DNA of 49,550 bases from an uncultured Bacteroidales bacterium. GTDB lineage: Bacteria > Bacteroidota > Bacteroidia > Bacteroidales > Paludibacteraceae. Below the pieces are notes generated by a model, which searched no databases, had not been told where the DNA came from, and saw only the letters and a program-made list of their open reading frames with translations. Below are positions 1 through 49,550 of this stretch, one piece after another (the first letter of the stretch is position 1; each line of letters opens with the position of its first letter). The DNA lies in NCBI GenBank assembly GCA_900318245.1, contig ONJT01000027.1, forward strand, positions 1 to 49,550. The letters run 5' to 3'. A program made the translations under genes and the position numbers.

Positions 1-2
1 TA

Positions 3-171
3 TTGGTGTTCTATGTGCATGGTCACATGTTTTCGTTCTTTGACTGCGACAATTTCAGCGTCATCACGCTTAAATGTCAGCCGGAACCGGATAGATGAAC
101 TGAAAGCCGAGTACGACTGCATCGGCAAGCCCATGATGGTCAACAACCGGATTAACAATGCCACGCTATGA
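3..171 (+). pseudogene. MmcQ/YjbR family protein, C-terminal remnant, frameshifted
   Basis: The stretch begins inside a gene that continues off the left edge. One frame (3-98) reads VFYVHGHMFSFFDCDNF and then LKCQPEPDR before a TGA. The next frame (from 94) continues DELKAEYDCIGKP and stops at 169-171. Joined, this matches the order expected near the C-terminus of MmcQ/YjbR (DUF419) proteins: a strand pair, an LKC-P-E motif, then a helix of the type ELKAEY. The two pieces overlap around 94-98, so a single-base change has broken the frame. The usual C-terminal half of the domain after GKP is also not recognisable. The family has a CyaY-like, probably DNA-binding fold; its exact role is not established. 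Family assignment is by eye from a short fragment. Confidence 0.5.
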
Positions 172-826
172 GATACATAGTTGCGAGCAGATGATGGAAC
201 TCATCCAGCAGCTCGGATTCCTGCCGCTTTTAGCAAGCGGCATTTCCGGCTATTCGGCGGAAGAGATGGCGGACGAGGAATGTCGTTACGTCGTCTTTCC
301 GGACGGCGGCTGGGATTGGCCGTTATGGAAATGGAAAGGCATCATTATTAACGAGAGCGATTGCGTCTATGGCAAGTTCTTCAACGGCAAGGCCGGCTTT
401 ATCAGTCGCTCGTAGTGGCCGCATTTCTGCAACTGGCGCCGCAGTCTCTATCCCATGCCGGAGAACGGCAGTATAGAAGGCATCATCTACCAGACGCTCT
501 GCGAACAGGATAGTATCATCAATCGGGACTTGCGAGCGGCATGCGGCTTCTCCGGTCCGAAGATGCGGAGTAAGTTCGACGGTTATGTGACGCGCCTTCA
601 GATGGCAACGCGCGTGGTGACGGAAGATTTCGTCTATCCGCGTGACAAGCATAATCGTGAATACGGTTGGGGATGGTCGTTACTCACTACTCCAGAACGG
701 CTTTATGGCAAGGAGGCTTGCACCATAGATTGCTCGCCGGAGGAATCGTATCAGTTGATGACCAAGCACTTGCGCACCATTCTGCCGCACGCTACCGACA
801 AACAAATAAGCAAACTATTGAGATAA
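158..826 (+). pseudogene. AlkZ-related protein interrupted by an in-frame amber stop
   Basis: One reading frame encodes about 222 residues, broken only by a TAG at 413-415. The N-terminal part (MPRYEIHSCEQMMELI, then VVFPDGGWDWPLWKWKG) and the C-terminal part (FCNWRRSLYP, LRAACGFSGPKMRSKFDGYV, YGWGWSLLTTPE) stay in one frame and together match Bacteroidales proteins annotated as AlkZ-related, a winged-helix group related to YcaQ/AlkZ DNA glycosylases. Homologues, as I recall them, have Glu where this copy has the stop, so one GAG-to-TAG change would explain it. Other genes here end normally at TAG, which argues against recoding. The ATG at 158 overlaps the preceding MmcQ remnant. It is probably a recent nonsense pseudogene; a sequencing error cannot be excluded. 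The family call is from memory of sequence patterns. Confidence 0.6.
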
Positions 827-847
827 GCATGACCAAAAGACAATATA

Positions 848-943
848 ATGGAGAAGTTAGAAGAACAGATACATAGCGACTTGCAGCAGTATTTGCTGAG
901 TGTGAATGAAATGGTATCACATGACCCGCATATAATTAAGTGA
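848..943 (+). CDS. possible 31-residue ORF
   Basis: A short open frame (MEKLEEQIHSDLQQYLLS...) sits between the AlkZ-related pseudogene and the membrane protein gene, in the same direction and with 7 bases to the next ATG. The translation is amphipathic and helix-like with no recognisable domain. It may be the N-terminus of a decayed gene or may not be translated. No ribosome binding site stands out. Confidence 0.2.
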   Translation: MEKLEEQIHSDLQQYLLSVNEMVSHDPHIIK

Positions 944-950
944 TAAACCT

Positions 951-1364
951 ATGAAAACGATTATCGGTATAGAAAAATTCTGGACATTGTTCATTGGTCT
1001 CGGTGCCGTTTGGGGTGCAATGATGATGTGGATTGACCCGACAGGAGTCATGTGGGGCATGGATCTGATGCTGGAATTGCTACGTGCAAAGATGCCGTGG
1101 CCGGATATTTTCTTCCGCAACTTTATTCCTTCCAGTTTTGTGTTGTTGGTAGTCAATGGCATAACGCAATTCATAGCAGCTTATCTGCTTTTTAAGAGCC
1201 ATCGTTGGGCGCAACCGGCAGTCCTTGCCTGTGGCATCATTCTCATGCTTTGGATTAGTCTCGAATGGTGGATTTGGGGCTTCAATGCCATCTGTAATAC
1301 CTATTTCGCCTTTGGTTTGATAGAAGCCGTATTGGCTATTATTGGTTTGAAGAAACAACAATAG
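951..1364 (+). CDS. small integral membrane protein, unknown function
   Basis: A 137-residue protein with about four hydrophobic segments: residues ~7-27 (FWTLFIGLGAVWGAMMMWI), ~58-80, ~86-105 and ~112-133. It has no signal peptidase site and no catalytic motif that I recognise. It is rich in Trp and ends with a short basic tail (GLKKQQ). The stop at 1364 is followed after two bases by the ATG of the alpha/beta hydrolase, so the two are probably cotranscribed. Small four-helix proteins of this type are common in Bacteroidales and usually unnamed; a DoxX-like or DUF-type role is possible but not shown. The start is the first ATG after the upstream stop codons and gives a plausible cytoplasmic N-terminus. 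Confidence 0.6.
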   Translation: MKTIIGIEKFWTLFIGLGAVWGAMMMWIDPTGVMWGMDLMLELLRAKMPWPDIFFRNFIPSSFVLLVVNGITQFIAAYLLFKSHRWAQPAVLACGIILMLWISLEWWIWGFNAICNTYFAFGLIEAVLAIIGLKKQQ

Positions 1365-1366
1365 TT

Positions 1367-2073
1367 ATGGACTTTCACATTTACGGAACACAAGGCCAAC
1401 CAACGTTGCTACTCCTGCCCGGTTTGGGTGTGTCGCACGAGATCTTCCTACCGCTCATAGAACGGTTGCAGGATAAGTTCTATATCGTTGCTGCAGGCGT
1501 GGATGGTTTTCTCATAGGCAAGCCGTCACGCTTTACATCAGTGGACGACCAAGCGGCGCAAGCTATCCAATATGTAAAGAACGAGTTAAGCGAACACCTG
1601 GATGTGGCTTATGGTTTATCGTTAGGCGGCAAGATTCTCTCCCGAATGATGGAGCGCAATGAGATTGTGATTGACCATACCATCATGGATGCGGCACCTC
1701 TATTGCCGCTACCGAAATGGAGTGTTGACCCTTTACGGTATTATCAGGCGTTTAACGTGTGGACGTGCTACCACTGGACAGGTTTCTGGCGATGGGTGTT
1801 CCATTCGCACTATTTCGATGTGCTGCTGGATGAGGTGCGCAAAGTCTATCCGTCCGGTCGCAGTCAGGCAGTATTGGATGGTTACAAGTCTGTCTATACC
1901 AACCGCTTGGAGTCCATCCACGGCGCAGACATTCACTTCTGGTATGGCACTAAAGAAGCCTTTGTTGCCAAGCCGCAAGTGGAGCACTTGTTGAAACTAT
2001 GCCCCTCCTTATCGACCATCCCGATGAAGTTGCCAAACGAATAATGAACGTTTTAGAATATGACAGAATATGA
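1367..2073 (+). pseudogene. alpha/beta hydrolase with 3' frameshift/deletion
   Basis: The frame from 1367 stops at 2044 (225 residues). The N-terminal part is a normal alpha/beta hydrolase: LLLLPGLGVSHEIF gives the oxyanion-hole strand-loop, and YGLSLGGKILS carries the nucleophile elbow G-L-S-L-G. After LLKLCP (~2004) the frame goes wrong. In the next frame, 2005-2073, the expected C-terminal helix LLIDHPDEVAKRIMNVLEY appears, and its TGA (2071-2073) overlaps the ATG of the next gene at 2070 in the usual ATGA manner. In relatives this helix is directly preceded by a G-M-x-H-G type loop that carries the catalytic histidine; that loop is missing here. A small out-of-frame deletion is the simplest explanation, leaving an enzyme without its general base. 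The family is clear; the substrate is not. Confidence 0.65.
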
Positions 2074-2582
2074 AAAAGAGCATTCAAAACATAGCCGGCT
2101 ATGTGCTTGGCGGAGTGATGTTCGTAGTGCTTTTGCCGACGATTATGTGGCTGGCATCAGGAATGCCGGACATGGCTGTACATATCGGTGCGTTGCGCGC
2201 ATCTTTGACAGGACTGTTGATGCTTGGCGGCCTAACGCTCAGTGTGTGGACTATTGTCTATATGAAGCGTCGTGGAAAAGGCAATCCGATGGATGCGTTC
2301 GGACATGAGGTGGCTCCTCGCACGCAACATCTGATGACAGATGGACCTTATCGTCTCAACCGCAATCCGATGCTGACCGGGACGCTTGTCTATCTCGCGT
2401 CATTTATCGTCTGGCTATGGACGTGGCAGGCAGTGTTGGTGTGGTGTATTTTCTTTGCTATCATGTTCGTACAAGTGCTGACTGAGGAGAAACGCCTCCG
2501 CCGTGATTTTGGCGATGAATACGAGTCTTATTGCCGTCGCACAGGGCGGTTTTTACCGATTGGATTTAATGGAAACAAATAG
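2070..2582 (+). CDS. ICMT/PEMT-like membrane methyltransferase family protein
   Basis: A 170-residue integral membrane protein with about four transmembrane segments (residues ~10-32, 42-64, 105-120, 122-140). The motifs GPYRLNRNPML (~residues 90-100) and TEEKRLRRDFGDEYESYCRR (~136-155) are the hallmark of the isoprenylcysteine carboxyl methyltransferase / phospholipid methyltransferase superfamily, which binds S-adenosylmethionine at the membrane. Bacterial members often have unknown substrates. The start overlaps the ancestral stop of the upstream hydrolase (ATGA at 2070) and the end overlaps the start of the downstream alkylation-repair gene by 14 bases, so the cluster is translationally coupled. 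The superfamily call is firm; the reaction is an inference from family membership. Confidence 0.75.
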   Translation: MKKSIQNIAGYVLGGVMFVVLLPTIMWLASGMPDMAVHIGALRASLTGLLMLGGLTLSVWTIVYMKRRGKGNPMDAFGHEVAPRTQHLMTDGPYRLNRNPMLTGTLVYLASFIVWLWTWQAVLVWCIFFAIMFVQVLTEEKRLRRDFGDEYESYCRRTGRFLPIGFNGNK

Positions 2583-3249
2583 CGTAGATATTACCGCACA
2601 ACTCTTTGCTTTGCAAGACCAGGCATATGCTGACTTCCAAAGCAAGTTACTGCCGACTGTCAAACGCGAGACGGTTATTGGTGTGCGGACACCGGACTTA
2701 CGCAAAATGGCGAAGCAAATCTGCAAGACTCCTGCTGCGCAAGAGTTCTTGCACAGTTTGCCACATCGCTATTTTGACGAGAACCAACTGCACGCGTTTG
2801 AGAAAGATTTCAACACCTGTATTGCATATCTGGAGCAGTTCCTGCCGTATGTGGATAATTGGGCAACATGTGACCAACTATCGCCGTGTTGCTTTAAGAA
2901 GCATACTCAAGAACTATTACCGCTTATTCGCAAGTGGATGAGAAGCAAGCACACCTATACGAAACGCTTTGGCATAGGGAAGCTGATGCGGTATTTCTTG
3001 GACGAGGCTTTCCTACCGGAATACTTAGAGTGGGTAGCCTCTATAAAGAGCGAAGAGTATTACATCCGCATGATGCAGGCATGGTTCTTTGCCACGGCTC
3101 TTGCCAAACAATGGGATGCCACGCTGCCCTATATTGAGCAACATCGTTTAGAGAAGGATACGCACAACAAAACTATCCAGAAAGCCATTGAGAGTTTCCG
3201 TATCACAGACGAACAAAAGGCTTTGCTAAAGACCTTACGAGTGAAATGA
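2569..3249 (+). CDS. DNA alkylation repair protein, AlkD-like HEAT-repeat family
   Basis: A 226-residue all-helical protein that starts METNSVDITAQLFALQDQ. Features typical of the DNA alkylation repair enzyme family (AlkC/AlkD-like) include VIGVRTPDLRKMAKQI near residues 38-53, LPYVDNWATCDQLS near residues 95-108 and RKWMRSKHTYTKRFGIG near residues 122-138. AlkD-type enzymes excise positively charged alkylated bases such as 7-methylguanine without base flipping. I chose the ATG at 2569 over an upstream in-frame ATG at 2503 because family members begin close to this point and the longer version would read deep into the upstream gene. It overlaps the next gene by 4 bases (ATGA). Several members of this family are annotated only by fold, so activity is inferred. 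Confidence 0.8.
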   Translation: METNSVDITAQLFALQDQAYADFQSKLLPTVKRETVIGVRTPDLRKMAKQICKTPAAQEFLHSLPHRYFDENQLHAFEKDFNTCIAYLEQFLPYVDNWATCDQLSPCCFKKHTQELLPLIRKWMRSKHTYTKRFGIGKLMRYFLDEAFLPEYLEWVASIKSEEYYIRMMQAWFFATALAKQWDATLPYIEQHRLEKDTHNKTIQKAIESFRITDEQKALLKTLRVK

Positions 3250-3836
3250 AAAAGATACTATTCCTACATGGCTTTTATGCAAGCGGACAATGTGTTCCTG
3301 CTGTTGCGTTACGTGAAGCATTCGCAGGGCGTGCCGATGTTCTGACACCGGACTTGCCCATGCATCCACAGGACGCACTGCGTTTCATTCGCGAACTAAT
3401 TGGCAGAGAAAAGCCCGACTTGCTCGTAGGGAATAGTTGCGGTGCTTTCTATGCACAGATGATTGCTCCGGTCGTTGGCATTCCTGCTTTGCTGGGTAAT
3501 CCGCATTTTCAGATGTCGGAGTTTCTAATGCAGCGCATAGGTCAGCATGAATACAAGTCGCCACGCAAGGATGGCAAGCAATCATTCGTTATTGATGAAA
3601 ACTTGGTCAAAGAGTTTGCTGCACTGGAGGCTACTCAATTCGACAACTGGAATCCTCAATTCCGCGATCGTGTGTGGGGATTATTCGGAGAGCAAGATTC
3701 CTTAGCGCATTTTAAACCGCTCTTCTTGGAGCACTACAACCGTTCATTCCATTTCCCCGGAGGGCATACTCCCACCGCCGATGAAGTCCGCACATGGTAT
3801 GTACCGTTGGCAGAGAAGATGTTAATTGAACTATAA
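3246..3836 (+). CDS. YqiA/YcfP-like alpha/beta fold hydrolase
   Basis: A 196-residue protein of the short alpha/beta hydrolase group (YqiA/UPF0227 type). It opens with ILFLHGFYASGQC (strand plus HGF oxyanion loop) and has LLVGNSCGAFYAQMIA, where the GNSCG nucleophile elbow places the catalytic Ser near residue 64. The acid is probably in LFGEQDSL and the histidine in FHFPGGHTP near the C-terminus, so the full triad seems present, unlike in the broken hydrolase at 1367. Such proteins have esterase-like activity of unclear physiological substrate. The ATG at 3246 overlaps the preceding stop. It is the last gene of the plus-strand cluster; about 790 bases without a gene follow. Confidence 0.75.
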   Translation: MKKILFLHGFYASGQCVPAVALREAFAGRADVLTPDLPMHPQDALRFIRELIGREKPDLLVGNSCGAFYAQMIAPVVGIPALLGNPHFQMSEFLMQRIGQHEYKSPRKDGKQSFVIDENLVKEFAALEATQFDNWNPQFRDRVWGLFGEQDSLAHFKPLFLEHYNRSFHFPGGHTPTADEVRTWYVPLAEKMLIEL

Positions 3837-3951
3837 TATACAAACGAGGTGTGAGGCGTTTGTCGTTTACTATCTAAATCACTTTTGAGTGTCCCATTTC
3901 GTCGCTACCGCGCTTTTCGTGATGAAACGTGCGGTAGTTTTGTTTATGCAA

Positions 3952-4295
3952 GACCTTATAGGCGCGCAAGTGCAAGCGGACTTTCGAGGTGCGCGGAGCG
4001 GTTGAAGACTCGCGAGGTCGGAGAGTAAACGGAGACTTTTGAGGTCGCAAAAAGAGAAGACTTTCGGCGCTCAAAAATGGAAGACTATTACGCGCGAAAA
4101 ATGAGGTGACTTTTGAGGTTATTTTGGAATAGTGGAGACCTATCAGTTTCATGCACAAAAATGCGACTTGTGATGTAAGAAAATGAGTGAGACTTTCGTC
4201 CTAAAGATTTGAGCCGACTTCGGCAATAAGTTGAAAGTGTTGACTGCATATTCCGCTCAAAAAGAGCCGATTTTGGGCAAATTAAGCAGGGCGGT
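3952..4295. repeat. phased ~26-bp degenerate repeat array with GAC anchors
   Basis: This is the main content of a gene-free stretch (3837-4629). The trinucleotide GAC, usually in GACTTTYGAGGT or a decayed version, recurs at 3952, 3979, 4007, 4034, 4059, 4083, 4108, 4137, 4165, 4191, 4216 and 4242, with GAT at 4269. The intervals are 27, 28, 27, 25, 24, 25, 29, 28, 26, 25, 26 and 27. The DNA between anchors is purine-rich and not conserved. On the minus strand it yields a spurious Ser/Phe/Arg-rich ORF. There is no exact repeat as in CRISPR. Function unknown; it lies on the downstream side of the integrase gene. Confidence 0.6.
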
Positions 4296-4316
4296 TGGGG
4301 CTCTCCAGAGGGAAAA

Positions 4317-4342
4317 GACGAAAGATTTTGCTATCTTTCGTC
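4317..4342. other. perfect 10-bp inverted repeat (hairpin)
   Basis: GACGAAAGAT (4317-4326), a 6-base loop, then ATCTTTCGTC (4333-4342). It stands at the right end of the phased repeat and has no T-run on either side, so it does not look like a standard terminator. Confidence 0.55.
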
Positions 4343-4528
4343 GCTATCTGGCTTATTTACAGCACTTTACGATTTTATAGACCGGACAAATAGCGAAAAC
4401 CGGAACAAAATGAGCACTAAAAAGTAGGCTCAGCCCTTGTAAATACTTGTTGTTCCTCGGTTTTTTGAAATAGCGAAAAATAGACGTTTTTCCGTAAAAT
4501 CGTAGAAATACGAAACCGTATTAAACAA

Positions 4529-4619
4529 TTATACCACGCTTTTCTGGCGTCGGACCTATATTTTACACTAACGCTCACCGTGTTCGTTTGGTCTAATCGT
4601 CCTAAAAAGCGTGGTATAA
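4529..4619. repeat. long inverted repeat just beyond the integrase stop
   Basis: Outer arms TTATACCACGCTTTT (4529-4543) and AAAAGCGTGGTATAA (4605-4619) are perfectly complementary over 15 bp. Inside them GGACC (4552-4556) and GGTC (4590-4593) can pair, followed by a weaker AACG/CGTT pair, giving a ~91-bp imperfect cruciform. It begins 11 bases beyond the stop codon of the minus-strand recombinase gene. It could be a terminator-like structure or a recombination-related site. It lacks the GTTRRRY/RYYYAAC boxes of integron attC sites. Confidence 0.6.
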
Positions 4620-4629
4620 CTATGCAAAT

Positions 4630-5868
4630 TTAGAACTCCGGAGCTATCTTATTGATACGTTCAATAAGGCTCTCATCAATGTGATTGGCGTAGCGAAAAG
4701 TCATACTAAGGTCGCTGTGACCAACTATCTGAACGACGTCCAAGTCGGTGGCACCTGCTTTCAGCAGATTGTTAATTCCGCTATCTCGGAGAGAATAGAG
4801 TTGATATTCTCTCGGCAATTTCAACGCTTCTCTCATTCGATCCCAGATGATAGTGAACGAGTGTGATGCAGCAGGAGTCTGGCTCGGTTTCCATGTACCT
4901 GCACCGAAGACGAAATCATCCGGTTTGGCTCCACGAATATGGTCACGTAATAAGGCTTCCAATTTATCATCCATACGACAGTTATGGTCTTTGCCGTTTT
5001 TCTTCTGCGACCCTTTCATTTCGATACAATGTTTCTCGAAGTTCAACTGCTCCACCTTGACGCGTGTAATCTCTACCGGACGCAGGAAGGATTTATACAC
5101 CAGTTGCATGACGATGATGAATGCAGGATTCTTTTCCCTAAAGTATGCAACAATTCTGTCGCGAACTTCCTTGGGGATAATGGTACGATCCTTACCTTGC
5201 GCTTTCTTTTGTTTGAGGTGTTCAAACGGATTGACACGGGCGTAACTCTTTTCCATCGCCCAACTAAACAACGCACGCGCGAGTTTTATATTATTATTGT
5301 ACGTACGCGGACTCACGCGATCTTCCCTTATTTTCTTGCGAACAGACTTCTTGCCTTTCGAGTTGTTTCCAAGAAGCACAAACTCCATGTACTGGTTCGC
5401 CTGTGTCTGCGAGAAAACGGAAGCGGCAATAGATGGACAGTTATTATGCACCCATTGCTTGAATTGTTTACAGAAGCAACTATAACTTCGCATAGTCGTT
5501 TCTTTCAACTCACCACATCGATCTTTTTCATACAGGTCAATTACCTGCTCCAACGGAGTGTAAAAGCGAACATTATCACCCGTATAACTTTCCTGCGTAC
5601 CTATACCATAAGCAGGAATGTTTTGCTGAAGATTGATAAAACCGGCAGCAAGTTGATTGTTGATTTGAAGAATAATAGCGCTGGTCTGCAATTTGAACTC
5701 AGTAAGAGTTTTGCAGCGCTTACGCTCGCGGTTCATCATAATACGAACGCGCTCTAAGTCTTGAACGATAGGGTTAAGCTTGTAGTACTCGATGTACCAA
5801 CCTTTAGAATTGTGTTTGAGCTCTGCGGGAACAAATTGCCTTAGGGCTCCAAAATTTTGAACCAACAT
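4630..5868 (-). CDS. tyrosine recombinase/integrase
   Basis: A 412-residue site-specific recombinase. Residues ~1-90 form an arm-binding-type N-terminal region, ~100-215 a SAM-like core-binding domain (FYTPLEQVIDLYEKD onward), and ~225-412 the catalytic domain. Visible active-site residues are Arg263 in SFLRPVEI, Arg361 in YSLRDSG, His384 in VGHSD and the nucleophile Tyr393 in FRYAN; a lysine-rich beta hairpin (MKGSQKKNGK, ~285-294) supplies the catalytic Lys. The usual His of the HxxR motif is replaced by Tyr358, a variation seen in Bacteroidetes integrases. The gene points away from two tRNA-Leu genes, and the tRNA 3' end lies ~160 bases upstream of its start, as in tRNA-targeting integrative elements. 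No matching far att repeat was found by eye. A strong hairpin sits 6 bases upstream of the ATG. Confidence 0.9.
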   Translation of the reverse strand: MLVQNFGALRQFVPAELKHNSKGWYIEYYKLNPIVQDLERVRIMMNRERKRCKTLTEFKLQTSAIILQINNQLAAGFINLQQNIPAYGIGTQESYTGDNVRFYTPLEQVIDLYEKDRCGELKETTMRSYSCFCKQFKQWVHNNCPSIAASVFSQTQANQYMEFVLLGNNSKGKKSVRKKIREDRVSPRTYNNNIKLARALFSWAMEKSYARVNPFEHLKQKKAQGKDRTIIPKEVRDRIVAYFREKNPAFIIVMQLVYKSFLRPVEITRVKVEQLNFEKHCIEMKGSQKKNGKDHNCRMDDKLEALLRDHIRGAKPDDFVFGAGTWKPSQTPAASHSFTIIWDRMREALKLPREYQLYSLRDSGINNLLKAGATDLDVVQIVGHSDLSMTFRYANHIDESLIERINKIAPEF

Positions 5869-5874
5869 AGTAAT

Positions 5875-5918
5875 TTTTTTTCTTCCGCCAACCTTTTCTG
5901 ATTGGCGGGAGAAAAAAA
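5875..5918. terminator. bidirectional terminator-like hairpin upstream of the integrase
   Basis: Arms 5875-5891 and 5902-5918 (17 bp, one G/A mismatch) have a GC core CCGCCAA/TTGGCGG flanked by T and A runs of at least seven, with a 10-base loop. The form is a classical intrinsic terminator in both directions. The left arm lies only 6 bases upstream of the integrase start codon, so in an integrase transcript it would occupy the ribosome binding region. Confidence 0.75.
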
Positions 5919-5940
5919 GTTAAACAATGTTATTAACGAC

Positions 5941-6010
5941 AAATGACTTCCACATCTGTGAAAGTCATTTGGGCAGATTTTGGGTCGATTTTTACGCGTC
6001 TCACGCGTAA
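5941..6010. repeat. two short palindromes between the integrase and tRNA-Leu
   Basis: First palindrome: AAATGACTT (5941-5949) and AAGTCATTT (5962-5970), with CAC/GTG able to extend the stem. Second: TTACGCG (5992-5998) and CGCGTAA (6004-6010). Both lie in the ~160 bases between the recombinase gene and the 3' end of tRNA-Leu, where arm-type or core recombinase binding sites would be expected. No function is shown. Confidence 0.5.
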
Positions 6011-6031
6011 CTTATTGATTTTCAACCCTTG

Positions 6032-6115
6032 TGCGCAGGATGAGACTCGAACTCACACGATCTTGCGACCACTACCCCCTCAAAGTAGCGTGTATACCAA
6101 TTTCACCACCTGCGC
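6032..6115 (-). tRNA. tRNA-Leu (anticodon GAG)
   Basis: The reverse complement starts GCGCAGGTGG and ends with the T arm GAGTTCGAGTCTC, acceptor strand CCTGCGC and discriminator A; no CCA is encoded. Anticodon stem CTACT/GGTAG encloses loop TTGAGGG, giving anticodon GAG, which reads CUC/CUU leucine codons. The long variable arm is the class II form expected for tRNA-Leu. The 3' end faces the recombinase gene, making it a candidate integration target. Confidence 0.93.
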
Positions 6116-6127
6116 GGGATTTTTTTG

Positions 6128-6209
6128 TGCCCAGAACAGGACTCGAACCTGCACACCTCGCGGCATGCGCACCTGAAACGCACGCGTCTACCAATTCCGC
6201 CATCTGGGC
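6128..6209 (-). tRNA. tRNA-Leu (anticodon CAG)
   Basis: The reverse complement starts GCCCAGATGGCGGAATTGG and ends TTCTGGGCA, with a complete acceptor stem and no encoded CCA. Anticodon stem TGCGT/GCGCA encloses TTCAGGT, giving anticodon CAG for CUG codons. A long variable arm is present. It lies 12 bases upstream of the GAG tRNA, so both probably come from one precursor made from the promoter at 6285-6317. Confidence 0.93.
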
Positions 6210-6284
6210 AAAAAAAAAGAGCGGATTCCGCATTTTTTTCTTTGTTAATCTCTAAAAGATCATCGCTCTCTCTCGAAAGCGGGT

Positions 6285-6317
6285 GCAAAAGTACTGCTTT
6301 TTTTTGAATTGACCAAA
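6285..6317 (-). promoter_or_regulatory. Bacteroidetes-type promoter for the tRNA-Leu pair
   Basis: On the minus strand: TTTG (6317-6314), 20 bp, TACTTTTGC (6293-6285). This fits the -33 TTTG / -7 TAnnTTTG consensus. The block from TTGGTCAATTC to TTTTGCAC is almost the same as the rpsU promoter at 28634-28666. Confidence 0.75.
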
Positions 6318-6377
6318 TTTTTTCGCAAAAAAATAAAAAAAAATGCATTTTTCTTTACTTTTTCCCGTTTTCTGCAT

Positions 6378-6415
6378 AAAAAATGACACACGCAAGCGCG
6401 CATGTCATTTTTTTT
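6378..6415. terminator. terminator after yqeY
   Basis: AAAAAATGACACACGC, a short loop, then GCGCATGTCATTTTTT. It is followed on either strand by a T run. The core AATGACA...TGTCATT recurs in related hairpins at 34631 and 42791. Confidence 0.7.
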
Positions 6416-6435
6416 GTTGGTTATTCGTCAGTCCT

Positions 6436-6882
6436 TTAGTTCAGTTGACTTTGAACGACTTGTGCTACCATCTTGCCGTCTGCGTTAGGCAGCGCAGCTT
6501 TGATGGCTTTCACGAAGAGTCCCATGTTCTTCTTCTCTGCTTCCCAGCCGTTTGCCTCTTTGGCGGTGTTGAAAGCGTGAATGATATCTTCTTCGCTGGC
6601 TGCTTGGGGAAGGAAAGTCTCCAACACCGTGATCTGTGCCTGCTCGGCATCGGCTAACTCCTGACGTTTGGCCGCGAGGTATTGCTCGACGGACTCTTGC
6701 CGCTGCTTGACCATCTTCTTGATGATCTGAATCTCATCCGCATCGGTCAGTTCTTTACCTGCATTCTCTTTGCTGGTTTGCCAATTGAGGAATGCACTCT
6801 TGATGGCGCGCAGCGTCTCTGTGCGTACGGAATCATGGTTTTTCATTGCCTCCATGATCAAGGCATTGATGTTATTCTTCAT
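6436..6882 (-). CDS. yqeY: GatB/YqeY domain-containing protein
   Basis: A 148-residue protein of the YqeY family, which matches the tail domain of the aspartyl/glutamyl-tRNA amidotransferase B subunit. It starts with the usual helix NINALIMEAMKNHDSVRTET, then has the charged helix KELTDADEIQIIKKMVKQRQ and the GatB-tail part LETFLPQAASEEDI, NGWEAEKKNMGLFVKAIK and ADGKMVAQVVQSQL. The length is standard for the family. The precise role is unknown; a link to tRNA-dependent amide formation is suggested by homology only. It lies 44 bases downstream of menA on the same strand with no clear promoter between, so it may be the last gene of the ttcA-DUF486-menA unit. A terminator follows at 6378-6415. 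Confidence 0.9.
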   Translation of the reverse strand: MKNNINALIMEAMKNHDSVRTETLRAIKSAFLNWQTSKENAGKELTDADEIQIIKKMVKQRQESVEQYLAAKRQELADAEQAQITVLETFLPQAASEEDIIHAFNTAKEANGWEAEKKNMGLFVKAIKAALPNADGKMVAQVVQSQLN

Positions 6883-6926
6883 TGTGCTTTATATGATTAA
6901 GATGATTAACGAACTTGAAAAATTTT

Positions 6927-7790
6927 TCATACCCATCCAAGGGCTGCGACGAGCAGGGTGGAGAGCATGAGGACGGGCATCTGTTTGTCCAGACTACTGC
7001 TCTCGTGCGTCCATATATATCCCACATGCCAAGCCCAGACGGGCGCTACGCAAAGCACCCAGTTGTGGTCGAACGTCACGAAGATGATCAGGCAGATAAA
7101 CAGGAGGCAGGTATGGTAAATCTTTCCCCCGCGCGCGCCTAACCTGCTCGCGAGCGTGCGCTTGCCATGCGCGCGGTCATTATTCATATCGCGTATGTTA
7201 TTGAGGTTGAGCACCCCGACGCAGGGTAAGCCGATGGCGATGCCGCACCATATGACTTCGGACGTCAGCGTCTGCGTCTGCAGGTAATACCCGCCGAGGG
7301 TGCTGAGCAGACCGAAGAACAGGAACACACCTAAATCCCCGAGACCCATGTAGCCGTAACTATGCTTGCCAAGCGTGTAGGTGACTGCGCCTATGATGGC
7401 GAGGAGTCCGAGTCCTAAGAAGAGGAGGACATTGGTGATTGATGAATGATGATTGATGATTGGTATACCGAAGGCGGTGAAGACGAGGGCGGTGCCGAAG
7501 AGGACACAGAGACCGACGAAGCACCATATCATTGTTTTCATCTGCTTGACGGTGATGGTGCCGGCTTGCAGCCCATACGCCTCGCGTCCTTTCTGATTCG
7601 CGTCCGTGCCCTTGAGGGCGTCACCCAGTTCGTTGCTCAGGTTGCTCAGGATCTGAAGACTTAGCGTCGTGAGGATAGCCAGAGCGAAAATCCACCAGTT
7701 GGACCAACCGGCCAAACCCGTTCCTAAGACGATACCCGACATCGAGAGGGGTAAGGTGCGGAGACGAAGCGATTGAATATAGGGATTCAT
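6927..7790 (-). CDS. menA: 1,4-dihydroxy-2-naphthoate polyprenyltransferase (MenA)
   Basis: A 287-residue UbiA-superfamily membrane prenyltransferase that attaches the polyprenyl chain to dihydroxynaphthoate in menaquinone synthesis. Visible: RLRTLPLSMSGIVLGTGLA at the N-terminus, the first Asp-rich motif in NLSNELGDALKGTD (~residues 50-63), and the second in NNIRDMNNDRAHGKRTLA (~196-213), which bind Mg-diphosphate. Eight or so transmembrane helices fit the family. I chose the ATG at 7790, two bases after the stop of the upstream DUF486 gene; an earlier in-frame ATG would lie inside that gene. A menaquinone pathway fits Bacteroidales respiration. Confidence 0.92.
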   Translation of the reverse strand: MNPYIQSLRLRTLPLSMSGIVLGTGLAGWSNWWIFALAILTTLSLQILSNLSNELGDALKGTDANQKGREAYGLQAGTITVKQMKTMIWCFVGLCVLFGTALVFTAFGIPIINHHSSITNVLLFLGLGLLAIIGAVTYTLGKHSYGYMGLGDLGVFLFFGLLSTLGGYYLQTQTLTSEVIWCGIAIGLPCVGVLNLNNIRDMNNDRAHGKRTLASRLGARGGKIYHTCLLFICLIIFVTFDHNWVLCVAPVWAWHVGYIWTHESSSLDKQMPVLMLSTLLVAALGWV

Positions 7791-7791
7791 A

Positions 7792-8163
7792 TTATTTGAA
7801 ACCAAAGACAAAATAGACAGCACCGATGAGCAAGAGGAAGGCTACGCAGTGGTTCCAGCGCAGGGGCATCTGGAAAGCGATAGCCGAGAAGACAACAAAG
7901 ACCACCAGGGTGATGACTTCCTGAATGACCTTCAGTTGCATCAGCGTGAAGGGTCCACCGTTGCCCGCAAAACCGATGCGATTCGCCGGCACTTGCAGAC
8001 AATACTCGAAGAAAGCGATGCCCCAGGAAAGGAGAATCACAAAGATAAGAGGCGTGGCGTTGGTGAAGAAACCGGTCTGCTGCAGTTTCAGGTGACCATA
8101 CCACGCAAGCGTCATGAAGATGTTCGACGCGAGGAGTAATAAAATAGTGTATAATCCGTTCAT
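7792..8163 (-). CDS. DMT-superfamily protein, DUF486
   Basis: A 123-residue protein with four transmembrane helices. The sequence, including NIFMTLAWYGHLK, WGIAFFEYCLQVPANRIG and FTLMQLKVIQEVITLVVFVV, is characteristic of DUF486, a small multidrug-resistance-like branch of the drug/metabolite transporter superfamily. The function is not known. The start (8163) overlaps the stop of ttcA by 4 bases and the stop is directly before menA, so the three genes ttcA, DUF486 and menA form a translationally coupled unit. Confidence 0.85.
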   Translation of the reverse strand: MNGLYTILLLLASNIFMTLAWYGHLKLQQTGFFTNATPLIFVILLSWGIAFFEYCLQVPANRIGFAGNGGPFTLMQLKVIQEVITLVVFVVFSAIAFQMPLRWNHCVAFLLLIGAVYFVFGFK

Positions 8164-8921
8164 ACTTTAGGTAAATAGTCCGTTTTGATATTGGTCATGG
8201 CTCCGAAGAGGGAGTCGATGGCTTCGGGGTTGAGGGTTTTGATGTGCTCGAGCAGTTCTTTCACTTTCTCGCGGGACGAGACATGCTCGAAAGGACAGAG
8301 TTTGGTCTGTTTCTCATACCCGCGCATGGCGGCGTAGGTGACGATGTCCGCTTCGTCAATGAGGAATAGCGGCCGGATTAGTTGCAGCGGCATCTTGTCC
8401 AGTTGCAGGATCGGCGGCATGGTAGCGAAAGCGCCCTGGAAGAACAGGTTCATCAGCAGCGTCTGCGCCACATCGTCGCGATGGTGGCCGAAAGCAATCT
8501 TGTTGCAGCCCAACTCCTGCGCGGCATTGAAGAGCGCCTTGCGGCGATACCAGGAGCAGAGGAAACAGGGGTTCTGAGTAGTCCGAGTATTCGGAGTATT
8601 CGGAAGTTCACCGATCTCGGTGTCGCGGACGATGAGGGGGACCTTGGCTTCGGCGCAGAAGGGCTCGAGGTAGGAAAGGTCGGTATGGTAATCCCGCTCT
8701 TTGACCCGCACGTGAAGGGCAGTGACTTTGAAGCGGGGTTTGTAAATCTGCGCGCGGCGACCCAGCAGTTCGGTGAGCAGCAGACTGTCTTTGCCGCCGC
8801 TGAGGCCGATGAGAATATGGTCGTCGTCGGCGATGAGCTGATAGTCAGCGCATGCTTTATGGAAACGCTTCGTGAGGCGATTCAGTTGCTTTTCGAGTGC
8901 TATCTGTTCCGGGGTCTTCAT
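8160..8921 (-). CDS. ttcA: tRNA 2-thiocytidine synthetase-like PP-loop protein (TtcA)
   Basis: A 253-residue PP-loop ATPase of the TtcA/TtuA group, which thiolates tRNA using an iron-sulfur cluster. The ATP-binding loop LIGLSGGKDSLLL is near residues 37-49, the cluster-binding pair is in NPCFLCSWYRR (~117-127), and a third Cys is in TKLCPFEH (~208). HRDDVAQTLLMN is the conserved helix after the active site. The gene starts just inside a promoter at 8943-8975 that overlaps the oppositely directed aroC promoter. Odd: between strand and Cys pair the protein carries an Asn-Thr-X tripeptide run (NTPNTRTTQN) encoded by a 9-bp tandem repeat at 8572-8607. Confidence 0.88.
   Translation of the reverse strand: MKTPEQIALEKQLNRLTKRFHKACADYQLIADDDHILIGLSGGKDSLLLTELLGRRAQIYKPRFKVTALHVRVKERDYHTDLSYLEPFCAEAKVPLIVRDTEIGELPNTPNTRTTQNPCFLCSWYRRKALFNAAQELGCNKIAFGHHRDDVAQTLLMNLFFQGAFATMPPILQLDKMPLQLIRPLFLIDEADIVTYAAMRGYEKQTKLCPFEHVSSREKVKELLEHIKTLNPEAIDSLFGAMTNIKTDYLPKV
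8572..8607. repeat. 9-bp tandem repeat inside ttcA
   Basis: Four units of a TTCNGAGTA-type nonamer (TTCTGAGTA, GTCCGAGTA, TTCGGAGTA, TTCGGAAGT). In the ttcA frame they encode Asn-Thr-Pro / Asn-Thr-Arg / Thr-Thr-Gln. The same nonamer family occurs at 23321-23365 and 31220-31246. Confidence 0.7.
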
Positions 8922-8942
8922 GTCGAAACCAAATTTTGCGTC

Positions 8943-8975
8943 GCAAAATTACAACAAAAAAATGACATGCGCAAA
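8943..8975 (-). promoter_or_regulatory. promoter of the ttcA-DUF486-menA unit
   Basis: On the minus strand: TTTG (8975-8972), 20 bp, TAATTTTGC (8951-8943). The spacer contains GTCATTTTTTTG, as in the promoters at 34613 and 42773. Confidence 0.75.
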
Positions 8976-9000
8976 TAAAAATGCAAAAATGCAGTAAGTT

Positions 9001-9033
9001 CTTGCATATGTCGCAAAAAAGCAGTACTTTTGC
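9001..9033 (+). promoter_or_regulatory. promoter of aroC
   Basis: CTTG (9001-9004), 20 bp, TACTTTTGC (9025-9033). The -7 region shares GCAGTACTTTTGCA with the tRNA-Leu, rpsU and rpsO promoters. It is divergent from the ttcA promoter. The ATG follows at 9053. Confidence 0.75.
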
Positions 9034-9052
9034 AGTTGCAAAAGTGAAGAAG

Positions 9053-9958
9053 ATGACCAATACGTTTGGAGACAAGTGGAGTTTTACCTCTTTCGGCGAG
9101 TCGCACGGCGCGGCGATAGGCGGTGTGCTGGATGGTGTTCCGGCAGGCTTGCGTATTGACTTTGCGCTTATTTGTCAGGAGTTAGCACGCCGTGCAGGTC
9201 GAGGAGCAGTTGGCGCTTCTGCCCGTGCAAAGAGCGAGCCCGACGAAGTGGAGTGGTTAAGCGGCGTGATGGATGGTGTTACGCTCGGTACTCCGATTGC
9301 GTTTCTCATTCGCAATAAAGATGCGCGGCCGGAAGACTATGAATACCTCAAGCATACCTATCGTGTGGGACACGCCGATAAGGTATATGAGCAGAAATAC
9401 GGTATCCGCGATTGGAGAGGTGGAGGCAGAGCGAGTGCGCGCGAGACGGCCGCACGTGTAGTAGCCGGATGCATCGCCAAGCAGGAACTGGCAGCAAAGG
9501 ATATCGCGATACATGCGGAGCTCATACAGGTAGGCGCAGAGAAAAACCCGGCGAAGTTCGCTGAGACGATTGCGGCTTATCAAAAAGACGGCGACTCCAT
9601 AGGCGGCATCATCGAGTGCCGTATCACGGGTCTTCCTGTCGGAACAGGCGAACCGATCTTCGACAAACTCCAAGCCCACCTGGCATACGCGGTGATGAGT
9701 ATCAATGCCTGCAAGGGTTTTGAGTACGGCACGGGTTTTGGCGGCGTGACTGAACCGGGCAGCGCCATCAATGGTATCAGCGGAGGTATAGCAGGCGGCA
9801 TAGCGGATGGAACAGAGATCGTGTTCCGCTGCGTGTTCAAACCCACACCGAGTACGCCGAAGGCAGGCGTGAAGGGACGGCATGATGCGTGCGTAGCCGT
9901 ACGGGCGGTACCGGTGGTTGAAGCTATGACAGCTTTGGCTTTGGTACAGTTTTTGTAG
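9053..9958 (+). CDS. aroC: chorismate synthase
   Basis: A 301-residue enzyme that converts 5-enolpyruvylshikimate-3-phosphate to chorismate, the last step of the shikimate pathway, using reduced FMN. Conserved signatures are present: FTSFGESHGAAIGG near the start, VGHADKVYEQKYGIRDWRGG with GRASARETAARVVAG, AVMSINACKGFEYGTGF, and GRHDACVAVRAVPVVEAM at the end. At 301 residues it is about 50 shorter than most bacterial AroC (~355). The shortening is spread over loops, mainly in the FMN-loop region between the two beta-alpha units and the C-terminal tail, while core motifs remain. I chose the ATG at 9053, just before the NTFGDKW start of the family and 20 bases after the -7 box. It ends with a normal TAG stop. 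Confidence 0.92.
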   Translation: MTNTFGDKWSFTSFGESHGAAIGGVLDGVPAGLRIDFALICQELARRAGRGAVGASARAKSEPDEVEWLSGVMDGVTLGTPIAFLIRNKDARPEDYEYLKHTYRVGHADKVYEQKYGIRDWRGGGRASARETAARVVAGCIAKQELAAKDIAIHAELIQVGAEKNPAKFAETIAAYQKDGDSIGGIIECRITGLPVGTGEPIFDKLQAHLAYAVMSINACKGFEYGTGFGGVTEPGSAINGISGGIAGGIADGTEIVFRCVFKPTPSTPKAGVKGRHDACVAVRAVPVVEAMTALALVQFL

Positions 9959-10004
9959 AGTAAAATAACGAAATAAACGTTTAATAATTTAGCAAAAGAT
10001 AATT

Positions 10005-10244
10005 ATGGCACAGAAGAAATTAACTCGCTCCAGCAGCAACAAAGTGTTGGCTGGTGTATTGGGTGGTCTCGCTGAGTACTTCGAAGTAGATGCTACCCTG
10101 ATTCGCGTTTGCTACGCTGCACTCTCCGTATTGTCTGCCGGTTTCCCTGGCATCCTGCTGTACATCATCATGGTGCTCATCATTCCGATGAAAGGACCGG
10201 AAGATCCAAGGGATAAGTTCGAGGATGCAGAAGTAGTGAAATAA
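10005..10244 (+). CDS. PspC domain-containing protein
   Basis: A 79-residue protein consisting of one PspC domain: KLTRSSSNKVLAGVLGGLAE followed by a hydrophobic stretch ending in LLYIIMVLIIPM. In Enterobacteria PspC is a membrane sensor of the phage-shock response; short stand-alone PspC proteins in Bacteroidales are of unknown role, probably envelope-related. It lies 46 bases downstream of aroC and may be cotranscribed with it. A terminator hairpin follows directly. Confidence 0.88.
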   Translation: MAQKKLTRSSSNKVLAGVLGGLAEYFEVDATLIRVCYAALSVLSAGFPGILLYIIMVLIIPMKGPEDPRDKFEDAEVVK

Positions 10245-10274
10245 AAAAAGCGGCTCAAAAGAGTCGCTTTTTTA
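10245..10274. terminator. bidirectional terminator between pspC-like gene and exuT-like gene
   Basis: A-run, GCGGCTC, AAAA loop, GAGTCGC, then a T-run. Two convergent genes end on either side, so one hairpin can serve both. Confidence 0.85.
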
Positions 10275-10287
10275 TTGACCGATTAGT

Positions 10288-11739
10288 TTATTTTACCACA
10301 ACCGGTTCGTACTTAGGAACTAAAGTCTTCATCACGCTCCATCCGATGAGGTAAGCTACCGCACAGATGCAGAAGATGATCATGTAGCCCGCGGGTTTGC
10401 CGCTGAAGCCGAAGAACTGGAAGGCTTCACCCATCTTCTCGGCGTGCGTGAAGAGCATACCCGAGCCTTTGTTGATGAGGAACGAACCTACACCACCTGC
10501 CATGGCGCCGATACCGGTGATGGTAGCAACGGCCGACTTAGGGAACATATCACCCGTCGTCGAGAAGATATTGGCACTCCAACTCTGGTGCGCTGCACCA
10601 ACGATACCGATGATGATGGCTACTGCCCAAGGACCGTAGATACCACCGAGGGGTTGTGCAAAGAGCGCGAAGATCGGGAAGAACGCGAAGATCAACATCG
10701 CGCGCATGCGACCTGCGTACGGCTCCATGCCTTTCTTCTCCACAAAGATCTTCGGCAGGTAACCACCGAACAGCGAAACGACCGTTACGATCGCATACAG
10801 CGTAAAGATTAACGCAATACCTTGCGGGTCAGAAGCCTTGATACCAAACTGATCCTGGAAATAAGCCGGTGCCCAGAACAGGAAGAACCACCATACACCG
10901 TCGGTCATGAACTTACCAAACGCAAACGACCAAGTCTGTTTGTGCTTGAATGCCTCACCAAATGACATCTGTTTCTCCTCTTTTACTTCCTCTTTCGGAG
11001 CATCTTTCTCGTCTTGGTGGATATACTCGAGTTCTGCATCATTCACATGCTTGCTCTCCTCCGGTTTGTCATAGACAAAGATCCAGATACCGGCCCAGAT
11101 GAAGCCCAGCGCACCGATGATGATGAACGCCCACTCCCATCCCATAGCTTTCGCCAGCAGAGGGATAGTAGCCGGAGCGGCGAGTGCACCTACGGACGCA
11201 CCTGCGTTGAACAACGCGGTAGCGAACGCACGGTCTTTTTTGGGGAAATACTCTGCGGTCACCTTGATGGCAGCCGGGAAGTTGCCTGCCTCACCCAGTC
11301 CGAGAATCAGACGGCAAGCAAGGAAGAGCCATACACTCACCATCGAGATCGTCGCAGCGAGTGCACTTCCGGCTTCTACCGCACGCAAAGCAGCTACGCT
11401 GTCTACGCCATCCACGAACCAAGTGGTGGCGATACCGCAAGCGGCGTGCATGATAGCACCCAGCGACCAGATGACGATCGCCCAGAGGTAACCTTTCTTC
11501 GTGCCCATCCAGTCGATGAACTTACCGGCGAAGAGGCAGAAGATCGCATAGGCGATGGAGAACACACCGGTGATCGTTCCGTAGTCGGAGTCGGTCCAGT
11601 GGAACTCGGGTTGGATGAACTCTTTGAAGGTCAGGGACAGCACCTGGCGGTCCATATAATTGACCGTAGTGGCGAAGAAGAGCATCGCACACATGACCCA
11701 ACGCCAGTTGGTCATGACGGTTTTCTTGATATCACTCAT
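10288..11739 (-). CDS. MFS hexuronate transporter (ExuT-like)
   Basis: A 483-residue major facilitator with about 12 transmembrane helices of the anion:cation symporter family. The first helix segment TTVNYMDRQVLSL contains the NYxDR motif typical of hexuronate and glucarate transporters (ExuT, GudP), and the GLGEAGNFPAAIKVTAEYFP motif is also typical. A charged cytoplasmic loop (KDAPKEEVKEEKQ) separates the halves. Substrate uptake of galacturonate or glucuronate is inferred from the family and from the neighbours eda, kdgK and uxaC, which act on the same sugars. It is the last gene of the cluster on the minus strand, 9 bases after eda. Confidence 0.85.
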   Translation of the reverse strand: MSDIKKTVMTNWRWVMCAMLFFATTVNYMDRQVLSLTFKEFIQPEFHWTDSDYGTITGVFSIAYAIFCLFAGKFIDWMGTKKGYLWAIVIWSLGAIMHAACGIATTWFVDGVDSVAALRAVEAGSALAATISMVSVWLFLACRLILGLGEAGNFPAAIKVTAEYFPKKDRAFATALFNAGASVGALAAPATIPLLAKAMGWEWAFIIIGALGFIWAGIWIFVYDKPEESKHVNDAELEYIHQDEKDAPKEEVKEEKQMSFGEAFKHKQTWSFAFGKFMTDGVWWFFLFWAPAYFQDQFGIKASDPQGIALIFTLYAIVTVVSLFGGYLPKIFVEKKGMEPYAGRMRAMLIFAFFPIFALFAQPLGGIYGPWAVAIIIGIVGAAHQSWSANIFSTTGDMFPKSAVATITGIGAMAGGVGSFLINKGSGMLFTHAEKMGEAFQFFGFSGKPAGYMIIFCICAVAYLIGWSVMKTLVPKYEPVVVK

Positions 11740-11748
11740 AACGATTCA

Positions 11749-12417
11749 TTATTTGCGGCAAGCCGCGATGATTTCAAAACATTCTTTGCACTTGTCGGTC
11801 ACGTACTTCCAGTCGCCGGCTTTCACTTTGTCGGACGGGAAGAGTTTCGATCCCATACCTACGCAGTACACGCCTGCAGCGAACCACTTCTCGAGGTTCT
11901 CTTTCTCGGGAGCGACACCGCCGGTCACCATGATCTTCGACCATGGCATCGGAGCCATCAGACCTTTCACGAGGTTCGGACCTACTACATCACCCGGGAA
12001 GACCTTCGTGAAGTCGCATCCTACCTCTTGCGCCAAGCCTATCTCACTCGGTGTGAGACAACCCGGGCAGTAGGTGACACAGCGACGGTTACATACCACC
12101 GCGATATCCTTGTTGAACAACGGGCCTACAACGAAGCAAGCGCCGAGTTGGATATACAGCGAAGCGGTCGGAGCATCTACCACAGAGCCCACACCCAGTG
12201 CCAGTTCCGGACACTCGGTCAGCGCCCAATGACTCAACTCGCCGAATACCTCGTGCGCGAAATCGCCGCGGTTGGTGAACTCGAACGCGCGTACACCGCC
12301 TTCGTAACAAGCCTTAATCACGTTCTTGCATACCTCCACATCCTTGTGGTAGAACACAGGAACCATCGGAGCGGCCTTAATCTTGGCCATCACCTCAAAC
12401 TTATCGAACTTTGCCAT
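11749..12417 (-). CDS. eda: 2-dehydro-3-deoxyphosphogluconate (KDPG) aldolase
   Basis: A 222-residue class I aldolase that splits KDPG into pyruvate and glyceraldehyde 3-phosphate. The Schiff-base lysine is in [13 protein letters not shown] and the general-base glutamate in [10 protein letters not shown]; the phosphate-binding [13 protein letters not shown] and VGMGSKLF segments are present. The length is slightly above the E. coli enzyme (213). It lies between kdgK (12 bases upstream) and the transporter gene. Some members also act on 4-hydroxy-2-oxoglutarate. Together with kdgK it completes the lower hexuronate route. Confidence 0.93.
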
Positions 12418-12429
12418 AATGATCGTTTT

Positions 12430-13455
12430 TTAGCGTTGAACACGTCCGTTTGCGTTACCACCTGCAAGGCTCAGTACCTCATCCTCGCTTACGAGGTTGT
12501 AGTCGCCGTTGATAGTGTGCTTGAGCGCCGAAGCAGCTACTGCGAACTCAAGAGCCGATGCCTGGTCGCCCGGATACTTGAGCATACCGTGGATCAGACC
12601 GCCGGAGAACGAGTCACCACCACCTACGCGGTCGATGATCGGGTTGATCTCGTAACGCTTGGACTGATAGAACTCTTTACCGTTGTAGATCATGGCCTTC
12701 CAGCCGTTGAAGGTAGCGCTAAAGGACTCGCGGAGCGTCGAAACAACATACTTGAAGCCGAACTCTTTCATCATCTGCTCGAAGATACCTTTGTAACCCT
12801 CGGCGTTGGTCTCACCGCCTTCTACATCTGCATCGGGCTTGAAGCCGAGGCACAGCTCTGCGTCTTCCTCATTACCGATACATACATCGACATACTTCAT
12901 CAGCGGACGCATGATCGAGATAGCTTTCTCGCTCGTCCAGAGTTTCTTGCGGAAGTTCAGGTCAACCGATACGGTTACACCGTGACGTTTCGCAGCCTCG
13001 CAAGCCAGTTTTGTGATCTCAGCAGCTTTATCCGAGATAGCCGGAGTGATACCGCTCCAGTGGAACCATGCTGCGCCTTCCATGATCTTGTCGAAGTCAA
13101 AGTCCTTCGGATCAGCCTCAGCGATAGCGCTGTGAGCACGGTCGTAGATAACCTTTGACGGACGCATCGAAGCACCTGTCTCGCAGTAGTACAGACCGAT
13201 ACGGTCACCGCCACGAACGATGTAATCGTCCTTCACACCGTAACGGCGGAGCGAGTTAACAGCAATCTGACCGATCTCATGTTTCGGCAGTTTGGTTACC
13301 AGGTAAGCCTCGTGACCATAATTGGCGCACGAGATAGCCACATTAGCCTCACCACCACCCGGGATGATACGGAAATGATCAGACTGAATGAAACGGTCTT
13401 GTCCTTCCGGACTCAGGCGAAGCATGATCTCGCCCAACGTAATAATTTTAGCCAT
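12430..13455 (-). CDS. kdgK: 2-dehydro-3-deoxygluconate kinase
   Basis: A 341-residue PfkB-family sugar kinase that phosphorylates 2-keto-3-deoxygluconate (KDG) to KDPG. Family signatures: MAKIITLGEIMLRLSP at the start, GGGEANVAISCANYG near residues 33-47, and the anion hole/catalytic base motif DRVGGGDSFSGGLIHGML (~275-292). KDG kinase identity is inferred from the neighbour eda and from overall resemblance to Bacteroidales KdgK. It begins the kdgK-eda-transporter run; the upstream 140 bases to the M23-like gene contain no clear consensus promoter. Confidence 0.88.
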   Translation of the reverse strand: MAKIITLGEIMLRLSPEGQDRFIQSDHFRIIPGGGEANVAISCANYGHEAYLVTKLPKHEIGQIAVNSLRRYGVKDDYIVRGGDRIGLYYCETGASMRPSKVIYDRAHSAIAEADPKDFDFDKIMEGAAWFHWSGITPAISDKAAEITKLACEAAKRHGVTVSVDLNFRKKLWTSEKAISIMRPLMKYVDVCIGNEEDAELCLGFKPDADVEGGETNAEGYKGIFEQMMKEFGFKYVVSTLRESFSATFNGWKAMIYNGKEFYQSKRYEINPIIDRVGGGDSFSGGLIHGMLKYPGDQASALEFAVAASALKHTINGDYNLVSEDEVLSLAGGNANGRVQR

Positions 13456-13598
13456 AGATCTAAAAATTAAATGATTTATATTTGTGTTAATTGTTATTTG
13501 CTATTTTTTCCTGGAATCCGCCGTGCATAGTGTCTCTGATCCACATTTCCCTGCAAACTATCCACTATATTCACCCACTTCGCTTTCATTTACTATTT

Positions 13599-14450
13599 CT
13601 ACTTTTTATGCTTGAAATAGCGTTTCTTTAGAGATTTACTCATATCTTGAGTAATGATTTCATCCGTCAATTCGGGGACGACAAGTGTGGTTGCTTTCTC
13701 GTACTGCACATATTGCGTACCATCCCAAATCTGCGGAACAAAATGAGTGTATGGATATTCTGTTGCCAGTTCTTTCTGTTTAAAATATTGTTCATCCAAA
13801 TACACGAACCCTACATATACATTCTCTCCCCTAACTAAGCCGATTGGTTGTCCTACTTCCACTGCATCGCCAGGGGTAACCAATGCCTTGAACATATGAT
13901 AATACACAGCGAATGTCTCGTCCACATGGTTGATTACCACACCTTTCTTATCGCCTGTCAGGCACGCTACTCCTCCACGCATAGCATAAACGGTATCGTT
14001 ATTCTCTTTCGCAAACGATATATAATTCTCTGTTCGTTCACTTTGCTTGAAATGTATGGTATGCGGATCAATTAAAATTCTCTCTTTCGCCTTAAAAGGA
14101 AACGCGTAGATAGCTTGTAGATAGTTCTTTTTCGGGAAGGTCCCGCGATAATAGCGATATTCGGTTGCGGCATAATTTCCTTCCGAAGCCTGTGATTGTA
14201 CTGGCCTGCTCTCCACTATATTCTCGCCCGGCAGTGCGTTATAATATCTCGCGCCCTTACGAACAACCATGTATGAACAATAATCTATATTGATATAAAT
14301 ACGATCTTTCGACTTGGTCGCATTGTTGTACCTGACTACATTTTTTACAATCGGCTCCGGGCTCTTGTATAAAGAGAACACCTGCAGAAACTCCTGCGCA
14401 GAAACCGTCGCCGCAACGATTAGTAGTACTATCGAAATTTTGAAGCGCAT
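13599..14450 (-). CDS. secreted M23/LytM-like protein lacking clear zinc ligands
   Basis: A 283-residue protein with an N-terminal signal peptide (MRFKISIVLLIVAATVSAQ). Residues ~152-215 resemble the LytM/M23 peptidase barrel: DTVYAMRGGVACLTG, GVVINHVDETFAVYYHMFKA and TPGDAVEVGQPIGLV. In active M23 enzymes an HxxxD motif precedes the first part and an HxH motif follows; here only one histidine (YYHMF, ~185) is obvious, so it is probably a catalytically inactive scaffold or activator type such as EnvC/NlpD-like domains. The rest has no known domain. It sits inside the hexuronate cluster without an obvious metabolic role and is more AT-rich than its neighbours. Confidence 0.6.
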   Translation of the reverse strand: MRFKISIVLLIVAATVSAQEFLQVFSLYKSPEPIVKNVVRYNNATKSKDRIYINIDYCSYMVVRKGARYYNALPGENIVESRPVQSQASEGNYAATEYRYYRGTFPKKNYLQAIYAFPFKAKERILIDPHTIHFKQSERTENYISFAKENNDTVYAMRGGVACLTGDKKGVVINHVDETFAVYYHMFKALVTPGDAVEVGQPIGLVRGENVYVGFVYLDEQYFKQKELATEYPYTHFVPQIWDGTQYVQYEKATTLVVPELTDEIITQDMSKSLKKRYFKHKK

Positions 14451-14488
14451 AGCAAACTATCGGGCATAGTTTTATTCGAAAACAACCA

Positions 14489-14524
14489 CCTCGCCTGCCT
14501 CCCTTTGCAGAGAGGCAAGCGGGG
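14489..14524. terminator. hairpin terminator after uxaC
   Basis: CCTCGCCTGCCTC (14489-14501) and GAGGCAAGCGGGG (14512-14524) form a 13-bp stem with two non-Watson-Crick positions. On the minus strand it is followed by GTTGTTTTC. Confidence 0.6.
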
Positions 14525-14537
14525 TGTGTGAGAGGGA

Positions 14538-15953
14538 TTAGAACTTGAAGTAATTCTTTGCGTTGTTGTAGCAGATGTCTTCGACCATCTGTTGAACGCG
14601 GGCTTTCTCGTAGCCGGTGTACGGGATCATGCCGTTCTCGATGTCATTGCCGAGGACGTTACAGAGTGTGCGACGGAAATACTCGTGACGCGGGTAGCTC
14701 AGGAACGAACGGCTGTCGGTCAGCATACCTACCATGCGGCTCAAGAGGCCGAGATTACTCAAAGCCATCATCTGCTTCTCCATGCCGTCTTTCTGATCGA
14801 GGAACCACCAACCGGAACCGAACTGGATCTTGCCGGGCACGGAACCATCCTGGAAGTTACCCAACATGGTGGCGATTACCTCGTTGGCACACGGGTTGAG
14901 GTTATAGAGGATGGTCTTAGCCAGGTGTCCTTCGCTGTTCATCTCATCCAAGAAATGGCTCATGGCCTTGGCCGTCGTGAACTCTCCGATCGAGTCGAAG
15001 CCGGTGTCTGCGCCGAGTTGGGCAAACATCTTACTGTTGTTATTACGGATAGCACCGTAGTGGTACTGCTGAGTCCAACCCGAAGCATAGTCCATTTCCG
15101 CTTGTGCATGCAGATAAGCGTGCTTATACTGACGAATCTCAAGGGTGGTCAGCGCTTTGCCTGCGAGGGCTTTCTCGAAGATGGCGTTGATCTCTGCGTC
15201 GGTGTACGGCTCGTCGTAGAACTCCTCGATACCATGGTCGGAGAGACGGCAACCCATCGCCTCAAAGAAATCATGGCGTTTCTGGAGCGCATCTACCATG
15301 TCCGCGAAATTGCGAATCTCCCCACCGGCAACTTTAGCCAGTTTCTCGATATAGGCTTTCCAAGTAGCGGCTTCGATGTTCATTCCTGCGTCCGGACGCC
15401 AGGTCGGTAACATACGTACTTCAGCTTTCGGATCGTTCTTCAGCATCTGGTGCCACTCGAGGCTGTCAGCAGGATCATCGGTCGTGCAGACGAGCTCTAC
15501 ATGGTAGTGCTTCATCAGTCCCTGCGGACAGAACTTCGGGTCGTTGGCGATGAGGTCGTTGCACTTGTCATAGATAGCACGTGCGGTCTCCGGGTTCAGG
15601 CGCTCCTCGATACCGAAAGCGGTCTTGAGTTCCAGATGAGTCCAGTGATACAACGGGTTACGGAAAGTGTACGGAACGGTCTCTGCCCATTTCTCAAATT
15701 TCTCCCAGTCGGTAGTGTCCTTCCCGGTGCAGAAACGCTCATCCACACCATTGGAACGCATGGCGCGCCATTTGTAGTGGTCACCCATAAGCCAGATCTG
15801 CGCAATCGACTCGAAGCGCTTGTTCTCGGCAACCATTTGGGGAATAAGGTGACAGTGATAATCAATGATCGGCATCTTCGCCGCATGCTCGTGATACAAC
15901 TCCTTGGCAGTCTCGGTTTGCAGCAAGAAGTCCTTGTCCATGAAAGCTTTCAT
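14538..15953 (-). CDS. uxaC: glucuronate (uronate) isomerase
   Basis: A 471-residue amidohydrolase-fold isomerase that converts glucuronate to fructuronate and galacturonate to tagaturonate. Signatures: MPIIDYHCHLIPQ near residues 27-39, WLMGDHYKWRAMRSNGV, LVCTTDDPADSLEWH, and a C-terminal LTDSRSFLSYPRHEYFRR. The length equals that of typical UxaC (~470). It is the first step of the pathway whose later steps, kdgK and eda, lie downstream on the same strand; the uronate reductase and dehydratase genes (uxaB/uxuB, uxaA/uxuA) are not in the window. It is divergent from the polyprenyl synthase gene. Confidence 0.95.
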   Translation of the reverse strand: MKAFMDKDFLLQTETAKELYHEHAAKMPIIDYHCHLIPQMVAENKRFESIAQIWLMGDHYKWRAMRSNGVDERFCTGKDTTDWEKFEKWAETVPYTFRNPLYHWTHLELKTAFGIEERLNPETARAIYDKCNDLIANDPKFCPQGLMKHYHVELVCTTDDPADSLEWHQMLKNDPKAEVRMLPTWRPDAGMNIEAATWKAYIEKLAKVAGGEIRNFADMVDALQKRHDFFEAMGCRLSDHGIEEFYDEPYTDAEINAIFEKALAGKALTTLEIRQYKHAYLHAQAEMDYASGWTQQYHYGAIRNNNSKMFAQLGADTGFDSIGEFTTAKAMSHFLDEMNSEGHLAKTILYNLNPCANEVIATMLGNFQDGSVPGKIQFGSGWWFLDQKDGMEKQMMALSNLGLLSRMVGMLTDSRSFLSYPRHEYFRRTLCNVLGNDIENGMIPYTGYEKARVQQMVEDICYNNAKNYFKF

Positions 15954-15998
15954 ATGTATAAATTTTAGTTAAATGAATATTGCGTACTATAACACGCT

Positions 15999-16007
15999 GC
16001 AAAATTA
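15999..16007 (-). promoter_or_regulatory. -7 element of the uxaC promoter
   Basis: TAATTTTGC on the minus strand 46 bases before the uxaC start. The expected TTTG 20 bp further up is poor, which may mean that an activator is needed. Confidence 0.45.
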
Positions 16008-16048
16008 CGCAAAAAATAGCAACTCTATGTGTAAAAATTGACACATTT

Positions 16049-16081
16049 TTTGCACATATCAAAAAAATATACTACCTTTGC
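16049..16081 (+). promoter_or_regulatory. promoter of the polyprenyl synthase gene
   Basis: TTTG (16049-16052), 20 bp, TACCTTTGC (16073-16081). The ATG follows at 16098, giving a leader of about ten bases. Confidence 0.75.
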
Positions 16082-16097
16082 AGCCGGTTTGGACAAA

Positions 16098-17090
16098 ATG
16101 GACACTTTATCGAACATACGACAGCCGATCGCGGCGCAGTGGACGCAGTACGAGCGGATGATGGAGACCTCTTTGCGCGCGGACAATAAGTTACAGCAGG
16201 AAGTGCTGTCTTACGTAGGTTCGCGTCGCGGTAAGCAGTTACGTCCGTTGCTGACGATTCTTGCCGCGCAGATATGCAATCCGGTGACCGATAAGACGCT
16301 ACGCTCCGCGGTGGCGCTGGAGTTGCTACACACGGCAAGTTTGATTCACGACGATGTAGTGGACAGTTCGGATACCCGTCGCGGCGTCGCGGCCGTACAT
16401 ACCAAGTGGACCAATAAAGTGGCGGTTTTGATCGGCGATTATATGCTGGCGAAAGTGATTGGTCTGGTGGCGGAAGTGCGCAATATACGCATCTTAGAGA
16501 TCGTTTCGAACCTCGGCAAGAGCCTGAGTAGCGGTGAAATGGTGCAGTTGCATGTGGGGCAGAGTATGTGGATAGACGAGGAGCGGTATTTCCAGGTGAT
16601 TAACCAAAAGACCGCGCAGTTGTTCCAAGCTTGTGCGGAAGCCGGTGCGGAAAGCGCAGGATGTACACCGCGTCAGCGTGCAGCTTTACGCGACTACGGT
16701 CATCTGTTAGGATTATGTTTCCAGATCAAAGATGATATCTTTGATTACAGCGACTTGGAGGAGATCGGTAAACCGACGATGAGTGATTTAAGGGACGGGA
16801 AGGTGACCTTGCCTTTGATTGAGGCGCTGCGTCGTGCACCGCAAGACGAGGCGGAGCATATACGGGAGTTAGGTGAAATGTTAGCTGCGCACAGCGAGAC
16901 GCTGCCACTCGATAAAGCACTGCAAGAGATCAAAGCCTTCGTGCTACGGTTCAAAGGCGATGAGTATGCCGTGCAACGGATGTTAGTCTATAAAAAACAA
17001 GCCACGGAGGCGTTAAGCATCTTCCGTGACAGTCCAGAAAAAACGAGTCTGTTAGCTTTACTCGACTACGCCATCAACCGCATTCAGTAA
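16098..17090 (+). CDS. trans-polyprenyl diphosphate synthase
   Basis: A 330-residue all-helical prenyltransferase that elongates isoprenoid diphosphates. First Asp-rich motif LIHDDVVDSSDTRRG and second Asp-rich motif QIKDDIFDYSDLEEIGKP; RGKQLRPLL binds substrate. The product (for example octaprenyl diphosphate, which would supply menA) cannot be read from sequence. I chose the ATG at 16098 (MDTLSNIRQP) because an upstream in-frame ATG would start inside the promoter. Its 3' end overlaps the 3' end of the convergent sufD gene by 33 bases. Confidence 0.92.
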   Translation: MDTLSNIRQPIAAQWTQYERMMETSLRADNKLQQEVLSYVGSRRGKQLRPLLTILAAQICNPVTDKTLRSAVALELLHTASLIHDDVVDSSDTRRGVAAVHTKWTNKVAVLIGDYMLAKVIGLVAEVRNIRILEIVSNLGKSLSSGEMVQLHVGQSMWIDEERYFQVINQKTAQLFQACAEAGAESAGCTPRQRAALRDYGHLLGLCFQIKDDIFDYSDLEEIGKPTMSDLRDGKVTLPLIEALRRAPQDEAEHIRELGEMLAAHSETLPLDKALQEIKAFVLRFKGDEYAVQRMLVYKKQATEALSIFRDSPEKTSLLALLDYAINRIQ

Positions 17091-17678
17091 AGGGATGAGG
17101 GAGTTAGGGATTAGAGCGTGAGGGATTTTATCCAGTACCTCTTTCATAAACGCGCCGACGAGCAGTTGACGCGCTTTTTGTTTGTCTATGCCGCGTTGCT
17201 GCATATAGAAGAGAGCCGATTCGTCGAGTTGTCCGGTAGAAGCGCCGTGCGTAGCTTGCACATCATCGGCGTAGATCTCCAGTTGCGGTTGGGTGCGCAT
17301 TTCTGCGGTTTCGGAGAGCAACAGGTTTCGGTTGGTCTGATGCGCTTCGGTCTGCTGCGCATCGGGAGCGATCTTCAGGTCGCCGATAAACCGTCCGCGG
17401 GCATTGTCGTCCAGCACGAACTTGATGAGTTGGTTCGACGTACCCCCACCTACCGCATGCGTGACATGCGTCTCGGCAGTCACGGCTTCTTCGCCTCGCA
17501 AGTGCTCTAACGCGTAGATCTCTGTCTGGCAGCCTTCTTCCAACTGATTCACAGTAATAGAGAACGGCGCATTGATCACATAGATTTTTACATGTGAATG
17601 CGCTTCCTGGTCAAGCTGAAGATGCACCTCTTCGTTGACAAACAGCCGCTCGAATATTTCCCCTTTAGAGACCTTCAT
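17058..17678 (-). CDS. sufD: SufD-like Fe-S cluster assembly protein, short form
   Basis: A 206-residue protein that matches the core beta-helix and C-terminal helices of SufB/Suf[41 protein letters not shown], and the signature [20 protein letters not shown] followed by an [12 protein letters not shown] helix. In the SufBC2D scaffold SufD pairs with SufB and contacts SufC. Typical SufD has 300-450 residues; the N-terminal third is missing here, although start codon and reading frame look intact. It overlaps sufC by 14 bases. Because no sufB lies beside it, it might act as a combined SufB/D-type partner, but the residues that would show this are not clear. Confidence 0.82.
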
Positions 17679-18408
17679 AGCCCTTTTCCTCTAATTCCAA
17701 TGCGAGCGTCTTGTCGCCCGTCTTGACAATTTTACCATCGGCGAGCACATGCACGAAATCCGGGATGATATAATCCAACAGACGCTGATAGTGGGTGATG
17801 ACGATAGAGGCGTTCTGTGGCGTCTTGAGCCGATTGACTCCTTCGGCCACGATGCGCAGCGCATCGATATCCAGACCGGAGTCGGTCTCATCGAGGATGG
17901 AGAGACAGGGCTCGAGCATCGCCATCTGGAAGATCTCGTTTTTCTTCTTTTCTCCTCCGGAGAAGCCTTCGTTGACCGAGCGATTATTGAGTTTGTCCGG
18001 CAGTTCGAGCATTTTCTTCTTCTCGCGCATGAGCGTCAGGAACTCTTTCGGCGAGAGGGGTTCTTTTCCTTCGTAGGCCCGTTTCTCGTTGATAGCCGTA
18101 CGCATGAAATTGGTCATACTCACGCCGGGAATCTCTACCGGATATTGAAAACTAAGGAACACGCCTGCGCGCGCACGTATCTCGGGCTCCATCGCCAGCA
18201 GGTTCTCTCCTTTCAGCCATACTTCGCCGGAAGTGACTTCGTAGGCAGGGTTTCCGGTGAGCACGGCACTCAGCGTACTCTTGCCGGCGCCGTTCGGCCC
18301 CATGATGGCATGCACCTCGCCTTCGTTAATGACGAGGTTGACACCTTTGAGTATCTCCTTGCCGCCGATCGAAGCGTGCAGATCTTTTATCTCTAATAAC
18401 TTACCCAT
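17665..18408 (-). CDS. sufC: Fe-S cluster assembly ATPase SufC
   Basis: A 247-residue ABC-type ATPase that drives the SufBCD scaffold. Walker [10 protein letters not shown] is near residues 38-46, Q-loop [13 protein letters not shown] near 88-100, signature [13 protein letters not shown] near 147-160 (the SGGEKKR-type variant typical of SufC), Walker [17 protein letters not shown] with the D-loop, and switch His in VITHYQRLL. The length is standard. It overlaps sufD; upstream, after a structured 5' region (18428-18504), comes an unrelated M28 peptidase rather than sufB, which is unusual for Bacteroidales. Confidence 0.95.
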
Positions 18409-18427
18409 TTCTTAAAAATCGTACATT

Positions 18428-18504
18428 TTTTGGCTCCATTCTAACCAGGTATTAACCCCGACATAACCCCGATAAAACCAGCATATGCCCCCGAAGAGCC
18501 AAAA
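18428..18504 (-). promoter_or_regulatory. structured leader candidate upstream of sufC
   Basis: TTTTGGCTC (18428-18436) and GAGCCAAAA (18496-18504) form a perfect 9-bp closing stem. The enclosed minus-strand sequence contains two near-repeats of TCGGGGTTAT. No T-run follows in the direction of transcription, so it does not look like a terminator for the upstream gene. It lies 20 bases before the sufC start. Confidence 0.4.
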
Positions 18505-18524
18505 TCTTAAAAATAGTAAACTTT

Positions 18525-19505
18525 TTACAGTTGCGCCATGACCACCTCTCCAACCGCCTGTAGTGTTGTTTTGGAAATATTGCTCATGTTGTCATTGCGG
18601 GTGTGCCACCATTTCGGGAAACCCGTGGCATTGCGGATATCGTAATGGATGATGTCCACGCAAGGGATGCCGGCAAGATAGTTGACATAATAGTGGTCAT
18701 CGGTGATAGGGTACGACTGTTGGTTGTTGAAATACGTGCCATACCCCAGTTTCTCCGCTGTGCTCCAAATCTGTTGCTGGTAGTTCGCCGCATAGGAGGT
18801 GGAGTACATCTCACGCGGGAAAGACGCGTCCGGAGCTCCGACCATGTCTAGCACGATGCCGAACTGATAAGTCGGCGCATTGATCTTCGCATAACTGGTC
18901 GCCCATAGTTGCGAACCCAGACACCAAGTGTCTTCGCGTTCCTCGCCGGTGTAGAACCGCGGCGTGCCCATGTCTTCGCAGTCGAAGAGGACGATGTCCA
19001 CAGGGATGCGAAGGGTAGAGTCCGCGATGCGTTGACCGAGTTGGCGGCCGATCTCCAGGAGTACGCCTACGCCGCTGGCACCATCGTTGGCGCCGGGTAC
19101 GTTATAGTAGCGGTCGTTATAGTTCTCTTCCTCGTCGCACCAAGGACGGGTGTCGTAATGAGCACCCAGCAAGACACGGGGACGGTTGGCTGTCTGCGGA
19201 TTGTTGAAATGCGCGATGATATTATATATCTGCTGCATGTTACCGCGGTAGTCCGGCATTTGGCCGCGCTGCAGTTCTACGATGGCGCCTTGCTCGCGCA
19301 GCGTCTCAATCAGCCACACGGCGCAGTCATTATGCGCTTTACTGTTAGGGACACGCGGGCCGAAGGCCATCTGGCGCTCGATATACGCGTAGGCCGAATC
19401 CGAAGAAAAGGCAGGGCGCGTCACTGCGGCTTGTTTCTTACCGCAGGAGACTAGAGACCCTAGGATCCCTAGGATAACTAAGATGCTTAGAAGATTCTTT
19501 CTCAT
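18525..19505 (-). CDS. M28 family metallopeptidase lipoprotein, glutaminyl cyclase-like
   Basis: A 326-residue protein with a lipoprotein signal (ILGSLVSCGKK, acylated Cys ~21). The catalytic domain has the zinc ligands expected for M28/glutaminyl-peptide cyclotransferases: GAHYDTRPWC (His, then Asp), VPGANDGASGVGVLLEI (Asp bridging), IVLFDCEDMG (Glu) and ITDDHYYVNYLAGIPCVDII (His/Asp). The arrangement with YNVPGANDGASG is typical of Bacteroidetes glutaminyl cyclases, which convert N-terminal Gln of exported proteins to pyroglutamate; aminopeptidase activity cannot be excluded. It overlaps the start region of prs by 4 bases (ATGA). Confidence 0.82.
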   Translation of the reverse strand: MRKNLLSILVILGILGSLVSCGKKQAAVTRPAFSSDSAYAYIERQMAFGPRVPNSKAHNDCAVWLIETLREQGAIVELQRGQMPDYRGNMQQIYNIIAHFNNPQTANRPRVLLGAHYDTRPWCDEEENYNDRYYNVPGANDGASGVGVLLEIGRQLGQRIADSTLRIPVDIVLFDCEDMGTPRFYTGEEREDTWCLGSQLWATSYAKINAPTYQFGIVLDMVGAPDASFPREMYSTSYAANYQQQIWSTAEKLGYGTYFNNQQSYPITDDHYYVNYLAGIPCVDIIHYDIRNATGFPKWWHTRNDNMSNISKTTLQAVGEVVMAQL

Positions 19506-20461
19506 CGGATATTGGTCTCACTTACGGAGGTATGGTTTTGAATAGCGCGAATAGTCTGCGCGATAGATCCCGCCAAGGTCTCTATATGCAGTTTATGGCA
19601 GCACAAGGGATTGATAGGCAGCGAGTCGGTGCACACCAGTTCTTCGAGCGGGGACTCGTCAATACGTTGACACGCAGCTCCGCTGAGCACACCATGGGTC
19701 ACGACGGCACGCACACTCTTGGCTCCTGCTGCGGTCATCACTTCAGCCGCTTTGCAGAGGGTGCCGGCAGTGTCGGCGATGTCGTCGAAGAGCACAACGT
19801 CCTTGCCATATACATCACCGAGCACACGGATCTCGGACACTTTGTTGAAGTCCGGTCGGTTCTTATAGCAGATGACCATCGGAACCTCTCGGTCGGTGAG
19901 CACATGCAGTTTCTTCGCGAAGTTAGAGGCACGTTTGGAACCGCCTACGTCGGGCGATGCCACGATCAGTTTCTTGAGGTTCAGCCCGGCAACGTACGGC
20001 GCCAGCACGTTCGATCCGTAGATATGGTCCACGGGGATATCGAAGAAGCCCTGAATCTGGTCGGCATGCAGATCAACGGTGATGACACGATCCGCTCCGG
20101 CTACCTGCAGCATGTTGGCTACCAGTTTGGCACCGATAGACACACGCGGCTTGTCCTTGCGATCCTGACGTGCCCAACCGAAATACGGAATGACAGCAAT
20201 CACCTTCGCTGCACTCGCGCGTTTGGCTGCGTCAATCATCAGCAGCAACTCCATCAGGTTATCGCTGCTCGGGCAGGTGGGTTGTACCAAATACACCGAT
20301 TGTCCGCGGACGGATTCCTCGAAATAGGCGCAGAACTCGCCATCCGAGAAACGGTCGATGCGCAGGTTGCCCAACTGACAACCTAACTCTTCGCAAATGC
20401 GTTTTGCCAATGCTTCGCCTTTGGAACCGGCAAAGACCTTAAACTGGTTAGTCTCCTCCAT
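19502..20461 (-). CDS. prs: ribose-phosphate pyrophosphokinase (PRPP synthetase)
   Basis: A 319-residue enzyme that makes PRPP from ribose 5-phosphate and ATP. Visible: FSDGEFCAYFEESVRGQSVY with the flexible-loop region, YFGWARQDRKDKPRVSIGAK (ATP-binding flag and catalytic loop), TVDLHADQIQGFFDIPVDH, and the PRPP loop VLFDDIADTAGTLCKAAEV. The length is that of bacterial Prs. It sits between the DUF4290 gene (its start touches that gene's stop at 20461) and the M28 gene, suggesting one transcript from the promoter at 21875. Its product also feeds hpt at 31244. Confidence 0.95.
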   Translation of the reverse strand: MEETNQFKVFAGSKGEALAKRICEELGCQLGNLRIDRFSDGEFCAYFEESVRGQSVYLVQPTCPSSDNLMELLLMIDAAKRASAAKVIAVIPYFGWARQDRKDKPRVSIGAKLVANMLQVAGADRVITVDLHADQIQGFFDIPVDHIYGSNVLAPYVAGLNLKKLIVASPDVGGSKRASNFAKKLHVLTDREVPMVICYKNRPDFNKVSEIRVLGDVYGKDVVLFDDIADTAGTLCKAAEVMTAAGAKSVRAVVTHGVLSGAACQRIDESPLEELVCTDSLPINPLCCHKLHIETLAGSIAQTIRAIQNHTSVSETNIR

Positions 20462-20775
20462 TATTTATTCTTTTTCTTTTTTGCGTTAATGACAGGCGCG
20501 GTGTTTCCCATCAGTTGTTCAAAAGCGGCTGAGTCGCAGGGCAACAGTCCATTAGACAAGCGACGGATATCATCGCGTACGCGGTTGAGGCCCGCTTCCT
20601 GATCGCGATTCCAAACGAGGTTACGCTGCCGCATACACTGCGCGATATACACCTCTAACGCGTCGCGTTCCGGACTCGGCGATAACTGCGAGGCATAGGC
20701 GATCATGTCTTGCACAATGCGCCCGTAGTTGCGCATCCGAATAGGAGCGGTGTTTCTGTTTAATTGTAAAGTCAT
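20461..20775 (-). CDS. DUF4290 domain-containing protein
   Basis: A 104-residue protein, MTLQLNRNTAPIRMRNYGRI..., in which RNYGRIVQDMIAYASQL and ERDALEVYIAQCMRQR match the beginning of DUF4290, a Bacteroidetes-specific family of unknown function that in other species is often next to murA-like or ribosome-related genes. DUF4290 proteins are usually about 200 residues; this one is half that and ends with a lysine-rich tail (AKKKKNK). The start is ATG 20775, because the extension upstream reads through the preceding gene. It is tightly packed: 3 bases after the upstream gene and touching prs. Confidence 0.65.
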   Translation of the reverse strand: MTLQLNRNTAPIRMRNYGRIVQDMIAYASQLSPSPERDALEVYIAQCMRQRNLVWNRDQEAGLNRVRDDIRRLSNGLLPCDSAAFEQLMGNTAPVINAKKKKNK

Positions 20776-20777
20776 GA

Positions 20778-21842
20778 TTATTTCTTTCGAATGAGATAGA
20801 TCATCGTCGGGAAGTGGTCTCCGTAACCGTTCTGCCATACGCCACCTTTGTGAGTACGCAGCGGAGCACCTTTATCTTTACCTTCCTGCACGGTGAGGAA
20901 CGGTTTGTTGAATACTTGTGATTTCCAGTATGCCCACCGGCCGCTAGCTTTGTCTTCGTTCAGTAGCGGTTCGGAGATAATGATCTGGTCAAAGAGGTTC
21001 CATCCGCCGTTGTAGAACAACGTGCCGGTGCCGTTCGACAGGTGGATCCACATCGTGTTATACCATCCTTGCGGCTCGACCTGCTGCGGTTTTTTCTTTG
21101 CTTGGATCACATCCTTGCAACTGTGGTTATCCGGATCGTCGTTGAGGTCGCCCATGATGATGATCTTTGCTTTCGGCTCTTTGAGATAGATAGAGTCGCA
21201 GATATGCATGGTCAGCATCGCGGCTGTGTCACGTCCGGGGCGGGAAGAGAGTTCGCCTCCGTAACGACTCGGCCAGTGGTTGGTGATCATATGGATCTTC
21301 TCAGGTTTGCCGTCGCCCATCAGGTAGCCCGAAACGAGCAACTGCAGACGGGTCTTGATCACACCTCCGTCCGCATAATGTGCTTTGAGTTCATAGCCCG
21401 CTACATGGGAGGGCTTGAAGAGCAGGGTATCATACAGGAAGCCGACATCCACACCTCGGCGGTCCGGACCTTCCAACAAGATTGGTTTGAGACGGCGACC
21501 GTATACGCTGTTGGTCTCGCGGCACAGGTCTTCCAGACAGCCGATATTCTCCACCTCGGCTACACCGATACAAGCGGCGCCGCGCGGGTCATAGTCCGTA
21601 CCGAGTTGTGCTACCGCATAACCCATCTTCTTGATCTTGTTCTCGTACTTGTAACTCGTCCATTTCATACCGCCGTCCGGCAAGTACTCATAGTCGTTCT
21701 TACCCTCGTCGTGAATAGTGTCGAAGAGGTTCTCAAGGTTGTAGAAAGCGATGCAACGAACGTACTGTTGCTCCGTCTCAGCCTTCGCGAAGGTGCTAAC
21801 CATCAGCAGGAAGGCTGCTACCCAAATCATTGTGTGTTTCAT
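20778..21842 (-). CDS. secreted endonuclease/exonuclease/phosphatase family protein
   Basis: A 354-residue protein with a signal peptide (MKHTMIWVAAFLLMVSTFAKA). The EEP fold is recognised from IAFYNLENLFDT near the start (Asn, Glu), GVAEVENIG (catalytic Glu), TNHWPSRYGGELSSRPGRDT, MGDLNDDPDN (GDxN) and the final YGDHFPTMI (SDHxP-like His). Bacteroidetes members are exported nucleases or phosphodiesterases. I chose ATG 21842, 33 bases after the -7 box at 21875; the longer reading frame would begin within the promoter. Confidence 0.85.
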   Translation of the reverse strand: MKHTMIWVAAFLLMVSTFAKAETEQQYVRCIAFYNLENLFDTIHDEGKNDYEYLPDGGMKWTSYKYENKIKKMGYAVAQLGTDYDPRGAACIGVAEVENIGCLEDLCRETNSVYGRRLKPILLEGPDRRGVDVGFLYDTLLFKPSHVAGYELKAHYADGGVIKTRLQLLVSGYLMGDGKPEKIHMITNHWPSRYGGELSSRPGRDTAAMLTMHICDSIYLKEPKAKIIIMGDLNDDPDNHSCKDVIQAKKKPQQVEPQGWYNTMWIHLSNGTGTLFYNGGWNLFDQIIISEPLLNEDKASGRWAYWKSQVFNKPFLTVQEGKDKGAPLRTHKGGVWQNGYGDHFPTMIYLIRKK

Positions 21843-21874
21843 AATATGTGTGATTGTTGTTTTCAAAATTCCGC

Positions 21875-21907
21875 GCAAATGTACAACAAATTTCGCACAT
21901 GTGCAAT
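21875..21907 (-). promoter_or_regulatory. promoter of the EEP-DUF4290-prs-M28 unit
   Basis: On the minus strand: ATTG (21907-21904), 20 bp, TACATTTGC (21883-21875). The -33 element deviates by one base. Confidence 0.65.
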
Positions 21908-21911
21908 TATT

Positions 21912-22814
21912 TTATATAATTTTTTGTAAAATAGTATAAAATACTATGCTTTTTAGGGCCTTTTGCTTGATTTGTTGCTTCCAAGAGCTCGGTTTGTAGT
22001 CGTTTAACAGTTCCGGCGTCACGAGGCTGCGGTCCTTGAACGCATAGATCAGATTCAACCGTGCTTCGAATAAAAAGTCTTGTGCCGCTTTTGGGGTGTA
22101 ACCGACCTTTCCCGGGAAGCGCGCGTCTAACCATTTCCACATGCGGCAACGTTCTTCTTTGAGATGCAAAATAGACTCGGCACGCTTCGGTTGAGACACC
22201 GATTCATGATCTCGCCAGACGGCCGTTTGCTGCGGCAAATAGGTCCATTTTGTTTGTTGATAGAAGACGCCGTATAAGGGGTAGTCCAGCCATAGAAAAT
22301 GCTGTTCCGCAACAGCGTTTAACAGGTCTTCGGACAATAGGGACGTGCGGAAAAGGACGGTGCAGTTTACCGGTCCGGAACCATCCACGCCATAGGGTCC
22401 TGTAGCGGGTTCAAAACTCGTCTTGCCGGAACCGGATGAGGTTTGACCGTTGGTGTGCACAAACCCCACTTCCGGATGTGCACGGAGATAGTCTATCTGA
22501 AGCTGTAACTTATGCGTGTCTATCCAATAATCATCGCCATCCAGCATCGCTATATATGCGCATCCGTCCGCCATGATGCGGCGATAGAGGTCAATGGTGT
22601 TATCGGTTAAGCCGAGGTTGTGCGTGCGCCGGATATATACGATGCGGTCGTCCAGCGAGGCATAGTGTACGCACACCGCCGCGGTGCCGTCTGTGGAAGC
22701 ATCGTCACCTATATACACGCGCATCGGCTCGTCGCAAGTCTGCGCGAGCACGCTCTCGATCGCCTGCGCGATAAACGCTTCTTGATCATATGTCGCGATG
22801 CAAACAGCTATCAT
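21912..22814 (-). CDS. family 2 glycosyltransferase
   Basis: A 300-residue GT-A fold glycosyltransferase. The N-terminal half shows AVCIATYDQEAFIAQAIESV, VYIGDDASTDGTAAV (first Asp-rich motif) and YIAMLDGDDYWID (DxD-like metal site, ~residues 90-102). The C-terminal half is more variable. Family 2 enzymes build surface polysaccharide or glycolipid; the sugar cannot be named. It overlaps the upstream family 4 glycosyltransferase gene by 29 bases and is the last gene of the ssb-GNAT-GT4-GT2 run. Confidence 0.88.
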   Translation of the reverse strand: MIAVCIATYDQEAFIAQAIESVLAQTCDEPMRVYIGDDASTDGTAAVCVHYASLDDRIVYIRRTHNLGLTDNTIDLYRRIMADGCAYIAMLDGDDYWIDTHKLQLQIDYLRAHPEVGFVHTNGQTSSGSGKTSFEPATGPYGVDGSGPVNCTVLFRTSLLSEDLLNAVAEQHFLWLDYPLYGVFYQQTKWTYLPQQTAVWRDHESVSQPKRAESILHLKEERCRMWKWLDARFPGKVGYTPKAAQDFLFEARLNLIYAFKDRSLVTPELLNDYKPSSWKQQIKQKALKSIVFYTILQKII

Positions 22815-23832
22815 AAACGGCTTTGAGTTTTTTGCCTATGGTCGCAGCAGTGAAGCGGTCCGTGTTCGGGTTTTGGCATCTGTCGCGGTCGGTCTTCCAG
22901 AGAATAGTCTCGATGAACTCGGCGAAGCGGCCGGGTTTGTTCTGCGCGATCTCTTGCGGTACTATCAGGTCTGCCGTCTCTTCGGCGATACCTACCGGTG
23001 TACTCAGGATAGGCACACCTGCGGCTGTGGCTTCGGCGAGTATCACACCGTAGGTCTCGTACCGGCTGCTGAGCACTAACGCATCGGCTTGGTGCAACCA
23101 TTCGGCTACTTCGCGGGGAGTCAATTCACCGGTCCACACAAGCAATCCTTCGGGGAAATCCAAACTGTCGGCGAAAGCCCGAACGTCGTTATAATCTCCT
23201 CCCGTTCCGATCAGCACTAAGCGCCAGTCTTGACGTTGGGTGCTGAGCATTTTGGCCGCTCGCAGAAGACCTTTGATATTCTTCGCCCGCTCGTCAAAAC
23301 AACTGATATGCAGGAGGGTCTTCGGAGTATTCCGATTATTCAGAGTATTCCGAGTGTTCTGAAAGAAGAAGTCGTCCACTACATTATCTATCAGTCCCCA
23401 TTGTTGGGCTTGCAGGCCGGCCTTCTGCATCGCTTGCAGCAGCGGAGTGCTGACGGTTAGGACTTGTTCAGCACCGCGGCAAACAAGTCGTACAAATCGC
23501 TTCTTCCATGCCGGCATGTGAAAGAATTGACCGCTCTGAGGCAGGTATCCGCTCCAGTGCTCTACGATGATGTACGGTATATTATACCGTCTCTTGAGCC
23601 AAAGGGCCAATAATCCTTGCTTCTGGATGACGTTTAGTTGTACCACATCGGGCATCCACCCCTCGCGTTGCAAGGTCTTCCACTGACGCCATGTATCGCG
23701 CCAATTCTGAGAATGAATGACGCGCACCTCGACACCCTGCGCGCGAACAGCATCCGCGTGCTTCTGTACAAAAAGCCCCGCCATCGCGTCGCGCTCCGAC
23801 GGGTACCAGGGTGTGAGGAATAATACCTTCAT
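22786..23832 (-). CDS. family 4 glycosyltransferase
   Basis: A 348-residue GT-B fold enzyme. It starts VLFLTPWYPSERDAMAGLFV and has the C-terminal nucleotide-sugar motif SSRYETYGVILAEATAAGVP (~residues 260-280) with the E(x7)E pattern of GT4. The start shares one base with the stop of the upstream acetyltransferase gene. Odd: residues around 160-172 are an Asn-Thr-X tripeptide run (NTRNTLNNRNTPK) from a 9-bp tandem repeat at 23321-23365, just before a core strand (LLHISCF). It probably acts with the downstream GT2 on cell-surface glycans. Confidence 0.88.
   Translation of the reverse strand: MKVLFLTPWYPSERDAMAGLFVQKHADAVRAQGVEVRVIHSQNWRDTWRQWKTLQREGWMPDVVQLNVIQKQGLLALWLKRRYNIPYIIVEHWSGYLPQSGQFFHMPAWKKRFVRLVCRGAEQVLTVSTPLLQAMQKAGLQAQQWGLIDNVVDDFFFQNTRNTLNNRNTPKTLLHISCFDERAKNIKGLLRAAKMLSTQRQDWRLVLIGTGGDYNDVRAFADSLDFPEGLLVWTGELTPREVAEWLHQADALVLSSRYETYGVILAEATAAGVPILSTPVGIAEETADLIVPQEIAQNKPGRFAEFIETILWKTDRDRCQNPNTDRFTAATIGKKLKAVYDSCLHRDI
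23321..23365. repeat. 9-bp tandem repeat inside the GT4 gene
   Basis: Five units: TTCGGAGTA, TTCCGATTA, TTCAGAGTA, TTCCGAGTG, TTCTGAAAG. It is the same nonamer family as at 8572 and 31220. It is translated in the Asn-Thr-X frame, as in ttcA. Confidence 0.7.
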
Positions 23833-24794
23833 TATCTATAACCCCACTCGCGCAGTTTCTGGAACCACACTGCGAGACGGAAAATAGGTTTGTAGTAACG
23901 CTCTACCGCATAATAGGTCACGGGGATGGAACCGAACTGCTTGTAGTGCTTCGCGATGCCGCGATCCATCGAACCTTCGAAGTCAAAATGCACATGTTTC
24001 TCTCGCGCTAACTTCATCGCCTCGAGCACCAAGAGTGCCGATGCTCCGGACTCTGCGAACGCATGGTCGTAGGAGGGAATGAGGTAGTACAGGTAGTTCT
24101 TGTCCCATACCAGGAACGCAGCGGCATAGGCCTGTCCATCCGCGTTACAGATCGTGAGTATCTCGCATTGTTTGAGCCGCTTGGCCTTACGCTCAAGCAC
24201 CAAGAGAAACTCGCGCGAGTAACTGACTTTGCGGCCGCGGGCGAGCAACCACTGCTGGTGCAACTGAAAGAACTGCTCCGCCTCAATCTTGTTGTGCTCT
24301 ACGTGCAAGGACAACGCTTTCTGCAACTGACGACGTTTGTTCTTGCTGAACGAATCAATCACTTTGTTCAGGTCGCTGAGGTCCTCTACGCAATAGGTGA
24401 CGCGCTCGTGCGCCTTGAACCCCAGCGCACGCATCGCATCGACGCACAGGCTGCCCGGCAGGTACTGCTGGTAGTAATAGGCCAGGCCCATCTTGTCCAG
24501 TTGCTCCTTGATCTGACGGCAAACCTCCGCCGTCTTCCAGCGATCCGCCGTTACTTCGGCCGTCACCCATATACCACCGGTCTGCGACAACTGCGGCATC
24601 ACAATATATCTATACCACGCGCGCTTGCGCAATAGATAAGGCATCGCGCCGAGGATATTCCCCTGCTCGTCCTCCGCCAGCAGCGCGTCCCATTCCTTGC
24701 CTGCGCATACAGCGTCCAACCACCACGGGGTCATTGAGATCGGGATATACTCTTGCTCACCGGCCCATTCGATGTATCGTTCTTTATTGGTCAT
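23832..24794 (-). CDS. FemAB/GNAT-like acyltransferase
   Basis: A 320-residue protein with two GNAT-like halves as in the FemAB/Acetyltransf_6 group. Motifs include MTPWWLDAVCAGKEWDALLA at the start, a basic helix SFSKNKRRQLQKAL (~residues 149-162), then YAAAFLVWDKNYLYYLIPSY and the acyl-CoA or tRNA site region SGASALLVLEAMKLAREKHV with FDFEGSMDRGIAKHYKQFG. Members add amino acids to peptidoglycan or act in polysaccharide synthesis. Placement between ssb and two glycosyltransferase genes favours surface polysaccharide modification. It is coupled to both neighbours by one- to four-base overlaps. Confidence 0.75.
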   Translation of the reverse strand: MTNKERYIEWAGEQEYIPISMTPWWLDAVCAGKEWDALLAEDEQGNILGAMPYLLRKRAWYRYIVMPQLSQTGGIWVTAEVTADRWKTAEVCRQIKEQLDKMGLAYYYQQYLPGSLCVDAMRALGFKAHERVTYCVEDLSDLNKVIDSFSKNKRRQLQKALSLHVEHNKIEAEQFFQLHQQWLLARGRKVSYSREFLLVLERKAKRLKQCEILTICNADGQAYAAAFLVWDKNYLYYLIPSYDHAFAESGASALLVLEAMKLAREKHVHFDFEGSMDRGIAKHYKQFGSIPVTYYAVERYYKPIFRLAVWFQKLREWGYR

Positions 24795-25252
24795 CAGAAG
24801 ATATTGTTAAAGAATCCACCGCCTTGCTGCGCCTCCGGAGTCTCGGAAACTTCGTCATTCGCGTTTTCCGGCGCCTCGTTCAGCGGTTCAGCGGCATTGT
24901 CATTCCGTCTGTATTGCTCGGGTTTGTAGAGGATCTGTACGTTCTCAGCGATGATCTCAGTCTTGCGACGAATCTGTCCGTCCTTCTCCCAAGAGCGCGT
25001 TTTGAGTTTGCCCTCCACATAGATTTTCATACTCTTTCGTAAGTTTTGCTGTGCCCATTCGGCGAGGTTGCGCCAGAGGACAATCGCGTGCCACTCCGTC
25101 ACATCGGGCACTTGCGTTCCGTTTTGCATGATGTACCCGCGCTCGGTCGTTGCGAGGTTGAAAGTTGCGATAGCTACGCCGCGGTCTAAATAACGAACTT
25201 CAGGATCATTGCCGACGTTGCCGATAAGAATTACTTTGTTTACACTTGACAT
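24794..25252 (-). CDS. ssb: single-stranded DNA-binding protein
   Basis: A 152-residue SSB with an intact OB fold (residues ~1-105): NKVILIGNVGNDPEVRYLD, VTEWHAIVLWRNLAEWAQQN, LRKSMKIYVEGKLKTRSWEK. The tail is short and ends GGGFFNNIF, without the acidic DDDIPF-like tip that normally recruits repair and replication partners, so it may be a second or specialised SSB. It is the first gene of a run that continues with an acyltransferase and two glycosyltransferases; the promoter is at 25309-25341, with a divergent tonB gene on the other side. Confidence 0.93.
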   Translation of the reverse strand: MSSVNKVILIGNVGNDPEVRYLDRGVAIATFNLATTERGYIMQNGTQVPDVTEWHAIVLWRNLAEWAQQNLRKSMKIYVEGKLKTRSWEKDGQIRRKTEIIAENVQILYKPEQYRRNDNAAEPLNEAPENANDEVSETPEAQQGGGFFNNIF

Positions 25253-25308
25253 ACGTTCTTTTGTTTACTTGTTGGTTAAATGAAATGAGTTAAAAAACTT
25301 TTGCGACT

Positions 25309-25341
25309 GCAAAAGTACGAAAAAAAAAGTATATATGCAAA
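25309..25341 (-). promoter_or_regulatory. promoter of ssb operon
   Basis: On the minus strand: TTTG (25341-25338), 20 bp, TACTTTTGC (25317-25309). Confidence 0.75.
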
Positions 25342-25375
25342 TTTTTAGAAAAAAATTAAGAAAATTGCGCAAATA

Positions 25376-25408
25376 TTTGCATATATGCAATTTTTGTTGT
25401 ACCTTTGT
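25376..25408 (+). promoter_or_regulatory. promoter of the tonB-like gene
   Basis: TTTG (25376-25379), 20 bp, TACCTTTGT (25400-25408). It is divergent from the ssb promoter, with ~35 bases between the two -33 elements. Confidence 0.75.
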
Positions 25409-25446
25409 AGCCGATTTTGGTAACTACGACCTAAAAAACACGAGAT

Positions 25447-26124
25447 ATGCAAGTTAAAAAATCTGAAAAAGCCAGTCTTGAGAAGGACAAGATCGTTTAT
25501 GTTTTAATGGGTCTTGTCTTTGTGCTCAGCCTTTGCTACGTAGCATTGGAATGGACAGAGCGTGAGGTTACGAAGTATGAAGTGACCGACACGGAGTTCC
25601 TCTTTGAGGAAGAAGTAGAGATTCAGCAGACGAGTCAAGAGACCCCTCCTCCCCCTCCCCCTCCTGCAGTGCAAGAGGTCGAAGTGCTGAACGTCGTAGA
25701 GGATAACGTCGAGACCGAGTCTATCGAGGTGAACACCGAGGAGACCGAGACCGAAGTGGTTATCGCTGCGCCGGTAGAGGCTCCGGTAGAGGAAGAAGAA
25801 GAAGAGGTAGTCTTCGTAGTCGTTGAGTCCATGCCGGAATTCCCGGGTGGTCAGCAGGCGCTCTTCAAGTACCTGAGCGAGAACGTGAAATATCCGGTTA
25901 TCGCCCAAGAGAACGGTATCCAAGGTCGTGTGATCTGCCAGTTTGTGGTGAACAAAGACGGTTCGATCGTGGACGTAGAGGTTGTTCGCTCCGGTGGTGA
26001 CGCATCGCTCGACAAAGAGGCTATACGTGTCATCAAGTCGATGCCGAAATGGAAACCGGGTAAGCAACGTGGTAAACCCGTACGCGTGAAATACACCGTA
26101 CCGGTTAACTTCAAACTCCAATAA
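25447..26124 (+). CDS. energy transducer TonB
   Basis: A 225-residue TonB-family protein. A basic N-terminus precedes one membrane helix (VYVLMGLVFVLSLCYVAL, ~residues 18-35). Then come a proline run (PPPPPPPAV, ~68-76), a Glu/Val-rich periplasmic spacer, and the C-terminal TonB domain from SMPEFPGGQQALFKYL (~128) through NGIQGRVICQFVVNKDG to KGKPVRVKYTVPVNFKLQ-like ending strands. It transmits proton-motive force to outer-membrane TonB-dependent transporters. The short proline region and acidic spacer are typical of Bacteroidetes TonBs. ExbB/ExbD are not nearby. A small hairpin (26125-26139) follows the stop. Confidence 0.92.
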   Translation: MQVKKSEKASLEKDKIVYVLMGLVFVLSLCYVALEWTEREVTKYEVTDTEFLFEEEVEIQQTSQETPPPPPPPAVQEVEVLNVVEDNVETESIEVNTEETETEVVIAAPVEAPVEEEEEEVVFVVVESMPEFPGGQQALFKYLSENVKYPVIAQENGIQGRVICQFVVNKDGSIVDVEVVRSGGDASLDKEAIRVIKSMPKWKPGKQRGKPVRVKYTVPVNFKLQ

Positions 26125-26161
26125 GTCGAGAGGCTCGACACCCGCTTAACCATGCGGATTC

Positions 26162-28252
26162 ATGGAACTCGCTTATAGAGATATTGCGTATTGTAAGAAT
26201 GTCGGCGCCAAGCGTGCCGACATTCTTCGTTCAGAGCTGGGCATTCGCACAGCGATGGACATGTTGCGCTATTATCCCTATAAGTATATCGACCGCAGCC
26301 GCTTCTACCGCATCGCGGAGATAGAGGACGAAGATACGTACGTCCAGATTGTCGGCGAAGTGACCGAATGGCATGTGACGGGAATCGGTAAGGCGCAGCG
26401 GCTGATAGCTACCTTCAACGACGGCGTGCACCAGTGCGAGTTAGTCTGGTTCCGCGGTGTGCAATACGTCAAGTTGTCCAAAGGTATCAAATACCTGCTC
26501 TTTGGCAAACCGTCCCGCTTCAACCATACGTATAACTTCGTCCATCCGGACCTCACGCCTTGGAATAAGGTGACGCCGGAAATGACGCAGGGACTCGAGC
26601 CGTACTACAACACGACGGAGAAGATGAAGCGTATCAACCTTAACTCGAAGGCAATACGGACCATCATCACCGACCTGCTGCCGGATCTTAAAGCCGGTGT
26701 GCCGGATACCATCGGAATGGATGTGCTGCAGCACCATCATCTGATGTCGCTCACGGAAGCCCTGCTTAACGTACATTTTCCGAAGGACACACGGAGTATG
26801 CAGGCGGCGCGGGCGCGACTGAAGTTCGAAGAACTGTTCTTCGTCCAACTGCAACTGCTTCGCCAGATGAAGCGGCGGGAACAGAATCCGGGTTTCCGGA
26901 TGCCGACGGTGGGAAGTCGCTTCCATGCCCTTTATCAATCCCTGCCGTTTGAACTGACGAATGCCCAGAAACGCGTCATCCGCGAGATACACGAGGACCT
27001 CAAGTCGGGACATCAGATGAACCGGCTGCTGCAAGGAGACGTGGGGTCGGGTAAGACGCTCGTGGCGTTGCTCTGTTGTCTCTTGGCGGTCGATAACGGG
27101 TATCAGACCTGTATCATGGCGCCGACGGAGATTTTGGCGAACCAACATTATGAGACGCTCAAGCACTTCTTGGCGCCGCTCGGCGATGCGGTGCATGTGG
27201 CTTTGCTTACCGGTAGCGTGAGTGCGAAGAACCGCGTGCCGATCCATAACGGATTGATGAACGGCACGATTCATATTCTCATCGGTACCCATGCGCTGAT
27301 AGAAGATACGGTGCAGTGGCAAAACCTCGGACTCGTCATCATCGACGAGCAACACCGTTTCGGTGTGGCGCAGCGGGCGAAGTTGTGGACGAAGAACGAC
27401 ACGCCGCCGCATGTGCTGGTCATGACCGCTACGCCTATCCCGCGTACCCTCGCGATGACCATCTACGGCGACTTGCGCGTGAGTGTGATAGACGAGTTGC
27501 CTCCCGGTCGAAAACCTGTTCAAACGATTCATTATCCTTTGCAAAAACGCGCGCAGGTGTATTCCTTTGTGCGTAAGCAGATAGAGGAGGGGCGGCAGAT
27601 ATACGTGGTTTTCCCGCTCATCAAAGAGAATGAGAAACTCGACCTGCAAGACTTGCAGAGCGGTTTCAACGAACTGTGCGAAGCTTTTCCGGAATACAAG
27701 ATCTCAATGGTGCACGGCCAGATGAAAGCAGCGGATAAGGATCTGCAGATGCAGCGTTTCGTGTCCGGTGAGACCCAGATCCTTGTGGCAACCACTGTCA
27801 TCGAAGTGGGTGTGAATGTGCCGAATGCGTCGGTGATGATTATCCAGAACGCCGAGCGCTTCGGACTCAGCCAGTTGCATCAGTTGCGCGGGCGCGTAGG
27901 CCGCGGTGCGGACCAGAGTTATTGTCTGCTGCTTACTCGCACTGAGTTGACCAAAGAGACACGGCAACGTATGGAGATCATGGTGGCTACCAACGACGGA
28001 TTCCGTGTGGCAGAGGCCGATCTCCAACTGCGCGGAGCCGGAGATCTCGAAGGCACGCAGCAGTCGGGAACACCGTTTGACCTGCAGATAGCCAACCTCG
28101 CTACGGATGGCCAGTTGGTGGATTTAGCCCGCCGTGCGGCGATGGAGATCCTCGATGCTGACCCGTTGCTGGAAGACGAGCGCAATCGTATATACAAGCG
28201 ACAACTGGATTTTCTCCGGCAGGAAGTACATAACTGGGGAGATATCAGTTAA
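26162..28252 (+). CDS. recG: ATP-dependent DNA helicase RecG
   Basis: A 696-residue helicase that remodels stalled forks and recombination intermediates. The wedge/OB domain is at ~60-135 (VQIVGEVTEWHV), the Q motif is FELTNAQKRVIREI, Walker A is GDVGSGKTL (292-300), motif II is DEQHRFG (395-401), motif III is VMTATPIPRTLAM, motif V is VATTVIEVGVNVPNASVM and motif VI is QLHQLRGRVGRG. RecG-specific C-terminal features include LRGAGDLEGTQQSG. The length is standard. It lies 37 bases after the tonB-like gene and may be cotranscribed with it. Confidence 0.96.
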   Translation: MELAYRDIAYCKNVGAKRADILRSELGIRTAMDMLRYYPYKYIDRSRFYRIAEIEDEDTYVQIVGEVTEWHVTGIGKAQRLIATFNDGVHQCELVWFRGVQYVKLSKGIKYLLFGKPSRFNHTYNFVHPDLTPWNKVTPEMTQGLEPYYNTTEKMKRINLNSKAIRTIITDLLPDLKAGVPDTIGMDVLQHHHLMSLTEALLNVHFPKDTRSMQAARARLKFEELFFVQLQLLRQMKRREQNPGFRMPTVGSRFHALYQSLPFELTNAQKRVIREIHEDLKSGHQMNRLLQGDVGSGKTLVALLCCLLAVDNGYQTCIMAPTEILANQHYETLKHFLAPLGDAVHVALLTGSVSAKNRVPIHNGLMNGTIHILIGTHALIEDTVQWQNLGLVIIDEQHRFGVAQRAKLWTKNDTPPHVLVMTATPIPRTLAMTIYGDLRVSVIDELPPGRKPVQTIHYPLQKRAQVYSFVRKQIEEGRQIYVVFPLIKENEKLDLQDLQSGFNELCEAFPEYKISMVHGQMKAADKDLQMQRFVSGETQILVATTVIEVGVNVPNASVMIIQNAERFGLSQLHQLRGRVGRGADQSYCLLLTRTELTKETRQRMEIMVATNDGFRVAEADLQLRGAGDLEGTQQSGTPFDLQIANLATDGQLVDLARRAAMEILDADPLLEDERNRIYKRQLDFLRQEVHNWGDIS

Positions 28253-28333
28253 AAAGAAATAAAGCCGCCGAAGCGACTTCATTTCCCCTTTTTCCCAATT
28301 CGGAAGAATCCGAACCATGAGTAATCAGAACGA

Positions 28334-28513
28334 TTACATATCGTCGTGAGCGTGCAACGACTGCACATACTTCGCATGCGCCATCTTAACTCGCTTCAGC
28401 TCACTCGGTTTGTCGAATTGCTGACGACGACGGAGCTCTTTTACGACACCCGTCTTATCGAATTTGCGTTTGAATTTCTTAATCGCGCGTCCGCCACCTG
28501 GGCGCGCTTGCAT
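28334..28513 (-). CDS. rpsU: 30S ribosomal protein bS21
   Basis: A 59-residue basic protein whose central part KKFKRKFDKTGVVKELRRRQ and following QFDKPSELKR are diagnostic for Bacteroidetes bS21. The N-terminus is unusual: MQARPGGGRA in place of the common MIVVPVKEGENIE-type start. It is too short for many ORF callers. The gene has its own promoter (28634-28666) and a leader of ~110 bases. In Bacteroidetes the anti-Shine-Dalgarno end of 16S RNA is masked with help from bS21, consistent with the lack of strong ribosome binding sites on most genes here. Confidence 0.88.
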   Translation of the reverse strand: MQARPGGGRAIKKFKRKFDKTGVVKELRRRQQFDKPSELKRVKMAHAKYVQSLHAHDDM

Positions 28514-28633
28514 TAGAACTCGCGAGACTTCGTGCTCTGCACTCGTATAGCGCTACGTTCTATGCTACGCTTTTCGGTCTGCAAAAACTACGTTTTACAT
28601 CCCGAGGTACTTCTTCTATGGGCGAAAAAGCGT

Positions 28634-28666
28634 GCAAAAGTACTGCTTTTTTTTGAATTGACCAAA
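28634..28666 (-). promoter_or_regulatory. promoter of rpsU
   Basis: On the minus strand: TTTG (28666-28663), 20 bp, TACTTTTGC (28642-28634). The ~30-base core is the same as in the tRNA-Leu promoter at 6285-6317. Confidence 0.75.
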
Positions 28667-28681
28667 AAAAAACGCATTTTT

Positions 28682-28714
28682 TTTGCATACATGCCTCTTT
28701 TTTTGTATTTTTGC
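28682..28714 (+). promoter_or_regulatory. promoter of tcdA
   Basis: TTTG (28682-28685), 20 bp, TATTTTTGC (28706-28714). Divergent from the rpsU promoter. The start codon is only 12-18 bases beyond the -7 box. Confidence 0.75.
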
Positions 28715-28731
28715 AGGCAAATTTGATGATT

Positions 28732-29433
28732 ATGGATGATTTTTTCAGCAGAAGTGAAGCACTCTTAGGTGCAGAAGCGATGAAAGCACTGCGCACGAAG
28801 CGCGTGATCATCTTCGGTGTGGGTGGGGTAGGTTCGTATGCCGCGGAAGCATTGATACGCACCGGCTTGACCCATCTTACGATCGTAGATGGCGATACAG
28901 TGCAGCCTTCGAACATCAACCGCCAGTTGCCAGCCACGCGCGCAACACTCGGTATGTCAAAGGTCGAAGCCCTCAAAGAGCGCCTTTTGACCATCAATCC
29001 GGATGCCGAGATAGAAGCTGTCGCGGAGTTCTATCACGATGACAATGAAAATCTCAAATCTAAAATCTTACATCATCAATATCTCATTGACGCTATAGAT
29101 AGTGTCGATGATAAGGTCCACCTTATATTATACGCGTCGCGCGTACGCGGGATGAAGGTCTTCTCGTCGATGGGTGCGGCTTTGCGTTTCGACCCGACGC
29201 AAGTGACTATGGGCGAATTGATGACCATTCAAGGTGATGCGCTCGCCAAAGCCGTGCGCGCGCGGATGAAGAAGATAGGCTTGCATCCGAACAAAAAAAT
29301 ACGCTGCGTCTATTCGACTGAACAGGCGCAGCGCTGTGAGACACGAGGGTCATTGATGCAAGTGACCGCCACTTTTGGCCTTACACTCGCTTCCCTCGTT
29401 ATTCGCGATCTTACAAGCCAAGCGAAGCTTTGA
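28732..29433 (+). CDS. tcdA: tRNA threonylcarbamoyladenosine dehydratase
   Basis: A 233-residue E1-like enzyme that cyclises t6A37 of tRNA to ct6A. The ATP-binding loop VIIFGVGGVGSYAAEALIRTG (split here as VIIFGVGGVGS and AAEALIRTG) is near residues 25-45. Next come IVDGDTVQPSNINRQ, IDAIDSVDDKVHLI (adenylate site) and a C-terminal CVYSTEQ region. MDDFFSRSEALLG matches the family start MxxxRxxLLxG, so ATG 28732 is preferred; an ATG two codons earlier (28726) is also possible. The transcript leader would be ~10 bases. The gene's end overlaps the end of the convergent phosphosugar mutase gene by 23 bases. Confidence 0.88.
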   Translation: MDDFFSRSEALLGAEAMKALRTKRVIIFGVGGVGSYAAEALIRTGLTHLTIVDGDTVQPSNINRQLPATRATLGMSKVEALKERLLTINPDAEIEAVAEFYHDDNENLKSKILHHQYLIDAIDSVDDKVHLILYASRVRGMKVFSSMGAALRFDPTQVTMGELMTIQGDALAKAVRARMKKIGLHPNKKIRCVYSTEQAQRCETRGSLMQVTATFGLTLASLVIRDLTSQAKL

Positions 29434-31192
29434 TAGCCGGAACGCGGGCATCCGCTTCAGCGGTGCAACGCTCGTAGTCTGCTCCCTTGAACGGTTTGCC
29501 GCTCTTAACCGGGATCTCAAAGTAGAACTTGATCTTCGGTTCGGTTCCGGAAGGACGAACGCTGACTTTCAGACCGCCTTCGGTGAAGTACTGCAGTACG
29601 TTCGAAGTGGCGTTCAGCGGCATCTCGATGTCGGACTCAACCCACTTGCCATCTTTGAGTTCTTGCTGTTTGAGGAGTTTGAAGTCTTTGATTTTGACCA
29701 CTTTCTCGCCGGCAATCTCTTTCGGCGCGTTAGCGCGGTAGTCCTTCATCATTTGTTGGATCTCCTCGGCGCCGGTCTTACCCGGGCGAACGACGTTGAT
29801 CGTCGTCTCTTTCTGGAAGCCGTAGTCCTCGTAGATCTTGAGCAGGTAGTCGTACAGCGTCATGCCGTTGTCCTTTGCATATGCAGCGATCTCGCAGATG
29901 AGGCAGATAGACGAAGGCGAACATTTATCGCGTACCGCATCGTACGGCAGGAAGCCGAAACTCTCCTCACCACCACCGATATATTTGCGCTTGCCTTCCC
30001 ACATACGGATACGATTGGCAATCCACTTGAAGCCGGTGTACTCATCGGTCAGCGTGACGCCTTGCGCATCAGCGATCTTGCGGATAAGCTCGGAGGTCAC
30101 GATGGTCTTGACGATGTACATGTCAGGACGCATCTTACCCAGACGCTTCATGTTATTGATGATGTAGTAGTGGTACATGATATTGGTTTGGTTACCGTTG
30201 ATGATGACCCACTCTCCCTTGTCGTTCCGGCAGACGATGGCGATACGATCTGCATCCGGGTCGGAAGCGATAACGAGGTCAGCGCCCAACTTTGTGCCGA
30301 GTTTCATACCGAGGGTCATGGCCTCTGCGTTCTCGGGGTTCGGGCTGACTACTGTCGGGAAGTTACCGTCGATGACCATTTGTTCGGGAACGACGTGAAT
30401 GTTCTGGAATCCCCAGGAACGCAGACACATCGGTACAATCTGACGACCGGCACCGTGCATCGGGGTATAGACGATGTTGAGGTCTTTCTGACGAAGGATG
30501 GAGTCCTGGTCGATCATGACAGACTTGACCGCCATCATGTAGTCGTAGTCCATCTCGCCGCCGATGATCTCGATGAGGTCTTTGTTTGCCTCCCATTTAA
30601 CATCTGCGAGGGTTACTTTGTTTACCTCGTTGATGATACCCTGATCATGCGGCTGGAGTACCTGCGAGCCATCCTCCCAGTACGCTTTGTAACCGTTGTA
30701 CTCTTTGGGGTTGTGGGAAGCCGTCACGTTCACACCGCCCTGACATTTGAGATGACGGATGGCGAAGGATACTTCCGGCGTCGGACGCAGGGACTCGAAG
30801 AGATAGACCTTGATACCGTTGGCGGAGAAGATGTTCGCTACGGTCTCAGCGAAGAGACGACCATTGTTACGGCAGTCATGGCCTACGACGACAGCAACAC
30901 GTCCGTCCTGTACGTTCTGGAAACCGCCTTCTTTCTGCACCTTGAGCATGTAGTTGGCGTAGCCTTGTGTTGCCATCGCAACGATGTACTTGTTCATACG
31001 ATTGGTACCCGGGCCCATGATACCGCGTAAACCGCCGGTACCGAATTCGAGGGTACGATAGAATGCATCGATGAGGTCGGTCTTGTCTTCAGCCTCCATC
31101 ATGGCCTTCACTTGTGCACGCGTCTCCGCGTCAAAAGGTTCCTTGGTCCAGACCTCAGCGACCTCCATTACTTTTTTCAATTCTTCGTTCAT
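29411..31192 (-). CDS. phosphoglucomutase/phosphomannomutase family enzyme
   Basis: A 593-residue alpha-D-phosphohexomutase. The conserved EFGTGGLRGIMGPGTNRMN is near residues 49-67, the phosphoserine loop is NVTASHNPKEYNGYK (~142-156), the metal site ASDPDADR (~310-317), the sugar-recognition loop GGGEESFGF, and the phosphate loop RPSGTEPKIKFYFE near the C-terminus. The length of ~590 places it with the phosphopentomutase/PGM2-like phosphoglucomutases of Bacteroidetes. It supplies glucose 1-phosphate for glycan synthesis or handles pentose phosphates; the exact substrate is not resolved. Confidence 0.92.
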   Translation of the reverse strand: MNEELKKVMEVAEVWTKEPFDAETRAQVKAMMEAEDKTDLIDAFYRTLEFGTGGLRGIMGPGTNRMNKYIVAMATQGYANYMLKVQKEGGFQNVQDGRVAVVVGHDCRNNGRLFAETVANIFSANGIKVYLFESLRPTPEVSFAIRHLKCQGGVNVTASHNPKEYNGYKAYWEDGSQVLQPHDQGIINEVNKVTLADVKWEANKDLIEIIGGEMDYDYMMAVKSVMIDQDSILRQKDLNIVYTPMHGAGRQIVPMCLRSWGFQNIHVVPEQMVIDGNFPTVVSPNPENAEAMTLGMKLGTKLGADLVIASDPDADRIAIVCRNDKGEWVIINGNQTNIMYHYYIINNMKRLGKMRPDMYIVKTIVTSELIRKIADAQGVTLTDEYTGFKWIANRIRMWEGKRKYIGGGEESFGFLPYDAVRDKCSPSSICLICEIAAYAKDNGMTLYDYLLKIYEDYGFQKETTINVVRPGKTGAEEIQQMMKDYRANAPKEIAGEKVVKIKDFKLLKQQELKDGKWVESDIEMPLNATSNVLQYFTEGGLKVSVRPSGTEPKIKFYFEIPVKSGKPFKGADYERCTAEADARVPAIKASLGL

Positions 31193-31219
31193 GGTTGTTA
31201 AAAGTTAAATTGTTAATAT

Positions 31220-31246
31220 ATCTGATTATTCTGATTATTCGGGTTA
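31220..31246. repeat. 9-bp tandem repeat between the mutase and hpt genes
   Basis: ATCTGATTA, TTCTGATTA, TTCGGGTTA. It is the same nonamer family as in ttcA and the GT4 gene. The last unit supplies the TAA stop codon of hpt (31244-31246, reverse strand). Confidence 0.55.
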
Positions 31247-31786
31247 TTTTTTCACTTTATAGACAGACGGCAGGTTTCGTACGAAGCCATCGAAGTCGAG
31301 ACCGTAACCGATCACGAACTCATCCGTCAACTCATGGCCGACGTAGTCAGGTTTAGCATCTTCGTACTCCAACTTACCGGGTTTGAACAGCATCGTCGCC
31401 ACGCGGACAGACGCCGCGCCGAGCCCGCGCATATGCGCTTTGAGTTGGTGAATGGTCAGTCCGCTGTCGACGATGTCTTCGAGGATGACCACGTCGCGGT
31501 TCTCCACTACTTGCTGGAGCGGCACGATGAACTGCAACTGGCCCGTCGTGGACATGCCGAAATAGGAGCTGACGCGGATGAACGTCACCTCGCAGCGCAC
31601 GCCTTTGAGGGCGCGTATCAGGTCGGCTGCAAAGACAAAAGCACCATTCAGCACGACCACAAACAGCGGTTCTTTACCCGCATAGTCCGCACTGATCTTG
31701 TCCGCTACTTGCGCTACGTCCTTCGCGATCTGCTCCGGCAGAAGCCATTCCTGGAAGGTGTAACCTTGTTCTTCAATTGTCTTCAT
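31244..31786 (-). CDS. hpt: hypoxanthine phosphoribosyltransferase
   Basis: A 180-residue purine salvage enzyme that transfers phosphoribose from PRPP to hypoxanthine or guanine. The N-terminal LFVVVLNGAFVFAADLIRAL gives the LNG loop, SSYFGMSTTGQLQF the flexible loop, and VVILEDIVDSGLTIHQL the PRPP-binding motif; VGHELTDEFVIGYGLDFD is the base-binding region. I chose ATG 31786, which overlaps the 3' end of hflX by 14 bases; the longer frame upstream is an out-of-frame reading of hflX. It shares its substrate PRPP with prs. Confidence 0.93.
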   Translation of the reverse strand: MKTIEEQGYTFQEWLLPEQIAKDVAQVADKISADYAGKEPLFVVVLNGAFVFAADLIRALKGVRCEVTFIRVSSYFGMSTTGQLQFIVPLQQVVENRDVVILEDIVDSGLTIHQLKAHMRGLGAASVRVATMLFKPGKLEYEDAKPDYVGHELTDEFVIGYGLDFDGFVRNLPSVYKVKK

Positions 31787-33017
31787 AGTTCTGAAATAAG
31801 AAATCGTTATACGGATAACGTTTGATATGTATCGCTTTGATGCGGTCGTACAGTAGTGCACGCAACGCATCGATGTTCTCTTTCTGCCGCGCGGAGATAA
31901 AGATGCAATCTTCGCCCAACCGCGCCATCCAACTCTTCTCGAGGTCTTGTAGAGATAGGTTCTCCCGCTGCACCGGCGTGAGGTCATCTTCCTCTTTCGG
32001 CACATAGCTGAACGCATCGACTTTGTTAAAGACCACGATGGTCGGTTTGTCCTCTTTGCAGATATCTGCGATCGTCTGCTCCACTACTTCGTATTGCTCC
32101 TCGAAGTTTGGGTGCGAGATATCGACCACGTGTACCAACAGATCCGCTTCGCGCACTTCATCCAGCGTGGACTTAAACGACTCTACCAAGTGGTGCGGTA
32201 GTTTGCGGATGAACCCGACTGTGTCGGACAGCAGGAACGGCAGGTTCTCTATCGTCACTTTGCGCACCGTCGTGTCGAGGGTTGCGAACAGTTTGTTCTC
32301 CGCGAACACCTCGGATTTGGAGAGCAGGTTCATCAGGGTCGATTTGCCGACGTTGGTGTACCCGACGAGTGCCACGCGCACCATCTTTCCGCGGTGTTGC
32401 CGCTGGGTCGCCATCTGTTTGTCGATGGTCTTGAGTTGCTCACGCAGCAAGGCGATGCGTTGACCGATGACGCGTTTGTCGGCTTCTATCTGGGTCTCAC
32501 CCATACCGCGGTTCGTGCCTCCACCGCCTCGTTGGCGGTCAAGGTGACTCCACATACGCGTCAGGCGCGGCAGCATATACTGCAGGTGCGCCATCTCGAC
32601 CTGCGTCTTTGCATAACTTGTCTGCGCGCGCTGCAGAAATATCTCAAGGATCAATATCGTGCGGTCTATCACGCGTACGTTCGCCGGGTGCTTCTCGCGA
32701 TGGTTGATCGCCTTCTCGAGGTTACGTATCTGCCGCGGACTGAGTTCGTCATCGAAGATCACTACGTCCACCGGTTCGTCTGTCTGCTCGCGGCTGATGA
32801 CGTACTGACGCACTTCCTCTAACTTACCTTCGCCCACGTATGTCGCCGTGTTCGGCTGGTCGAGGCGCTGCGTGAAGCGCTTGACGGGAACGATGCCGTG
32901 CGTGTCCGCGAGGAACGCCAACTCGTCCAAGTACTCTTTGGTGCGATCTTCCGGTTGGTTAGGCGTGATAAGACCCACCAACACCGCGTGCTCTATATAT
33001 GGCTTTATCTCAATCAA
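31773..33017 (-). CDS. hflX: ribosome-associated GTPase HflX
   Basis: A 414-residue GTPase that splits stalled ribosomes after stress. The N-terminal HflX domain includes ATYVGEGKLEEVRQYV and VVIFDDELSPRQIRNLEKAI; then RVIDRTILILEIFLQRAQT and a linker coiled coil with RQRGGGGTNRGMGETQIEAD. The G domain starts at ~residue 213: VALVGYTNVGKSTLMNL (G1), FATLDTTVRK (G2), LSDTVGFIRKLPHHLV (G3), VFNKVDA (G4), FISARQKENIDAL (G5). Its start overlaps the lemA stop (ATGA at 33014), so the run TPM-lemA-hflX-hpt appears cotranscribed. Confidence 0.95.
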   Translation of the reverse strand: MIEIKPYIEHAVLVGLITPNQPEDRTKEYLDELAFLADTHGIVPVKRFTQRLDQPNTATYVGEGKLEEVRQYVISREQTDEPVDVVIFDDELSPRQIRNLEKAINHREKHPANVRVIDRTILILEIFLQRAQTSYAKTQVEMAHLQYMLPRLTRMWSHLDRQRGGGGTNRGMGETQIEADKRVIGQRIALLREQLKTIDKQMATQRQHRGKMVRVALVGYTNVGKSTLMNLLSKSEVFAENKLFATLDTTVRKVTIENLPFLLSDTVGFIRKLPHHLVESFKSTLDEVREADLLVHVVDISHPNFEEQYEVVEQTIADICKEDKPTIVVFNKVDAFSYVPKEEDDLTPVQRENLSLQDLEKSWMARLGEDCIFISARQKENIDALRALLYDRIKAIHIKRYPYNDFLFQNYEDN

Positions 33018-33601
33018 AACTCCACCTTCGGTGCTTTGTTCGCACCTTCCTCTGCCTCAAAATACGGTTTCTTCTCAAATCCGCAGATACCCGCTATGAT
33101 GTTGTTCGGGAAGCGGCGGATCTTCGTGTTATACGTGCGAGCCGACTCATTGAAGAGCTGACGGGCGATGGCAATACGGTTCTCCGTGCCCTCGAGTTGT
33201 GCCTGCAGGTCGCGGAAGTTCTCGTTGGCCTTCAGGTCCGGATAGTTCTCTGCGATAGCCAGCAAACGTCCCAAGGCCTGACTCAACTCACCCTGCGCTG
33301 CCTGGAAAGCCGCCAGTTGTTCGGCTGTCGCGTGCTCCGGATCAATGGTGATCTGGGTTGCTTTCGCGCGAGCTTCGATCACACCCTCGAGCGTTTCTTG
33401 CTCGTGAGCCGCGTAACCCTTCACGGTAGCTACCAGGTTCGGTACCAGGTCTGCACGGCGCTGATACTGGTTCTCCACTTGCGACCAAGCGGACTCTACT
33501 TCCTCTTCTGCAGCTACGAAACTGTTGTACGCGTTAGCTACCCAAAGAACGATGATTGCCAGAATACCTAAAACGACAATCCAAGGTAATGCTTTTTTCA
33601 T
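33014..33601 (-). CDS. LemA family protein
   Basis: A 195-residue protein with one N-terminal membrane helix (WIVVLGILAIIVLWVANAY, ~5-23) followed by the long LemA helical bundle: YNSFVAAEEEVESAWSQVEN, YQRRADLVPNLVATVKGYA, and a C-terminal NESARTYNTKIRRFPNNIIA with FEKKPYFEAEEGA. LemA proteins are membrane-anchored with the bundle outside; the function is unknown but they frequently sit beside TPM-domain genes, as here (TPM gene 58 bases upstream). Confidence 0.92.
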   Translation of the reverse strand: MKKALPWIVVLGILAIIVLWVANAYNSFVAAEEEVESAWSQVENQYQRRADLVPNLVATVKGYAAHEQETLEGVIEARAKATQITIDPEHATAEQLAAFQAAQGELSQALGRLLAIAENYPDLKANENFRDLQAQLEGTENRIAIARQLFNESARTYNTKIRRFPNNIIAGICGFEKKPYFEAEEGANKAPKVEF

Positions 33602-33620
33602 AAAAATAGTTATTAGTTGT

Positions 33621-33648
33621 TAGCAATTAGCAATTAGCAATTAGCAAT
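33621..33648. repeat. heptamer tandem repeat, TAGCAAT x4
   Basis: Four perfect copies of TAGCAAT in the 58-base gap between the TPM gene and lemA. There is no promoter consensus in the gap. Confidence 0.8.
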
Positions 33649-33659
33649 GCGCGAAGCGC

Positions 33660-34592
33660 TTACCACTTTCCTCCTGCTCCTCCTCCGAAGGTCGAACCTC
33701 CGCCCCAGGATCCGCCGCCGCTGAAGCTTCCTCCGCCGAAACTACCGCCGCGACCGCTGCCACCGGAGATATATACCGTGCGTTGGCGACGCGGGATGAC
33801 GAACGGCACATCAAACGTGTGTCCGCATTTGTTGCAGCGATAGGTGCGCAGTCCCTGCCCCGCCGCCGCATAGGTCGCCGCTACCAGTATCTTCTCTCTC
33901 GTTGCGTGCGCACGGCGTTTGCCGCAATGGGGACAACGCTTGGTGGATGACCAATAGAGGATGAAGGCGATCAGTATGAAGAGGCCCGTGAAGACCCCGA
34001 TGATGCCCATGATTTCAGCGTCAGTCAGCTCGTCTTCGCCGTACTCGCCCCTGTTGGTGACAGAGCGGATGGATAGCAGTTCTTCGGGCGCTTCTCCGTC
34101 GGTGCATATCTCGTAGATACGCAGTGCGCCGAGGCACAGCCCGTCGCCATACGCTCCGGCGCGGAAGGCAGGAATCATATCGTCGTGGATGATCTTCGAG
34201 CACTGCGCATCGGTCAGTACGCCTTCGATACCTACGCCGGTCATGATACGGATGTCATGGCTGTCCAGCACAAAGAGCATCAGCACACCGGTGTTCTGTC
34301 CTTCGCGGCCAAGTCCCCAGCGCTGGAAGAGCTCATACGCAAAGTCGAAGGCTTCGCTCCCGCCGATGGACTCGAGCGCGACCACGCACAACTGCACGCG
34401 CGTAGCGTCTTCCAAACGTGCTGCGCAGTTGTTCAACCAAGCGACGCTGGAGTCGGGGAGAATAGCGTCGGGATTCGCTACATAGAAGGCCTGCCCCTGC
34501 TTCTTTGGATTCGGCACCGACGCCGGCGTATAGACGGCTGCTTGCACCGCCATCGCCAAGAATAAACCTATGTAAATGACCCATTTGCGCAT
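33660..34592 (-). CDS. TPM domain membrane protein with zinc ribbon and Gly-rich tail
   Basis: A 310-residue exported protein: signal peptide (~1-18), TPM domain (~35-165; WLNNCAARLEDATRVQLCVV, MLFVLDSHDIRIMTGVGIEG, PAFRAGAYGDGL), one membrane helix (~193-213), a CPHC...CNKC zinc-ribbon-like segment (residues 220-256) and a Gly/Ser-rich C-terminus (277-309). TPM (YgcG-like) proteins with such glycine tails are common partners of LemA and are thought to act in the envelope; plant homologues assist photosystem II repair. I chose ATG 34592, just after the promoter at 34613-34645. Confidence 0.88.
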   Translation of the reverse strand: MRKWVIYIGLFLAMAVQAAVYTPASVPNPKKQGQAFYVANPDAILPDSSVAWLNNCAARLEDATRVQLCVVALESIGGSEAFDFAYELFQRWGLGREGQNTGVLMLFVLDSHDIRIMTGVGIEGVLTDAQCSKIIHDDMIPAFRAGAYGDGLCLGALRIYEICTDGEAPEELLSIRSVTNRGEYGEDELTDAEIMGIIGVFTGLFILIAFILYWSSTKRCPHCGKRRAHATREKILVAATYAAAGQGLRTYRCNKCGHTFDVPFVIPRRQRTVYISGGSGRGGSFGGGSFSGGGSWGGGSTFGGGAGGKW

Positions 34593-34612
34593 GTGTGTAC
34601 GAACTTTGCGGC

Positions 34613-34645
34613 GCAAAGTTACACAAAAAAAATGACATACGCAAG
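34613..34645 (-). promoter_or_regulatory. promoter of the TPM-lemA-hflX-hpt unit
   Basis: On the minus strand: CTTG (34645-34642), 20 bp, TAACTTTGC (34621-34613). The -33 element lies in the loop of the rpsO terminator hairpin. Confidence 0.7.
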
Positions 34646-34656
34646 AGTATGCCATT
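34631..34656 (-). terminator. rpsO terminator overlapping a promoter
   Basis: AATGACATAC, 6-base loop, GTATGCCATT. On the minus strand one position is G-U and a run of eight T follows. It terminates rpsO and is fused with the next promoter. Confidence 0.75.
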
Positions 34657-34679
34657 TTTTTCTTGATTTTTCCGCAAAA

Positions 34680-34949
34680 TTACTTACGGATACCGAGCTC
34701 TTTGATGATTGCACGATAGCGCTCGATGTCTTTTGCCTTCAGGTAATCCAGCATGCGACGACGCTTACCAACGAGGGCGGTCAGGGCGCGCTCTGTACCG
34801 AAGTCCTTACGGTTTTCCTTCAGGTGCTCGGTCAGGTGGTTGATACGGAAGGTGAACAATGCGATCTGGCTCTCAGCCGAACCGGTGTTCTTAGCATCTT
34901 TGCCATACTTAGCAAAAAGCTCAGCTTTTTTCTCAGAAGTCAAATACAT
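34680..34949 (-). CDS. rpsO: 30S ribosomal protein uS15
   Basis: An 89-residue protein, exactly the usual length of uS15. It starts MYLTSEKKAELFAKYG and contains DTGS-like NTGSAESQIALFTFRINHLT and the rRNA-binding ALTALVGKRRRMLDYLKAKD. It binds the central domain of 16S rRNA early in 30S assembly. I chose ATG 34949 over an in-frame ATG four codons upstream because family members begin MYLT. It has its own promoter at 35047-35078 and a leader of ~95 bases, and a terminator at 34631. Confidence 0.96.
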   Translation of the reverse strand: MYLTSEKKAELFAKYGKDAKNTGSAESQIALFTFRINHLTEHLKENRKDFGTERALTALVGKRRRMLDYLKAKDIERYRAIIKELGIRK

Positions 34950-35046
34950 GACGTTGATCAATTATTAAGTTTTACAATCACCACTGAAGCCGGATATGTC
35001 ATCACAACTTCGTGGCATTAATTAATGCTCTCCATTGAAAGCGGGT

Positions 35047-35078
35047 GCAAAAGTACTGCTTTTTTTTGATATGTGCAA
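35047..35078 (-). promoter_or_regulatory. promoter of rpsO
   Basis: On the minus strand: TTTG (35078-35075), 19 bp, TACTTTTGC (35055-35047). Shares AAAAAAAAGCAGTACTTTTG with the tRNA-Leu and rpsU promoters, and GAAAGCGGGTGC on its downstream side with tRNA-Leu. Confidence 0.75.
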
Positions 35079-35156
35079 ATTTTAAGCTAAAAATCAGTTA
35101 AAAATCTCAAAATATTACAAAAAAATCTTTCGGTACGATGGCAATAAACGATATAG

Positions 35157-35714
35157 TTAGTTTATCGTTTTTATCACTTTCGCAGGATTACCGGCGGCAA
35201 TGGAGTTGGCAGGGATGTCATGGGTTACAACCGAACCGGCTCCGATGGTGCAGTTGTCGCCGATGGTCACACCGGGCAGAATAGTCACGTTGCCGCCGAT
35301 CCACACACTATTACCGATCGTCACGGGTTTTGCCCACTCCTCACGTGTGTTACGCTCCGAGGGGTTCGTGCTGTGACAGGCACAATAGATCTGCACATGC
35401 GGACCCATGAAGCAGTCGTCGCCAATCGTCACATACGCCTCATCCAATATCGTCAGGCCGAAGTTGGCAAAGAAGCGCTTCCCGACACGGATATGCTTGC
35501 CGTAATCGCAGTAAAAAGGCTGGTTGATGAAGGTGTCTTCATCGGCCTGACCAAGCATGTCGCGCAACATCTTGTTCCGCGCCGTAAAATCCGTCGGCAG
35601 TAGGTTGTTGTATTGCTGACAAAGCACCTTGACGGCATTCAGGTCTTTGAGTAGTTCTGCATTACAAGCATCATACACTTCGCCTGCTAACATTTTCTCT
35701 CGTTCAGTTTTCAT
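35157..35714 (-). CDS. maltose/galactoside O-acetyltransferase family protein
   Basis: A 185-residue left-handed beta-helix (hexapeptide repeat) acetyltransferase. The N-terminal Mac domain is KTEREKMLAGEVYDACNAEL; the catalytic region has NFGLTILDEAYVTIGDDCFM and the loop CACHSTNPSERNT with the catalytic His. Typical repeats VTIGNSVWIGGNVTILPGV and TIGDNCTIGAGSVVTHD follow, ending in IAAGNPAKVIKTI. It transfers acetyl from acetyl-CoA to sugars; the natural acceptor is unknown. The start ATG 35714 lies 20 bases after the -7 box. Confidence 0.92.
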   Translation of the reverse strand: MKTEREKMLAGEVYDACNAELLKDLNAVKVLCQQYNNLLPTDFTARNKMLRDMLGQADEDTFINQPFYCDYGKHIRVGKRFFANFGLTILDEAYVTIGDDCFMGPHVQIYCACHSTNPSERNTREEWAKPVTIGNSVWIGGNVTILPGVTIGDNCTIGAGSVVTHDIPANSIAAGNPAKVIKTIN

Positions 35715-35733
35715 ATTTGCGTCGTTCACGATT

Positions 35734-35766
35734 GCAAAATTACAACATTTTTCTGGAATATGCAAA
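35734..35766 (-). promoter_or_regulatory. promoter of the sugar acetyltransferase gene
   Basis: On the minus strand: TTTG (35766-35763), 20 bp, TAATTTTGC (35742-35734). Confidence 0.75.
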
Positions 35767-35823
35767 TAAAAATACGAAAAAAACTAATTTTCCTGCTTGA
35801 ACGGGTGCGCTATGATTCTTGTG

Positions 35824-36261
35824 TTATGATTTGAGTTCCTGATAGATCATGGCGCGGATGAAGTTATCGAAGCGGAAATAGTGTTTCTGCTTACCTTTTT
35901 TGTCGAGGGAAGCTTGCGGGTCGGGTGCGCCTTTGAGTTGGGATTCAAAACGAAGACGGAAGTTTTCCAAGAGGGCGCGCTGCTCTTCCGAGGCGGTATC
36001 GGGAAATTTATATGCATAGATGAGGGCGGTAGTGCGTTTTGCAGCTTCTCCAAAATGCTGCAAATGAGCGAGTTCCGCGCCTCTCGGAGGGGTTTGTTTG
36101 TAGTCACGCTTGTGCTTTTGGAGATAGACTTCCGAGTCGCACTCTTTAGTGAGAGAACCGTTGGTGTCATGGAGATGTTTTTGGCGCATGATCAATTGAT
36201 GCCCTGTGTCAAGGGCACCTAAGATACGTTCTATGCCCGGTGAAAATTCTACTTTTGCCAT
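35824..36261 (-). CDS. conserved Bacteroidales protein of unknown function
   Basis: A 145-residue protein starting MAKVEFSPGIERILGALDTG. It is charged, probably helical, and contains a conserved-looking middle (HKRDYKQTPPRGAELAHLQ, FGEAAKRTTALIYA) and C-terminus (KKGKQKHYFRFDNFIRAMIY). I recall similar unnamed proteins in Bacteroides that begin MAKVEFS and share the RGAEL and HY-F-NAFIR parts; no function is known. An in-frame ATG at 36321 would add 20 residues but lacks similarity. The upstream leader of ~170 bases contains an 11-bp tandem repeat (36354-36393), and a promoter lies at 36436-36468. Confidence 0.65.
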   Translation of the reverse strand: MAKVEFSPGIERILGALDTGHQLIMRQKHLHDTNGSLTKECDSEVYLQKHKRDYKQTPPRGAELAHLQHFGEAAKRTTALIYAYKFPDTASEEQRALLENFRLRFESQLKGAPDPQASLDKKGKQKHYFRFDNFIRAMIYQELKS

Positions 36262-36353
36262 ATTGTGGGTATTTTTGAGTTTATATACTGTATTCAGGGG
36301 ATAAGGATCTTGTAGTGACATTGTAATGTGGTGTTGAGATTGTGCCAATAATA

Positions 36354-36393
36354 ACCTACTAACCACCTACTAATAACCTACTGATTACCTACT
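36354..36393. repeat. ACCTACT repeated four times at exactly 11-bp spacing
   Basis: ACCTACT at 36354, 36365, 36376 and 36387, i.e. once per helical turn, in the leader of the unknown gene 35824-36261. On the gene's strand it reads AGTAGGT. Confidence 0.85.
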
Positions 36394-36435
36394 GTTTTCA
36401 TACTAATCGCGTACAAGAATATGCATAATTTGAGT

Positions 36436-36468
36436 GCAAAGGTACAACAAATATTTGGGATATGCAAA
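36436..36468 (-). promoter_or_regulatory. promoter of the unknown gene at 35824-36261
   Basis: On the minus strand: TTTG (36468-36465), 20 bp, TACCTTTGC (36444-36436). Confidence 0.75.
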
Positions 36469-36484
36469 TAAAAAGAGAAAAAAG

Positions 36485-36704
36485 TTCGGGGAAGTAGCCC
36501 CGAAGAGTAGACAGCAGAGAGGAAGCGGGCGATTAGATCGCCCTGGAATAGACGAAACTTTTGAGGGGCGGATAGAATCCGCCGGCAAGGAACGAACACT
36601 CCGCGCTATCACGCGGAGCAGGAAACGAACTAAAAAAAGTTAGAGCAAAAAAAACAAGCCAAGAGAAGAAGCTTGTTCCCTTTTATGCGCAAAAAAGGAA
36701 CAAG
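36485..36704. repeat. hairpin array, left part
   Basis: Consecutive perfect hairpins with different stems: TTCGGGG/CCCCGAA (36485-36504), GGGCGAT/ATCGCCC (36527-36543, loop 3), GGCGGAT/ATCCGCC (36567-36583, loop 3), CTCCGCG/CGCGGAG (36599-36618), AACAAGC/GCTTGTT (36653-36677) and CTTGTTCC/GGAACAAG (36672-36704). Stems are 7 or 8 bp and centres of the first three are 40 bp apart. Spacers carry a (G/A)ACGAA box. From 36469 to 36866 there is no gene, and the rest is purine-rich sequence with repeated ACARGCTA. Confidence 0.7.
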
Positions 36705-36793
36705 TTCATGAAAAAGGGAATAAGTAAAATAATACAGGCTACGAAGGGAAAGTAAAAAAAGATACAGGCTAAACTAAAAAGACACAAGCTAAA

Positions 36794-36853
36794 AAGAGCC
36801 TGGCGTGATGCCAAGCTCTTTAATTTAAGGGGAGGTCCAAATAAAATTTGGAC
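36794..36853 (-). terminator. terminator and adjacent hairpin after the T9SS tail remnant
   Basis: AAGAGC-TGGC / GCCA-GCTCTT (36794-36820) followed on the minus strand by TTTTTAG, a good intrinsic terminator. Next to it GTCCAAAT/ATTTGGAC (36835-36853, loop AAA), which has the same AT-NNN-AT apex as the array hairpins. Confidence 0.7.
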
Positions 36854-36866
36854 GCAATAAACGAAA

Positions 36867-36953
36867 CTATTTAATCATCTTTCCTTGGGTGTCGAAGATG
36901 TGATCGCCGCGGAGGATGAAGAAAGAAACGCGTGCCAGACGACTCGCGCACTT
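36867..36953 (-). pseudogene. orphan T9SS C-terminal tail remnant
   Basis: The last 28 codons of a minus-strand frame read KCASRLARVSFFILRGDH and then IFDTQGKMIK, stop TAG. This resembles the end of the M4 protease at 37241 (KVLRDGHVLIIRNGKTYTLQ...), the type A sorting tail used by type IX secretion in Bacteroidales. Upstream codons show no domain and no plausible start, so it is the end of a lost or truncated exported protein. Confidence 0.5.
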
Positions 36954-36964
36954 AACAAAGAGGT

Positions 36965-37234
36965 ATCCGGATAATATCCAGAATAAGGGACAAACGTTTT
37001 GAACCAGAATACAATTTTTAGCCGCAAAGGCACGATTATTTCTTATCTCATTGCATTCGAACGATTGTTTCGGACGAAACAGACGAAGAATAGGGCGGCA
37101 TGATATGCCGCACAATGAACGCTTCAGAAAGCCGATAGTATCGGGGATAAACGAAGAAAGAAAAATCCTGCCTGCTCGGTTGCGGAGCAGGCAGGAGTCC
37201 GATAGATCGAGTTTTCGGGTTATCGATAGATCGA
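36965..37234. repeat. hairpin array, right part
   Basis: GGAT/ATCC (36969-36979, loop AAT), a TGTTTCG/CGAAACA palindrome (~37066-37081), GCGGCAT/ATGCCGC (37095-37111, loop GAT), CCGAT/ATCGG (37132-37144, loop AGT) and two copies of CGATAGATCGA near 37200 and 37223. Spacers again contain RACGAA boxes. It lies between the M4 protease stop and the tail remnant, except that its first hairpin is just upstream of the remnant. Confidence 0.6.
37167..37195 (-). terminator. terminator of the M4 protease gene
   Basis: CCTGCCTGCTC and GAGCAGGCAGG, a perfect 11-bp stem with a 7-base loop. On the minus strand ATTTTTC follows. It begins ~45 bases after the stop codon. Confidence 0.85.
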
Positions 37235-37240
37235 CAGGGG

Positions 37241-40200
37241 TTATTTAACCTCTTGACCTTGAAGAGTATAGGTTTTTCCATTCCGGATAATTAGAACATG
37301 GCCATCACGCAAAACCTTTTGTGCACTCTCCAGTGATTGATCAACATCATTTAATCCAGTCGGATTAGGTGTAGAGGTCACGGAGAAATTCTTCACTTCC
37401 CATTGGGCTGCAGCTGTACTAGTACTTATGTACTTAAAGGCTATAGACACTGAACTGCCAGCGTAAGCGGAAAGGTCAATATTTCCAGAACTTACAAAAT
37501 TCCAGTTAGATCCACTCGGATATGTAGGAATAGTCAACTGCGACCATGTTGCTGTAGAAGGCAACCCGGACTTATAGTCCGTCGAAAGCCACAAGGTCAT
37601 CTCAGTAGATGCAGAAGAGAAGAACTTTGCTGCATGATCAAAGGTCAAAGTAGTTGTGACATCCTTTGCTACCTCAATACATGGTGAAATAAGCCACCCC
37701 TCACTTGAATAATACTTGCTATTGTACATGGCCTTAGCAATCATACCATTCTTATAAGATGACCCGTCTAACTTCCAAATGTAAGATAAACCACTGGCTT
37801 TAGAAACCTCTTGAATAGTAAAGTCTCCTTGAGTAGACGAGAATGGTTCTGAGTACGGAGCAGACTTACAAACTACGGGAGCACTAACAGTAACTGAATA
37901 AGAAACACTCTTAGCCAGATAGTAGTTAGTTTGCGCAACCGATGCCTTGATAGTCACAGTACCTTCCGAGATAGCAGTTACTTTTCCATTATTGTCTACT
38001 GACGCTACAGCTCCATCAGTCGTAGAATAAACTACACTTGCATCCGAATTAGTATATGCTTGTCTCGTAATGGACTCACCTATCTCCAAGGAAACGGCGG
38101 AGTTCTCCATTGTTAGTGTAGGTTCCTGCCTTTCAATACAATCAATAACTGTATAAGACCTCTTACCAGATGTGTTGCTGCCTATTTGAATACACATGGA
38201 TTCAGAGGTTGTAATATCAACTGTCTGGTTGTTATCGCCAGTCCAGCCAGTACCATTGACAAACACTATATTCAACTCGCTACTGTTTGTGGTATATGTA
38301 TACCAATTACCCTCTTGTTGCAAAGTAACCCACTTACCTTCTTCTCCGGTATTCCATGCCCAAGCAGAGATAGTAGACCCCCAATTTGAAGGTTTCTTAG
38401 CCTTTATTGTAATTTCGGGTAATTCCGTATATAGATATTGCTCAAAGCGCAGATTTTCAATCTGCCCATTCCCGCTATAATAAGCAAAATAGTCATTTCC
38501 TGAAGAGCCATTCAATGACAGGTAACGAGTATTAGTACCATCGGCAAAAGTAACCGTATACGAGCCGTCGAACTGCGGGGTAATAGTCAACTGCTTCCCA
38601 GTTGCTCCCATAGCAGCACTATTGCCAGAATTCCACGTACTATATTGATTCTGATTCTTTAATAAATAAGTGTTACCTGACTTCTCGACCTCCCAAACGA
38701 AAGCTGGATCTTGCTGAATGGTGGTCTCTGAACCAATTAATGCACTCTCAATATCTACTGCCTTGTAACGCTTAGTACTTCCTGATGTCAATTCTGATGA
38801 CATCTTAAAGTAATTAGATGAGTTATTACGACGAGCAAACACTAAATACTTACCAGGCTCAAGGTCATACAAAGTTCCATCATATCCGTTGCCTATTCCA
38901 ACAACTCCCCATGCGTTACATACCGCTTGATATTCTGAAGAACCATACCCATATAACAATTCAGTAATCAACAACGAGCCGTACTGTGCATCTTGATAAG
39001 TTGCATAAGGAGTCAAGTAGTACTGATTAAGCATATAAGCTATCCATTGAGCCTTATCGATACCTATACCCTGCACATTGTACGTCTTATTAAACTCATT
39101 AGTATAGTTTCCAGTACCAGCACTCAGCAAGTAGAACCAGTAATTCAATACACCACTATTGGTGTGAACGCCTCCGTGATCCATAGTATTATCCTTTAAC
39201 TGCTCTTGAGTCGTAGCCAAAGGATGCCAGTGTGCCCCTTGATATGCCTTTGGTTGTGGGTCGTAACCATCTAGCGAATTCGCAGGATTCTTCATAGAGC
39301 GTGTATTGGTATAACCAATCATAAGGTCGTGACCAATTAACCATGATGCAGTTCCAGTAACGTAATACTCAACGCACATTCCAAATATATCAGAAAAACC
39401 TTCATTCATAGCACCAGACTCATTCTGATACTTGAGACCTCCATTTTGATTAAAGGCAGTCACTTGATGAGAAAACTCATGCGCCATAACGTCCAATTCT
39501 ACAACTTGCTTCATAATTGCCCCATCCCCCAAACCATAAACCATATATGAGTATTCATTCTGGGTCGTTGTTGCAAAAGCATTGAGACCATCACTGATAA
39601 CATGGTAAGGAGCGCCGACAAGTTGATACACAAAACTTCCTTGATCATCAAAACTATTTCGCCCAAATGTCTCTGCGAAATAGTCTAGGGTTTTCCCCAT
39701 TCCCCAATGAGCATCAAATGCCGGTGTAGCGGCATCAACTATGATTACCTGCGAATAGGTATTCCCGTTATAATTCCATTTTCCTACCTCAGAATCCACA
39801 TTCAAAGTAGCAATCAAATCATTTCCAACTGCATCATAGTCCCAAATCTTTAGTTTATACGTACCGGAATAAATCGGGACCTGTATGTTAAACACAACTG
39901 GATTACTAGACGTCGGAGTTACTGTGACGCGTTCTGTCTTATTGTTATAAACCTCAACACCAGAGGGATTCTCAACTGTAATAAACAAATCTGGATTTGA
40001 CTCAAAAAGACCTTTCCAACTAGTCGTATTTATAGATGAAATGATTATCTTTGTTAGCTGAGATCGCGCTACGTCTGAATAACTCGAATTAGATGAACTC
40101 GGGAGAGTCAAATAATTAGTGAACGTCGGCACATAGTAAGAATGCATTACTAAATTACGCCGGAAATATTCCATAAACCTACTATCTTGTTTTTGTTCTT

Positions 40201-40960
40201 GCGTAAGAGAAGTAGTAGTGTCAATATAATTCTCAACATCGTTCACTAAGGATGTTGGAGGAGAACAACTCACAAGACCTGTTGGAGCGTCAGAACCAAA
40301 GAAAGTAATAATTCCTCTCTCGTCATCTATCAATTGATACTTATTATTTTCATAATAGCTATTAACTGTTTGCGAGCCACTATAAACCGTATTGACAGTG
40401 CTTTGTACAGACTGCCCTTCATATTTAGTGGAAATCTTCTTTAATATCTCACCAGACTCTGCATCTACATAAACATCTGCCATCTCTTCCGCAGAGTGAA
40501 TCATATATGCAATCCTGTATTCCACACTGTCACCATTAAAAACGGGCGTAAGCATATACTTGGCATCCCCAGACTCCTGATTACGAACTTTTGCCAAGGC
40601 ACGTCTTTTAGAAACACGCGCAGCTGTATTGTTTGGCTTCTGCTGATCCTCCATAAGGACTCCGTTCAAACTCTGAACAATACCGTTGCGAGCATGAACG
40701 AGAACCAAACATCCTTCTACTTCAACACCTTGATAATACTGTTGGAATGAAATATGTCGAATGCCCATTTTATCACACTTGTCTCCAACGACCTTAAAAG
40801 AAGTCGAAGGGGCAAGTGAAAACCAATTGTTAAAATAATTGGAGATATTCTCAACTTGTATGTTCTCCACACTTACATTTTTAGAAAAGTGACCAACATT
40901 ACTCGAAAATGCAAGTAAAGAACAAAATAAAAGGCATACTAAAAAGCAATACTTTCTCAT
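37241..40960 (-). CDS. secreted M4 (thermolysin-family) metallopeptidase with C2-like, CBM26-like, Big2 and T9SS domains
   Basis: A 1239-residue exported protease. Order: signal peptide (1-20); FTP/PepSY-type propeptide (~40-180); a C2-like beta-domain (~296-392: PDLFITVENPSGV ... KIWDYDAVGNDLIATLNVD); M4 catalytic domain (~400-695) with zinc site HEFSH (494-498), third ligand Glu520 in NEGFSD, and catalytic His599 in DHGGVHTNSG; a beta-rich region (~700-845); a CBM26-like starch-binding module (~848-925: ITIKAKKPSNWGSTISAWAW); a Big2 Ig-like domain (~945-1026); a choice-of-anchor/MAM-like jelly roll (~1030-1198); T9SS tail (1216-1239, ending YTLQGQEVK). Zinc and catalytic residues are intact. 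It is more AT-rich than neighbouring housekeeping genes. It overlaps the upstream lipoprotein gene by 4 bases, so the pair is coupled. The modules suggest binding to glycans outside the cell. Confidence 0.92.
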   Translation of the reverse strand: MRKYCFLVCLLFCSLLAFSSNVGHFSKNVSVENIQVENISNYFNNWFSLAPSTSFKVVGDKCDKMGIRHISFQQYYQGVEVEGCLVLVHARNGIVQSLNGVLMEDQQKPNNTAARVSKRRALAKVRNQESGDAKYMLTPVFNGDSVEYRIAYMIHSAEEMADVYVDAESGEILKKISTKYEGQSVQSTVNTVYSGSQTVNSYYENNKYQLIDDERGIITFFGSDAPTGLVSCSPPTSLVNDVENYIDTTTSLTQEQKQDSRFMEYFRRNLVMHSYYVPTFTNYLTLPSSSNSSYSDVARSQLTKIIISSINTTSWKGLFESNPDLFITVENPSGVEVYNNKTERVTVTPTSSNPVVFNIQVPIYSGTYKLKIWDYDAVGNDLIATLNVDSEVGKWNYNGNTYSQVIIVDAATPAFDAHWGMGKTLDYFAETFGRNSFDDQGSFVYQLVGAPYHVISDGLNAFATTTQNEYSYMVYGLGDGAIMKQVVELDVMAHEFSHQVTAFNQNGGLKYQNESGAMNEGFSDIFGMCVEYYVTGTASWLIGHDLMIGYTNTRSMKNPANSLDGYDPQPKAYQGAHWHPLATTQEQLKDNTMDHGGVHTNSGVLNYWFYLLSAGTGNYTNEFNKTYNVQGIGIDKAQWIAYMLNQYYLTPYATYQDAQYGSLLITELLYGYGSSEYQAVCNAWGVVGIGNGYDGTLYDLEPGKYLVFARRNNSSNYFKMSSELTSGSTKRYKAVDIESALIGSETTIQQDPAFVWEVEKSGNTYLLKNQNQYSTWNSGNSAAMGATGKQLTITPQFDGSYTVTFADGTNTRYLSLNGSSGNDYFAYYSGNGQIENLRFEQYLYTELPEITIKAKKPSNWGSTISAWAWNTGEEGKWVTLQQEGNWYTYTTNSSELNIVFVNGTGWTGDNNQTVDITTSESMCIQIGSNTSGKRSYTVIDCIERQEPTLTMENSAVSLEIGESITRQAYTNSDASVVYSTTDGAVASVDNNGKVTAISEGTVTIKASVAQTNYYLAKSVSYSVTVSAPVVCKSAPYSEPFSSTQGDFTIQEVSKASGLSYIWKLDGSSYKNGMIAKAMYNSKYYSSEGWLISPCIEVAKDVTTTLTFDHAAKFFSSASTEMTLWLSTDYKSGLPSTATWSQLTIPTYPSGSNWNFVSSGNIDLSAYAGSSVSIAFKYISTSTAAAQWEVKNFSVTSTPNPTGLNDVDQSLESAQKVLRDGHVLIIRNGKTYTLQGQEVK

Positions 40961-41337
40961 TTTAGTAAACTGTTTAATTCATTATATAAATTCTTTAGTT
41001 CTCTATTTACTTGTGATGAACCTCCCCATAAATACTTATGAGTTTCACGCCCTTTCACTTCAATAAACCAATAAAAATTGTCAGGTTCATAAATTGGACT
41101 GTCAATCCCATCTGCAATTAAAAAAATTCTTTCAACGTCCTCGCAAGAAGCTCTCCCTATAACTTTCCCATTTTTACTCAATTCTCCTTTTTTGTTCAGA
41201 GAGAATTGTTCAACCTGATTGGTAAAACCACCTCCACGTCCAAATTTTATCTCACTAATTTGGTACTGCGTTGATACTTTACAAGTAGAACAGGCACAAA
41301 CCAAGATTGTAAATATTGCTAAGAAGAGTTGTTTCAT
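40957..41337 (-). CDS. small lipoprotein, emfourin-like candidate M4-protease inhibitor
   Basis: A 126-residue protein with a lipoprotein signal (MKQLFLAIFTILVCAC, acylated Cys16). The mature part contains FGRGGGFTNQVEQFSLN near the start, a helix CEDVERIFLIADGID, then IYEPDNFYWFIEVKGRETH and a final helix. This order (GGF near the first strand; a long helix; a PD-F-Y/W-x-I strand pair with a following His) resembles emfourin, the small inhibitor encoded beside protealysin-type M4 proteases. The match is by pattern only. Its gene immediately precedes the M4 protease (ATGA overlap), as expected for an inhibitor or chaperone partner. Otherwise it would be an unknown lipoprotein. It is AT-rich like the protease gene. 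Confidence 0.5.
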   Translation of the reverse strand: MKQLFLAIFTILVCACSTCKVSTQYQISEIKFGRGGGFTNQVEQFSLNKKGELSKNGKVIGRASCEDVERIFLIADGIDSPIYEPDNFYWFIEVKGRETHKYLWGGSSQVNRELKNLYNELNSLLK

Positions 41338-41397
41338 TATAATATTATAGTATTTTGTTATATCTATACAAAAGTGCAGGCAGTCTGTCTATATTAG

Positions 41398-41511
41398 GAC
41401 ATTCGGGCTTGGACTCCCATCACTTCCAATATATGCAGAATGCCCACACCGATACGTGTGAACATTCGCTATATTTAGGAAAGTGATTACAATTGTCCAA
41501 GATTGAATGTC
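41398..41511. repeat. ~114-bp imperfect palindrome
   Basis: Paired segments from outside in: GACATTC (41398) with GAATGTC (41505); CTTGGAC (41408) with GTCCAAG (41495); ATCACTTCC...ATATA...GAATG (41419-41442) with CATTC...ATATT...GGAAAGTGAT (41463-41487); CACAC with GTGTG (41456-41460) at the tip. It lies in the 330-base gap between the lipoprotein gene and the DUF1016 gene. The rest of the gap shows no ORF or clear promoter. Confidence 0.75.
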
Positions 41512-41667
41512 TCCAAAATAAAGCAAATGCTTATTTATGTATGTTGTTTGTCTGTTGTTTTATGCCATAGGCGGTGGTTGGTTGATTTGATATTTTTTAA
41601 TCGGTCAAGATTGCGGGACAGAGCCTACATTGCTCCGGGTTTAACGTCATAGAGAGGGGACGTGAAT

Positions 41668-42753
41668 TTACTGGTTGTTATCTTCTAATAATATATTTTG
41701 CAATTCACGTTCGAGTTGCTCGCGATCTGGCAAATAAAGTTGGTAACGGCTGACAAAAAGTTGGTTAGAGATTCCATGCAACGCATATTCCATAAGCAAT
41801 TTATCTTTTTCCGAACCAAGAATAATACCAATTGGCGGATTATCTCCTTCCGTATTCTCCTCAGCCGCAAAATAATTGAGATATAAGTTCATCTGACCTA
41901 TATCTTCGTGTTGTATTTCACCGCGTTTTAAGTCAATGAGCACAAAACATTTCAAGATACGATGATAAAAAACCAGATCTACGTAGAAGTTACGCCCGCC
42001 TATCGTAAGACGCTTCTGACGGGCAACGAAAGAGAAACCTTTGCCTAATTCCAACAAGAACTGCTCCAAGTGCGCATATAGCGCCTCCTCAAGGTCGCTC
42101 TCCTTGTAGAGAGGTTTGGTTTCTATGCCTGCAAATTCCAATACAACAGGGTCATGTAATATGTCCTGCGGCTTGGTAACCGTTTGTCCTTCTCTGGCTA
42201 ATTGCAGCACTCCTTCCTTATCTTTGCTCAGCGCAAGACGTTGAAACAGCAGACTTTTCTTTTGACGCTTCAGTTCACCGACGCTCCAATGTTCTTGCTC
42301 ACATTGATGCACATAGAAACTGATTTCAAGTGGATCCTCCAATTTCAAAATCTCGAAATAATGACTCCAGCTCAATAAGTGAGACGGCGTCTCACCTTTT
42401 TGAGCGAATAAGTGAGACAGCCTCTCATCTTTTGCGAAAGTATAGTAGAACTTCCTGATATAGAGCAGGTTACTCTTGCTATAACCTTTGCCTAAACGTA
42501 TGGTTAAATCTTTCGACAAACGATTTATCAGATTATCTCCATATTTCGCACGTGCGTTGCCGTGCTGCTCAAACTCAACGATATAGCGACCTATCTCCCA
42601 ATTGGTGTCAATTAGGATTGTATTTACCGCAGTAGCCAATTTCTGATGAGCCATTTCAACAGCTTTGCTGATATTCTCAACAAGCGTCTGGTATGCCGCA
42701 TCGTTCACTAATTGTGCGTCTGCATTTATTATTTTAGGACTCTGTTCGTTCAT
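41668..42753 (-). CDS. DUF1016 / PDDEXK nuclease domain protein (YhcG family)
   Basis: A 361-residue protein with an N-terminal DUF1016 winged-helix part (ILIDTNWEIGRYIVEFEQHG, INRLSKDLTIRLGKGYSKSN, and the LSHLF...SWSHYFEILKL region) and a C-terminal PD-(D/E)XK nuclease domain (GRNFYVDLVFYHRILKCFVL, IDLKRGEIQHEDIGQM), where D-x(n)-D-L-K gives the likely active site. YhcG-type proteins are often near restriction-modification or other defence and mobile genes; their substrate is unknown. Here no methylase or restriction gene is adjacent. I chose ATG 42753, 20 bases after the -7 box; an upstream in-frame ATG lies in the promoter. Confidence 0.88.
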   Translation of the reverse strand: MNEQSPKIINADAQLVNDAAYQTLVENISKAVEMAHQKLATAVNTILIDTNWEIGRYIVEFEQHGNARAKYGDNLINRLSKDLTIRLGKGYSKSNLLYIRKFYYTFAKDERLSHLFAQKGETPSHLLSWSHYFEILKLEDPLEISFYVHQCEQEHWSVGELKRQKKSLLFQRLALSKDKEGVLQLAREGQTVTKPQDILHDPVVLEFAGIETKPLYKESDLEEALYAHLEQFLLELGKGFSFVARQKRLTIGGRNFYVDLVFYHRILKCFVLIDLKRGEIQHEDIGQMNLYLNYFAAEENTEGDNPPIGIILGSEKDKLLMEYALHGISNQLFVSRYQLYLPDREQLERELQNILLEDNNQ

Positions 42754-42772
42754 GTCTTTGCAACTTTCGGCT

Positions 42773-42805
42773 GCAAAGTTACACAAAAAAAATGACATAC
42801 GCAAA
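42773..42805 (-). promoter_or_regulatory. promoter of the DUF1016 gene
   Basis: On the minus strand: TTTG (42805-42802), 20 bp, TAACTTTGC (42781-42773). Almost the same sequence as the promoter at 34613-34645. Confidence 0.75.
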
Positions 42806-42818
42806 TTTGTATGCCATT
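42791..42818 (-). terminator. terminator hairpin fused to the DUF1016 promoter
   Basis: AATGACATAC (42791-42800) and GTATGCCATT (42809-42818); on the minus strand a run of T follows. It would end transcripts coming from the T9SS tail remnant at 42844. Confidence 0.7.
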
Positions 42819-42843
42819 TTCTTTGGAATTTATGTTTTTTGGT

Positions 42844-42906
42844 TTAGTTCTTGACTACTTTGCAGGCGACGCCTTTGTAGCCGGCGACATAGACCATATA
42901 TACCAT
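42844..42906 (-). pseudogene. second orphan T9SS-type tail remnant
   Basis: The minus-strand frame MVYMVYVAGYKGVACKVVKN, stop TAA. The pattern GxYxVxVxGxKxxxCKVVxx is that of the last two strands of a T9SS C-terminal domain. Nothing recognisable precedes it, so it appears to be the last trace of a lost exported protein. It is short, so confidence is limited. Confidence 0.45.
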
Positions 42907-43092
42907 TGTTATAAGCGGTATATTTGGCTTGGTCGGTTTTTTACGCAACAGCACAATAGTGCAACAAAAAAAAGAAAATCAGTACCGGAGGTAAGCAGCC
43001 TGTACCGCGAGTTCGAACAAACGGCAAAAAGCACTTTGGCACGGTTCTTGCGGACAGGGTAGTGAACCCTATTAATTTCAGGAGGTACAGAA

Positions 43093-43503
43093 ATGAAAAA
43101 ACTAATGATTTTAGCCATGAGCGTCATGATGGTGGCGAGCATGAGCGCACAAGAGGCAAAAGCCGAAAAGGCGGAGTGCAAGAAAGACAAGAAAGAGTGC
43201 AAGATGACGAAGGAACAGCGTGTCGAGATGGACATCAAGTACCTGACGGAAGAACTCTATTTGAGTGATGAACAGGCCGCAAAGTTTGCCGTTACCTACC
43301 GCGAGTTTATCGCTGCGAAAGAGAAGTTGAATAAGGAGTTTGCAGAGAAGTTCGGCAAGGATCTGAATGAGCGTCAGGTAGCTCGCGTACTTCATTTCCA
43401 TGGTCCGAAACCCCACGGTCCGAAAGGCGAAGGTCCGCGACCGGAATTCAAGGACGGTAAGTGCCCGAAAGGCGAAGGCAGACCCTGTCCGAAGAAAGAT
43501 TAA
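43093..43503 (+). CDS. secreted DUF4890-like protein (Spy/CpxP-like)
   Basis: A 136-residue protein with a signal peptide (MKKLMILAMSVMMVASMSAQ) and a charged helical body: KMTKEQRVEMDIKYLTEELY, LSDEQAAKFAVTYREFIAAK, then NERQVARVLHF. This resembles DUF4890, a Bacteroidetes family related in form to the LTXXQ periplasmic proteins Spy and CpxP. The C-terminus is rich in Pro, Gly, His and Lys (HFHGPKPHGPKGEGPRP) and has two Cys, perhaps metal-binding. Unusually for this genome, a strong Shine-Dalgarno AGGAGGT lies 7 bases before the ATG. A terminator follows at 43509. Confidence 0.75.
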   Translation: MKKLMILAMSVMMVASMSAQEAKAEKAECKKDKKECKMTKEQRVEMDIKYLTEELYLSDEQAAKFAVTYREFIAAKEKLNKEFAEKFGKDLNERQVARVLHFHGPKPHGPKGEGPRPEFKDGKCPKGEGRPCPKKD

Positions 43504-43508
43504 GAAAG

Positions 43509-43532
43509 AGAGGCGTAAGGCCTCTTTTTTTT
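43509..43532 (+). terminator. terminator after the DUF4890 gene
   Basis: AGAGGC, GTAAG loop, GCCTCT, then a run of T. Begins six bases after the stop codon. Confidence 0.88.
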
Positions 43533-43625
43533 TATGCCTAATAGAAAAAAGTTGTACCTTCGGACGCCGCCTGCCTAACGGCATTCCCCCGAAAATACGT
43601 TCGCACAGTTCGGGATATGGCCAGA

Positions 43626-43763
43626 TATTTTTGCCGTAAAAATGTAATTCAGGGCATGTGCCCTAAATTTTGCACAAACCTATTTGGCAGCCCCATACAA
43701 GCATGTTTCTGCCAAGTAGATTGTGCAAAATCGAGAAAAATCTCTAAAAAATTACATTTTTTT
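43626..43763 (+). ncRNA. candidate cloverleaf small RNA with its own -7 box
   Basis: Found in the 420-base gap before the str operon. A -7 element TATTTTTGC lies at 43626-43634 (the -33 is weak, TTCG near 43600). Then P1 AAAAATGTAATT (43638-43649) pairs perfectly with AATTACATTTTT (43750-43761). Within it are P2 AGGGC/GCCCT (43651-43664), P3 TTTTGCACAA/TTGTGCAAAA (43668-43677, 43721-43730) capped by TTGGCAG/CTGCCAA (43684-43690, 43709-43715), and P4 GAGA/TCTC (43733-43744). The 3' strand of P1 runs into TTTTTTT, a possible termination signal. The result is a neat four-way junction. No ORF overlaps. I cannot match it to a named RNA family. Confidence 0.5.
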
Positions 43764-43773
43764 GCAAAAATAT

Positions 43774-43805
43774 TTTGCCATATGAAAAATTTGTAGTATC
43801 TTTGC
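43774..43805 (+). promoter_or_regulatory. promoter of the str operon
   Basis: TTTG (43774-43777), 19 bp, TATCTTTGC (43797-43805). A ~110-base leader with GCGCGT/ACGCGC and GCATATGC-type palindromes follows before rpsL. Confidence 0.75.
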
Positions 43806-43924
43806 ACGCTTTTTCAGCGCGTGCACAGGCTCGCATATGCATAGACGCATATATATAAGCACTGAAACGCGCGGGGAAACGCAGGAACATTTATTAAAAA
43901 ACAATTAATTAAACAAACAACAAA

Positions 43925-44305
43925 ATGCCTACAATTCAACAATTAGTTAGAAAAGGAAGAGCAGAACTGGTGGACAAGTCGAAGAGCCCGGCTCTTGACA
44001 GCTGCCCGCAGCGTCGTGGCGTTTGTGTACGTGTTTACACAACGACCCCGAAGAAACCTAACTCCGCGATGCGTAAGGTTGCCCGTGTGCGCCTGACGAA
44101 CTCGAAGGAGGTCAATGCTTACATCCCGGGAGAGGGACACAACTTGCAAGAGCACAGCATCGTAATGGTACGTGGCGGTCGTGTAAAAGACCTGCCGGGT
44201 GTTCGTTATCACATCGTTCGTGGTACGCTTGATACCGCCGGTGTAGCAAACCGCTTGCAACGTCGCTCCAAATACGGAGCTAAGCGTCCGAAAGCTAAGA
44301 AGTAA
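43925..44305 (+). CDS. rpsL: 30S ribosomal protein uS12
   Basis: A 126-residue protein of standard length. It has [12 protein letters not shown], the decoding-site loop [19 protein letters not shown] with the wild-type Lys associated with streptomycin sensitivity, and [20 protein letters not shown] with the second such Lys. Basic tail KRPKAKK. It is the first gene of the str cluster; the stop codon runs into an AGTTGAG heptamer repeat (44305-44332). The 212-base gap to rpsG has no ORF. Confidence 0.97.
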
Positions 44306-44332
44306 GTTGAGAGTTGAAAGTTGAGAGTTGAG
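44305..44332. repeat. heptamer tandem repeat, AGTTGAG x4
   Basis: AGTTGAG, AGTTGAA, AGTTGAG, AGTTGAG, directly at the end of rpsL. Further AAAGTTT-like sequence follows in the rpsL-rpsG gap. Confidence 0.75.
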
Positions 44333-44517
44333 AGAAGTTCGAAAGTTTAAAGTAGAAAGTTTCAAAGTCGCAACAAACAATCAACAAAAATCAGTTAAGC
44401 TCTGAATTTTATTAACTAAATGTTCCATATTTGGGACGAGACAATGGGTTGAGGGTTGAGTAAGGGGCTCGGGTAGCCGCTGAAGAGATCGACAACCAAC
44501 AAAAAATTATTACTACA

Positions 44518-44994
44518 ATGAGAAAAGCAAAACCGCAAAAACGAGTTATCCTTCCGGATCCAGTGTACGGTGAGGTAATGGTGGCAAAATTTGTGAACCA
44601 CCTGATGCTCGATGGTAAGAAAAACACCGCATATGGTGTATTCTACAGCGCACTCGGCGTTGTAGAGCAGAAAATGAAGGGTGAGGAGAAAGCTGCTCTG
44701 GATATCTGGAAGCAGGCGCTCGATAACATCACCCCGCTCGTAGAGGTTAAATCGAAGCGTATCGGTGGTGCAACCTTCCAGGTACCGACCGAGATCCGTG
44801 CTGACCGCAAGGAGAGTATCGCAATGAAGAACATGATCGCATTCGCACGCAAACGCGGTGGCCACTCGATGGCTGAGAAGCTCGCTGCTGAGATCATGGA
44901 TGCGTTCAACAACCAAGGTGGTGCCTTCAAGCGTAAAGAGGATATGCACCGTATGGCTGAGGCTAACCGTGCATTCGCACACTTCCGCTTCTAA
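44518..44994 (+). CDS. rpsG: 30S ribosomal protein uS7
   Basis: A 158-residue protein of the usual length. Signatures: [60 protein letters not shown], and the C-terminal [17 protein letters not shown]. It nucleates the 30S head and in Enterobacteria autoregulates this operon. A ~210-base leader precedes it and fusA follows after 59 bases. Confidence 0.97.
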
Positions 44995-45053
44995 CCGGTT
45001 TAGAACCGGAGCAAGTTATCCATTCGGTAACAACAAAAAAGATTGGAAAGAAA

Positions 45054-47168
45054 ATGGCAAAACATGATTTGAAATTAAACCGTAACATCGGTATTATGGC
45101 GCACATCGATGCGGGTAAGACGACTACGTCCGAGCGTATCCTGTTCTACACGGGTCTGACTCACAAGATCGGTGAGGTGCACGATGGTGCGGCTACGATG
45201 GACTGGATGGTTCAGGAGCAAGAGCGTGGTATCACGATCACTTCTGCGGCTACAACGACTTTCTGGAACTACGCAGGTAACAAATATAAGATCAACCTGA
45301 TAGACACTCCGGGGCACGTGGACTTCACCGTAGAGGTAGAGCGTTCGCTGCGTATTCTTGACGGAGCTGTGATGGCGCTGTGCTCGGTAGGTGGTGTGCA
45401 ACCGCAGTCCGAGACCGTTTGGCGTCAGGCTGATAAGTATAATGTACCGCGTCTGTGCTACGTGAACAAGATGGACCGTTCCGGTGCTAACTTCTTCGAC
45501 GTAGTTCGTCAGATCAAGGAAGTGCTCGGTGCAACTCCGTGTCCTATCCAGATCCCTATCGGCGCAGAGGAGAGTTTCAAGGGTGTCGTTGACCTCGTTA
45601 AGATGAAAGCGATCCTTTGGCACGATGAGACGATGGGTGCTGAGTACGTAGAGGAGGAGATCCCTGCGAACTTGGTAGCTGAGGCTGAGGAGTGGCGCGA
45701 CAAGATGCTGGAGACGGTATCGGAGTTCGACGACACGCTGATGGAGAAATACTTCGACGATCCTTCGACGATCACCGAGGATGAGATCCGCGTAGCTATC
45801 CGCAAGGGTACGCTGGCGATGAAGATCTTCCCGGTAATCTGCGGTTCGTCCTTCAAGAACAAAGGTGTGCAGACGATGCTTGACGCTGTCTGCGCTTACC
45901 TGCCGTCTCCGCTGGATACGCCGGTTATCAACGGTACGAATCCGAACACCGACGCAGAGGAAGAGCGTCATCCGGACGATGCTGATCCGCTGTGCGCACT
46001 CGCCTTCAAGATTGCTACTGACCCGTATGTAGGTCGTCTGTGCTACTTCCGCGTGTATTCCGGTCACCTCGATGCAGGTTCGTACGTTTACAACCCGCGT
46101 TCGGGTAAGAAAGAGCGTATCAGCCGTATCTTCCAGATGCACTCGAATCATCAGAACCCTGTAGAGACCATCCTCGCCGGTGATATCGGTGCAGGCGTAG
46201 GTTTCAAGGATATACGCACGGGCGATACCCTCTGCGACGAGAACAAACCTATCGTACTCGAGTCCATCGAGTTCCCGGCACCGGTGATCGGTATCTCTGT
46301 AGAGCCGAAGAGCCAGGCTGACCTCGACAAACTCGGCGTTGGTCTCGCCAAGCTCGCAGAGGAAGACCCGACCTTCACGGTTAAGACCGATGAGCAGACG
46401 GGTCAGACCGTTATCTCCGGTATGGGTGAGCTTCACCTCGAGATCATCATCGACCGTCTGCGTCGTGAGTTCAAGGTTGAGTGTAACCAAGGTCGTCCGC
46501 AGGTTGCATACCGCGAGGCTATCTCTGCTCCGGTAGAGTTGCGTGAGGTATATAAGAAGCAGTCCGGTGGTCGTGGTAAGTTCGCCGACATCATCGTTCG
46601 CGTAGAGCCGGCTGATGCTGACTTCCCCGGTGGTCTTCAATTCGAAGACGTCGTTAAGGGCGGTAATGTGCCTAAGGAGTATATCCCGTCGGTACAGAAG
46701 GGCTTCGAGATAGCTATGAAGAACGGTGTGCTTGCCGGTTATCCGCTGGATAGCCTGAAAGTAACGCTGCTCGACGGTAGCTTCCACCCGGTTGACTCCG
46801 ACCAGCTGTCCTTCGAGATCGCTGCTCAGATGGCGTTCAAAGAGGCTTGTGCGAAGGCTAAACCGCAGTTGATGGAGCCGATCATGAAGATCGAAGTGGT
46901 TACTCCGGAGGAGTCCATGGGTGATGTGATCGGTGACTTGAACAAACGTCGTGGTCAGGTAGAGGGTATGGACACCAGCCGCACGGGCGCACGTATCGTA
47001 AAGGCGAAGGTACCATTGGCAGAGATGTTCGGTTACGTAACCGCTCTGCGTACCATCACCTCCGGTCGTGCTACGAGCTCCATGGAGTTCAGCCACTACG
47101 AGGCCGTATCGAGTTCGATCGCGAAAGCTGTCCTCACGGAGGTTGGCGGTCGCGTAGACCTTGTATAA
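45054..47168 (+). CDS. fusA: elongation factor G
   Basis: A 704-residue translational GTPase for ribosome translocation. G1 [15 protein letters not shown] is near residues 16-30, switch [22 protein letters not shown]3 [17 protein letters not shown]4 [10 protein letters not shown], then domain II, a complete domain III with [16 protein letters not shown], domain IV ([17 protein letters not shown], with [20 protein letters not shown]) and domain V ending [15 protein letters not shown]. It is a full-length translational EF-G with its normal place after rpsG. Confidence 0.97.
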
Positions 47169-47179
47169 GATTTATGAGG

Positions 47180-47300
47180 GCGCGTGTGCGCAAGCGTGCG
47201 TACACACGTACCTTATTAAATAATATATAATTAACCCTGCGGGGCGTGGGTCATCTTAGCAAATGACTCTTAAGGTTATCTGCGCTCTGCGAATTACAAA
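47180..47300 (+). promoter_or_regulatory. structured gap before rpsJ, possible S10-operon leader
   Basis: The 157-base fusA-rpsJ gap contains a hairpin built from GCGTGTGCGC...ACACACG (~47182-47213), a CCCTGCGGGGCGTGGG stem and GTCAT/ATGAC. In Enterobacteria the S10 leader at this place mediates feedback by L4; a similar role here is only a suggestion. No consensus promoter is obvious. Confidence 0.3.
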
Positions 47301-47325
47301 CAATTAAAAACAATTATTATTTATT

Positions 47326-47631
47326 ATGAGTCAAAAAATTCGTATCAAACTGAAGTCTTTCGACCACAACTTGGTGGATAAGTCTGCAGAGAAGATCGTC
47401 AAGACTGTTAAGGCTACGGGTGCCGTGGTAAGTGGTCCTATTCCACTGCCGACGCACAAGCGTATCTTCACGGTAAACCGCTCGACGTTCGTTAACAAGA
47501 AGAGCCGTGAGCAATTCGAGTTAGCAAGCTACAAGCGCTTGATCGACATCTACAACAGCAACAACAAGACCGTTGAGGCACTGATGAAATTAGAGCTCGC
47601 CAGCGGTGTAGAGGTAGAAATCAAAGTTTGA
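47326..47631 (+). CDS. rpsJ: 30S ribosomal protein uS10
   Basis: A 101-residue protein of standard length. [20 protein letters not shown], the long loop [20 protein letters not shown] and [18 protein letters not shown] are diagnostic. It also acts in transcription antitermination as NusE. It directly follows fusA without tuf, the usual Bacteroidetes arrangement. Confidence 0.97.
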
Positions 47632-47648
47632 TAATCAAACGGCTGCAT

Positions 47649-47708
47649 CCCACGGAGAGTGATACCGGACAATCGCATAGCGGGAACCCGAAAACGTTAA
47701 CCCGTGGG
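47649..47708 (+). promoter_or_regulatory. structured leader candidate upstream of rplC
   Basis: CCCACGG (47649-47655) and CCGTGGG (47702-47708) close a 60-base element that contains ACCGG, GCGGG and CGGGAACCCG segments able to pair. It lies in the 122-base rpsJ-rplC gap and has no T-run, so it is more likely a regulatory or processing element than a terminator. Confidence 0.35.
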
Positions 47709-47753
47709 CGAAAGCAGAGTTAACCATTAATTATTTAAAAAACTAAAGCAACA

Positions 47754-48371
47754 ATGCCAGGTTTATTAGGAAAAAAGATCGGAATGACTTCCGTCTTCGG
47801 TGCCGACGGCAAAAACATCCCGTGCACCGTTATCGAGGCCGGTCCTTGTGTTGTGACTCAGTTGAAGACCGTTGAGAAAGACGGTTACAACGCTGCTCAG
47901 GTTGGATTCATGAACAAGAGCAAGAAGCACACGAACAAGGCCGAAGCAGGCCATTTTAAGGCCGCAGGCGTAGAGCCTCTGCGCCACTTAGCAGAGTTTG
48001 AGTTCGACGGAGAACTCGCTCTGGGTCAAACTATCACAGCAGCTGACCTCTTCGAGGAGGGCATGTACGTGGACGTTATCGGAACCAGCAAGGGCCACGG
48101 TTTCCAGGGTGTCGTTAAGCGTCATGGCTTCGGCGGTGTAGGCCAGAGCACTCACGGTCAGGATGACCGTCTGCGCGCTCCGGGTTCGGTAGGTGCATGT
48201 GCATACCCGAGCCGTATCTTCCCGGGTACCCGCATGGCGGGCCAGATGGGCGGCGACCGCGTAACGGTTCAGAACCTCGTGGTACTGAAAGTGATCCCCG
48301 AGTACAACTTGATCATGGTCAAGGGTAGTGTACCGGGTGCTAAAAACTCTATCGTCATCATTAACAAGTAA
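47754..48371 (+). CDS. rplC: 50S ribosomal protein uL3
   Basis: A 205-residue protein. It starts [20 protein letters not shown] and contains [20 protein letters not shown], the [10 protein letters not shown] loop with the Gln that is methylated in some bacteria, and the tail [20 protein letters not shown]. It nucleates 50S assembly. Six bases separate it from rplD. Confidence 0.97.
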
Positions 48372-48377
48372 TTAGTT

Positions 48378-49055
48378 ATGGAACTTAGTATTTTGAATCA
48401 AGCCGGTAAAGAGACCGGAAAGAAGATCGCTCTGAATGACGCTATCTTCGGTATCGAGCCTAACGACCATGCTATCTACTTGGACGTTAAGCAGTTCTTG
48501 GCCGCACAGCGCCAAGGCACAGCGAAAGCAAAACAGCGTAGTGAGAATGCTCACTCGACCCGCAAACTCGGTCGCCAGAAGGGCGGCGGTGGTGCTCGTC
48601 CGGGTGATCTGAAGTCTCCGGTTCGCGTTGGTGGTGGTACCATCTTCGGTCCCGTACCCCGTGACTATGACTTCAAGCTGAACAAGAAAGTAAAACAGCT
48701 GGCTCGCAAGTCCGCTCTTTCGCTTCGCGCAAAACAGAATGAATTGCTCGTATTGGACGCGCTGACTTTCGACGCACCGAAGACCAAAGCTATGAACGAG
48801 GTTCTCGCTAACCTCAACGTAGCAGGTAAGAAAGTGTTGTTCGTCGTAGCAGACGCCAACCTCAACGCTCGCAAGTCCGCCGCTAACATTCAGCGTGTGA
48901 ACGTAGTGAACGTCAACGAGCTGAACACCTACACAATCATGAACTCGAACGTAGTAGTTCTGACCGAGGCAGGCATCGGCCGCTGCTATCGAGGCAACTT
49001 TAAACGCATAAGGAGGTATCATTATGGCAATTATTATCAAACCTATCGTCACTGA
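48378..49055 (+). CDS. rplD: 50S ribosomal protein uL4, apparently frameshifted near the C-terminus
   Basis: The frame gives 225 residues. Residues 1-~199 are normal uL4: [20 protein letters not shown] is the exit-tunnel loop, then [20 protein letters not shown] and [20 protein letters not shown]. After LTEAGI (~48977) the frame reads [20 protein letters not shown]..., a basic tail unlike uL4, which runs 32 bases into rplW. In the +1 frame from 48979 the sequence reads [10 protein letters not shown] and stops at 49009-49011, just before the Shine-Dalgarno AGGAGGT of rplW. That is the expected uL4 end, giving ~210 residues. An extra base near 48978 is the likely cause; it may be a sequencing or assembly error, since the gene is essential. 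Confidence 0.9.
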
Positions 49056-49314
49056 GAAGATGACCGCCGCCGGCGAGAAGCTGAACCGTTACGGTTTCGT
49101 AGTAGCTCGCAATGCCAACAAAGTTGAGATCAAGAAAGCGGTAGAAGAAATGTACAACGTTCAGGTTACGGATGTGAATACGCTCATCCGCGCTCCGAAA
49201 GTTAAACAGCGCTGGACCAAGTCCGGTTTGCTCAAGGGTGCGCAGCAGGCGTATAAGAAAGCCATTGTAACGCTGGCCGAAGGTGAAACAATTGATTTTT
49301 ATAGCAATATCTAA
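49024..49314 (+). CDS. rplW: 50S ribosomal protein uL23
   Basis: A 96-residue protein of usual length. [40 protein letters not shown] and [19 protein letters not shown] are typical. It lies at the tunnel exit and docks trigger factor and SRP. A perfect AGGAGGT lies 6 bases before the ATG; the overlap with rplD exists only because of the rplD frameshift. Confidence 0.96.
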
Positions 49315-49317
49315 AAG

Positions 49318-49550
49318 ATGGCAGTACGTAAATTAAAGCCCACAACACCGGGGCAAAGACACAAAGTTATAGGTGCGTTCGAGACAATTACCGCGAGCGC
49401 TCCTGAGAAATCGCTTGTGTTTGGTAAGACGAAGACCGGTGGTCGCAACAACGTCGGTAAGATGACGATGCGCTACATCGGTGGTGGTCACAAACAGAAG
49501 TATCGTGTAATTGACTTCAAGCGCAATAAAGATGGTGTTCCCGCAGTAGT
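49318..49550 (+). CDS. rplB: 50S ribosomal protein uL2, 5' part
   Basis: The first 77 codons are in the window: [20 protein letters not shown], then [20 protein letters not shown] and [15 protein letters not shown], the standard N-terminal OB-like domain of uL2. The gene is cut by the window edge. It follows rplW after three bases, as in the usual S10 operon order. Confidence 0.96.

What the first reader, a model, noticed from the sequence alone, without database searches (positions are those of the whole stretch)
43626..43763. Candidate cloverleaf small RNA in front of the str operon
A 124-base segment forms four nested or adjacent perfect stems around one junction: P1 12 bp, P2 5 bp, P3 10+7 bp, P4 4 bp, with junction linkers of 1-5 bases. 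It starts 3 bases after a TAnnTTTGC -7 box and its closing stem runs into a T-run, so it has promoter, body and terminator in order. It is followed by the separate promoter of rpsL, so it is not that operon's leader. Such a complete cloverleaf without tRNA features is unusual and I do not recognise the family.
Basis: partly seen in the sequence, partly recalled or inferred. Interest (0 to 1): 0.72.

Follow-up and report, generated by a model that had tools for sequence, protein, structure and literature searches.

The report
Dispersed cloverleaf element in rpsL promoter
The folded sequence in front of the ribosomal gene rpsL is real, but it is one worn copy of a repeated element that sits inside many promoters of one bacterial genus, apparently having inserted there and supplied a new promoter half, rather than a lone small RNA.

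Summary
The cloverleaf is real (z -9.4) and has compensatory changes in relatives. It is not a one-off sRNA but a divergent copy of a dispersed element: a leading hairpin P0 (43559-43593), a TACGTTCGCA box, then a long stem closing a junction (P1-P4) that ends in the -33 half of the rpsL promoter. Two covariance models built without rpsL copies find the window copy (P0 E 2e-6; cloverleaf E 0.0012, partly re-paired). P0 occurs in 124 of 178 genomes of the genus and 12 times in this genome, but in none of 390 sampled Bacteroidales genomes outside it. Downstream proteins form 39 clusters. 53 of 59 copies follow 'GTA', the start of a -7 box, against 36 of 745 background sites. So elements appear inserted at -7 boxes, leaving the old promoter half behind. 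Wobble asymmetry suggests that the antisense strand folds, though not from the window copy alone. No mobilising enzyme was found; mobility is inferred. No Rfam match.

The parts
43509..43533 (+). Terminator-like hairpin plus T-run closing the upstream gene
   Evidence: Read from the sequence; the scan lists only its minus-strand reading
43530..43558 (+). Old promoter half ending GTTGTACC, just before P0; resembles rpsL promoter halves of relatives without the element (e.g. L039 ..AAAAAAAAGTTGTACC)
   Evidence: GTA present; strict -33 rule not met for the window copy, met for L186 and L236
43559..43593 (.). P0 hairpin, TTCGG..CCGAA, left end of the element
   Evidence: R1 match 43550-43607, E 2.1e-6; R1 was built without rpsL copies
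43596..43605 (.). Conserved box TACGTTCGCA
43615..43649 (.). P1 left arm
43651..43664 (.). P2 hairpin
43667..43731 (.). P3 long hairpin; its apex CCATACAAGCATG is identical in all four genomes that keep it (antisense reading contains GCUUG, as in other copies)
43733..43744 (.). P4 hairpin
43750..43783 (.). P1 right arm; overlaps the A/T-rich region upstream of rpsL and the -33 TTTG (43774-43777)
43774..43804 (+). rpsL promoter: -33 TTTG 43774-43777, 19 nt, -7 TATCTTTG 43797-43804 (consensus recalled)
   Evidence: printed for 33 rpsL loci
43925..44305 (+). rpsL

Best explanation
A genus-restricted, multi-copy structured element that spreads by insertion at the -7 box of promoters. Shown: the element runs from P0 (TTCGG..CCGAA), through the TACGTTCGCA box and a foldable body (a cloverleaf around a four-way junction, or a shorter palindrome), to a right end that carries a promoter half (..TTTGTWGTA), usually followed directly by the gene's TTTGCA. 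The body varies freely in sequence while keeping the fold. Copies lie before many unrelated genes, sometimes in tandem. Inferred: it arrived by inserting after 'TAnn' of an existing -7 box, which strands the old promoter half to the left and gives the gene the element's own -33 and spacer. Most likely it moves as a folded single strand (the antisense strand) with the help of an enzyme encoded elsewhere; an antisense RNA form is possible. The rpsL copy is old: it is shared at the same place by three species in full and a fourth in part, and the window's P0 is degenerate.
For: Models built without rpsL copies find the window: P0 E 2.1e-6; cloverleaf E 0.0012 on the minus strand, next window hit 0.065. 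R1 and R2 find P0 and body side by side in two further places not used to build them, L045 and L050. Covariation in 11 dispersed bodies: 22 of 32 pairs changed on both sides, score 0.497 against 0.192 shuffled and at most 0.134 when slid; P0: 4 of 15 pairs. P0 in 124 of 178 genus genomes (E<=0.01), 12 in the own genome, 2 of 393 order genomes, both in the genus (E<=0.001). Strict pattern: 25 copies in 16 of 178 genomes, reversed control 0. GTA before P0 in 53 of 59 and a strict promoter half in 23 of 59, against 36 and 9 of 745 background sites. + strand ORF within 450 nt in 55 of 59, background 261 of 467. 45 downstream proteins fall in 39 clusters. Tandem copies 151 nt apart (L202). A 55-nt P0 unit between two identical 49-nt promoter halves (L259). 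Of 34 rpsL loci, 3 have P0 plus body at the rpsL promoter, 1 the body only, 30 neither.
Against: No transposition observed, no strain-level empty and filled pair, and no autonomous partner found: IS110 and Y1 transposases are not linked to copies. Element ends are not inverted repeats, and no fixed target duplication longer than about GTAnn is seen. Six of 59 P0 copies lack GTA and 36 of 59 fail the strict promoter-half rule, the window copy among them. The R2 match to the window is modest and re-paired: it fits P1 and P3 but lays the model's P4 on bases that belong to P1 in the window fold; P2 is not paired in R2. R2 gave no match at E<=1 in 5 of 15 sources (L188, L198, L206, L240, L255). P1's left arm is missing in G192. 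The rpsL right half also resembles the upstream region of relatives without the element. 54 of 178 genus genomes have no P0 match.
Confidence: 0.6

Rival explanations
1. A structured non-coding RNA transcribed leftward (antisense to the downstream promoter), present as a multi-copy family and acting in trans or on the adjacent promoter.
For: In 35 elements, Watson-Crick-only folds of the + strand leave 49 A.C against 6 G.T single mismatches (30 against 6 unique contexts), i.e. wobble pairs on the minus strand; minus-strand energy is lower in 34 of 35 and lower beyond shuffles in 30 of 35; apices read G-CUUG-C on that strand in most bodies printed.
Against: No conserved leftward -33/-7 pair seen by eye at the right end (no search made). 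With P0 removed the bias is 17 to 7 on the + strand fold (p 0.06) and 21 to 6 on the minus fold (p 0.006). Copies are related, so the tests are not independent. The window copy has no preference (-73.1 against -73.2). Folded single-stranded DNA would give the same asymmetry.
Confidence: 0.2
2. The element is a cis-acting DNA module: the extruded cruciform (or P0 looping out) switches between the two stacked promoter halves and so regulates the gene.
For: The P1 arm includes the -33 of the downstream promoter; copies precede genes usually highly expressed (recalled), such as rpsL, glyA, metK, ppdK, tRNA-Ser and tRNA-Pro; compensatory changes keep the palindrome.
Against: Orthologous genes differ in having it, in body type or in deletions (glyA: 98 against 186 nt; L204 against L173), so no strong purifying selection per gene.
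Confidence: 0.12
3. The first reader's stand-alone + strand sRNA of about 125 nt with its own promoter and terminator.
For: Strong fold and z-score; TATTTTTGC letters upstream.
Against: Box inside a stem and not conserved; no + strand terminator flagged there (a scan that also did not list the evident + strand terminator-like hairpin at 43509-43533); family architecture starts 67 nt further left with P0; strand asymmetry points the other way.
Confidence: 0.06
4. A chance inverted duplication of the A/T-rich region upstream of rpsL with no wider meaning.
For: The right half matches upstream regions of many promoters.
Against: P2 and P4 are separate, non-complementary hairpins; compensatory changes; independent model hits.
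Confidence: 0.02

Closest known systems
Putative mobile promoters (promoter propagation in prokaryotes)
   Same: Short dispersed repeats that carry a promoter and are found before unrelated genes (recalled; one search listed papers holding some of these terms, none was opened)
   Different: Here only half a promoter is brought, at a fixed -7 position, with a conserved P0 and a foldable, sequence-variable body
REP/REPIN elements with RAYT transposases
   Same: Genome-wide palindromes; PMC2817692 (passages read) suggests selection for complementary mutations in REPs
   Different: No convincing P0 within the fetched stretches (about 1.5 kb either side) around 9 Y1_Tnp-like genes (best E 0.12); elements of roughly 100-350 nt, many with a cloverleaf
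MITEs, e.g. BrickBuilt of Porphyromonas gingivalis
   Same: Non-coding, multi-copy, intergenic, with promoter activity; listed terminal repeats include AAGACCTTTGCA and CCGAAAGGTCTC (PMC4596501, passages read)
   Different: Terminal inverted repeats there, none seen here; no cloverleaf in the passages read; P0 not found outside this genus
Rickettsia palindromic elements
   Same: Short (about 100-150 nt) selfish elements in intergenic regions (PMC4316617, passages read)
   Different: They also insert in RNAs and coding sequences according to that passage; no sequence comparison made
Integron attC sites
   Same: Sequence-variable body with a conserved bottom-strand fold (recalled)
   Different: No attC-type core sites seen by eye, no cassettes; not tested with an attC model

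Membership tests
Any Rfam 15 family | Match at or above the family's gathering score | tested here: not met
   Window: only two tRNAs. Ten loci with other copies, E<=1: a DUF805b RNA at L170:310-345 and a partial tRNA at L158:1-53, both outside the element
REP/RAYT system | rayt gene flanked by the repeats | tested here: not met
   9 Y1_Tnp loci scanned with R1, best E 0.12; only about 1.5 kb either side was seen
REP/RAYT system | GT(A/G)G head before the palindrome | tested here: inconclusive
   GTWGTA precedes P0 in many copies, but it is also the promoter spacer
MITE | Terminal inverted repeats | tested here: not met
   Left end TTCGG.., right end ..TTTGTWGTA; not complementary (by inspection)
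MITE | Target-site duplication | tested here: inconclusive
   GTAnn on both sides in most copies, but it is part of both promoter halves
MITE | Dispersed multi-copy without an ORF | tested here: met
   absence of an ORF judged from element length
Putative mobile promoter | Carries a promoter to unrelated genes | tested here: inconclusive
   39 downstream clusters and a right end that is the core promoter; movement and promoter activity not shown
IS110 / bridge RNA | Linked IS110 transposase | tested here: not met
   PF02371 in 4 of 16 genomes, none in G000 and G035, which carry many copies
Stand-alone sRNA gene | Promoter and terminator on the + strand | tested here: not met
   -7 box not conserved; no terminator flagged there, by a scan that is not fully sensitive
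Stand-alone sRNA gene | Transcript of about 125 nt | not testable with these tools
   no expression data
Invertible promoter (inverton) | Inverted repeats flanking an invertible segment and a site-specific invertase | not tested
   The ACGTTCG box resembles a recalled Bacteroides motif; no search was made

The most novel reading that the evidence does not exclude
A new kind of mobile element: a promoter-exchanging cloverleaf that targets the melted -7 region of active promoters, moves as a folded antisense strand (single-stranded DNA or RNA) whose body may be any sequence that folds, and re-equips the gene with a new promoter half each time.
Probability: 0.3. Interest if true: 0.85.

Novelty: new variant of a known kind. 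Interest (0 to 1): 0.6.

Why it matters
If the insertion reading is right, many promoters of one genus, including those of core genes (rpsL, metK, glyA, ppdK, tRNA genes), have been rebuilt by one small folded element, which would make promoter evolution by mobile parts directly testable in a Bacteroidales lineage. The covariation with free sequence turnover also marks a conserved junction structure that Rfam 15 does not list.

Tried and rejected
Simple inverted duplication of the rpsL upstream region: attractive, rejected because P2 and P4 are separate hairpins and other copies fold into the same junction.

IS110/bridge RNA: an IS110 lies beside P0 in G155 (L190, L210), but IS110 was not found in G000 or G035, and L208 and L209 show no P0 pattern. 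Y1/RAYT: weak Y1_Tnp matches in 9 of 19 genomes, none with a convincing P0; no control set without the element was examined. YhcG/DUF1016 nuclease: 0.8 kb left of the window copy and directly under P0 copy L256; among the P0 loci listed only these two contain it within the fetched stretch. Too few to claim a partner.

The G197 match is 22 nt inside what looks like coding sequence and was dropped. Viral contigs: 0 pattern matches. Plasmids: no match to one copy. Literature: the listings of searches showed no description of this element; that library lacks most subscription journals.

Errors and limits of mine: alignment A3 used wrong L070 coordinates and was dropped, replaced by A4. In one search the window element was cut short by a motif rule; one search uses its full body. 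In one search the right end was mis-parsed for the window copy (L258) and probably for L188 and L244, and none was found for L190; its 59 rows (57 loci) include sister-species pairs and tandem neighbours. The background printed (48 and 17 of 818) could include opposite arms of P0 itself; one search repeats it with 150 nt around each P0 left out (36 and 9 of 745). The structure counted was derived from the same alignment, which favours it in the slide control. In one search one measure (further pair types) did not exceed shuffles (152 of 500 as high). A2 and A5 align P2 poorly, so P2 rests on single folds and on A4.

Full report
Observation. It is part of one long imperfect palindrome, 43615-43783, whose right arm reaches the -33 of the rpsL promoter.

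At rpsL in relatives. The window lies in G000, a Bacteroidales genome of a genus with 178 held genomes. DNA search with 43600-43735 gives 5 of 178 genomes at E<=0.01: the own one, G110, G130, G192, and G197, whose 22-nt match was dropped. G110 and G130 carry the element before rpsL; G192 keeps P3, P4 and the promoter there but has other sequence in place of the left P1 arm. Not every genome has an assembled rpsL (44 of 61). Scanning 34 rpsL loci with both models: P0 and body lie at the rpsL promoter in 3 (L038 = window, L070, L071), the body alone in L069 (G192), and neither in the other 30. Two of these 30 (L045, L050) have P0 plus body roughly 0.7-1.2 kb from rpsL, facing away from it. In the three full copies 11 of 81 predicted pairs change on both sides, and CCATACAAGCATG at the P3 apex is identical in all four genomes.

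The wider family. With L071 as query, its left part (P0 and the TACGTTCGCA box) proved to be a dispersed repeat (45 of 178 genomes have some match, part of them to promoter sequence only; loci printed). Many copies are followed by the same cloverleaf with quite different letters, others by a shorter palindrome. A strict P0 pattern finds 25 copies in 16 of 178 genomes, none for the reversed control. A covariance model from 24 copies, with all rpsL copies left out (R1), finds P0 in 124 of 178 genomes at E<=0.01 (only 29 candidates per genome were scored, so a lower bound) and 12 copies in the own genome, the window's among them (E 9.5e-5 genome-wide; 2.1e-6 in the window). Outside the genus nothing was found: 0 of 393 order genomes for the pattern (three of the 393 belong to the genus), and with R1 at E<=0.001 2 of 393, both in the genus.

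Structure under selection. Eleven dispersed bodies, rpsL left out, keep 87.6% of pairs, with 22 of 32 pairs changed on both sides; covariation score 0.497 against a shuffled mean of 0.192 and at most 0.134 when slid. P2 is not among these pairs. A model of these bodies (R2) finds the window cloverleaf as its best match, on the minus strand, E 0.0012, the second window hit being 0.065. The alignment fits P1 and P3 but puts the model's P4 on other bases. Of 15 further sources 10 gave a match at E<=1, among them L071 (8.9e-6), L069 (0.0033) and L070 (0.0064); L188, L198, L206, L240 and L255 gave none. The own genome's other cloverleaf copies precede glyA, a DUF4301 gene (with a shortened P3), metK and ppdK; shorter palindromes precede tRNA-Ser and tRNA-Pro and, at the weaker E 0.015-0.018, a NUDIX-like gene and an M13 peptidase.

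Anatomy and insertion. In 53 of 59 P0 copies GTA, the start of a -7 box, lies within five bases before TTCGG or its variant; a stricter promoter-half rule fits 23 of 59. Background TTCGR sites in the same loci, 150 nt or more from any P0, give 36 and 9 of 745. The right end is usually ..TTTGTWGTAnn followed by TTTGCA, i.e. the core promoter of the next gene; 55 of 59 copies have a + strand ORF of at least 80 aa within 450 nt, background 261 of 467. From 54 elements 45 downstream proteins were obtained, in 39 clusters. Copies occur in tandem (L202, period 151); in L259 a 55-nt P0 unit lies between two identical 49-nt promoter halves. The simplest reading is insertion after the first bases of a -7 box, leaving the old promoter half to the left and giving the gene a new one. 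This is inferred: no polymorphic pair and no enzyme were found.

Strand. In Watson-Crick-only folds of 35 elements, single mismatches on the + strand are 49 A.C and 6 G.T (30 and 6 unique contexts), so on the minus strand they are wobble pairs. Minus-strand energy is lower in 34 of 35, and lower beyond dinucleotide shuffles in 30 of 35. With P0 removed the bias is 17 to 7 on the + strand fold and 21 to 6 on the minus fold. The copies are related, so these p values are optimistic, and the window copy alone shows no preference. The folded form is therefore probably the antisense strand, as RNA or as single-stranded DNA; no leftward promoter was seen by eye.

The proposed -7 box is inside P1 and not conserved, no + strand terminator was flagged there (not a fully sensitive scan), and a T-rich stretch like the right arm is common upstream of rpsL where no cloverleaf was found.

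Known kinds. It resembles mobile promoters, MITEs and REP-like palindromes but fails defining tests of the last two (no terminal inverted repeats seen; no linked RAYT). I file it as a new variant of dispersed promoter-bearing repeats.

Noticed in passing
41668-42804: DUF1016/YhcG PD-(D/E)XK nuclease gene (Pfam YhcG_C E 1.7e-58; PADLOC PDC-S02) 0.8 kb left of the element; another YhcG gene sits directly under P0 copy L256 in the same genome.
   Followed up: partly
43093-43503: 136-aa protein with a signal-peptide-like start, rich in Lys/Glu/Gly/Pro, without a Pfam match at E<=1e-4; relatives before rpsL in 4 of the other 32 loci searched.
   Followed up: partly
43719-43804: A shared promoter-upstream pattern of the genus (about TGCAAAAT..AGAAAAAT..AAATGCATTTTTTTGC..AAATATTTGG) occurs before rpsL and other promoters, one of them a tRNA gene by eye, also without any cloverleaf.
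   Followed up: partly
L259, reverse strand: P0 unit of 55 nt bracketed by two identical 49-nt copies of a promoter half.
   Followed up: partly
L045:2648-3131 and L050:1832-2046: P0 plus cloverleaf 0.7-1.2 kb from rpsL in G084 and G082, facing away from rpsL; in L045 two P0 copies precede one body.
   Followed up: no
L208, L209, L210: IS110 copies preceded by GTAnCTTTGCA and ending AATATAGTTCGT; in G155 one lies beside a P0 copy.
   Followed up: partly
6031-6209: Two adjacent tRNA-Leu genes (GAG, CAG) on the minus strand.
   Followed up: no
21915-22081 and 26187-26229: Weak matches to the cloverleaf model (E 0.065) and to the P0 model (E 0.036), probably chance.
   Followed up: no
L204 versus L173: Same bactofilin-like gene (name by eye) in two species: one has the full cloverleaf, the other a partly deleted one.
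   Followed up: no
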